34,779 nt of DNA from an uncultured Lachnospiraceae bacterium (GTDB lineage: Bacteria > Bacillota > Clostridia > Lachnospirales > Lachnospiraceae), in contig CANQRU010000038.1 in NCBI GenBank assembly GCA_947626395.1, forward strand, positions 1 to 34,779. The letters run 5' to 3'. The notes beneath the pieces were generated by a model that saw only the letters and a list, made by a program, of their open reading frames with translations, made no database searches and was not told the origin of the DNA. This document shows positions 1 through 34,779 of this stretch, one piece after another. The translations under genes and the position numbers were made by a program. Positions within the stretch are counted from its first letter, which is position 1, and each line of letters starts with the position of its first letter.

Positions 1-7
1 AAAAAGA

Positions 8-54
8 TACAAAAAGAAACCCCTAATTCCCCCATGAATGGGGGCTAGGGGGTT
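8..54 (-). terminator. Rho-independent terminator of the coat genes
   Basis: Two nested inverted repeats (AACCCCTA with TAGGGGGTT, and CCCCC with GGGGG inside) lie just past the end of the minus-strand coat gene. Read on the minus strand they are followed by TTTCTTTTTG. This fits an intrinsic terminator for the two coat genes. Confidence 0.7.
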
Positions 55-57
55 GAT

Positions 58-76
58 GTGTCGAAGACACTTTTTT
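58..76 (+). terminator. Possible short terminator of an upstream plus-strand gene
   Basis: GTGTC-gaa-GACAC followed directly by six T. The stem is only five pairs, so the call is weak. It would end a gene that lies left of the window. Confidence 0.3.
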
Positions 77-102
77 AAAGATTCCCGGCGGATCAGTTCC
101 GC

Positions 103-351
103 TTACTGCTGTCCCGCGTACTGGTTCTTCACTTTCTGGATCTTCTCCATCTCCGCGTTTTCCGTGGAATACCATCCTTTTGACGACATTTTCCGGTAGA
201 TGTCATCCTGCATGCACAGGCTGTCGTCCAGCGCGCGGTCAAAGGTCTGGTGTACGTTCTGGGTCGAAGATTCGATGGTTCCGTGCAGGTATAGATCGCA
301 TACGCCCTTGGTGGTCAAGAGCAGATTTTCCATGATACATTTGTCATCCAT
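103..351 (-). CDS. CotF-family spore coat protein
   Basis: An 82-residue protein that matches the C-terminal part of the CotF coat family: a helical protein with the hallmark MSSKGWYSTENA near residues 55-66, which corresponds to the family's M-x-x-(R/K)-GWY signature. Family members are helical-bundle proteins incorporated into the endospore coat. At 82 residues it is about half the length of Bacillus CotF, but short clostridial versions are usual. The ATG at 351 has a GGAGGG site seven or so bases upstream. It lies 13 bp downstream of the other small coat gene, so the two are probably one sporulation-stage transcript. The exact structural role is inferred. Confidence 0.85.
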   Translation of the reverse strand: MDDKCIMENLLLTTKGVCDLYLHGTIESSTQNVHQTFDRALDDSLCMQDDIYRKMSSKGWYSTENAEMEKIQKVKNQYAGQQ

Positions 352-364
352 GTCCGTTCCCTCC

Positions 365-538
365 TCAGATCAGGCTGTAGAAATCGTTAAATATCTGCTG
401 GTGCTTCTGCTGGATCTCCTCCACGCAGGATCTGAGTTCCGGATCCTGCAGGTTGCGGACCGCGTCGGTGCACTGGTTCTTCAGAAAGCTTTCGTGGCTC
501 AGGGCGTCTTCAATATACGCCAGTTCTTTTGGGCTCAT
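365..538 (-). CDS. Small spore-coat-associated protein (CotF N-terminal-like)
   Basis: A 57-residue helical protein beginning MSPKELAYIEDALSHESF. The start at 538 is chosen over the longer reading to 565 because AGGAGGT sits seven bases before it, while the upstream ATG has no ribosome site. Clostridial genomes often carry a short protein like this next to a CotF-like gene, and the N-terminus resembles the first helix of the same family (an 'ELxxIEDALxHE' pattern is common). The pairing suggests that the two small proteins together do what a full-length CotF does. That is an inference, as no catalytic motif exists to test. Confidence 0.7.
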   Translation of the reverse strand: MSPKELAYIEDALSHESFLKNQCTDAVRNLQDPELRSCVEEIQQKHQQIFNDFYSLI

Positions 539-589
539 GGGTAGTACCTCCTGTTTCGTGATCATTTGGCAGCGGCGCTGCCTTGATGC

Positions 590-620
590 TTAATATGCGC
601 AGAAACCGGCCTGATTATGA
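590..620 (-). promoter_or_regulatory. Possible sporulation-sigma promoter for the coat genes
   Basis: On the minus strand, CATATTAA (590-597) is preceded by TCATAATCA (612-620), loosely matching the CATA-type -10 and ATA-type -35 of SigE/SigK promoters. The spacing is one or two bases long. Position and target genes support it; the sequence match alone is weak. Confidence 0.3.
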
Positions 621-741
621 GTAAAATGCGGACGAGTTCTGGAAGAATCGGAAAAAATGTGCTACACTGCATGTGAACGTGTAATGCGGATAAAAGCAGC
701 ATTTGCGCGCGGACGGCGCGCAAACGGATAAGGTGGTTTTC

Positions 742-2592
742 ATGTTATATCAGATCACAGACGGAACCGTATCCCTGGGCGGCGAAACGGTTCTGTCCCA
801 CATCAGTTTTGAGATAAAAGGAAATGAAAAGATTGCCGTAGTCGGACGCAACGGCGCCGGCAAGACGACCCTTCTGCGCCTTCTGGCAGGAGAGCTGGAA
901 CTGGACCGGGACGATAAGCGGATGACGCCGGGGATCTATACATCCAGGCGGCTGAGCGTCGGCGTTCTGCACCAGCAGGCGGATCCCGACGACCGGGAGA
1001 GGACTGTGGAAGAACTGCTGCTTGCGGGTTGCCCTGGGAGAGAAGCGGATATCTACTCCCGCGAGCGCTACGATTACGAGAAGGAATACGACCGGCTCTT
1101 TACCGGTTTTGGCTTTGACAAGTCGGACAAATGCCGTCGCCTCGGTGATTTCTCGGGCGGTGAACAGACGAAGATCATGATGATCCGGCTGCTGCTTGAA
1201 AAGCCGGATATCCTTCTTCTGGACGAACCTACGAACCATCTGGATCTTGCGTCCGTGGAATGGCTGGAGAACTATATCCGCAGCTATCCGGGCGCCATCG
1301 TCATGGTCAGTCACGACCGGTTCTTCCTGGACCGGACGGCGGATGTGGTTTATGAACTTTCCGGCAGCCGTCTTAGGCGGTATCCGGGCAATTATACCGG
1401 TTACCGGCAGGAGAAGGTGAAGCGGATCCGGCTGCAGCAGAAGGCGTATGAACAGCAGCAGGCGGAGATCGCCCGGCTTACGGAACTGATCGAGCGGTTT
1501 AAGAATAAGCCGGCCAAGGCGGCTTTCGCCCGTTCCAGAAAGAAGATCCTGGAGCGGACGGCGCTTATAGAGAAGCCGGAAACGGACGACGTCCATATTT
1601 TTACCGGACCGATCACGCCGGACGTGGCCGGCAGCAGGTGGGTGCTTGAGGCGGAGCATCTAAAGATCGGCTATGACAGACCGCTTCTGGAAATGGGGCT
1701 GCGCGTCCGCAGAGGCCAGAAGATCGGCGTGCTGGGGCCTAACGGCGTGGGAAAGACCACTTTCCTGAAGACGGCGGCCGGACTTCTTCCGCCGGTTTCG
1801 GGGAGTCTCAGGCTTGGGGCGAAGGTGACTGTCGGGTATTTTGACCAGCATTCCGCGGAGATCGAATCGGAGAAAAGCGTGGCGGAGCATTTCCATGATC
1901 TGTTCCCGGTTCTGACGGAGAAGGAGGCAAGGCAGATCCTGGGGGCCTTCCTTTTCGGCGGCAGGGCCGCGCAGACGAAGGTGTCGGATCTGTCGGGAGG
2001 GGAGAAGGCCAGGCTGGTACTGGCGGAACTTCTGCAGAGCCGGCCGAATTTCCTGATCCTGGACGAACCGACGAATCATATGGATATTCAGGCGAAGGAG
2101 ACGCTGGAATCGGCGTTTCGGGTCTATGAGGGGACGATCCTGTTCGTGTCCCACGATCGGTATTTCCTGCGACAGGTGGCGGACTGCATGCTGATCTTCG
2201 AGGACGGGCAGGTGATGTACTATCCGTTCGGGTATGAGCATTATCTGGAGCGGCTGCGGAAAGGGGAGAAAGGGGATTCTATCACGGCACGTGTGGCTGC
2301 GGAGGACGAGGCGCTGGTCGCCGGGATCCGCGCTGTACCTAGGGCGGGGCGCCGCAGGCTCAGGGAGATTCCGGAGGAGGAAGCATATGCGGACTGGAGA
2401 TTAAGACTGGCGGGAGAGAAGCTGGAACAGGCGGGGAGGGTTGCGGAGGAGAGTTTCGGGAGGCTTGAAGTGATGTGGGAGGAGGATCCTCAGGAAGAGG
2501 AGCGGATCCGGGAGGAATGGCGGAAGGCGTGGGAGATGTGGCATGAGGCTTGCCTGGAGTGGTATGAGGTGTATGAGGGGACGAGAACGTGA
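742..2592 (+). CDS. ABC-F family ATPase (tandem ABC domains, no membrane domain)
   Basis: A soluble protein of 616 residues with two ATP-binding cassettes. The first has Walker A GRNGAGKTT (about residues 36-44), signature FSGGEQ and Walker B ILLLDEPTNHLDL. The second has GPNGVGKTT, LSGGEK and FLILDEPTNHMDI. A charged linker lies between the cassettes. ABC-F proteins act on ribosomes, either as translation factors or by displacing antibiotics from the peptidyl-transferase centre; the sequence does not decide between these. A charged C-terminal tail of roughly 110 residues rich in Glu, Arg and Trp follows the second cassette. The ATG at 742 (MLYQITDG) is preferred over the TTG at 703 because AAGGTGG lies at 730-736. 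A structured repeat begins 8 bp after the stop codon. Confidence 0.93.
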   Translation: MLYQITDGTVSLGGETVLSHISFEIKGNEKIAVVGRNGAGKTTLLRLLAGELELDRDDKRMTPGIYTSRRLSVGVLHQQADPDDRERTVEELLLAGCPGREADIYSRERYDYEKEYDRLFTGFGFDKSDKCRRLGDFSGGEQTKIMMIRLLLEKPDILLLDEPTNHLDLASVEWLENYIRSYPGAIVMVSHDRFFLDRTADVVYELSGSRLRRYPGNYTGYRQEKVKRIRLQQKAYEQQQAEIARLTELIERFKNKPAKAAFARSRKKILERTALIEKPETDDVHIFTGPITPDVAGSRWVLEAEHLKIGYDRPLLEMGLRVRRGQKIGVLGPNGVGKTTFLKTAAGLLPPVSGSLRLGAKVTVGYFDQHSAEIESEKSVAEHFHDLFPVLTEKEARQILGAFLFGGRAAQTKVSDLSGGEKARLVLAELLQSRPNFLILDEPTNHMDIQAKETLESAFRVYEGTILFVSHDRYFLRQVADCMLIFEDGQVMYYPFGYEHYLERLRKGEKGDSITARVAAEDEALVAGIRAVPRAGRRRLREIPEEEAYADWRLRLAGEKLEQAGRVAEESFGRLEVMWEEDPQEEERIREEWRKAWEMWHEACLEWYEVYEGTRT

Positions 2593-2600
2593 AAAAGGTA

Positions 2601-2878
2601 TGCGCAGATGGTCGCGGGGGGTACGCGGGGCAGGCGGGGCCGGGACGCATCCTGAGCGCTCATGACTCCGAAGGGAAGTCTTTCTAAATTCAAAAACGCC
2701 GGTTTGAGGGCAACGGCAAATTCGCGTGAACTCCTGATGAGTTCACGCTCAGGTTGCCGCTTCGCCCATGACTTGTGGTCATGGGCTTCGGCCCTCAAAC
2801 CGGCGTTTTTTCATTAAGAAAGACTAACCCTTCTCCGTAAATCGCGCTCAGGATGTGTCCCGGCCCCGCCTGCCCCGC
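2601..2878 (+). repeat. Structured hairpin element, copy 1 (forward)
   Basis: An end box (2601-2627, reading TGCGCAGATGGTCGCGG then GTACGCG) leads into a 254-bp element with nested inverted repeats. The outer stem pairs 2625-2658 with 2845-2878, 34 pairs with one G·T. A middle stem uses GAAGGG/CCCTTC and AGTCTTTCT/AGAAAGACT. The inner stem pairs 2692-2711 with 2791-2810. Two apical hairpins are GTGAACTC-ctgat-GAGTTCAC and GCCCATGAC-ttgtg-GTCATGGGC. The inner stem ends in six T and may also stop transcription of the ABC-F gene. A 3' box (CGCTGTGTTGTCGC) follows. A close relative is at 20045-20321; two diverged ones lie at 3083-3341 and 20434-20678. Confidence 0.9.
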
Positions 2879-3082
2879 TGTGTTGTCGCCTGGCATGATG
2901 GTGGGGAAGAAGCAGGGCTTTTGTATCGCGGATTAGATGTTTTGCTAGCTGGATGAATCTGTTGGTGTAGTCAATTGACTATGTAGCCTGATGGAGGTCT
3001 ATATGTTGGACTGTTGGAAAATCAGGCGAGAAGATTATCCGTTTCTATGACAATTCTTGCACTAGCCCTCTGAGAAAACACA
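2879..3082. other. Unassigned spacer between facing hairpin elements
   Basis: About 200 bp of low-complexity sequence between copies 1 and 3. It has no convincing reading frame, promoter or terminator. The only notable detail is the palindromic AGTCAATTGACT near 2968-2979. Confidence 0.4.
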
Positions 3083-3341
3083 GCGAGAGGAAGCCCCGCC
3101 GTCTGCGCGATTTGTGGAGGATGGTTAGAGGTTCTTAGGCGAAAAGCGGCCGCCGCCGGGGTCGGAGCCCCTGACCTCAAGTCAGGGGCGGAGCGCAAGC
3201 TGAGGGAGAACTCATCAAGAGTTCTCCCGAATTTGACGGTGCCCCGGAGGCGGCCGCTTTTCGTCTTAGAACCTCTTCCATCCGGAACCATGAGCGCAGG
3301 CGGCGGGGCTTCCTCTCGCGTATCTTCCGCGACTATGTGCA
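3083..3341 (-). repeat. Structured hairpin element, copy 3 (reverse orientation)
   Basis: Outer stem 3083-3108 pairs with 3294-3319 (26 pairs, one G·T). An inner arm pairs AGAGGTTCT and GAAAAGCGGCCGCC with GGCGGCCGCTTTTC and AGAACCTCT. Apical hairpins are GCCCCTGAC...GTCAGGGGC (3167-3189) and GGGAGAACTC...GAGTTCTCCC (3204-3228). Reverse-complemented, the apical region lines up with copies 1 and 2: a GAACTC-TGATGAGTTC hairpin, then CTCAGNTTGC, then a GCCC-TGAC hairpin. The end box at 3317-3341 is the reverse complement of the copy 1 box with a few changes. The stem sequences themselves are almost unrelated to copies 1 and 2. Confidence 0.82.
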
Positions 3342-3422
3342 ATGACACATTATATACGAACTTATCGCGAGAGTGTCCACTTGATCACTGCCGGTAAAAT
3401 GTGATCCAGCCATGAAAAACAC

Positions 3423-3451
3423 TTGCGTTTTTCTGATACATGAAGTATATT
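3423..3451 (+). promoter_or_regulatory. Sigma-A-type promoter for the comM operon
   Basis: TTGCGT (3423-3428), a 17-bp spacer, and TATATT (3446-3451), about 105 bp before the comM start. Both hexamers are near consensus. The leader between it and the gene shows no strong fold. Confidence 0.55.
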
Positions 3452-3557
3452 TAAATTATCATTTTCGACAATTCATTTTCAGTCTGATTCTGAAATACTG
3501 AATGATGCGTATCGCATCGGATTCCGCGTATTGGGGAGAGCAGCGCAAGGAGGTACG

Positions 3558-5207
3558 GTGTTTAGTAAAGTGTGTGGAATTGGCCTTCTGGGGGTAGAAG
3601 GCTGTCTTGTTCATGTGGAGGCGGACGTGCAGGAGGGTCTGCCCGGTTTTGTGATGGTCGGCGCGCTGGCGCCGGAGGTGCGGGAAGCCCAGGACCGGGT
3701 GAGAACGGCGCTTAAGAACGCAGGGTTCCGCTTTCCGCCGAAGAAGGTGACGGTGAATCTGTCGCCGGCGGATGTGCATAAGAGCGGTACAGGCTTTGAT
3801 CTGCCGATCGCGGCAGCGGTTCTCGGCGCTCACGGGGCGCTTGACTGGGAGCGGCTTGCGGATTCGGTACTGATCGGGGAGCTGGGGCTTGACGGCGTTG
3901 TAAAGCCGGTTCGCGGGATCCTGCCTATGGTGATCGAAGCGAAGAACTGCGGCAAGAAGGTCTGCTATCTGCCGGAGGAGAACGTGCGGGAAGGGCAGAT
4001 GATACCGGGGCTCAGGATCGTAGGTGTTGGACAGATCGGGGACCTGATCGAGAAAGTGAACGGCGGGAACAGAAGCGGCGGCGATGAGGATGTCTGCGGA
4101 GAGAAGGCCGGGATATGTCCGGATGATACGGATATGCCTGCTGATACGGATCGTGCCGGCGCGAAGGAGGGTTCGCCGCAGTCGGCTGCATTTCCGTATA
4201 TCTCCAGGGATGTCTATGATATCGACTACAAGGACGTCCGGGGGCAGGGACTTATGAAGCGGGCCACGGAGGTGGCGGTAGCCGGCCGTCATAATCTGCT
4301 CTATATCGGCCCGGCGGGCACCGGCAAGACGATGATCGCGGAACGGATCCCTACGATCATGCCGTCCTGTACGATGGAGGAAATGCTGGAGATCTCCAAG
4401 ATCTACAGTATCTGCGGCATGCTTCCGAAAGAGCAGCCGTTTATGACCAGAAGGCCGTTTCGGAGTCCCCACCATTCGGCGACGGCGCAGGCGCTGACGG
4501 GCGGAGGAAAGGCGCCGGCGCCGGGGGAGATGTCGCTGGCCAGCGGCGGCGTGCTTTTCCTGGACGAACTGCCGGAATTTTCGAAGAACGCCATCGAGCT
4601 TCTGCGGCAGCCGCTGGAAAGCCATAAGATCGTCCTGTCGCGGGTCAGCGGGCGGTATGAATTCCCGGCGGATTTCATGCTGGTGGCGGCGGCCAATCCC
4701 TGTCCCTGCGGACATTTTCCCGACAGGAACCGCTGCCGCTGCAGCGAGGAGCAGATCCGGCGTTATCTCGGGAAGATATCCAAGCCGATCCTGGACCGGA
4801 TCGATATCTGTACGGAGGCGGCGCCTGTGGAGTTCGGCGATCTGCGGGGGCGGAGAGAGGAAGAATCTTCCGGGCAGATCCGGCAGCGGGTGGAGCGGGT
4901 CAGGGAGATCCAGAAGGAGCGGTTTGCGGGCCGCCGGATCCGCTTTAACAGCCAGATGACCGGAGAAGATATCCGCCGGTTCTGCGGGCTTAACCGGGAG
5001 GAGGAAGCGTTTTTCCGCGACGTCTATCAGAGAAAGGGTATGAGCGCCAGGGCCTATTCCAAGATATTAAAGGTGGCGAGGACCATCGCGGATCTGGACG
5101 GCGCGGAACAGATCGGTCACGCGCATCTGTGCGAGGCGATCGGTTACCGGAGTCTGGAAGAAAAGTATTGGCAGTCTTCCGGATCGGAGGTGACGCACCG
5201 TGAGTGA
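3558..5207 (+). CDS. comM: YifB/ComM family Mg-chelatase-like AAA+ ATPase
   Basis: A 549-residue AAA+ ATPase. The N-terminal part (about residues 1-170) is the ChlI-like S5-fold domain with the conserved GLPGFVMVG-type segment and NLSPAD. The AAA+ core has Walker A GPAGTGKT (251-258), Walker B VLFLDELPEF (332-341) and a C-terminal Mg-chelatase domain with the paired CPCG...C cysteines. ComM homologues help branch migration during natural transformation; in Clostridia the role is inferred from linkage to dprA. The GTG at 3558 is chosen because AAGGAGG lies at 3547-3553; the TTG further upstream lacks a site. Residues of about 168-213 form an acidic, low-complexity insert between the two domains. 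The gene overlaps dprA by 8 bp. Confidence 0.93.
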   Translation: MFSKVCGIGLLGVEGCLVHVEADVQEGLPGFVMVGALAPEVREAQDRVRTALKNAGFRFPPKKVTVNLSPADVHKSGTGFDLPIAAAVLGAHGALDWERLADSVLIGELGLDGVVKPVRGILPMVIEAKNCGKKVCYLPEENVREGQMIPGLRIVGVGQIGDLIEKVNGGNRSGGDEDVCGEKAGICPDDTDMPADTDRAGAKEGSPQSAAFPYISRDVYDIDYKDVRGQGLMKRATEVAVAGRHNLLYIGPAGTGKTMIAERIPTIMPSCTMEEMLEISKIYSICGMLPKEQPFMTRRPFRSPHHSATAQALTGGGKAPAPGEMSLASGGVLFLDELPEFSKNAIELLRQPLESHKIVLSRVSGRYEFPADFMLVAAANPCPCGHFPDRNRCRCSEEQIRRYLGKISKPILDRIDICTEAAPVEFGDLRGRREEESSGQIRQRVERVREIQKERFAGRRIRFNSQMTGEDIRRFCGLNREEEAFFRDVYQRKGMSARAYSKILKVARTIADLDGAEQIGHAHLCEAIGYRSLEEKYWQSSGSEVTHRE

Positions 5208-6303
5208 ACATTTCACGGAACGTGATTACCTCTACTGGCTCTGTCAGCTTCCGCCGCTGGGGGCGATCACGATCCGGACGCTGCTGGACCGTTTCGGTTC
5301 CTGCGAAGCGGTTTATTATATGGAAGGAAGCCGGTTAAAGGAAGAGAAACTCCTGAACCGGGCGGCGGCCGCCTGTTTCGACGATATGAAACCGAAGCTT
5401 TTGGAGACCACGCGGGAATACCGCGGGCTGGAGGAGCGGGGAATCCGGTTCATTACTTACATGGATGAAGAATATCCGGAACGCCTTAAGCATATCTATG
5501 GAAGACCCGTGGGACTCTATGTGAAGGGCCGTCTCCCTGATGACGGACGTCCTTCCGCGGCGATCATCGGCGCCAGGGCCGCTTCCAGCTATGGCCTTCA
5601 GGTCGCCCGGATGCTCGGCGCGTCCTTAAGCCGCGCCGGGATCCAGATCGTCAGCGGCATGGCGCTCGGTATTGACGGAGCCGGTCATGAGGGAGCGCTT
5701 ATGGAGGGCGGAGACACCTACGCGGTGCTGGGAAGCGGCGTGGATGTCTGCTACCCACGGACACATCGAAATATGTACCTTGAGATTCCGGCCCGGGGCG
5801 GCGTGATCTCTGAATTTCCGCTGGGAAGCGAAGCCCTTAAGCAGCATTTTCCGATGCGTAACCGGCTGATCAGCGGCCTGGCGGATGTGATCATCGTGGC
5901 GGAGGCCAGGGAGAGGAGCGGATCGCTGATCACGGCGGAGCTGGCCCTGGAGCAGGGCCGGGAGGTGATGGCGGTGCCGGGCATGGTGACGTCGGATCTG
6001 AGCCGCGGATGCAACCAGCTGATCCGGCAGGGAGCGGGAATCGTGACGTCTCCTGACGACATTTTGGAGTATTTTCAGATAAAGCGTGAAAAGATGTTAA
6101 GACTTCCTAAAAAAAATGAAAATGCACTTGCAAAGAAAGAAAAAATAGTGTATAGTTGCTTAGATTTACAACCGCGATTTATCGACCAGGTTGTAGAAGA
6201 GAGTGGTCTGCCGTTGGGGGAGTGCATGACGATTCTGCTTGAACTGGAGCTGAAGGGTTATGTTATGCAGCCGACAGACCATTATTATGTGAAAAAGATC
6301 TAG
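5200..6303 (+). CDS. dprA: DNA-processing protein DprA
   Basis: A 367-residue DprA. DprA loads RecA on incoming single-stranded DNA during transformation. The N-terminal helical region is followed by the extended Rossmann fold with GARAASSYG (124-132), SGMALGID (152-159), the GSGVD turn and RNRLISGL (220-227), all diagnostic for the family. A C-terminal winged-helix domain covers about residues 305-367 (RFIDQVVEESGLPLGE). The GTG start overlaps the end of comM by 8 bp, with GGAGGTGA upstream, so translation is probably coupled. The last 220 bp turn noticeably A-rich, a usual linker effect. It precedes topA by 13 bp, which is the common Firmicute order. Confidence 0.95.
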   Translation: MSEHFTERDYLYWLCQLPPLGAITIRTLLDRFGSCEAVYYMEGSRLKEEKLLNRAAAACFDDMKPKLLETTREYRGLEERGIRFITYMDEEYPERLKHIYGRPVGLYVKGRLPDDGRPSAAIIGARAASSYGLQVARMLGASLSRAGIQIVSGMALGIDGAGHEGALMEGGDTYAVLGSGVDVCYPRTHRNMYLEIPARGGVISEFPLGSEALKQHFPMRNRLISGLADVIIVAEARERSGSLITAELALEQGREVMAVPGMVTSDLSRGCNQLIRQGAGIVTSPDDILEYFQIKREKMLRLPKKNENALAKKEKIVYSCLDLQPRFIDQVVEESGLPLGECMTILLELELKGYVMQPTDHYYVKKI

Positions 6304-6316
6304 AGGAGCAAGAGGC

Positions 6317-8434
6317 ATGGCAAAGTATCTGGTAATCGTGGAGTCACCTGCGAAGGTCAAGACGATCAAGAAATTCCTGGGGAGCAGCTATGAAGTGGAC
6401 GCCTCCGGCGGACACGTCAGGGATCTTCCCAAGAGCCAGCTGGGTATCGACGTCGAACATGACTACGAGCCCAAGTACATCACGATCCGCGGCAAAGGCG
6501 ATATCCTTGCGAAGCTTCGCAAGGAAGTGAAGAAGGCGGACGTGATCTATCTGGCTACCGACCCGGACCGTGAGGGCGAGGCCATTTCGTGGCATCTGAT
6601 GAAAGCCCTGAAACTGGACGAGATCGAGGGAAAGAAAGTCTACCGCATCAGCTTCAATGAAATTACGAAGAACGCGGTAAAGACCTCTCTTAAGGAGCCG
6701 AGACAGCTGGATATGAGCCTGGTGGATGCCCAGCAGACCAGGCGTATCCTGGATCGGATGGTGGGATACCGCATCAGCCCGTTATTGTGGGCTAAGGTGA
6801 AGCGCGGACTGAGCGCCGGACGCGTGCAGTCTGCAGCTCTGCGCATGATCTGCGACAGGGAGGAAGAGATCGAGGCGTTCATCCCGGAGGAATACTGGGA
6901 GCTGGAAGCGGATCTTCTCGATACTTCCGCGTCTGCGGGTCCGAAGGCGTCCGCGGCGAAGAAAGGAAAGCGCAGGCCGCTGACCGCCAGATTCTACGGT
7001 GACGGAAACGGCAGAACGGAACTGACATCAAGGGAGGACGTGGAACGTGTTCTGACTGCCCTGAAGGACTGCCGCTATGTGGTGGACGAGGTGAAGAAGG
7101 GCGAGCGTATCAAGAAAGCGCCGCTTCCATTTACCACCAGCACCCTCCAGCAGGAGGCGTCCAAGGTCCTGAATTTCTCCACCCAGAAAACCATGCGTTT
7201 AGCCCAGCAGTTATATGAGGGCGTGACGGTGAAAGGCTATGGAACGATCGGCCTGATCACCTATCTGCGTACCGACTCCACCCGTGTGGCGGAGGAAGCG
7301 GCAGCGTCCGCCCGCACTTATATCGGGGAGACTTACGGTCCGAAATACGCGGCCGTCGAGGATTCCCGCGCGAAAAGCAAAGGCGCCAACGTTCAGGACG
7401 CCCACGAGGCCATCCGCCCCACGGACATCCGGCTGACGCCTGCGCAGGTAAAGGATTCTCTGGAAAGGGATCAGTTTAAGCTTTACCAGCTGATCTGGAA
7501 ACGGTTCGCGGCCAGCCGCATGACGCCGGCGGTCTATGAGACCATGGCGGTGAAGGTGAAGGCGGGAGAGTATTATTTTAACCTGTCCGCGGCCAAGCGT
7601 GTGTTCGACGGTTATCTGTGTATTGGCATGGAGGACGAGGAGGAAGACACGGGACTGTCTCTGGAGGATCTGACAGAGGGGAAAGAGTTGGAATTGTCTC
7701 AGCTGCGCGAAAGCCAGCATTTCACCCAGCCGCCGGCTCATTTTACAGAGGCGTCCCTGGTGAAAGCGCTGGAGGAGGAAGGCATTGGCCGTCCCAGTAC
7801 TTACGCGCCGACGATCACCACCCTTTTAGGCCGCCGTTATGTGGCCAAAGAGAAGAAAAATCTGTATGTTACTGAGCTGGGCGAGGTGGTGAACCGCATC
7901 ATGAAGGAGAATTTCCCAAGCATCGTGGACCTTAAGTTCACGGCCAACATGGAATATCTGCTGGACGGCGTGGGAGATGGCTCCGTGGACTGGAAGACCG
8001 TAGTGCGTAATTTCTATCCGGATCTTGACGAAGCCGTGAAGGCGGCGGAGAAGGCTCAGCAGTCCGTCACGATCGAGGATGAGCAAAGCGATGAGATCTG
8101 CGAGCTTTGCGGGCGCCGCATGGTCATCAAGTACGGTCCCCACGGGAAATTCCTGGCCTGTCCGGGATTCCCGGAATGCAAGAACACAAAGCCTTATCTG
8201 GAGAAGATCGGCGTCGCCTGCCCCAAATGCGGCGGCGAGCTGGTGGAGAAGAAGACCCGGAAAGGCAGGCGGTATTACGGCTGTGCCAACAGCCCGGAGT
8301 GCGACTTCATGTCGTGGCAGAAACCGTCTCAGACCCGCTGCCCCAAGTGCGGAAGCTATATGGTGGAGAAGGGCAGCAAGCTTCTTTGCAGCAGCGAAAC
8401 CTGCGGGTACAGCGTTGCCGCAAAGGAAATGTAA
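6317..8434 (+). CDS. topA: DNA topoisomerase I (type IA)
   Basis: A 705-residue type IA topoisomerase that relaxes negative supercoils. The N-terminal TOPRIM domain carries VIVESPAK (Glu9) and the DPDREGEAI acidic triad (82-90). The active-site tyrosine is in GLITYLRTDSTR (Tyr316). Three C-terminal four-cysteine zinc repeats are visible: CELCGRR with a following CPGFPEC, CPKCGGEL with CANSPEC, and CPKCGSYM with CSSETC. The ATG has GAGGAGC upstream. A short alanine-, serine- and lysine-rich insert lies at about residues 203-220. Genomic position between dprA and codY is the expected one. Confidence 0.97.
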   Translation: MAKYLVIVESPAKVKTIKKFLGSSYEVDASGGHVRDLPKSQLGIDVEHDYEPKYITIRGKGDILAKLRKEVKKADVIYLATDPDREGEAISWHLMKALKLDEIEGKKVYRISFNEITKNAVKTSLKEPRQLDMSLVDAQQTRRILDRMVGYRISPLLWAKVKRGLSAGRVQSAALRMICDREEEIEAFIPEEYWELEADLLDTSASAGPKASAAKKGKRRPLTARFYGDGNGRTELTSREDVERVLTALKDCRYVVDEVKKGERIKKAPLPFTTSTLQQEASKVLNFSTQKTMRLAQQLYEGVTVKGYGTIGLITYLRTDSTRVAEEAAASARTYIGETYGPKYAAVEDSRAKSKGANVQDAHEAIRPTDIRLTPAQVKDSLERDQFKLYQLIWKRFAASRMTPAVYETMAVKVKAGEYYFNLSAAKRVFDGYLCIGMEDEEEDTGLSLEDLTEGKELELSQLRESQHFTQPPAHFTEASLVKALEEEGIGRPSTYAPTITTLLGRRYVAKEKKNLYVTELGEVVNRIMKENFPSIVDLKFTANMEYLLDGVGDGSVDWKTVVRNFYPDLDEAVKAAEKAQQSVTIEDEQSDEICELCGRRMVIKYGPHGKFLACPGFPECKNTKPYLEKIGVACPKCGGELVEKKTRKGRRYYGCANSPECDFMSWQKPSQTRCPKCGSYMVEKGSKLLCSSETCGYSVAAKEM

Positions 8435-8483
8435 ATACAAATATTTACAAAATAGAATTAATTTCAAAAGTTTCAAAAAACTG

Positions 8484-8512
8484 TTGTCATTCAAAAAGAG
8501 ATATGCTATAAT
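8484..8512 (+). promoter_or_regulatory. Sigma-A promoter for codY
   Basis: TTGTCA (8484-8489), 17-bp spacer, TATAAT (8507-8512). This is close to consensus and shows that codY can be transcribed on its own, not only by read-through from topA. The sequence upstream is very A/T-rich. Confidence 0.8.
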
Positions 8513-8525
8513 TTCTGCGACACTC

Positions 8526-8545
8526 AAGAGTTATGGCTCTTTTTT
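8526..8545 (+). promoter_or_regulatory. Small hairpin with T-run in the codY leader
   Basis: AAGAG-ttatgg-CTCTT followed by further T. It starts about a dozen bases after the predicted transcription start and ends before the ribosome site. It resembles a miniature attenuator, but five pairs is weak. Confidence 0.3.
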
Positions 8546-8571
8546 GCATCAGAGAAAGGGGTTCGGAAGTA

Positions 8572-9363
8572 ATGAGCGTGCAGTTGTTGGACAAAACACG
8601 CAAAATTGGAAAATTGTTGCACAACAATAATTCCAATAAGGTTGTCTTCAACGACATCTGTAAAGTGCTGAGTGAGATCCTGGAGTCGAATATCCTGGTC
8701 ATCAGCAAGAAGGGAAAGGTTCTCGGCATCGGCACATGGCCCGGTGTGGAAGAGATCGAAGAACTGATCGGAGAGCATCTGGGAGGTTTTATCGACAAGC
8801 TCTTAAACGAGAGGCTGTTAAGCATCCTTTCCACCAAGGAAAACGTAAATCTCGCGACCCTGGGATTTACGGAGGAGAACGTGAAGAAATACCAGGCCAT
8901 CATCGCGCCCATCGACATCGCGGGAGAGCGCCTGGGCACCTTGTTCATCTATAAGATGGACTGCCAGTACAATATCGACGATATCATCCTCAGTGAGTAC
9001 GGAACTACCGTTGTCGGTCTCGAGATGCTTCGCTCGGTCAACGAGGAGAACGCGGAGGAGACCAGGAAAATACAGATCGTCAAATCAGCCATCGGGACGC
9101 TGTCCTTCTCAGAGCTGGAGGCGATCACCCACATTTTCGAAGAACTGGACGGCAACGAGGGCATCCTGGTGGCGTCGAAGATCGCGGACCGGGTGGGCAT
9201 TACCCGCTCGGTGATCGTGAACGCCCTGCGGAAGTTCGAGAGCGCGGGAGTGATCGAGTCACGGTCCTCCGGCATGAAGGGAACCTACATCAAGGTACTT
9301 AACGATGTGGTCTTCGACGAGCTGAAGCAGGTCAAGAACCCGGGAAACCGCAGCGTCAAGTAA
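8572..9363 (+). CDS. codY: GTP-sensing global transcriptional regulator CodY
   Basis: A 263-residue CodY, the usual length for this family. It represses or activates nitrogen, amino-acid and stationary-phase genes in response to branched-chain amino acids and, in many species, GTP. Residues 1-155 form the GAF ligand domain, beginning MSVQLLDKTRKIGKLL. The C-terminal winged helix contains the highly conserved ASKIADRVGITRSVIVNALR and the wing SGMKGTYIKVLN. The ATG at 8572 is chosen over the upstream ATG at 8533 because it gives the canonical N-terminus; AAAGGGG and GGAAG precede it. No convincing CodY box was found in its own promoter. Confidence 0.96.
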   Translation: MSVQLLDKTRKIGKLLHNNNSNKVVFNDICKVLSEILESNILVISKKGKVLGIGTWPGVEEIEELIGEHLGGFIDKLLNERLLSILSTKENVNLATLGFTEENVKKYQAIIAPIDIAGERLGTLFIYKMDCQYNIDDIILSEYGTTVVGLEMLRSVNEENAEETRKIQIVKSAIGTLSFSELEAITHIFEELDGNEGILVASKIADRVGITRSVIVNALRKFESAGVIESRSSGMKGTYIKVLNDVVFDELKQVKNPGNRSVK

Positions 9364-9381
9364 GATCGGAAATACAGCAGG

Positions 9382-9421
9382 AGATCATCCGTTTTCTTTT
9401 CGGAGAGCGGATGATCTTTTT
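9382..9421 (+). terminator. Terminator after codY
   Basis: AGATCATCCG (9382-9391) pairs with CGGATGATCT (9408-9417), followed by TTTTATTT. This is a clean ten-pair intrinsic terminator. Confidence 0.9.
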
Positions 9422-9423
9422 AT

Positions 9424-9452
9424 TTGCATTTTTCACAATTCCGCGGTATAGT
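9424..9452 (+). promoter_or_regulatory. Sigma-A promoter for the HD-domain gene
   Basis: TTGCAT (9424-9429), 17-bp spacer, TATAGT (9447-9452). It begins right after the T-run of the codY terminator, so the next operon starts here. Confidence 0.65.
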
Positions 9453-9486
9453 ATTATGGATTGTAAATATGACGGGAGCTGTGACG

Positions 9487-10848
9487 ATGCGCAGATACTA
9501 TGAGAGATATATCGACAACTTGGAACAGATACAAAAACTGATGCAGTTCCGCCCCGAACGAGGCCTGACGGAGGAGCGGATGGTCATGGAGATCCGGGAT
9601 AACGCCAGACAGCGCCATGAGATCTGCTGTGAGAATGACCGGCTGCTCGAGAGGATCCTTTTTAAGCGGGAACCCGGGGAGCTGGACGGTCAGGATATCG
9701 AGGAACTCTCGGAGTTCGCGGACAGGCTGTTTCTTAAGGAAGATGTTCTGGATACGGGAATCGCGCATTATATCCACCGGCTGCTTTTGGAACGCGCCAG
9801 ACAGATGCAGGACCGGGACCTTTATATCAGGGAACTGTATCAGGCCGGCTTTACGCTTCTTCATGTAAAGCCTATCGTACTCCACAGGGAGGTCAGGAAT
9901 CCGTTTCGGGATCAGATCACAGCGTATTTTGAAGAGGGCGCGTCCTATCTGGATCAGTATGACGAGATCGAAGACGAGCAGACAAGGAACTTTATCCTGC
10001 GCTGCTGCGAGAAAAGGGATGAGAAGGAATATCTGTATGTATTTCCGCAGGAGAGACGGCGGTGGTGGGAGGACGAAGACGTAAATTCCGAAAGAGAAGC
10101 GTTTGAAAAATACGTTCTCAGAGGGATCCTGACCTATCATCCGCCGACGTATGTGCATTCGCGGATGGTCGCCTGGATCGGGGAAAAGCTGTGCCGCCGG
10201 ATGGCTGAAATCATGCCGGGAAAGATGGCGGGGACCATGGGGCTTACTGATGCGGAAGCGGTAAGACAGGCGGAGGAGATGCTCGTTCGGTGCGTCTATG
10301 AAGGAGGACTCTGCCATGATCTGGGCAAGAGCCTCGTCCTGAATTATATCGGGCTTTACGGGCGGAAACTTCTGGACGAGGAATTCGCGTGCGTAAAACT
10401 GCACACGGTTCTGGGAAGCGCATTGCTGAGGGACGCCGGCTACGAGCCTCTGGCGCAGATCGCGCTGCATCACCATCAGTGGACGGATCAGAAGGGAGGA
10501 TATCCCTATCCGTGCGATCCCTGTCCGGAGGAATACCGGCTGCTGGTCGATATCGTCTCGGTGGCGGATTCCATGGATGCGGCGACGGACAATATCGGAC
10601 GCAGTTATGCCAGCGCGAAGACATTTGGAAAACTGGTGGAGGAACTGCACGAAGGCGCGGGAACCAGATACCGGGAAGAAGTGGTAAGCCTGTTTGACGA
10701 CGGGGATTTTTGCAGGGAAATGGAACAGGAGCTGATACTGCGCAGGCAGCAGATCTATTGTGAGATATACAGCATGACGCCGCAGGATGGAGGCTTTGAT
10801 GGAGGATATACGGGAGATCCGTGGGGAGAAGAAGAGGCTGCGGTCTGA
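9487..10848 (+). CDS. HD-domain (HD-GYP-like) protein
   Basis: A 453-residue cytosolic protein. The N-terminal 200 residues are helical and match nothing I recognise; repeated helical pairs suggest a TPR-like scaffold. The C-terminal half is an HD phosphohydrolase fold: HSRMV (His), GLCHDLGK (the HD pair), KLHTVLG, HHHQWTDQKGGYPY, and VADSMDAATD. The order HD...HH...GGYP...D follows the HD-GYP class, which cleaves cyclic di-GMP, though the GYP signature is only approximate. The ATG at 9487 is preferred since GGGAG lies at 9473-9477; an ATG at 9469 has no site. It overlaps the next gene by about 50 bp. Substrate is unproven. Confidence 0.75.
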   Translation: MRRYYERYIDNLEQIQKLMQFRPERGLTEERMVMEIRDNARQRHEICCENDRLLERILFKREPGELDGQDIEELSEFADRLFLKEDVLDTGIAHYIHRLLLERARQMQDRDLYIRELYQAGFTLLHVKPIVLHREVRNPFRDQITAYFEEGASYLDQYDEIEDEQTRNFILRCCEKRDEKEYLYVFPQERRRWWEDEDVNSEREAFEKYVLRGILTYHPPTYVHSRMVAWIGEKLCRRMAEIMPGKMAGTMGLTDAEAVRQAEEMLVRCVYEGGLCHDLGKSLVLNYIGLYGRKLLDEEFACVKLHTVLGSALLRDAGYEPLAQIALHHHQWTDQKGGYPYPCDPCPEEYRLLVDIVSVADSMDAATDNIGRSYASAKTFGKLVEELHEGAGTRYREEVVSLFDDGDFCREMEQELILRRQQIYCEIYSMTPQDGGFDGGYTGDPWGEEEAAV

Positions 10849-11458
10849 GATTCGAAGAAAACGCCGTGAACTGGGGGCGTCCTGCAGGAAGGAGGCAGAC
10901 GCGGCGATAGTAAAAAGACTGGAGGATATTAAGGCGTACCGGCAGGCGCGGACCGTATTCTGCTATGTGAGCGTGGCGGACGAGGTAGACACCGGAGAAC
11001 TGATCCGGAATATGCTGACGGCCGGAAAGCGCGTGGCGGTGCCCCGGTGCGGCGCCTGCGGAGAGGAAGATCCGTCAGGAACAGAGAAGGGCCGTATGGA
11101 AGCGTATGAGATAACATCTTTGGATGATCTGGAGCCGGGAATGTACGGAATACCAGAGCCGAAGGAGTATTGCCGCAGGATCCTTCCGACGGAGATCGAT
11201 CTCTGTATCGTTCCCTGTCTGTGCGTCGGTTCCGACGGCACGCGGCTTGGTTACGGCGGCGGGTACTATGACCGTTATCTGATCCGTATGAGGCCGGACG
11301 CGGTCTGCGCGGCTCTTTGCAGGGAGAACACCCAGGGAGCGGAACCGCCGGCGGAGCCCCATGACAGGCCGGTCGATATGGCGGTTACGGAGAACCGGGT
11401 CATAGTTTACAGACCTGATCTGGCGGATCACATTAATTTTTACGAATTTATCAAATAA
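10799..11458 (+). CDS. 5-formyltetrahydrofolate cyclo-ligase
   Basis: A 219-residue enzyme that converts 5-formyl-THF to 5,10-methenyl-THF using ATP, recycling the stored folate. The N-terminus has the basic helix KKRLRSEIRRKRREL, which positions ATP. The conserved glycine-rich signature RLGYGGGYYDRYL lies near residue 150, and the family's VPC(L) strand precedes it. The ATG at 10799 has ATGGAGG just upstream; the ATG at 10787 would add four residues and has a poorer site. The start lies within the end of the HD gene, so the two are translationally coupled. A segment near residues 80-100 (EEDPSGTEKGRMEA) is a hydrophilic loop insert. Confidence 0.92.
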   Translation: MEDIREIRGEKKRLRSEIRRKRRELGASCRKEADAAIVKRLEDIKAYRQARTVFCYVSVADEVDTGELIRNMLTAGKRVAVPRCGACGEEDPSGTEKGRMEAYEITSLDDLEPGMYGIPEPKEYCRRILPTEIDLCIVPCLCVGSDGTRLGYGGGYYDRYLIRMRPDAVCAALCRENTQGAEPPAEPHDRPVDMAVTENRVIVYRPDLADHINFYEFIK

Positions 11459-11461
11459 AGT

Positions 11462-11490
11462 TTGCCATCCGCTTATAAATTGGGTATAAT
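11462..11490 (+). promoter_or_regulatory. Sigma-A promoter of a candidate small RNA
   Basis: TTGCCA (11462-11467), 17-bp spacer, TATAAT (11485-11490). It starts three bases after the cyclo-ligase stop codon. Transcription from it would run into the folded segment at 11497-11600. Confidence 0.65.
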
Positions 11491-11496
11491 CGGAGC

Positions 11497-11600
11497 AGAA
11501 CCGATTCCCTCGCAGTCCGGGACTTCCGGGCTGATTCGCATAAAATCGGGCACAAAATCTGGTGCTTTAATGCGGCAAACTGCACAAATTAGCGGTTTTT
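11497..11600 (+). ncRNA. Candidate small structured RNA (about 105 nt)
   Basis: Downstream of a near-consensus promoter are three hairpins and a T-run with no open reading frame. Hairpin 1 pairs CCGATT (11501-11506) with AATCGG (11544-11549) around an inner CAG-CCGG/CCGG-CTG stem. Hairpin 2 pairs GCAC (11550-11553) with GTGC (11562-11565). Hairpin 3 pairs AAACTGC with GCGGTTT and runs into T's, as a terminator does. The next gene has its own promoter downstream. I do not recognise the family. Confidence 0.45.
11577..11600 (+). terminator. Terminator of the candidate small RNA
   Basis: AAACTGC (11577-11583) pairs with GCGGTTT (one G·U), giving GCGGTTTTTGG. The stem is seven pairs and modest in strength. 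Confidence 0.45.
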
Positions 11601-11619
11601 GGACAGGCTTCGTCAGGAT

Positions 11620-11648
11620 TTGACAAAAGAAAACAGATGTGTTATAAA
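11620..11648 (+). promoter_or_regulatory. Sigma-A promoter for the HPr-like gene
   Basis: TTGACA (11620-11625), 17-bp spacer, TATAAA (11643-11648), about 52 bp before the ATG. The -35 is perfect. Confidence 0.85.
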
Positions 11649-11700
11649 AGTCTTGGAAAGAATAAAACCATAATCGATCTTTCCGAAGGAGTCTGATATT

Positions 11701-11937
11701 ATGAAACAGAAACAGATCATGCTGCCTTCCCTGGAAGATGCCAAGGCATTTGTCACCGCCGCGATGAAATGTGATTTTGATGTGGATGTCTTCTACAACC
11801 GGATCACCATCGATGCCAAGTCTATTTTAGGCGTGCTGAGTCTGGATCTGACGAAAGTTCTGACTGTACGGTATAATGGTGAGAATGAGGAATTCGAGGC
11901 CTTCCTTGAGAAGCAGGCGGCCAAGAGAGTAGCATAG
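11701..11937 (+). CDS. HPr-fold protein lacking the phosphorylatable histidine
   Basis: A 78-residue protein with the HPr fold: MKQKQIMLPSLEDAKAFVTA and the second signature SILGVLSLDL, which matches the KSILGVMSL-type motif of HPr. The active-site histidine near residue 15 and the regulatory Ser46 context are not present in the usual form: Leu, Glu and Asp take the histidine region. It therefore probably cannot pass phosphate from PEP through the PTS. Such HPr-like orphans are common in Clostridia, with unknown function. It has its own consensus promoter, a GAAGGAG-type site and a strong terminator, so it is a single-gene, probably well-expressed transcript. Confidence 0.85.
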   Translation: MKQKQIMLPSLEDAKAFVTAAMKCDFDVDVFYNRITIDAKSILGVLSLDLTKVLTVRYNGENEEFEAFLEKQAAKRVA

Positions 11938-11957
11938 AAGATATATATTGCGGAAGC

Positions 11958-12001
11958 AGGAGGGAATTGTCTGATACATATCCGACAATTCCCTCCTTTT
12001 T
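11958..12001 (+). terminator. Terminator after the HPr-like gene
   Basis: AGGAGGGAATTGTC pairs with GACAATTCCCTCCT and is followed by TTTTT. A strong 14-pair intrinsic terminator. Confidence 0.93.
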
Positions 12002-12024
12002 GCGTGAGGCGAAGAGTTACAGCG

Positions 12025-12053
12025 ACCTCGAAAACGCGAAGCGTTTTCGAGGT
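12025..12053. repeat. Perfect 13-bp inverted repeat
   Basis: ACCTCGAAAACGC-gaa-GCGTTTTCGAGGT. It has no T-run, so it is not a usual terminator. It lies between the previous terminator and the helicase gene, in the region that should hold the helicase promoter, and could be an operator or a leader hairpin. Confidence 0.5.
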
Positions 12054-12137
12054 GACGCGTACCGCAGAGAACACCTCTAGTACTGTAATGGATCCCCCAA
12101 AAACAGACACCAGAAGGACAAGAAAGGAGCCGGACCG

Positions 12138-14624
12138 ATGGAAAAGAAGCAGACAGTCACAGATCCCCGCGTCATCCGCATCTCGGTCCGCGACCTGGTC
12201 GAGTTCGTCATGCGGGGCGGCGATATCGACAACCGGAGGCTTTCGGGCGCCGAGAAAGAAGCCATGCAGGCCGGGAGCCGCATCCACCGGAAGATCCAGC
12301 ACGGAAAGGGCGGCAGCTACCACGCCGAGGTAGTCATGAAGTATACGGTGGACGAGGGAGAGTTCGTGATCTCCCTGGAAGGCCGTGCCGACGGCGTGAT
12401 CATCGAGGACGACGGCGTTACGATCGATGAGATCAAAGGCGTCTATCTGGATATTGACCGGCTTACGGAGCCGGTGAAGGTGCATCTGGCCCAGGCCATG
12501 TGTTATGGCTATATGTACTGCGCGGATCAGGGACTTTCTGACATCACGGTCCAGGTAACCTACTGTAACCTGGAGACTGAGAATATACGTATCTTTGAAC
12601 AGGTTTACACCTTCGACGAGCTGAGCGTGTGGTTTGACGGCCTGATCCACGAATATGTGAAATGGGCCCGCTATCTCTATGAACATGCGATCAGCCGTGA
12701 CATCTCCCTGCGGGGGCTGGAATTCCCCTACGTCTACCGGGAAGGGCAGAAAGAACTGGCGGTATCGGTTTATAAAGCGATTGCCAGAAAGAGGAACCTG
12801 TTCATCCAGGCGCCCACCGGCGTGGGCAAGACCCTTTCGGTGGTCTATCCCGGACTGAAGGCCATGGGCGAAGGCCTGACGGAGAAGATCTTCTATCTGA
12901 CGGCCCGGACCATTACCAGAAGCGTGGCGGAGGAGACATTTTCCATCCTGAAGGACCGGGGGATGCACCTGAAGTCGGTGACGATCACGGCCAAGGAGAA
13001 GCTGTGCTTCCTGGAGAAGCCGTCCTGCAACCCGGATGACTGCCCTTACGCGAAGGGACATTTCGACCGGGTAAACGACGCGGTCTGGGATCTGCTCCAC
13101 CGGGAATTCGGGATCACACGGGAGCTGATCCTGCGTTACGCGGAAGAGTACCGGGTGTGCCCCTTCGAGTTCTGCCTGGATGTGAGCAGCTGGGTGGACG
13201 CGGTGATCTGCGACTACAATTACGTATTCGATCCGGATGTGCGGCTGAAGCGGTATTTCTCCGACGGCGTGGAGGGGGAGTATCTGTTCCTGGTGGACGA
13301 GGCCCATAATCTGGTGTCACGGGCGCGGGAGATGTACAGCGCCCCGCTTGTGAAGGAGGATGTGCTGCAGGCAAAGCGCCTTCTGGCCGGCAAAAGCCCG
13401 AAGGCGTGCCGGTATCTGGATCGGGTCAATAAACTGCTGCTTGCCATGAAGCGGGAGACAGAAGGCTATGTGGTGCATGAGGAGATCAACGCGCTGGCGG
13501 TGCTTCTCAATTCCCTGTACGGGGAGATGGAGAATTTCCTGGACGACAACCGGCAGTTTGAGGACCGGGAGCTGGTGCTGGATTTCTATTTTGAACTGCG
13601 CAGTTTCCTGATGGTATATGACAGGCTGGACGAGGCGTATACAATCTATTCGGAGATCCTTCCGGACGGGCGGTTTATGGTGAAGCTGTTCTGCATGAAT
13701 CCGGCCGGGAATCTGAAGGAGTGTCTGGAGAAAGGGCGCAGCACGATTTTCTTCTCGGCGACCCTTCTGCCGGTGAACTATTATAAGGAACTTTTGAGCG
13801 GAAACCTGGAGGACTACGCGGTCTACGCCGAGTCGCCGTTTCCGCGGGAGAACCGGCTGCTTCTGGTGGCGGATGATGTAAGCAGCCGGTACACCAGGAG
13901 AAATAAGCGGGAATTCGAGAAGGTGGCCGACTATATCCGGGCGGCGGTGTGCGGGAAGAAGGGAAATTACATGGTGTTCTTTCCGTCTTACGCCTATTTG
14001 AATGAAGTAGTGACCGTGTGGGAGGAGAAGGAGCGGGAGGCGGCTCAGACGGAAACCGGGGGAGCAGAGAGTTTTTCAGGGAACTCAGGCAACGCGGATG
14101 GAAAGACGTCATTTGGAGATGTGCGGCAGTGGATGGAGCCGGTCACCGTCGTCTGCCAGGACAGCCGCATGAACGAGGCGCAGAAGGAGGAATTTCTGCG
14201 TATGTTCGAGGAAGAGAGGGAGGAGTCGCTGGCGGCCTTCTGCGTCATGGGCGGCGTGTTCTCCGAGGGGATCGATCTGAAGGAGGAGCGTTTGATCGGC
14301 GCCATTGTGGTGGGCGCGGGACTGCCCATGGTCTGTACGGAGCAGGAACTTCTGAAGGCGTATTTCGACCGGCAGGAAAAGCGGGGATTTGACTACGCCT
14401 ACCAGTATCCGGGGATGAATAAGGTGCAGCAGGCGGCCGGCCGCGTGATCCGGACGATGGAGGACCGGGGCGTGATCCTTCTGCTCGACGATCGGTTCCT
14501 GCGGGACGAGTATCAGGCTCTTTTCCCGCGGGAATGGAGGCCGTTTTCGGTAGTGAACCGAAAGAATGTGGGACGGGCGATCGGGGAGTTCTGGGGGCAG
14601 GAGACGAAAAAGGAAATAGGATGA
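12138..14624 (+). CDS. PD-(D/E)XK nuclease fused to a DinG/XPD-like Fe-S helicase
   Basis: An 828-residue fusion. Residues 40-130 carry a RecB-type nuclease motif: GSRIH, GRADG (Asp85), DEIKG (Glu98, Lys100) and a QAMCYGY motif. From about residue 200 follows a superfamily 2 helicase of the Rad3/DinG class: FIQAPTGVGKT (Lys231), four Fe-S cysteines (Cys290, Cys297, Cys302, Cys341), DEAH at 387-390, and a C-terminal helicase domain with GGVFSEGIDL and QAAGRVIRT. This architecture suggests a role in repair of DNA ends or unusual structures; it is known in Clostridia as a helicase with no assigned pathway. The ATG has AAAGGAG upstream. A Gly/Ser/Glu-rich stretch near residues 632-655 looks like a loop insertion. 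Confidence 0.88.
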   Translation: MEKKQTVTDPRVIRISVRDLVEFVMRGGDIDNRRLSGAEKEAMQAGSRIHRKIQHGKGGSYHAEVVMKYTVDEGEFVISLEGRADGVIIEDDGVTIDEIKGVYLDIDRLTEPVKVHLAQAMCYGYMYCADQGLSDITVQVTYCNLETENIRIFEQVYTFDELSVWFDGLIHEYVKWARYLYEHAISRDISLRGLEFPYVYREGQKELAVSVYKAIARKRNLFIQAPTGVGKTLSVVYPGLKAMGEGLTEKIFYLTARTITRSVAEETFSILKDRGMHLKSVTITAKEKLCFLEKPSCNPDDCPYAKGHFDRVNDAVWDLLHREFGITRELILRYAEEYRVCPFEFCLDVSSWVDAVICDYNYVFDPDVRLKRYFSDGVEGEYLFLVDEAHNLVSRAREMYSAPLVKEDVLQAKRLLAGKSPKACRYLDRVNKLLLAMKRETEGYVVHEEINALAVLLNSLYGEMENFLDDNRQFEDRELVLDFYFELRSFLMVYDRLDEAYTIYSEILPDGRFMVKLFCMNPAGNLKECLEKGRSTIFFSATLLPVNYYKELLSGNLEDYAVYAESPFPRENRLLLVADDVSSRYTRRNKREFEKVADYIRAAVCGKKGNYMVFFPSYAYLNEVVTVWEEKEREAAQTETGGAESFSGNSGNADGKTSFGDVRQWMEPVTVVCQDSRMNEAQKEEFLRMFEEEREESLAAFCVMGGVFSEGIDLKEERLIGAIVVGAGLPMVCTEQELLKAYFDRQEKRGFDYAYQYPGMNKVQQAAGRVIRTMEDRGVILLLDDRFLRDEYQALFPREWRPFSVVNRKNVGRAIGEFWGQETKKEIG

Positions 14625-14655
14625 CAGAGTCGGAAATCAGAGAGGAGAGAATATC

Positions 14656-15300
14656 GTGAAGGACTATGACATTTTCCAGATGTATGTAAATGAAATGTCC
14701 GAGATCAGGGCGTGCGATGCGGAGGAAAATGCCGTTCTCGCGCGGAAAGCGGCAGAAGGAGACGACGCGGCGAAGAGCCGTCTGATCGAGGGAAATCTGA
14801 AGTACGTTCTGGAACTGAGCCGGGATTTCGTGGGAAGCGGCGTGCCGGCTTCCGATCTGGTGCAGGAGGCCAATATGGCGCTTCTGATGGCGGTGGATGA
14901 GTATGATCCGGCGGAAAGCGGAGATGAGGATGCGGCCCGAGATTCCGCGAAGATATTGGCGGATGCGGCACGAGATTCAGCGGAAATTCTGGTGGATACT
15001 GCCCTGGATTCCGTGGAAATGCCGGCGGATACCGCCGGACAGTTCGAGAAATTCCTGGCGGAACGGGTGAAGACGGCGCTGACAGCGGCCATTGATGAAC
15101 ATAAAGCCCAGAAAAAGATCGGAAAGAAGGTGCTGGACCGGGTGAATCTGCTCCAGGATGTCTCCAGACAGATGGCCGAGGAACTGGGCCGCGAAGCCAC
15201 GGTACCGGAACTGGCGCAGCGGCTTAAGATGACCGAAGAAGAAGTGAAGGACATCATGAAGGTGGCTCTGGACGCGCTGAAGGCGTTAGGAGAGGACTGA
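14656..15300 (+). CDS. Sigma-factor-like protein lacking regions 2.3-2.4 and 4
   Basis: A 214-residue protein that begins like a primary-type sigma: DIFQMYVNEMSEI (like region 1.2), then ARKAAEGDDAAKSRLIEGNLKYVLELSRDF and DLVQEANMALLMAVDEYDP (regions 2.1-2.2, core RNA polymerase contact). The segment that would recognise the -10 element is missing; in its place is an acidic linker with a tandem 11-residue repeat (residues 93-125). A region-3-like helical part follows (NLLQDVSRQMAEELGREATVPELAQRLKMTEEEVKDIM). No region 4 is present. It may bind core polymerase without recognising promoters, or act as a truncated regulator. GTG start, with GAGAGGAGAG upstream. It lies 31 bp after the helicase, so they may be cotranscribed. 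Confidence 0.75.
   Translation: MKDYDIFQMYVNEMSEIRACDAEENAVLARKAAEGDDAAKSRLIEGNLKYVLELSRDFVGSGVPASDLVQEANMALLMAVDEYDPAESGDEDAARDSAKILADAARDSAEILVDTALDSVEMPADTAGQFEKFLAERVKTALTAAIDEHKAQKKIGKKVLDRVNLLQDVSRQMAEELGREATVPELAQRLKMTEEEVKDIMKVALDALKALGED
14932..15030 (+). repeat. Three tandem 33-bp repeats inside the sigma-like gene
   Basis: Three copies of a 33-bp unit encode AARDSAKILAD, AARDSAEILVD and TALDSVEMPAD, with a partial fourth beginning TAG. Copies 1 and 2 are nearly identical; copy 3 is diverged. Eleven-residue periodicity fits a regular amphipathic helix. Confidence 0.9.
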
Positions 15301-15306
15301 GCTTCC

Positions 15307-15344
15307 ATTTTGTTGTACTTTTGTTGTACGCGGTTCGTTATAAT
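15307..15344 (+). promoter_or_regulatory. Possible promoter with an 11-bp direct repeat
   Basis: Two copies of TTTTGTTGTAC lie end to end (15308-15329), followed by TATAAT at 15339-15344. The spacing to a good -35 is off: TTGTAC is either 20 or 9 bp away. The repeat may be an activator or repressor site for the 598-aa gene. Confidence 0.4.
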
Positions 15345-15433
15345 CAGATCAGATAACAGAAGCCGGACTGTCCCGGAAACGGTTCCGCGGCGGCAGTCCC
15401 TGATTTGAGCCGAAATGGCAAAGGAGAGATAAA

Positions 15434-17230
15434 ATGGCGTGGACGGACTATGAAGAGGCTTATAATACACTGGATGAAAACTTGAGGGCGGGTTCCCGGC
15501 GGCTGACAGCAGAAGAGATGCTGCTGATAGGCAGTATTCTGAATGATGCGGACGCAAGAAACCATATCCCCAATTTTGCGGATTACGAGCGAGCCAGCAA
15601 CGGAGATTATTCCCGGTTTGAGAAGGTTGGACGCGTCATGCGCAATTATCTCGCGGTTAAATTTATGGAGGAGAAAGGTTTCATAAACGGCAATACGCCG
15701 GATGTCACCCAGAAGATGCTGGAAGAGAACGCGATGAACCCGGCGTTCCGTCTGGGGATATCCCAGCTTTCCCATTCGGAGGATCCGGCTGTCACGGCCA
15801 CTTTCCGCGGCTATGACGATCAGATGAACGCCCATATCATGCGTCAGACATTAAAACCTATGAGCGCGCGGCAGATCCAGAAGGTAAAGGAGATGTTTCC
15901 CAAGGGGGACCAGGCGCGTCAGGAGATCCTGAAAAATGTGGAAAAGCAGGTGCTTATAGCGAAAACGCTCTTTATGGCCCATATCGGAAAGACCCAGATC
16001 CGGGAGGAGGGCCGCGATCCTCGGGAACCGGAATGCTCAGTTGCGGGGATGATGGCGCACTGCTCCAGGGCCGCGTATGTATTTCCGCCTGCCCAGGGTG
16101 ACTGGCTTCCGGCGATGATGACGTCGGTAATCGGGCTGGATATGGGAGCGGCGGCCGGCGTATACGGGCGTTCAATGGCGACCCATTCCGTGGAAAACGG
16201 CGCGAAAATCAGCGATTTCAAAGAGAAAAAGCAGCCCAGCGCCCGCCATCAGTATGGGATGGATGTGGCTATCGGCGGACTTGGGAATGACGGCATCCAG
16301 GGAAAGGGCGGGGTTCCGCAGACCCTGAAGAATGACGGAAGCTGCGGGCACATGTATATGCGTGTGGATCCGGGAAACGCCCGAACGACAAGCAGCATTC
16401 TGATCGGATTCGAGTCGGATTCGCCATCGGCGGCTTCCAACCAGCAGGGCCACACCCATACGATCAGAGCCACCCCAGAGTATATGTCCAGTTTCCTGGG
16501 ACAGCGCGAGGATGAGATCGGAAATAAATATGGCGGGCGTATCATTGACTGTACCGGGTACGAACCGGATGTTCTGACCCATATGCTGAACGGTTTTACG
16601 AAATATTACCGGTCCATGCTTCTTAGTTCCCTGAGCGATCCGGAGCTCGCGGCGCGCATCGATGAGATCAACCAGTCCCTGTGCGGAAAGATGATGAACG
16701 CGGACGAACTGAAGAGAACGATGGGAAATCTGGGGTTCCTCCCCATGGAAGCCGTTTCGCTTGCGGAAAGAGCCGCGAAAGTGCGGGGAATCGACCCCGG
16801 TTCGATCAAGGAGGACGATCTGCCGACACCGGAGTATGAAATAGAAGGTGTGTTTCAGAAGGAGAAGCCGAGCCGATGGACCCAGCTTAAGGCCTGGCTT
16901 GGAATGCGGTCAGGCATGACGGAGATGCAGGAGTATCGAAATTATCAGAATTTCCTGAAGGGCAAGGTTAACGCAGCGATCGAAGCGTCGGACCGTGCCG
17001 CCGCGGACGCGTTGGCGACGGCAGGACAGAACGAAACGCCTCAGCAGGATCAACGAACGGGGCATGGGAATGGGATACAAAGGCCGCTGAATGAACTGGT
17101 TGACGTTGAAGCGGAGCTTACAGCTCGGAATTCGCAGGAAGCGGAGGCTATTAACCGGCGGCCGGTTCCTGTGAGAAGACGCGCCGATTCTTTGCCTGTT
17201 AATAAGCCGAAAGGCTTAACCCATAAGTAG
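15434..17230 (+). CDS. Protein of unknown function (598 aa)
   Basis: I do not recognise this family. No signal peptide or clear membrane segment is present. An N-terminal helical region (about 1-175) leads into a core at about 190-390 rich in Gly, His and Cys. Conspicuous segments are GMMAHCSRAAYVF, DGIQGKGGVPQTLKNDGSCG, HMYMRVDPGN, GHTHTIRATPEYMSSFLG and GRIIDCTGYEP. The spread of His, Cys, Asp and Tyr suggests a catalytic or metal-binding core. The C-terminal 100 residues are charged and probably disordered, with Gln/Arg-rich sequence ending in RRPVPVRRRAD. The ATG has AAAGGAGAG upstream. The gene appears to be a single transcription unit. Cytosolic enzyme or effector-like toxin are both possible; nothing seen decides. 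Confidence 0.85.
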   Translation: MAWTDYEEAYNTLDENLRAGSRRLTAEEMLLIGSILNDADARNHIPNFADYERASNGDYSRFEKVGRVMRNYLAVKFMEEKGFINGNTPDVTQKMLEENAMNPAFRLGISQLSHSEDPAVTATFRGYDDQMNAHIMRQTLKPMSARQIQKVKEMFPKGDQARQEILKNVEKQVLIAKTLFMAHIGKTQIREEGRDPREPECSVAGMMAHCSRAAYVFPPAQGDWLPAMMTSVIGLDMGAAAGVYGRSMATHSVENGAKISDFKEKKQPSARHQYGMDVAIGGLGNDGIQGKGGVPQTLKNDGSCGHMYMRVDPGNARTTSSILIGFESDSPSAASNQQGHTHTIRATPEYMSSFLGQREDEIGNKYGGRIIDCTGYEPDVLTHMLNGFTKYYRSMLLSSLSDPELAARIDEINQSLCGKMMNADELKRTMGNLGFLPMEAVSLAERAAKVRGIDPGSIKEDDLPTPEYEIEGVFQKEKPSRWTQLKAWLGMRSGMTEMQEYRNYQNFLKGKVNAAIEASDRAAADALATAGQNETPQQDQRTGHGNGIQRPLNELVDVEAELTARNSQEAEAINRRPVPVRRRADSLPVNKPKGLTHK

Positions 17231-17249
17231 CAGGATCAGAATATTTTCC

Positions 17250-17279
17250 TTGCGAATGCCGTTAAAGTTGTAGTATAAT
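17250..17279 (+). promoter_or_regulatory. Sigma-A promoter for the phosphoribosyltransferase
   Basis: TTGCGA (17250-17255), 18-bp spacer, TATAAT (17274-17279). The start of transcription would be about 180 bases ahead of the ATG, leaving a long leader. Confidence 0.65.
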
Positions 17280-17306
17280 AAATAGGAGATTGCAGCATTA
17301 TGTGAT

Positions 17307-17461
17307 TTCAGTCGGAACCGGCGCGGATTGACGGTCATTTTGGGGAAACTGACCGTAAGCAGACGCGCGGCCGGCTGGGGTAACCGTTCACATCCTGCGG
17401 GGAAGATGGCCGGAGGAGACAGGCATCGCGCCGCCCGGAGAAGGGGCGGGCGCGGGAAGGA
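17307..17461 (+). promoter_or_regulatory. Structured 5' leader, candidate cis-regulatory RNA
   Basis: Two compact folds fill the leader. The first pairs CCGGCGCG with CGCGCGGCCGG around an inner ACGGTCA/TGACCGT hairpin, leaving asymmetrical bulges. The second is CGCGCCGCCC-ggagaag-GGGCGGGCGCG (roughly 17427-17456), which ends immediately before the GGAAGGAGG ribosome site. There is no T-run, so control, if any, would act on translation. It does not match the consensus of a riboswitch class I can name. Confidence 0.4.
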
Positions 17462-17467
17462 GGTCTT

Positions 17468-18106
17468 ATGGAGAACAGGATCATGAAACTGGAGTCAGCG
17501 ACGGGGGTACCGATCCGGATCATGCCGGGGCATTATTCAACGAATCATTCCCACATTAATTTCTATGTGGACACGACGGCCCTGAAGGCGCGTCAGAGCG
17601 AGGCGGAGCAGGCCGCGAAGGCGCTGGCGGCCCGCTACTACTACGATACGGTGGTGGACACGATCGTGTGTATTGAGGGAACGAATGTGATCGGCGCGTT
17701 TCTGGCCCAGCAGCTGTCCGAAGCGGGCGTCATGTCCATGAACGCCCACAAGACCATCTATGTGACGGAGCCGGAGTACGACAACAACGGCCAGCTGATC
17801 TTCCGCGACAACATCCGTCCGATGATCGCGGGCAAGAACATCATCGTCCTGCTGGCGGACGTGACCACCGGCCGGACCACGGCCCGCTGCGTGGAGGCGA
17901 TCCAGTATTACGGCGGGATCGTCCGCGGCGTCTGCGCCCTGTTCAGCGTCGTGCCGCAGATCAAGGAGTTCCCGGTGAACGCGGTGTTTACAGATAAAGA
18001 TATCCCGGATTACAAGGCGTATCCGGCCATGGAATGCCCGTACTGCAAGAGCGGAATCCCGCTGGACGCGCTGGTGAACAGCTACGGGTATTCGAAGCTG
18101 AGATAG
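17468..18106 (+). CDS. Phosphoribosyltransferase (orotate PRTase-like)
   Basis: A 212-residue type I phosphoribosyltransferase. The PRPP-binding loop is IIVLLADVTTGRTTARCVEAI (about residues 125-145): the usual acidic pair of the 13-residue motif reads LADVTTG, with one acidic residue replaced by Ala. A preceding PPi-loop candidate is CIEGTNVIGAF. Four residues near the end, CPYCKSGIP, form a CxxC pair that could bind zinc and is absent from classical PyrE. Annotated relatives are called orotate phosphoribosyltransferase, but the linkage here is not to pyr genes. It could transfer ribose phosphate to another base. ATG has GAAGGAGG upstream. Confidence 0.8.
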   Translation: MENRIMKLESATGVPIRIMPGHYSTNHSHINFYVDTTALKARQSEAEQAAKALAARYYYDTVVDTIVCIEGTNVIGAFLAQQLSEAGVMSMNAHKTIYVTEPEYDNNGQLIFRDNIRPMIAGKNIIVLLADVTTGRTTARCVEAIQYYGGIVRGVCALFSVVPQIKEFPVNAVFTDKDIPDYKAYPAMECPYCKSGIPLDALVNSYGYSKLR

Positions 18107-18213
18107 AGGCTGGCGGTGGAGAGAGTATTTTATGCGAACAGAGTGCCAATGACGCGCTGTTCGTATTGACAGCAGGAAATCGGAAACGGTGAAAGAAACA
18201 ATATCATGAACTA

Positions 18214-18265
18214 GCAAGCCTTCGGTGCAGCCGGTATGAGCCGGCGGTTCCGGAGGCTTTTATCT
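18214..18265 (+). terminator. Terminator after the phosphoribosyltransferase
   Basis: AAGCCTTCGG (18216-18225) pairs with CCGGAGGCTT (18250-18259), with an inner GCCGG/CCGGC stem, followed by TTATCTT. Confidence 0.8.
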
Positions 18266-18293
18266 TGTAAATTTTTCCTCACTATGATATAGT
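18265..18293 (+). promoter_or_regulatory. Sigma-A promoter for gltX
   Basis: TTGTAA (18265-18270), 17-bp spacer, TATAGT (18288-18293), 32 bp before the start codon. The -35 lies in the tail of the upstream terminator. Confidence 0.6.
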
Positions 18294-18325
18294 GGATGAA
18301 AATGTGACAGCAGGAGGCAATCAAA

Positions 18326-20041
18326 ATGGATTATAACGCGCTCAGTGAACTGCTTTTTCCGGACGTGACCGAGACGCCGGAGGCGCTTGAAGAAAAATAT
18401 CCGCCGCGCAACCTTCCAGAGGGCGCGGTCGTCAGCCGCATGGGACCGAGCCCCACGGGCTTCGTCCATCTCGGCAATCTGGTGCAGGGGATGACGTCAG
18501 AGAGGATGTGCCATCAGTCCGGCGGCGTTCTGTTCCTGCGCGTCGAGGACACGGACAGCAAGCGGGAGGTGCCCGGCGCCATCGAGATGCTGATCGAGGG
18601 ACTTTCGCACTATGGGATCAATTTTGACGAGGGCGCGGTCCTTGGCGGGGAAAAGGGCAGCTACGGACCCTATAAGCAGTCGCTGCGCGGGCCCATTTAC
18701 CATGTTTACGCGAAGAAGCTGGTGAAGGAGGGCAAGGCTTATCCCTGCTTCTGCACGGAAGAGGAGCTGGCCGCGATGCATTCCGCCCAGGAGGCCGCGA
18801 AGGAGAATTTCGGGTATTACGGGAAATACGCCGTCTGGCGCGACCGGCCCATGGAGGACATTCAGGCCGCGCTGGCGGAAGGGAAGCCGTGGGTGCTCCG
18901 TTTCCGCTCGGAGGGTTCCATCGAGCATAAGATTAAATTTACGGACGGCATCAAGGGGGCGCTGGAGCTTACCGAGAACGATATCGACCATGTGCTTCTG
19001 AAATCGGACGGGATACCGACCTATCATTTCGCCCATGTGGTGGACGACCATCTGATGCGGACGACGCATGTGGTGCGCGGCGACGAATGGCTTTCCAGCC
19101 TGCCGCTGCACATTCAGCTTACGGCCGCGTTGGGCTTTAAGCTGCCCAAGTACCTGCATGTGGGGACGCTTCAGAAGATGGACGGCAGCTCCAAGCGGAA
19201 GCTGTCCAAGCGCAAGGATCCGGAGCTGGCGCTTTCTTTCTACCGGGAGCAGGGCTACCCCACCCAGTCGGTCTATGAGTATATCATGACGATCCTGAAT
19301 TCGAATTTCGAGGACTGGCGCAGGGCGAATCCGATGGCTCCGGTAGGAGACTTTAAGTTCTCACCGAAGAAAATGAATCCGGCCGGAGCGCTGTTCGACG
19401 AGAACAAGCTGCGCGACGTCTCCAAGGACGTGATCAGCCGCATGACCGCCGGGCAGGTCTATGACGGCATCTGCGACTGGGCGCGGGAGTTCGATCCGGC
19501 GTTCGCGGCGCTTCTTGAGAGAAATCCGGACTACGCCCGCGCGATCCTGGCCATCGGGCGTGGCGGGAAGAAGCCGCGCAAGGATTTCGCTGTCTGGAGC
19601 GAGGTGAAGCCGTATATGAGCTTCTTCTATCCGGAGATCTTCGAGCCGGATTATACCGCGCCGGAAGGCATGGACACCGTTGATATGGCGGAGATCCTGA
19701 AGGCTTATTACCGCCGGTGCAGACAGTCTGAGAGCGGTGCGGAGGCGCAGGGCGTGCTGGAGGCGGACAGCGCGGCGTGGTTTGAGGGTGTTAAAGCACT
19801 GGCTGCGGGTCTGGGGTACTGCCCGGATACGAAGCTTTACCGTTCTGAGCCGGAGAAGTGGAAGGGGAGCGTCGGAGATGTGTCGATGGCGATCCGCATC
19901 GCGGTCTGCGGCAGGCAGCAGTCGCCGGATCTTTACGAAGTTATGCGAGTGATGTGCAGCGTGGATGGGGAGCTGTTTATCGGGAGATTGAAAATGGCGG
20001 CGGAGGCGCTGGGAGCGGATACTGAGGATTGGGATGAGTAG
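18326..20041 (+). CDS. gltX: Glutamyl-tRNA synthetase
   Basis: A 571-residue class I aminoacyl-tRNA synthetase that charges tRNA-Glu (and, in organisms using the amidotransferase route, tRNA-Gln). The HIGH-type motif is PSPTGFVHLGN (about 41-51) and the KMSKS-type motif is RKLSKRKD (about 290-297); RVEDTDSKRE is the conserved substrate-binding segment. It is longer than the common 480-residue bacterial enzyme because of a larger anticodon-binding part, which is seen in many Lachnospiraceae. ATG with AGGAGG upstream. The hairpin element copy 2 begins within 4 bp of the stop codon and probably doubles as terminator. Confidence 0.96.
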   Translation: MDYNALSELLFPDVTETPEALEEKYPPRNLPEGAVVSRMGPSPTGFVHLGNLVQGMTSERMCHQSGGVLFLRVEDTDSKREVPGAIEMLIEGLSHYGINFDEGAVLGGEKGSYGPYKQSLRGPIYHVYAKKLVKEGKAYPCFCTEEELAAMHSAQEAAKENFGYYGKYAVWRDRPMEDIQAALAEGKPWVLRFRSEGSIEHKIKFTDGIKGALELTENDIDHVLLKSDGIPTYHFAHVVDDHLMRTTHVVRGDEWLSSLPLHIQLTAALGFKLPKYLHVGTLQKMDGSSKRKLSKRKDPELALSFYREQGYPTQSVYEYIMTILNSNFEDWRRANPMAPVGDFKFSPKKMNPAGALFDENKLRDVSKDVISRMTAGQVYDGICDWAREFDPAFAALLERNPDYARAILAIGRGGKKPRKDFAVWSEVKPYMSFFYPEIFEPDYTAPEGMDTVDMAEILKAYYRRCRQSESGAEAQGVLEADSAAWFEGVKALAAGLGYCPDTKLYRSEPEKWKGSVGDVSMAIRIAVCGRQQSPDLYEVMRVMCSVDGELFIGRLKMAAEALGADTEDWDE

Positions 20042-20044
20042 TGA

Positions 20045-20321
20045 TGCACATGGTTGCGGGAGGTACGCGGGACAGGCGGGGCCGTGGCACATCCTGTACG
20101 CTCATGACTCCGAAGGGAAGTCTTTCTAAATTCAAAAACGCCAGTTTGAGGGCAACGGCAAATTCGCGTGAACTCCTGATGAGTTCACGCTCAGGTTGCC
20201 GCTCCGCCCATGACTTGAGGTCATGGGCTACGGCCCTCAAACTGACGTTTTTTCATTAAGAAAGACTAAACCCTTCTCCGTAAATCGCGTCCAGGATGTG
20301 CCACGGCCCCGCCTGTCCCGC
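20045..20321 (+). repeat. Structured hairpin element, copy 2 (forward)
   Basis: End box at 20045-20069 (TGCACATGGTTGCGGGAGG then TACGCG), followed by a 255-bp element colinear with copy 1. The outer stem pairs 20067-20100 with 20288-20321 (34 positions, one mismatch). The inner stem pairs 20134-20153 with 20233-20252 (one mismatch). Against copy 1, at least four stem positions differ by matched double changes: a G-C to A-T pair in GCGGGGCAGG/GCGGGACAGG, G-C to T-A and A-T to G-C in the CCGGGAC/CCGTGGC segment, and G-C to A-T in CCGGTTTG/CCAGTTTG. Apical hairpins are conserved. The 3' box is CGCTGGGTTGTCGC. Confidence 0.9.
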
Positions 20322-20433
20322 TGGGTTGTCGCATATGTGAGGCAGAGAGGAGATTCTGCATTTATGCAGGGCGATGTACAGTTATACAGCGCTATACAGT
20401 ATGTGCTAGCGATTCTTGCTCCCGGAAGAACCA

Positions 20434-20678
20434 GCGCAGGAAGCCTGCTCCTCCTGAGGTGAATTTTGTGAGCGGCTGAAAAGGCTTAGTGAACAGAGAT
20501 TTGCGTTGGTACGAAAAATGGGAGGACCAGGGAACTCATCTTACGGATGCACACACGCTGGTCCCATTTTTCGTGCCGCCTTTAGCAAATCGCTGTGAAC
20601 TTAGACTTTTCCCGCGAGCAAACCTGAACCTCAGGAGGAGCAGGCTTCCTGCGCGTACCATCCGCGACCATGTGCGCA
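20434..20678 (-). repeat. Structured hairpin element, copy 4 (reverse orientation)
   Basis: Outer stem 20434-20460 pairs perfectly with 20628-20654 (27 pairs). An inner stem pairs GGTACGAAAAATGGGA with TCCCATTTTTCGTGCC, and a middle arm pairs CTTAGTGAACAG and ATTTGC with their partners at 20585-20605. The end box 20652-20678 is the reverse complement of the copy 1/2 box (GCGCACATGGTCGCGG, then GGTACGCG). The apical part is diverged from copies 1-3, though the GATGAGTTC block remains. The spacer 20322-20433 between copies 2 and 4 holds only short TATACAG-type repeats. Confidence 0.8.
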
Positions 20679-20770
20679 GGCATTTTAGAACATTAAACAA
20701 CACTACGGCACATGTGACAATGAGCAAACGGAACAGCACCCATAACATTCAAAATCCCCCGCGAAAACGG

Positions 20771-20799
20771 TTGACTTATGCCATTAAATTACGTATAGT
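20771..20799 (+). promoter_or_regulatory. Sigma-A promoter for purL
   Basis: TTGACT (20771-20776), 17-bp spacer, TATAGT (20794-20799), about 73 bp before the ATG. A GCACCCCGCGCGGGTGC hairpin (20827-20843) lies in the leader. No purine or other known riboswitch consensus was found. Confidence 0.75.
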
Positions 20800-20872
20800 T
20801 AGTGTGACATAAAACCCCTGAATACCGCACCCCGCGCGGGTGCAGACACGAAGCGAGAGCAGGAGGAATAAC

Positions 20873-23800
20873 ATGAGCGTAAGACGGATCTATGTAGAGA
20901 AGAAGCCCGCGTACGCGGTGAAGGCGAAGGAGCTTCTGGCTGAGATCGGCAGTTACCTTGGCATCGGTACGGTGGAGAATGTGCGGGTGCTGATCCGCTA
21001 TGATATCGAGAATCTGTCCGAAGGCGCGTATCGGACGGCGCTGGCGACCATTTTCTCGGAGCCGCCGGTGGACGAGATTTATGAGGAGACCTTCCCCAAG
21101 GGGGAGAATGATACTGTATTTTCTGTGGAATACCTGCCGGGGCAGTTCGACCAGCGGGCGGATTCGGCGGAGCAGTGCGTGAAGCTCTTAAGCGAGGAAG
21201 AGGAGCCGGTGATCCGCTCGGCCACCACCTACGTGATCTCTGGGAAGCTGACGGCGGAGCAGGCGGCGGCTATCAAATCCTTCTGCATCAATCCGGTGGA
21301 CAGCCGGGAGACGGACGAGACCAAGCCGGCGACGCTTCTGACCGTGTTCGATACGCCGGCGGACGTGGCGATCTTTGCGGGTTTCTGCGGATTCGCGGAG
21401 CCGGAGCTTAAGGCGCTTTACGATTCGCTGAACCTGGCGATGACATTTAAAGATTTTCAGCATATTCAGAACTATTACCGGACGGAAGAGCACCGGGAGC
21501 CGACCGTGACGGAGATCCGGGTCCTGGATACTTACTGGTCGGATCACTGCCGTCATACCACGTTCTCGACGGAGCTTAAGGATGTGACGATTACTGACGG
21601 CGCGTACAGGGCGCCGATTATGGCTTCGTATGAGCAGTATCTGGCGGACCGCGAGGAGCTTTATAAAGGGCGGGACGACAAGTTCGTCTGCCTGATGGAT
21701 CTGGCGCTTCTGGCGATGAAGAAGCTGCGGGCGGAAGGGAAGCTTGCCGATCTGGAGGAGTCCGAGGAGATCAACGCCTGCAGCATCGTGGTGCCGGTGG
21801 AGATCGACGGCGTCACCGAGGAGTGGCTGGTGAATTTCAAAAATGAGACCCACAACCATCCGACGGAGATCGAGCCTTTCGGCGGCGCTGCCACCTGTCT
21901 GGGCGGCGCGATCCGCGACCCGCTGTCCGGGCGCACCTATGTCTATCAGGCCATGCGCGTGACCGGCGCGGCGGATCCGACGAAGCCGATTTCCGAGACG
22001 CTTAAGGGTAAGCTCCCCCAGAGGAAGCTGGTCAATGGGGCCGCCGACGGCTACAGCTCCTACGGCAACCAGATCGGGCTGGCGACGGGCTATGTGAAGG
22101 AGATCTACCATCCGAACTATGCGGCGAAACGTATGGAGATCGGCGCGGTCATGGGCGCGGCTCCGAGAAAGTATGTGAAGCGGCTGACCTCCGATCCGGG
22201 AGATATTATCGTGCTTCTGGGCGGCAGAACCGGCCGCGACGGCATCGGCGGGGCCACCGGTTCGTCCAAGGTCCACACGGAGGCGTCCATCGAGGTCTGC
22301 GGCGCGGAGGTGCAGAAGGGCAATCCGCCTACCGAGCGGAAGATCCAGAGGCTGTTCCGCCGCCCCGAGGTGTCTTCGATCATTAAGAAATGCAATGATT
22401 TCGGCGCGGGCGGCGTGTCCGTGGCTATCGGCGAACTGGCGGCGGGGCTGACCATCGATCTGGATAAGGTTCCGAAGAAGTACGCGGGCCTGGACGGCAC
22501 GGAGATCGCGATCTCCGAGTCCCAGGAGCGTATGGCGGTGGTGCTTGCCCCGGAGGACGTGGACAAGTTCCTGGGATATTCGGCGGAGGAGAACCTGGAA
22601 GCGATCCCGGTGGCGGTGGTGACTGAGGAGCCGCGCCTGGTGATGAACTGGAGAGGGAAGACCATCGTCGATATCAGCAGGGCATTTCTGGATACCAACG
22701 GCGCCCATCAGGAGGCGTCGGTGGTGCTTGAGACGCCGGGACGCGAGGGGAATCCGTTCGCGGCGGCCGGCGTGATTACGGATATTAACGACTCGAATGC
22801 CATCCGCGAAAAATGGCTCTCCGTCCTATCTGATTTAAATGTCTGCTCCCAGAAGGGCCTGGTCGAGATGTTCGACGGTTCCATCGGCGCGGGATCTGTC
22901 TTCATGCCCTACGGCGGCAGATACCAGCTGACCGAGACCCAGGCCATGGTGGCCAAGCTCCCGGTCCTTCGCGGGCGCACCGACACGGTGACGATGATGA
23001 GCTACGGCTATGATCCGTATCTTTCCAGCTGGAGTCCCTACCATGGCGCAATCTACGCGGTGGTGTCCTCCGTGGCGAAGATCGTGGCAAACGGCGGCGA
23101 GATGGATAAGATCCGCTTCACGTTCCAGGAATATTTTAAGAGAATGACCGACGATCCCACACGGTGGGGTACGCCGTTTGCGGCGCTTCTCGGCGCCTAC
23201 AGCGCCCAGCTGGGCTTCGGCCTGCCGTCCATCGGCGGCAAGGACAGCATGTCCGGAACCTTCAACGACGAGCATCACGGCGAGATCAATGTGCCGCCGA
23301 CGCTGGTATCCTTCGCGGTGGATATCGCCCGCCACGGCGATATCATTTCCCCGGAGCTTAAGAAGGCCGGAAATAAGCTGGTAGAGTTTGAGATCGAGCG
23401 GGATGCCTACGATCTGCCGGTCTATGAGCAGGTCATGGAAGGCTACCGGAAGATTCACGCGGACATCGCCGCGGGCAGGATCATTTCCGCCTACGCGGTG
23501 GAGGGACACGGTCTGGCCGAGGCGGTCAGCAAGATGGCCTTCGGCAATCAGCTTGGCGTGAAGATCGAGCATAATCTGGATCCGCGGGATTTCTTCGCGC
23601 CGGCCTGGGGCAATATCGTCTGCGAGGTGCCTGCGGACAAGGTGGGAGAGCTGTCTGTTTCCTACCGGCTGATCGGCGAGGTGACGGAGGACGGCGCGTT
23701 CCGCTATGGCGCGGCGGCGATTTCCCTGAAGGAAGCCCTTTCCGCCTGGACCGCGACCCTTGAACATGTATTCCCGACCGTTTCCGGCGTGGAGCAGACG

Positions 23801-24658
23801 GCGGTTCCGAACCAGGTGTATCGCGCGAAGAATGTGTATGTCTGCAGAAATAAAGTGGCGAAGCCCCATGTATTTATCCCGGTATTCCCGGGTACCAACT
23901 GCGAGTACGACAGCACGAAGGCGTTTGAGCGCGCGGGCGCGGAAGTGACCACGAAGGTGTTCCGCAACTTAAGCGCCAATGATATCCGCGAGTCCGTGGA
24001 CGAGTACAAAAAGGAGGTCGCGAAGGCCCAGATCGTCATGTTCCCCGGCGGCTTCTCCGCCGGCGACGAGCCCGAGGGCTCGGCCAAATTCTTCGCGACC
24101 GTGTTCCGCAACGCGGCGATCAAGGAGGAGATCGAGAAGCTCCTGCATGAGAGGGACGGCCTGATGCTGGGCATCTGCAACGGCTTCCAGGCGCTTGTGA
24201 AGCTGGGCCTGGTGCCGGAGGGAACTATTGCCCCGCAGCACGCTGATTCGCCGACGCTGACGATGAACACTATTGGACGCCATGTGTCCAAGATGGTCTA
24301 CACCAAGGTGGTTACCGACAAGTCTCCGTGGCTTGCGCTGGCTCAGCCCGGCGGCGTCTACTGCAACCCGGCTTCCCACGGCGAGGGACGTTTCGTGGCA
24401 AGCGACGAGTGGCTCAGGAAACTGTTTGAGAACGGCCAGGTGGCGACCCAGTACGTCAACGACAAGGGTGAGCCGACGATGGACGAATTCTGGAATCCCA
24501 ACGGCTCTTACATGGCCATCGAGGGAATCACGAGCCCTGACGGACGGATCCTGGGCAAGATGGCCCATTCCGAGCGCCGCGGCGAGGCGGTCGCCGTAAA
24601 TATCTACGGCGAGCAGGATATGAAGATCTTTGAGGCGGGCGTGGCGTATTTCAGATAA
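20873..24658 (+). CDS. purL: Phosphoribosylformylglycinamidine synthase (single-chain, PurL+PurQ)
   Basis: A 1261-residue enzyme of purine synthesis: FGAR plus glutamine and ATP give FGAM. The order is a PurS-like N-terminus, linker, two AIR-synthase-like ATP-binding halves (TETHNHPTEIEPFGGAA-type segment, here NETHNHPTEIEPFGGAATC; GGRTGRDGIGGATGSS; SIGGKDSMSGTF), and a C-terminal class I glutaminase with the nucleophile in GICNGFQ (about Cys1101) and FPGGFSAGDEPEG. It is thus the large type in one chain, without separate purQ or purS. ATG at 20873 has AGGAGG at 20861-20866. It stands alone, not in a pur operon. Confidence 0.97.
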   Translation: MSVRRIYVEKKPAYAVKAKELLAEIGSYLGIGTVENVRVLIRYDIENLSEGAYRTALATIFSEPPVDEIYEETFPKGENDTVFSVEYLPGQFDQRADSAEQCVKLLSEEEEPVIRSATTYVISGKLTAEQAAAIKSFCINPVDSRETDETKPATLLTVFDTPADVAIFAGFCGFAEPELKALYDSLNLAMTFKDFQHIQNYYRTEEHREPTVTEIRVLDTYWSDHCRHTTFSTELKDVTITDGAYRAPIMASYEQYLADREELYKGRDDKFVCLMDLALLAMKKLRAEGKLADLEESEEINACSIVVPVEIDGVTEEWLVNFKNETHNHPTEIEPFGGAATCLGGAIRDPLSGRTYVYQAMRVTGAADPTKPISETLKGKLPQRKLVNGAADGYSSYGNQIGLATGYVKEIYHPNYAAKRMEIGAVMGAAPRKYVKRLTSDPGDIIVLLGGRTGRDGIGGATGSSKVHTEASIEVCGAEVQKGNPPTERKIQRLFRRPEVSSIIKKCNDFGAGGVSVAIGELAAGLTIDLDKVPKKYAGLDGTEIAISESQERMAVVLAPEDVDKFLGYSAEENLEAIPVAVVTEEPRLVMNWRGKTIVDISRAFLDTNGAHQEASVVLETPGREGNPFAAAGVITDINDSNAIREKWLSVLSDLNVCSQKGLVEMFDGSIGAGSVFMPYGGRYQLTETQAMVAKLPVLRGRTDTVTMMSYGYDPYLSSWSPYHGAIYAVVSSVAKIVANGGEMDKIRFTFQEYFKRMTDDPTRWGTPFAALLGAYSAQLGFGLPSIGGKDSMSGTFNDEHHGEINVPPTLVSFAVDIARHGDIISPELKKAGNKLVEFEIERDAYDLPVYEQVMEGYRKIHADIAAGRIISAYAVEGHGLAEAVSKMAFGNQLGVKIEHNLDPRDFFAPAWGNIVCEVPADKVGELSVSYRLIGEVTEDGAFRYGAAAISLKEALSAWTATLEHVFPTVSGVEQTAVPNQVYRAKNVYVCRNKVAKPHVFIPVFPGTNCEYDSTKAFERAGAEVTTKVFRNLSANDIRESVDEYKKEVAKAQIVMFPGGFSAGDEPEGSAKFFATVFRNAAIKEEIEKLLHERDGLMLGICNGFQALVKLGLVPEGTIAPQHADSPTLTMNTIGRHVSKMVYTKVVTDKSPWLALAQPGGVYCNPASHGEGRFVASDEWLRKLFENGQVATQYVNDKGEPTMDEFWNPNGSYMAIEGITSPDGRILGKMAHSERRGEAVAVNIYGEQDMKIFEAGVAYFR

Positions 24659-24667
24659 CAGATGAGA

Positions 24668-24704
24668 GGACGGCGCGGCAGATCAGAAGCCGGGCCGTCC
24701 CTTT
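24668..24704 (+). terminator. Terminator after purL
   Basis: GGACGGC-g-CGGC pairs with GCCG-g-GCCGTCC around a nine-base loop, followed by CTTT. The T-run is short. Confidence 0.65.
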
Positions 24705-24727
24705 GAATCGGCGGGAGGAAATGCTTT

Positions 24728-26065
24728 ATGAAAGCGCAGAATTACAGAGAGGAGCTGGAGCAGATGCGCGGAGATCTGAACCGCGCCGGCTTCGGCAGCT
24801 TCCTGATCATTCCGTTAAAATATGAAGCGGGAAATGCAGATACAGCCTGGCTTCAGGAGAACTGTGAAAGACAGCCGATCTCCACGATGGATATGAATGA
24901 AGCCGTCAAGGATAATCTCAATTCTGACGATGGCATCCGAATCCTCGAACGCTATTATATATCGGGCAAAGTTCTGGAAAAGATCCTGTTCGGGGACACA
25001 GATGGGAAACCGGTCAGGCTGTACGTCTGCGAGCAGGATGAGCAGCCTGATGAATCCGCGGAGCAGAAGAGTCATTTTGAACTGTTTTCGGCGTATTTCT
25101 ATCTCTTTCATACGCAGACGGCGTTCCTCTGTCTCGGGATCACGTATTCCGATATCGCTGTTCTGGAGCGCATTTGCAATCTGGGATATGCGGACAGCCG
25201 CGCTGCCTATTACTGCCGGGATGGCAGCGGACTGCATGAATTCTCTCTTGATGATAAACTGAGGGAGCTTTGCGCCCTGGCAGGACTGGAATGTTTCTTT
25301 CAGGCAGGCTCCTCGCTTTTCCTGGAGAGTTATACCTACACGCTGGCGGTTGTCCCCAGACGTTTCCGCTATCTGGAAAGCGTCCGCCGGCTCACGTTCA
25401 ATCTGCATCAGATGCTCCCGCTGGGGACAGAGATGGATGACGATTCGGAAGGAGACATCCACTATGTCTACTCGGTGAAATCGCAGGAGCTTGACAGCTA
25501 TCGTTGGGGCTGCTGCGTAACCTCCCAGACGATCTGCTATGTGGTTGCGGACGAGACGCTGAATCTGGAAAAAGAACTTTGCAGCCAGGCGGAAGACGGG
25601 CTCCCGGTCGTGCTTCTCGCCCTCTATGAGAAATACAGCTGCCTGCGGTTCACACAGCTTCTGGTCACTGTGGATAAGCGAAAGCTGCGCCTTTTGCGCA
25701 GGCTGAACCGGCAGATGCTGGAATTCCGCGCCTACGGCACGGTCCATCCCAGTCATATTTCCCGCTGGTACAATGTAAGGCAGATCTATCAGTACCTGAT
25801 CGAGACGAACGGCATCGATCAGGCCATAGAAGACGTAAATAACAAGCTGGGTGTTCTGGCCGAACACCAGAAGGAAGTGGAGGCCAGTACAAACGAGGCT
25901 GTGATGGGCCTGATCACGCTTTTCGGTATTGTCTCCATCCTCGCTTCGCTGCTGACCATTATCCAGATCCTGCAGGGCGGCGATTACTGGATGATTACGA
26001 TTATCGCGCTGCTGCTGATCGTCGTCGGCGCGGCGGCGGTAGCGCTCTGGCGCAGCCGGGAGTAG
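24728..26065 (+). CDS. Membrane protein with CorA-like topology, unknown function
   Basis: A 445-residue protein of a family I do not recognise. The long N-terminal part (1-330) is soluble and mixed alpha/beta. A probable coiled coil at about 355-390 (INGIDQAIEDVNNKLGVLAEHQKEVE-type helix) leads into two C-terminal membrane helices, at about 391-415 and 420-441. This is the topology of CorA metal transporters, which also have a large cytosolic domain, a stalk helix and two terminal helices. The diagnostic GMN motif between the helices is absent; the loop reads LQGGDYW. Ion transport is therefore not assured. ATG with GGGAGGAAA upstream. Base composition is intermediate between purL and the A/T-rich genes that follow. 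Confidence 0.75.
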   Translation: MKAQNYREELEQMRGDLNRAGFGSFLIIPLKYEAGNADTAWLQENCERQPISTMDMNEAVKDNLNSDDGIRILERYYISGKVLEKILFGDTDGKPVRLYVCEQDEQPDESAEQKSHFELFSAYFYLFHTQTAFLCLGITYSDIAVLERICNLGYADSRAAYYCRDGSGLHEFSLDDKLRELCALAGLECFFQAGSSLFLESYTYTLAVVPRRFRYLESVRRLTFNLHQMLPLGTEMDDDSEGDIHYVYSVKSQELDSYRWGCCVTSQTICYVVADETLNLEKELCSQAEDGLPVVLLALYEKYSCLRFTQLLVTVDKRKLRLLRRLNRQMLEFRAYGTVHPSHISRWYNVRQIYQYLIETNGIDQAIEDVNNKLGVLAEHQKEVEASTNEAVMGLITLFGIVSILASLLTIIQILQGGDYWMITIIALLLIVVGAAAVALWRSRE

Positions 26066-26367
26066 ACGGGCGGGAGTGAATTAGCGGCAAATAGATGTTT
26101 TATATCACGCAAGCATTTCCAATTTAGCACACGGTATATGTAGAATTGAGTTGGTAGCATTATCGGTTTTTGATGTGAATAGCAAGTGAAAAAGAAAGAA
26201 TGTTAAGATGCATAGTACCGATAATCCACACTGGCAGATATATAATTTAAGAGCCTCGGCCGGCACTTTGGATGAGTGAAGGTTGAGGTTCTTTTGAGTT
26301 AACCTGTGTTGCTTTAGAATTAGCTGCTGTTAATTCAATGGGGATTTAGAAATAAATCAGTTTTTCG
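26066..26367. other. Intergenic A/T-rich stretch
   Basis: About 300 bp with no convincing gene. It contains one hairpin resembling a terminator (listed separately). It marks the change from G/C-rich to A/T-rich sequence. Confidence 0.5.
26249..26296 (+). terminator. Possible terminator upstream of the motor operon
   Basis: AAGAGCCTC (26249-26257) pairs with GAGGTTCTT (26285-26293; one G·U) followed by TTGAG. The loop is long and the T-run short. Confidence 0.4.
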
Positions 26368-26396
26368 TTGTAAAGTCAGAGCGATAGCGGTATAAT
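26368..26396 (+). promoter_or_regulatory. Sigma-A promoter of the ExbB/ExbD-like operon
   Basis: TTGTAA (26368-26373), 17-bp spacer, TATAAT (26391-26396), 45 bp before the first ATG. Confidence 0.8.
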
Positions 26397-26441
26397 CAAG
26401 CTATCAGAATGACAGATCAAAGAGCACAAAGGAGATCAGCT

Positions 26442-26999
26442 ATGAATTTCTTATTACAGTTTATTGCTCAATATGCTACGGAAGGTATTTTTTTGGCTGG
26501 AATAGTGACCGCTATTTTACTGGTTGGAAATGGACTGCAGTTGTCGAGTAAAAAAAGCAGGATCGCAGATGCTCTGGAACAGAAGAACAAAAAGTACACC
26601 TATATCAATAATTTTAAGGATTTTGAGGAGACGGAGGAGGATGATGAAAAGACCAGAACCAAGCCAGATGCGATCAGAGAATATGAGAACGAGTTTAATA
26701 AAGTATGTTCCTGGCATAACGTATGGATACAGTTCATCCCCATCTTCCCATTATTAGGTATCTTGGGAACGGTTGCCGGATTGATGCTGGAACTGCAGTC
26801 CAACGATATAGCCGGAATGATGTCCTCTCTTGATGTTGCGATGGGAACCACAGTTCTGGGATTAGTTTTTGCGATTATTCTTAAGTTTGTTGAAGCAATT
26901 TTTCCGTCAAGAATCATTTATGAAGTGGAAGTTATGCTGAACAATTATGACAAAAAGCGGAGTCTTGCGGAATTATCTCAGAATATACAGAATCAATAG
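26442..26999 (+). CDS. MotA/TolQ/ExbB-like proton-channel protein
   Basis: A 185-residue protein with the three-helix layout of TolQ/ExbB: one N-terminal helix (about 13-31), a cytosolic segment with a charged Glu/Asp/Lys stretch, and two helices at about 97-117 and 130-152. The second pair carries the family signature FPLLGILGTVAGLMLEL and LDVAMGTTVLGLVFAIILKF, including the Thr pair (136-137) that lines the proton path. These proteins form a pentamer around a dimer of a TolR/ExbD partner and convert proton flow to movement. ATG at 26442 is chosen over 26409 for its AAAGGAG site at 26428-26434. First gene of an operon of at least five genes. Confidence 0.88.
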   Translation: MNFLLQFIAQYATEGIFLAGIVTAILLVGNGLQLSSKKSRIADALEQKNKKYTYINNFKDFEETEEDDEKTRTKPDAIREYENEFNKVCSWHNVWIQFIPIFPLLGILGTVAGLMLELQSNDIAGMMSSLDVAMGTTVLGLVFAIILKFVEAIFPSRIIYEVEVMLNNYDKKRSLAELSQNIQNQ

Positions 27000-27013
27000 G
27001 GAGCGCTTGACAA

Positions 27014-27550
27014 ATGCTGAGAAAAGGAAGAAGGTTTCAGAACGATATTGTGATTGATCTGACGTCTTTGCTGGATGTCATATTCATCATATTACTTATC
27101 CTGGTATGTGGTCAGACTACCATTGGCGACGATCTGAATGAGGCGCAGATTCAGGCCGAATACGCTAGGACACAGGCTGAGGCAGAGAGACAGTTATACG
27201 AAGAACAGCAGAGGGCATTTGCCAGTGTACTGGCTGTTTCAGTCGTTGTCCCCTACGATGAAAATGAGATCACCAGGAGACAGATCCGCCTTCTGAAACA
27301 AGGGGATGAGATCCAGTCGATCGACCTTATCGGGAATGATATTTCGGATCCCGTGAATGAGTTTAAAGAGATCCTGGCAGATTATATCGAACAGAATAAG
27401 GAAAGGCCGACGATCCTTTCTGTGAATGAAAATGACGATCATATTTTGTATAGGGACGAGGTCATGGTCAATCGTATATTTGACGAGTTGGTGCAGACAT
27501 ACGACAATGTTTATATTGTGAAGGGAAATACAGACGAGGAGACGAAATGA
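27014..27550 (+). CDS. ExbD/TolR-like protein (motor partner)
   Basis: A 178-residue protein. The single N-terminal membrane helix contains the hallmark IDLTSLLDVIFIILLILV (14-31), in which Asp21 occupies the place of the essential protonatable Asp of ExbD and TolR. A Gln/Glu-rich helical linker (about 40-75) leads to an exported domain (80-172) whose end, PTILSVNENDDHILYRDEVM then a helix, matches the TolR/ExbD periplasmic fold. Partner of the preceding channel protein, 14 bp downstream. It lacks the OmpA-like peptidoglycan-binding domain found in MotB or ZorB. Its stop overlaps the next start by 4 bp, so translation is coupled. Confidence 0.86.
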   Translation: MLRKGRRFQNDIVIDLTSLLDVIFIILLILVCGQTTIGDDLNEAQIQAEYARTQAEAERQLYEEQQRAFASVLAVSVVVPYDENEITRRQIRLLKQGDEIQSIDLIGNDISDPVNEFKEILADYIEQNKERPTILSVNENDDHILYRDEVMVNRIFDELVQTYDNVYIVKGNTDEETK

Positions 27551-28131
27551 TACCTTGGATTCTGATCATTGTAGGTGCAGCTATGACGCTTATCGGTGCG
27601 GTTGGCTTAGTGCGCCTGTATATTTGTCTTCCAATCAAAGAAAAATTTAGAATTGTGTATGACCGGGATAAAGAGTTTATTCAGGCAAGACTGAATCCGA
27701 AGCTGCAGGATTTTGTTAATTATAATGCAGAGCAGTTACGAACTAAATTTATGAGCCTGCTGCTGTTCGGACTGCTAATCTTTCTGGCGGGCTATTATCT
27801 CGGTTATGCCGCGGAGGGAGAGGGTTTCTGGCTTTATCAAAAGTTTTTTCCGCAGGCCTCGGCTAGTCAGGTGTGGGATGAATTGAACGAAAAAGGACAG
27901 TTTGTCTCGGAATCCGGGAAAGCGTATACATATTATATTGTCATTTCTGGGAAGGAGATCGCTTTGCGTGGAGAACCATGCGCCGACTATAATGATCTGA
28001 AAGAGAAGCTGTCACAGATCAAAAAGGAAAACACAGTCATGGTGATCGATAGCTTTGCGGTGTCTTCCTCATATCATTCTGTGGAAAATATACTGAACGA
28101 ACTTGGATTATCCTATGAGGAAACACGATGA
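27547..28131 (+). CDS. Two-helix membrane protein with a TolR-like C-terminal domain
   Basis: A 194-residue protein. Helix 1 spans about 3-26 and helix 2 about 69-88, with a basic loop between them. After the second helix, residues 126-192 (YTYYIVISGKEIALRGEPC ... ENTVMVIDSFAVSSSYHSVENILNEL) have the strand-helix-strand-helix order of an ExbD/TolR exported domain: two short strands, a small helix, a strand ending in a hydrophobic pair, and a final helix. I infer this from pattern, not from a search. It lacks the membrane Asp of TolR. It overlaps both neighbours by 4 bp (ATGA), so it is made in step with them and is likely a subunit of the same complex. Confidence 0.7.
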   Translation: MIPWILIIVGAAMTLIGAVGLVRLYICLPIKEKFRIVYDRDKEFIQARLNPKLQDFVNYNAEQLRTKFMSLLLFGLLIFLAGYYLGYAAEGEGFWLYQKFFPQASASQVWDELNEKGQFVSESGKAYTYYIVISGKEIALRGEPCADYNDLKEKLSQIKKENTVMVIDSFAVSSSYHSVENILNELGLSYEETR

Positions 28132-28598
28132 AGAAAAAATATTGGGCTGCGCTCATGCTGCTTTGTTCCCTGGTATTTCTGGTGGGCTGGGGCAAGAAAA
28201 AGGTGGAACTGTTAAACGATAAAAAACTCATCGATCTGAATGCGGCTATCGAAAGATGCATTCCGGGAGCAAATGCACCGGAACGGCCTGAAAACGAAGC
28301 TTCTGCTTCTGACGATTCTTTGGAGGAGACGCTGGCGCAGGCAGTGCCGGCAGAAGCTCATTCGGTCGAAGAGACGGAAAGGATTGTCATTATCAAGGTA
28401 AGAGATCAGACGGTTACCTATGACGCGGAAACGTATACAGACCTGAGTAAACTCGAAGCAAGAATCAGACAGGACAACGGGGAACACGTATCATTCCGGC
28501 TGGTGGACGATTTCGCGGAGGCGCATGTATACAAAGAGGTATTGTCAATTCTTGGCGATCTGGAGGCAGAGATCGGGCTGAATTGTACGAAAGAGTAG
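28128..28598 (+). CDS. Exported or anchored protein with a TolR-like domain
   Basis: A 156-residue protein with an N-terminal hydrophobic segment (5-21) acting as signal or anchor; no good lipobox is present. Residues 40-82 are acidic and probably flexible. Residues 84-152 (ERIVIIKVRDQTVTYDAETY ... VSFRLVDDFAEAHVYKEVLSILGDLEAEIGL) again follow the order of a TolR/ExbD exported domain, including the final 'strand, D-x-x-A, x-Y, helix' part. It has no membrane Asp. The start overlaps the preceding stop by 4 bp. If correct, the operon supplies three versions of this fold. Confidence 0.65.
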   Translation: MKKKYWAALMLLCSLVFLVGWGKKKVELLNDKKLIDLNAAIERCIPGANAPERPENEASASDDSLEETLAQAVPAEAHSVEETERIVIIKVRDQTVTYDAETYTDLSKLEARIRQDNGEHVSFRLVDDFAEAHVYKEVLSILGDLEAEIGLNCTKE

Positions 28599-28610
28599 GA
28601 GAGCCGTGTT

Positions 28611-29597
28611 ATGAACAAAAGGAAACTGTTGATCGCGATCACAGCGCTTGGTGTATGGATTACCCTATGCGGAGCAGGGTGGTTTAATCGTACCAAAGTG
28701 GTGATTGATACGGAGAATAATCGGGTATATCAGTACTGCACAGTCGATACGCTGATCTCTGCATTTATGCAGGACAGCAAAGCAGCCAGGAATACATATC
28801 AGGGCACTATGCTTCTCCTGACGGGAAAGGTGTCCGGGATCGGTAAAAACAATAAGGATCTTGAACTGACAGGCCTCACGTTGTCGGAGACTACTGTGAA
28901 GTGTTCATATAGCAAAGAACTGCGAACAGCGGTATCTGCATACCGCGAGGGAGACAACATTGCGTTGTACGGGAAGATCACGGTGGATGCGATCGATAAA
29001 GATATTCATCTGAAAACGGAAAAAATAGTGGATTCATCTTCTGTGACCGCCTCCGGCGATATGTTTTATCAGCTGGACGGATCCTCTTTTGACAAGCGAA
29101 CTGCCAGTAAGGTCACACTGCATAACGGCGATATCGAGTATTATATCCCGGCTTCCTGGGCTGACAGGGATATCCAATTTAATATTGTGGATGAAAAACT
29201 GGGCACCATGGAAGGGTACCAGTACAGACTTAATCGACTGGGTATGAACGATTCAGTTCCGGAATCTTTGTTTATATGTTATTTTGATAATCAGAAGCAG
29301 CTTGCTGATTACCTGAATGATTCGGATGAAACGGAACTGATCGAAAAAGCGATCGTCGAGAACATTCTAGGCGATGTGGGCTCGTTCCCATCCAAAGAAG
29401 TAGACACCTATTATGATAGCGAATACGACTATTATCTGGGATCGTATAAGACAGTCTTTGATACGGGAATGGGTTATCATACAGAATTTGTATTTCAAAA
29501 AGCCGAAGAAGGCATTGTTGTGATGATCTATGTTTACAAGGAAACAAAACATTTATCGGATGTGATGTTTGTTACAAGATTTCTGGAGGTAAAGTAG
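28611..29597 (+). CDS. Exported protein with probable OB-fold (tRNA_anti-like) domain
   Basis: A 328-residue protein. The N-terminal segment, LLIAITALGVWITLCGAGW, is a signal or anchor; a cysteine at 20 lies in a poor lipobox. Residues of about 45-135 (QGTMLLLTGKVSGIGK ... AYREGDNIALYGKITVDAI) resemble the exported tRNA_anti-like OB fold that occurs in small lipoproteins. The remaining 190 residues are beta-rich, acidic and aromatic (YYDSEYDYYLG), with no match I can name. Shares an AGWFNRTKVV-type sequence after the signal with the preceding gene's GWGKKKVELL. It is 12 bp downstream of its neighbour, so it is in the same operon. Confidence 0.7.
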   Translation: MNKRKLLIAITALGVWITLCGAGWFNRTKVVIDTENNRVYQYCTVDTLISAFMQDSKAARNTYQGTMLLLTGKVSGIGKNNKDLELTGLTLSETTVKCSYSKELRTAVSAYREGDNIALYGKITVDAIDKDIHLKTEKIVDSSSVTASGDMFYQLDGSSFDKRTASKVTLHNGDIEYYIPASWADRDIQFNIVDEKLGTMEGYQYRLNRLGMNDSVPESLFICYFDNQKQLADYLNDSDETELIEKAIVENILGDVGSFPSKEVDTYYDSEYDYYLGSYKTVFDTGMGYHTEFVFQKAEEGIVVMIYVYKETKHLSDVMFVTRFLEVK

Positions 29598-29692
29598 AGG
29601 GAGACGATGCTGCCTTTTCTTTCATAATGCGGAAATAACTATTGAACCTCACACTTTCAAGAAGAGGTAAACATTCCTAGAGGGAGGACAAG

Positions 29693-29908
29693 ATGATTGA
29701 ACTGTTGATCGCTCTGGTGGTGCTGACCGGTCTGTTCTGGATTGGATATCATGTAACCGGAGCTTTATTATCGGCGGCAATATGGCTGTGTATTAAGCTG
29801 CCATTTGCAATTTTCCTCTGCGGTTTAGGATTGGTGTGCTGTGTTACTATTTTTTTAATTCCATTGGGAGGAAAATGCTTTAAGTTTGCGTTTGAAGTTC
29901 TTACATAA
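29693..29908 (+). CDS. Small hydrophobic membrane protein
   Basis: A 71-residue protein of two to three hydrophobic segments (about 3-20, 22-36 and 40-58). GGGAGGACAAG lies just before the ATG. No family recognised. It ends the A/T-rich plus-strand operon and precedes its terminator, so it may be a small accessory subunit. The 95-bp gap before it holds no promoter that I can support. Confidence 0.6.
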   Translation: MIELLIALVVLTGLFWIGYHVTGALLSAAIWLCIKLPFAIFLCGLGLVCCVTIFLIPLGGKCFKFAFEVLT

Positions 29909-29950
29909 AGGTAAATCTGTCAATCGAGAGAGTTTTACAGAATGTTAAAA

Positions 29951-29980
29951 GGGTGCCGCGAATTTGCGGCATCCTTATTT
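29951..29980 (+). terminator. Terminator of the motor operon
   Basis: GGGTGCCGC pairs with GCGGCATCC (one G·U), loop GAATTT, followed by TTATTT. Confidence 0.8.
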
Positions 29981-30030
29981 GAAAGAATTTACCCAGTTTT
30001 CAATTTGTGACACAGTGTGTCCTGTATTTT

Positions 30031-30315
30031 TCAGAACAGATCGCTGTGCGTCCCTGTACGGGATAGAGTCAACACCAGCACATCGTCCTCGATGCGGTAG
30101 ATCAATAACCAATTCGGTAAGATATGACATTCCCTGTGCCCGGCCCAGTTTCCGGTCAGAGGATGGTCTTTATTCTTGTCCGGAAGTATTTCGCCCATAG
30201 CTAGGGCAGCAACAACATCTTCCAGTAGGCTGATTTTTAATCCGCGTTTTATTGCCAGCTTGTAATCTTTTTTAAATTGTGCGGTGGACTTGACAGTGTA
30301 CTTTGTTTTTCTCAT
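30031..30315 (-). CDS. YafQ-family type II toxin (mRNA interferase)
   Basis: A 94-residue RelE-superfamily toxin. The family cleaves mRNA on the ribosome. Landmarks are DHPLTGNWAGHRECH (His51 and His64), PNWLLIY (Trp69), and RTGTHSDLF at the C-terminus (His90, Phe94), which align to the catalytic residues of E. coli YafQ. The Asp before Trp in E. coli (Asp67) is Asn68 here. The start overlaps the antitoxin stop by 4 bp. It lies convergent to the motor operon, past that operon's terminator. Confidence 0.9.
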   Translation of the reverse strand: MRKTKYTVKSTAQFKKDYKLAIKRGLKISLLEDVVAALAMGEILPDKNKDHPLTGNWAGHRECHILPNWLLIYRIEDDVLVLTLSRTGTHSDLF

Positions 30316-30590
30316 TTTTTCAGGTCAGCAAACAACTCGTCGAGATCGGTGTAGCCTTTCACGGACGGGTCTTTTGCAATCCTTTCCGCTTCCAACATGG
30401 CGGCAATCGTTTCATTGTTAGGCGTGTTCAGGGAGATATCAAAAGGAATTCGGCCCTCACGAAGCGACTGACGGACAAAAATGTTAAAAGCAGTGGACAG
30501 ATTCATGCCCAGCTCTGCAAAAAGGGCATCGGCCTCTGCCTTCAGATCGGAATCAATGCGGATACTGATATTGGTTGTAGTGCTAGCCAT
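30312..30590 (-). CDS. RelB/DinJ-family antitoxin
   Basis: A 92-residue antitoxin. It begins ASTTTNISIRIDSDLKAEAD, the ribbon-helix-helix DNA-binding part, followed by the GMNLSTAFNIFVRQSLREGR helix typical of DinJ; the acidic C-terminus (YTDLDELFADLKK) binds the toxin. ATG at 30590 is chosen since the minus strand reads AAAGGAGATGATTGT before it; longer readings to 30659 are A/T-rich and lack a site. It is expected to repress its own promoter at 30621-30649. Confidence 0.9.
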   Translation of the reverse strand: MASTTTNISIRIDSDLKAEADALFAELGMNLSTAFNIFVRQSLREGRIPFDISLNTPNNETIAAMLEAERIAKDPSVKGYTDLDELFADLKK

Positions 30591-30620
30591 ACAATCATCT
30601 CCTTTCTTGCTGGTGATTAT

Positions 30621-30649
30621 AGTATAATACAACTGCACGAAAAATGCAA
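30621..30649 (-). promoter_or_regulatory. Promoter of the toxin-antitoxin operon
   Basis: On the minus strand, TTGCAT (30644-30649), 17-bp spacer, TATACT (30621-30626). Near consensus. Confidence 0.7.
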
Positions 30650-30661
30650 TACTCTGCACGA
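30633..30661. promoter_or_regulatory. Direct-repeat operator candidate for the antitoxin
   Basis: CTGCACGAA occurs at 30633-30641 and 30654-30662, that is 21 bp apart, two helical turns. Both copies flank or overlap the promoter hexamers, so a ribbon-helix-helix repressor could bind them on the same face. Confidence 0.5.
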
Positions 30662-30708
30662 ATATTGACTGCTAATTGGAGCCTGGTAGGAAAAGATCAT
30701 AGTTGCAT

Positions 30709-32043
30709 TCACCCCTCCAGATACCTCCTGCATTCCCTCAGACAAAAGACAACCGACGGCACCGTAGCCAGGCACCAGCCGACGGGCCAGGCGCACCAGA
30801 TCCCGACAGCGCTTCCGGTCAGGCCGGACAGGATAAAGGCAAGCACGACCCGCAGGGTCAGGTCTGCGAAGGTGGCGGCCATGAACTGGCGCATTGCGCT
30901 AAGTCCGCGCAGGATGCCGTCCGCCACCAGTTTGACGGACACGACGAAATAGAACGGAGACAGGATCCATAAGAACTGCTGGCCGGTCAGCAGGGCAGCG
31001 TTGGAGCCTTCCTCCATAAACAGAAGGAGCAGGTATTTTCCGAAGAAGAAGTAGAGGATACAGAATGGGACGCAGAAGCACCAGACCATTTTGATGCCTG
31101 CTGAAAAGCCGTCTCGGATGCGCTTGTACTTCCCGGCGCCCAGGTTCTGGGCCGAATAGTTGGAGATGCCGTTGCCGATGGTCGTAAACGACGTGATGAC
31201 CAGGTTGTTCAGCTTCACTGCGGCGGAGTAGCCGGCCATCACGGAGGTGCCGAAGCTGTTGATGACGCTCTGGATCAGGATATTTCCTACGGAAATGAAG
31301 CTCTGCTGGAGGATGCTTGGCACGGCGACCAGCATGATCTTTCTGAGCAGCACTTTGTCAAACAGCGCGGGTTTTTCTTCGCAGCGGATCTTCCGCAGAC
31401 GCATCCATACCGTCAGCATGGCCAGAATACAGCTGGCGCCCTGGCACAGAAAGGTCGCCCAGGCCACGCCTGCGACGCCCATGCGAAACGCTTTGACGAA
31501 CAGAATGTCGACGGCGATATTGGATGTGGACGAGACCGCGAGGAAGCAGAAGGGCGTCCTGGAATCGCCCAGGGCGGAGAAGATCCCGTTTGCGATATTA
31601 TAGAAGAATACGAACGGAAGTCCCAGGATATAGATCCGCAGATATAATTCCGAGTCCGCGAATACTTCCTCCGGCGTTTTGATCAGATGAAGCAGCGGAC
31701 CGCAGCCGGCGAGTCCGATGAGCATCAGCGCCGCGCAGATGAGCCCGCTGAAGATACAGGCGGTCGATACCGCGGTCTTCAGCCGGCTGTTTTCTCCCGC
31801 GCCGAACAGTACGGAGACAACAACGGAACAACCGATGTTGCAGCCGAAAGCGAACGCGATGAAGATCAGCGTGATCTCGTAGCTGTTGCCCACAGCAGCC
31901 AGGGCTTTTTCTCCTATGAATTTCCCTGCCACCAGGCTGTCCGCGATATTATAAAGCTGCTGGAAAACGATGCTGCCGAACAGCGGCAGGCAGAATTTCC
32001 AGAGCACGGTTTCCGGTTTTCCTACAGTCAGATCTTTATTCAT
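30709..32043 (-). CDS. MATE-family multidrug/cation antiporter
   Basis: A 444-residue integral membrane protein with about twelve hydrophobic helices. It contains the MATE N-terminal signature LWKFCLPLFGSIVFQQLYNIADSLVAGKFIG and the second-half repeat VPSILQQSFISVGNILIQSVINSFG, as in NorM/DinF-like members that export drugs or metabolites using a cation gradient. Substrate is unknown. The start at 32043 (MNKDLTVGKPE) is preferred since the minus strand has AAAGGA upstream; the longer 454-residue reading is unlikely. It is divergent from the cysteine hydrolase. Confidence 0.93.
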   Translation of the reverse strand: MNKDLTVGKPETVLWKFCLPLFGSIVFQQLYNIADSLVAGKFIGEKALAAVGNSYEITLIFIAFAFGCNIGCSVVVSVLFGAGENSRLKTAVSTACIFSGLICAALMLIGLAGCGPLLHLIKTPEEVFADSELYLRIYILGLPFVFFYNIANGIFSALGDSRTPFCFLAVSSTSNIAVDILFVKAFRMGVAGVAWATFLCQGASCILAMLTVWMRLRKIRCEEKPALFDKVLLRKIMLVAVPSILQQSFISVGNILIQSVINSFGTSVMAGYSAAVKLNNLVITSFTTIGNGISNYSAQNLGAGKYKRIRDGFSAGIKMVWCFCVPFCILYFFFGKYLLLLFMEEGSNAALLTGQQFLWILSPFYFVVSVKLVADGILRGLSAMRQFMAATFADLTLRVVLAFILSGLTGSAVGIWCAWPVGWCLATVPSVVFCLRECRRYLEG

Positions 32044-32082
32044 AAGCTGGTGTCCTTTCAGTTTGCGCGGCATTCGGAGAGC

Positions 32083-32111
32083 ATTATACCCCGGTTTTTG
32101 CGATATGGGAA
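32083..32111 (-). promoter_or_regulatory. Promoter of the MATE gene
   Basis: On the minus strand, TTCCCA (32106-32111), 17-bp spacer, TATAAT (32083-32088). Good -10, weak -35. Confidence 0.5.
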
Positions 32112-32131
32112 GTACGAAAATGGATACAAGC

Positions 32132-32159
32132 TTGAAATTTCGGCGAATTGGAGTATAGT
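32132..32159 (+). promoter_or_regulatory. Promoter of the cysteine hydrolase gene
   Basis: TTGAAA (32132-32137), 16-bp spacer, TATAGT (32154-32159), about 80 bp before the ATG, and divergent to the MATE promoter. Confidence 0.55.
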
Positions 32160-32241
32160 AGAGATATACCTATATGGTTCGGCGGAATGGAGCCTGCATG
32201 GGCAGGCTGGTAAGAACAAACTGTTGGAGGAGCAATTCGTT

Positions 32242-32865
32242 ATGAATGCAAAGAAGATTCTGATCGTGATCGATATGCAGAAGGATTTCATCGACGGCAG
32301 TCTCGGCACGCCGGAGGCGCAGGCCATCGTGGAGAATGTGGTCGGTTTGATCGACGGTTTCGACGGAGAGGTGTTGTATACGCTGGACACGCATTTTGAG
32401 AATTACATGGATACGCTGGAGGGGAAGAAACTGCCGGTCATGCACTGTATCCGGGGAACGGAAGGCTGGCAGGCGGAGCCGCGGGTTCTGGCTGCCCTTA
32501 AGCGGAAGGACGCGAAATGTTTCGAGAAGCCGACGTTCGGTTCCTATGAATTGGTCGATTATGTGTATGAGGCTGTGTATGGTGGAGCTGTGGCCGTGGA
32601 TGAATCGGCTGGCGAGACCGGCGGGAAGAACGGCGGGGCTGTATCCACGGACAGGTTGACTGAAGGAAAGCCCGAATCGGCCGCGGAGATCACCCTGGCT
32701 GGCCTCTGCACCGATATCTGCGTGGCCTCCAACGCGATCCTTCTTCGCGCCAAGCTGCCTGATACGGTGATTCGCGTGAAGGCGGACTGCTGCGCCGGCG
32801 TGACGCCCGCGTCTCATCAGGCTGCGCTGACCACGCTTGCCATGTGCCAGATGGATATCATCTGA
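32242..32865 (+). CDS. Isochorismatase-like cysteine hydrolase (nicotinamidase-type)
   Basis: A 207-residue hydrolase of the isochorismatase superfamily. The triad is Asp11 (VIDMQKDF), Lys96 (FEKPTFGSY) and Cys160 (GLCTDICVASNA). The order and spacing fit nicotinamidase-type enzymes, which turn nicotinamide to nicotinate. The metal-site D-x-H pattern of classical nicotinamidase is present as DTHFENYMDT. An insert of about 35 residues rich in Gly, Ala and Glu (113-147) sits on a loop before the cysteine strand and is not typical of the family. ATG at 32242 with GGAGGAG at 32226-32232; the reading frame extends further upstream, but those codons lie opposite the MATE gene. Confidence 0.88.
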   Translation: MNAKKILIVIDMQKDFIDGSLGTPEAQAIVENVVGLIDGFDGEVLYTLDTHFENYMDTLEGKKLPVMHCIRGTEGWQAEPRVLAALKRKDAKCFEKPTFGSYELVDYVYEAVYGGAVAVDESAGETGGKNGGAVSTDRLTEGKPESAAEITLAGLCTDICVASNAILLRAKLPDTVIRVKADCCAGVTPASHQAALTTLAMCQMDII

Positions 32866-32901
32866 CGAATCCATAAGAATTTGAAGGAAGAGAGGGAATT
32901 T

Positions 32902-33397
32902 ATGCGAAACTATTCATCCAAGGCATCAGAGGCGCTGGCTGGAAGCAAAGTGACGGTTCTGTCTTACGGACAACAGGTTCTCTTAAAGGAAACGGACAGC
33001 AGGAAAGCGGGCTGCGTAGACCCTTATGAGGCGGCTTATGTGAATCCGGACCGGCCCAGGCTTTCGGGGAAGCCGCCCGAAACGCCGCAGGAGATCATGG
33101 CGATGTACCGGGAGATCTTCGGCTGTCACAATTATAATCTGAATGAGAGGGAGATCTATACAAAATATGAGGAGCTTACCGTCGGCGGGAGAACGGTCGG
33201 GTTGTGGAGATATTATCTGCGCCGCCGTTCGGCACAGCCGCGGCCCTGCCTTGTCTATATCCATGGCGGCGGCTGGCGTGCCGGTGCGGATGATGCGCTA
33301 TACCGGAAGCTTTCATGCGTTCCTGGATCGTCTGGGATATATTCCGCAGAGCGAGGATGCGTGTATAGAGATGGCGAAGAAACTGCTGGCCCTGTGA
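32902..33397 (+). pseudogene. Alpha/beta hydrolase with an internal deletion
   Basis: The reading frame starts with MRNYSSKASEALAGSK and runs through CLVYIHGGGWRAGADD, where HGGGW is the oxyanion-hole motif of the HSL/acetyl-hydrolase class. Directly after this it shifts frame: the segment at about 33290-33397 in the frame of 33143 encodes RYTGSFHAFLDRLGYIPQSE then an ending helix, which resembles the C-terminal His region of the same family. The GxSxG nucleophile and the Asp are absent, so the central 100-150 residues appear deleted. The intact frame instead continues to 33456 in unrelated sequence. It should not yield an active enzyme. Confidence 0.75.
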
Positions 33398-33452
33398 TGA
33401 CGCGCTCGAAGCGGGAGCGCGCATTGAAATCTTATGACAGCCGGAGGCGGAT

Positions 33453-34577
33453 ATGAGAAGAATTTACAATGCTGTGACAGCGGTGCTTTTGACAGGGATC
33501 ATGATTATTTTGGCGACTGTTCTGTCGGATCCGGCGGAGACTTCCGCGTATGCGGCGGGTCCCGGGGCCGGTCTTGCGGGCAGCGGAACCGGTCTTGCGG
33601 CCCCATCCACGTCTGGCGCACTCCATGTAGAAGGCGCGAAGCTTGTGGGCAGCGACGGCCGGCCGGTGCAGCTGCGCGGCATCAGCACCCATGGCATCGC
33701 CTGGTTCCCGGATTATATCAATGAGGCCGCGTTTCAGCAGTTCCGCACCGAGTGGGGCGCCAATGTGATCCGTCTCGCCATGTACACGGCGGAGTACGGC
33801 GGCTACTGTTCCGGCGGCGATAAGACGCAGCTTAAGAATCTGATCCGCAGCGGTGTCCGCTATGCCACGGCCCAGGATCTGTATGTGATCATTGACTGGC
33901 ATATTCTTTCCGATGGCGATCCGAACACCCATAAGGAAGACGCGAAAGCATTTTTCGCCGAGATGTCGAAGGAGTTCGCGGCGAATGACAATGTGCTCTA
34001 CGAGATCTGCAACGAGCCCAACGGCGGAACCACCTGGCAGCAGATCAAATCCTACGCGAATGAGGTCATCCCAGTGATCCGTGCGAACGACAGGGACGCG
34101 GTCATTATCGTGGGGACGCCCAACTGGTCCCAGTATGTGGATCAGGCCGCGGCGGATCCGATCACCGGGTATGACAATATCATGTATGCTTTGCATTTTT
34201 ATGCGGCGACCCATAAGGACGATCTGCGGGCGAAGATGGTGGGAGCGGTTCAGAAGGGACTGCCTGTCTTCGTCACGGAGTACGGAATCTGCGACGCCAG
34301 CGGCAGCGGCGGCATTGACGAGGCCAGCGCGAACCAGTGGATCAGCACGATGGATCAGTACGGAGTCAGCTATGTGGCGTGGAATCTGTCCAACAAGGCG
34401 GAGACATCAGCTATTATTCAGAGCGGAAGCACGAAGAAAAGCGGATTTACGGACAGCGATCTGAGCGCTTCCGGGAAATGGCTCCGCGCTGTGCTGATGA
34501 GCGGCGTTGCTGACGGAAAAGCCGAAGCAGAATCTTCTGTCAGCGCGAAGCGTGAGCATTTGACCGGCAATAAATAA
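33453..34577 (+). CDS. Secreted GH5 endoglucanase-type glycoside hydrolase
   Basis: A 374-residue enzyme. Residues 1-35 form a signal peptide (MRRIYNAVTAVLLTGIMIIL, then a probable cleavage after AYA). A short Gly/Ala linker follows, then a (beta/alpha)8 catalytic domain of family GH5, with the acid/base in ICNEPNGG (Glu188), the nucleophile in VFVTEYGICD (Glu276), and substrate residues in RGISTHGIAW and HFYAATH. The order fits subfamily 2 cellulases that cut beta-1,4-glucans. No carbohydrate-binding module or dockerin is present; the C-terminus ends in a short charged tail. ATG has GGAGG upstream. It lies shortly downstream of the broken hydrolase. Confidence 0.92.
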   Translation: MRRIYNAVTAVLLTGIMIILATVLSDPAETSAYAAGPGAGLAGSGTGLAAPSTSGALHVEGAKLVGSDGRPVQLRGISTHGIAWFPDYINEAAFQQFRTEWGANVIRLAMYTAEYGGYCSGGDKTQLKNLIRSGVRYATAQDLYVIIDWHILSDGDPNTHKEDAKAFFAEMSKEFAANDNVLYEICNEPNGGTTWQQIKSYANEVIPVIRANDRDAVIIVGTPNWSQYVDQAAADPITGYDNIMYALHFYAATHKDDLRAKMVGAVQKGLPVFVTEYGICDASGSGGIDEASANQWISTMDQYGVSYVAWNLSNKAETSAIIQSGSTKKSGFTDSDLSASGKWLRAVLMSGVADGKAEAESSVSAKREHLTGNK

Positions 34578-34597
34578 GAGAAATCAGGTGCTTCGAA

Positions 34598-34779
34598 ATG
34601 GAAACAGATAAGACCAATCATTACGAGGAGCTGGGGGAGCGTTTCGTTGAGAGCTACCGCAGACACGGCGGCAATACGATCATGGTGCTTCTCGGGTTCT
34701 ATAAGGGACAGTATCACCGCTTCCTGATCTCCACGTTTTTCTTTGTGATCAAGCATTCGCCGGCGCTGTTCACATCGCT
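34598..34779 (+). CDS. ABC exporter, N-terminal fragment (runs off the end)
   Basis: Sixty residues are visible. They begin METDKTNHYEELGERFVESY, then a short LLGFYKGQYHRFLISTFFFV segment and IKHSPALFTS, which is the start of the first membrane helix of ABC transporters of the Lachnospiraceae multidrug-like exporter type (an xFFVIKHSP stretch is typical). The start at 34598 has CAGGTG upstream. The nucleotide-binding domain would lie beyond the window, so the call rests on this segment alone. Confidence 0.6.
   Translation, partial: METDKTNHYEELGERFVESYRRHGGNTIMVLLGFYKGQYHRFLISTFFFVIKHSPALFTS

What the first reader, a model, noticed from the sequence alone, without database searches (positions are those of the whole stretch)
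26368..29908. ExbB/ExbD-type proton motor operon with unknown exported partners in a monoderm
Seen: a three-helix TolQ/ExbB-like protein with its Thr-containing signature, then a TolR/ExbD-like protein with Asp21 in IDLTSLLDVIF, then three exported or membrane proteins of unknown function and a small hydrophobic protein, with 4-bp overlaps between genes 2-4 and a shared consensus promoter and terminator. Known: TolQR and ExbBD power outer-membrane work in diderms, and ZorAB, a related motor, serves phage defence. Inference: in an organism without an outer membrane this motor must drive something else, such as cell-wall, secretion or defence work.
Basis: partly seen in the sequence, partly recalled or inferred. 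Interest (0 to 1): 0.82.

Follow-up and report, generated by a model that had tools for sequence, protein, structure and literature searches.

The report
Membrane motor without an outer membrane
A bacterium of the Lachnospiraceae, a group thought to have a single membrane, carries a five-gene set that looks like the proton-driven motor other bacteria use to power their outer membrane, rebuilt with extra copies of part of one motor protein and a new secreted partner, so it may push or pull on something in the cell wall or at the cell surface.

Summary
Gene A (26442-26999) is a MotA/TolQ/ExbB-family protein (PF01618, E 5.7e-12). Gene B (27014-27550) is ExbD/TolR-like: below Pfam's cut-off on its own, but 10 of 10 aligned family members hit PF02472, and Asp21 is present in 19 of 19 loci. 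C probably carries an ExbD/TolR-type outer domain (AlphaFold model; ExbD and TolR are the five best VIA matches) and D a homologous one, without the membrane aspartate. E is exported: OB fold plus PsbP/LpqN-like domain. A-B-C-D-E keeps its order in all 19 loci found (18 genomes of one family). A shorter form (A, B, one or two such domains) occurs at 11 further places. The window genome has no Omp85, OmpA or TonB_C match; A is its only MotA_ExbB protein. Best reading: a proton-driven 5:2 motor adapted to a single-membrane envelope, with D (perhaps C) in the place of TonB/TolA and E as load or adaptor. Assembly and proton use are inferred; the load is unknown; defence finds no support. New variant of a known kind.

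The parts
26368..26396 (+). sigma-70-type promoter-like site TTGTAA-17-TATAAT
   Evidence: consensus scan, 10 of 12; consensus match only
26442..26999 (+). gene A: three-helix MotA/TolQ/ExbB-family channel subunit, 185 aa
   Evidence: PF01618 E 5.7e-12; profile of 9 A proteins hits MotA E 9.6e-9, ExbB 2e-6, TolQ 1.8e-4 in PDB; conserved Thr 18 of 18
27014..27550 (+). gene B: ExbD/TolR-like axle, 1 TM with Asp21 in DLTSLLDV, 178 aa
   Evidence: 10 of 10 aligned members hit PF02472, best 1.2e-5, window protein itself below the cut-off; Asp21 19 of 19; profile lays its TM on TolR and ExbD TM in PDB at E 0.49-8.1
27547..28131 (+). gene C: 2 TM plus C-terminal ExbD/TolR-fold domain (about residues 123-194), no Asp/Glu in the TM segments
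28128..28598 (+). gene D: N-terminal anchor, linker, C-terminal domain homologous to that of C
   Evidence: hhalign of the C and D families 98.2%, E 3.1e-14 over 68 columns
28611..29597 (+). gene E: exported protein, OB fold (about 34-141) plus PsbP/LpqN/Tsi3-like domain (about 165-328)
29693..29908 (+). F: small hydrophobic ORF, optional neighbour, probably not a core part
   Evidence: a comparable ORF in 3 of 19 loci
29949..29976 (+). terminator-like hairpin
   Evidence: -20.6 kcal/mol, z -5.1, 0 of 200 shuffles as good; not listed by the terminator scan

Best explanation
The operon encodes a proton-driven 5:2 motor of the ExbBD/TolQR type, re-engineered for a single-membrane envelope. Five copies of A are expected to form the channel wheel around a B dimer whose Asp21 carries the proton (inferred from homology and invariant residues). 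Instead of TonB, TolA or Pal, the partners are C and D, membrane-anchored proteins with ExbD-type outer domains but no proton-carrying Asp, and E, an exported OB-fold plus PsbP/LpqN-like protein. D has TonB-like layout (anchor, conserved stretch just outside the membrane, linker, small head), so I propose that D, perhaps with C, takes the force from B's outer domain and passes it via E to a target in the cell wall or at the surface. Shown: gene families, order, conservation, joint inheritance, predicted folds of C and E, lack of outer-membrane markers. Inferred: 5:2 assembly, proton use, force transfer. Unknown: the load.
For: A and B family matches; invariant Asp and Thr; five-gene order in 19 of 19 loci at 16-80% identity to the window proteins; distances of the five proteins correlate at r 0.87-0.96 in all 10 pairs over 17 loci, 0 of 2000 permutations each (this shows joint inheritance, not contact); ExbD fold of C; C and D domains homologous; the same domain beside A and B at 11 further places; E folds; no Omp85, OmpA or TonB_C match and no second MotA_ExbB protein in the genome.
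Against: B's own Pfam score is below the cut-off. B's outer domain was not modelled, and hhalign finds no link between B and the C or D family (probability 0.4% and 1.0%). Foldseek alone gave no significant PDB match for C (best E 0.22); the ExbD assignment rests on the VIA second look and on weak Pfam hits (PF02472 in 4 of 26 members of the C/D/third set, best E 0.0068, while several unrelated families reach better E-values in one or two members); a PDB sequence search with that set found no ExbD. No complex was modelled. No load is identified, and neighbours other than AIM24 (7 of 19 loci) vary.
Confidence: 0.6

Rival explanations
1. A Zorya-like phage-defence motor: A and B would sense envelope perturbation by a phage and fire an effector.
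For: Weak ZorA similarity of the channel segment (E 2e-4 in PADLOC; 0.0011 in NCBIfam); patchy occurrence (2 of 26 species of the genus); low G+C (0.437 against 0.564 in the rest of the window); toxin-antitoxin-type genes in some neighbourhoods (RelB 3 and PIN_3 3 of 118 neighbours).
Against: A is 185 aa, without the long tail of ZorA models (383-699 positions); no OmpA-domain match in the genome; no cytosolic effector in the conserved unit; C, D and E are anchored or exported; no defence family in more than 5 of 118 neighbours among the 25 of 114 families shown. No match for E in plasmids, for B in phages, or for the E and B profiles in viral contigs; E in phages and B in plasmids were not searched.
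Confidence: 0.1
2. A motor for export or handling of secreted proteins or surface polymers, with E as chaperone on the outer face.
Against: No secretion-channel gene was seen to recur beside the operon (the last shows 25 of 119 families); PsbP/Mog1-type folds serve many purposes (recalled).
Confidence: 0.2
3. A pmf or wall-integrity sensor: A and B conduct or gate protons, and C, D and E report wall contact rather than do work.
For: AIM24-family gene beside A in 7 of 19 loci; vWA, macro and protein-kinase neighbours in single loci.
Against: No kinase or transcription factor is part of the conserved unit; these neighbours are not constant.
Confidence: 0.12
4. A decaying relic of a Ton or Tol system.
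For: A 2025 survey calls Ton systems occasionally seen in monoderms, Clostridia included, likely non-functional (PMC12204202, passages).
Against: Purifying selection on all five genes, Asp and Thr kept, order intact in 19 loci, no TonB_C in the genome, partners that are not part of Ton or Tol.
Confidence: 0.03

Closest known systems
ExbB-ExbD-TonB (Ton system)
   Same: ExbB-family channel subunit, ExbD-like axle with TM Asp, an anchored partner with a conserved stretch just outside the membrane (D here; the D-box of TonB in PMC10907165, passages seen)
   Different: no TonB C-terminal domain in the genome, no outer-membrane marker; two extra ExbD-fold proteins without Asp; an exported OB plus PsbP-like protein
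TolQ-TolR-TolA-TolB-Pal
   Same: TolQ/TolR-like pair
   Different: no OmpA-type (Pal) domain in the genome; no TolA or TolB in the operon (TolA and TolB were not sought genome-wide)
MotAB flagellar stator
   Same: A's profile has MotA as its best PDB match
   Different: no OmpA-type domain (MotB) in the genome; no other MotA_ExbB protein
ZorAB (Zorya defence)
   Same: distant channel homology
   Different: no long ZorA tail, no OmpA-type domain, no PADLOC match for B-F
AglRQS gliding motor (recalled, no call)
   Same: one TolQ-like and more than one TolR-like protein
   Different: AglQ and AglS are recalled to keep the TM Asp; C and D here do not have one

Membership tests
MotA/TolQ/ExbB channel family (PF01618) | score above Pfam gathering cut-off | tested here: met
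   45.9 against 22.9 bits
MotA/TolQ/ExbB channel family (PF01618) | conserved Thr in the last two helices | tested here: met
   both Thr invariant in 18 of 18
ExbD/TolR family (PF02472) | score of B above Pfam gathering cut-off | tested here: not met
   16.6 against 25.4 bits for the window protein; 10 of 10 aligned members hit at E up to 1, best 1.2e-5. B is therefore called ExbD-like, not filed as a PF02472 member
ExbD/TolR family (PF02472) | single TM with proton-carrying Asp | tested here: met
   Asp21 19 of 19, one TM segment in 19 of 19; that it carries protons was not testable
ExbD/TolR family (PF02472) | ExbD-fold outer domain in B | not tested
ExbD/TolR outer-domain fold (genes C, D) | structural match to ExbD/TolR | tested here: met
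ExbD/TolR outer-domain fold (genes C, D) | Asp in the TM segment, as in full ExbD/TolR | tested here: not met
   no D or E in the TM segments of 19 C proteins; in D, acidic residues only in the last four positions of the 19-residue segment (6 of the 16 D proteins with a segment over threshold; window, L031 and L032 had none)
Ton system | TonB C-terminal domain in the genome | tested here: not met
   PF03544 no match; control rings in 3 of 14 genomes
Tol-Pal or MotAB | OmpA-type wall-binding domain in the genome | tested here: not met
   PF00691 no match; control rings in 5 of 14, Bacillus subtilis among them
Zorya | ZorA/ZorB model match | tested here: not met
   only partial ZorA hits, E 2e-4 and worse; none for B-F
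5:2 rotary motor | pentamer and dimer stoichiometry, pmf dependence | not testable with these tools
   no complex modelling or experiment available

The most novel reading that the evidence does not exclude
A third kind of force-transducing partner for a proton motor: instead of TonB or TolA, an anchored protein (D; the third protein of the short form) whose head is itself an ExbD-type domain stripped of the proton Asp, so that the motor's axle and its transducer arose from one fold by duplication and the machine does mechanical work on a single-membrane cell wall or surface.
Probability: 0.35. Interest if true: 0.82.

Novelty: new variant of a known kind. Interest (0 to 1): 0.64.

Why it matters
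ExbBD-type motors are thought of as outer-membrane machines; [quoted passage not shown] This is a small, intact and conserved unit in a genome that shows no Omp85 or TonB_C match and has no other MotA_ExbB protein, so 'what does such a motor do without an outer membrane' becomes directly testable by deletion or by one point change (Asp21).

Tried and rejected
Defence: PADLOC scans of the six operon proteins and the 445-aa upstream protein and of 118 neighbours gave generic matches (mad3 in 5, mad8 in 4, AriA in 3, PD-T4-6 in 2 of 118); the output shows 25 of 114 families, so rarer ones were not seen.

Mobile element: no match of E in plasmids, of B in phages, or of the E and B profiles in viral contigs. 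The low G+C of the operon (0.437 against 0.564) suggests transfer, but the operon is poorer in G+C than its flanks in 16 of 17 loci compared, so part of this is intrinsic.

B and C/D as recognisable sequence homologues: hhalign negative. PDB sequence search with the C/D/third-protein profile gave no ExbD. PDB search with the B profile: 6 of 7 hits are TolR or ExbD, but at E 0.49-8.1 and below an unrelated protein at 0.17. The A profile's list also holds a colicin Ib at 3.5e-4, which marks the noise level.

Restriction to one family: the E profile hits 4 of 398 genomes drawn from the phylum, the three besides the window only over the OB part, and 16 of 295 drawn from the order, of which only the window, G568 and G556 (all of the window's family) match over the full length; the B profile hits 2 of 299, the other at E 9.8e-4. 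Samples, not a census.

Upstream gene 24728-26065: no homologue in the loci fetched by then, so not counted as a part. F: not a core member.

Print: listings of searches (3 of 3 papers; 15 of 16; 10 of 633; 5 of 5; 10 of 64; 10 of 1,116; 0; 6 of 88) showed no paper on this operon; the library holds open-licence papers only. From six papers I saw passages, none whole.

Full report
Observation. A (26442-26999) matches PF01618 at 45.9 bits. B (27014-27550) matches PF02472 only below the curated cut-off (16.6 against 25.4 bits), but all 10 members of the B alignment hit it at E up to 1, best 1.2e-5. A profile of these 10 lays the membrane segment on that of TolR and ExbD in the PDB, at E 0.49-8.1 and behind an unrelated hit at 0.17. 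A profile of nine A proteins finds MotA (9.6e-9), ExbB (2e-6), TolQ (1.8e-4) and, last of 19 rows, ZorA (0.14); a colicin at 3.5e-4 marks the noise. The promoter-like site, hairpin and 4-bp overlaps are as stated.

Relatives. A single-sequence search found A-like proteins in 28 of 299 genomes of the family, 30 places with the window's own. Classified by profiles: the window and 7 others carry A-B-C-D-E (the window's short locus L001 shows A, B and C; the rest is), 11 carry A, B and one or two proteins with the C/D-type domain, 1 (L026) has A and B with the flank cut, and 10 have no B by profile, seven of them scanned with flanks of 1.5 kb or less. In 10 of the 11 short forms the extra protein is found by the C or D profile, built without it; the profile named 'third' was built from 8 of the 11 and is circular for those. 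Further searches brought the five-gene set to 19 loci in 18 genomes; the two of G111 are identical in DNA, so 18 distinct arrays. All 19 keep the order A-B-C-D-E (the A of L033 is cut by a contig end). Identity to the window proteins runs from 80% down to 16-24%. The three named records are titled uncultured Lachnospiraceae; the others are listed as the window's own family. E at 1e-12 or better occurs in 12 of 397 sampled genomes of the family, all 13 places within complete arrays, and in 2 of 26 species of the genus, the window's included: an accessory unit, kept together.

Envelope. The window genome (98.5% complete) has no match to Omp85 (control rings in 7 of 14 genomes), TonB_C (3 of 14) or OmpA (5 of 14, Bacillus subtilis among them, so this last speaks against MotB and Pal rather than against an outer membrane). 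A is its only MotA_ExbB protein. That Lachnospiraceae are monoderm is recalled knowledge.

Mechanism. By homology, A5 and B2 would form a proton-driven wheel and axle. In the Ton system the ExbD dimer binds a short, mostly alternating hydrophobic stretch of TonB just outside the membrane, the D-box (PMC10907165, passages seen), and touches the wall (PMC10771500, passages). D has a conserved stretch at the same place, [LIMF][IV]x[LF] in 19 of 19 rows (LIDL at that place in 10), preceded in most by a V.L-like tract, then a linker and a small head, so D is laid out like TonB with an ExbD-type head. This likeness is my reading and untested. E would be the load, or the adaptor to it; in L092 E lacks the OB part, so the second domain may be the one that counts.

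Context. AIM24 (PF01987) is the one recurrent neighbour seen: 7 of 118 scanned neighbours (which does not name them), by sequence one in each of 7 loci, directly upstream of A in six and divergent in L040 (two confirmed singly). Six of the seven fall in one weakly supported group (0.55) together with L092, beside which none was seen; L040 branches by itself. The window genome has two AIM24 proteins elsewhere. Macro and vWA genes at L034, a kinase at L037 and DUF58 and transglutaminase genes at L070 occur singly.

Literature. Passages only were read. A review states that ExbBD is considered a Gram-negative property and that a role in Gram-positives remains to be tested (PMC9389320); a survey reports occasional Ton systems in monoderms as likely non-functional (PMC12204202); a classification of MotAB and its relatives names proteins of unknown function among the generic ion transporters (PMC12505986); a review of Ton and Tol motors was seen in passages too (PMC12905483). 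None of the passages describes this operon.

Verdict. A real, conserved, proton-motor-like operon with unusual partners; the motor part is well supported, the transducer role of D plausible, the load unknown.

Noticed in passing
window 30031-30659, minus strand: Two overlapping small genes that read like a RelB/DinJ-type antitoxin and a YafQ/RelE-type toxin (resemblance recalled; RelB hit 3 of 118 neighbours without naming which). L031 and L032 have toxin-antitoxin-like genes beside the same operon, on different sides.
   Followed up: partly
window 24728-26065: 445-aa protein with hydrophobic C-terminal segments, weakly CorA-like (PADLOC CorA E 8.8e-8), no homologue in the loci compared.
   Followed up: partly
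L035 and L036 (G111 contigs C37 and C63): One genome carries two DNA-identical copies (3361 bases) of the five-gene array, with the same 168-aa and 574-aa flanking genes, on two contigs: recent duplication or an assembly effect.
   Followed up: partly
L049 (G193 contig C63) 4584-6927: A 471-aa MotA/ZorA-like protein (A profile E 7e-9) next to a 304-aa protein that reads MotB-like (recalled), a different motor type, in a genome that also has the five-gene array.
   Followed up: no
L033 1317-1799: D of this relative has a lipobox-like LAGC where the close relatives have W or F in place of the Cys, suggesting D is or was a lipoprotein in some lineages.
   Followed up: no
L092 9015-9737: E of this locus is only 240 aa and lacks the OB part while keeping the PsbP/LpqN-like domain (profile match 134-327).
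   Followed up: no
L039, L040, L041, L071, L090, L091, L093: AIM24-family gene directly beside gene A in 7 of 19 loci; searches listed no paper on a bacterial role of AIM24, and this link may help to place it.
   Followed up: partly
L019, L044: In two short-form loci the Asp-less ExbD-fold gene lies upstream of A instead of downstream of B.
   Followed up: no
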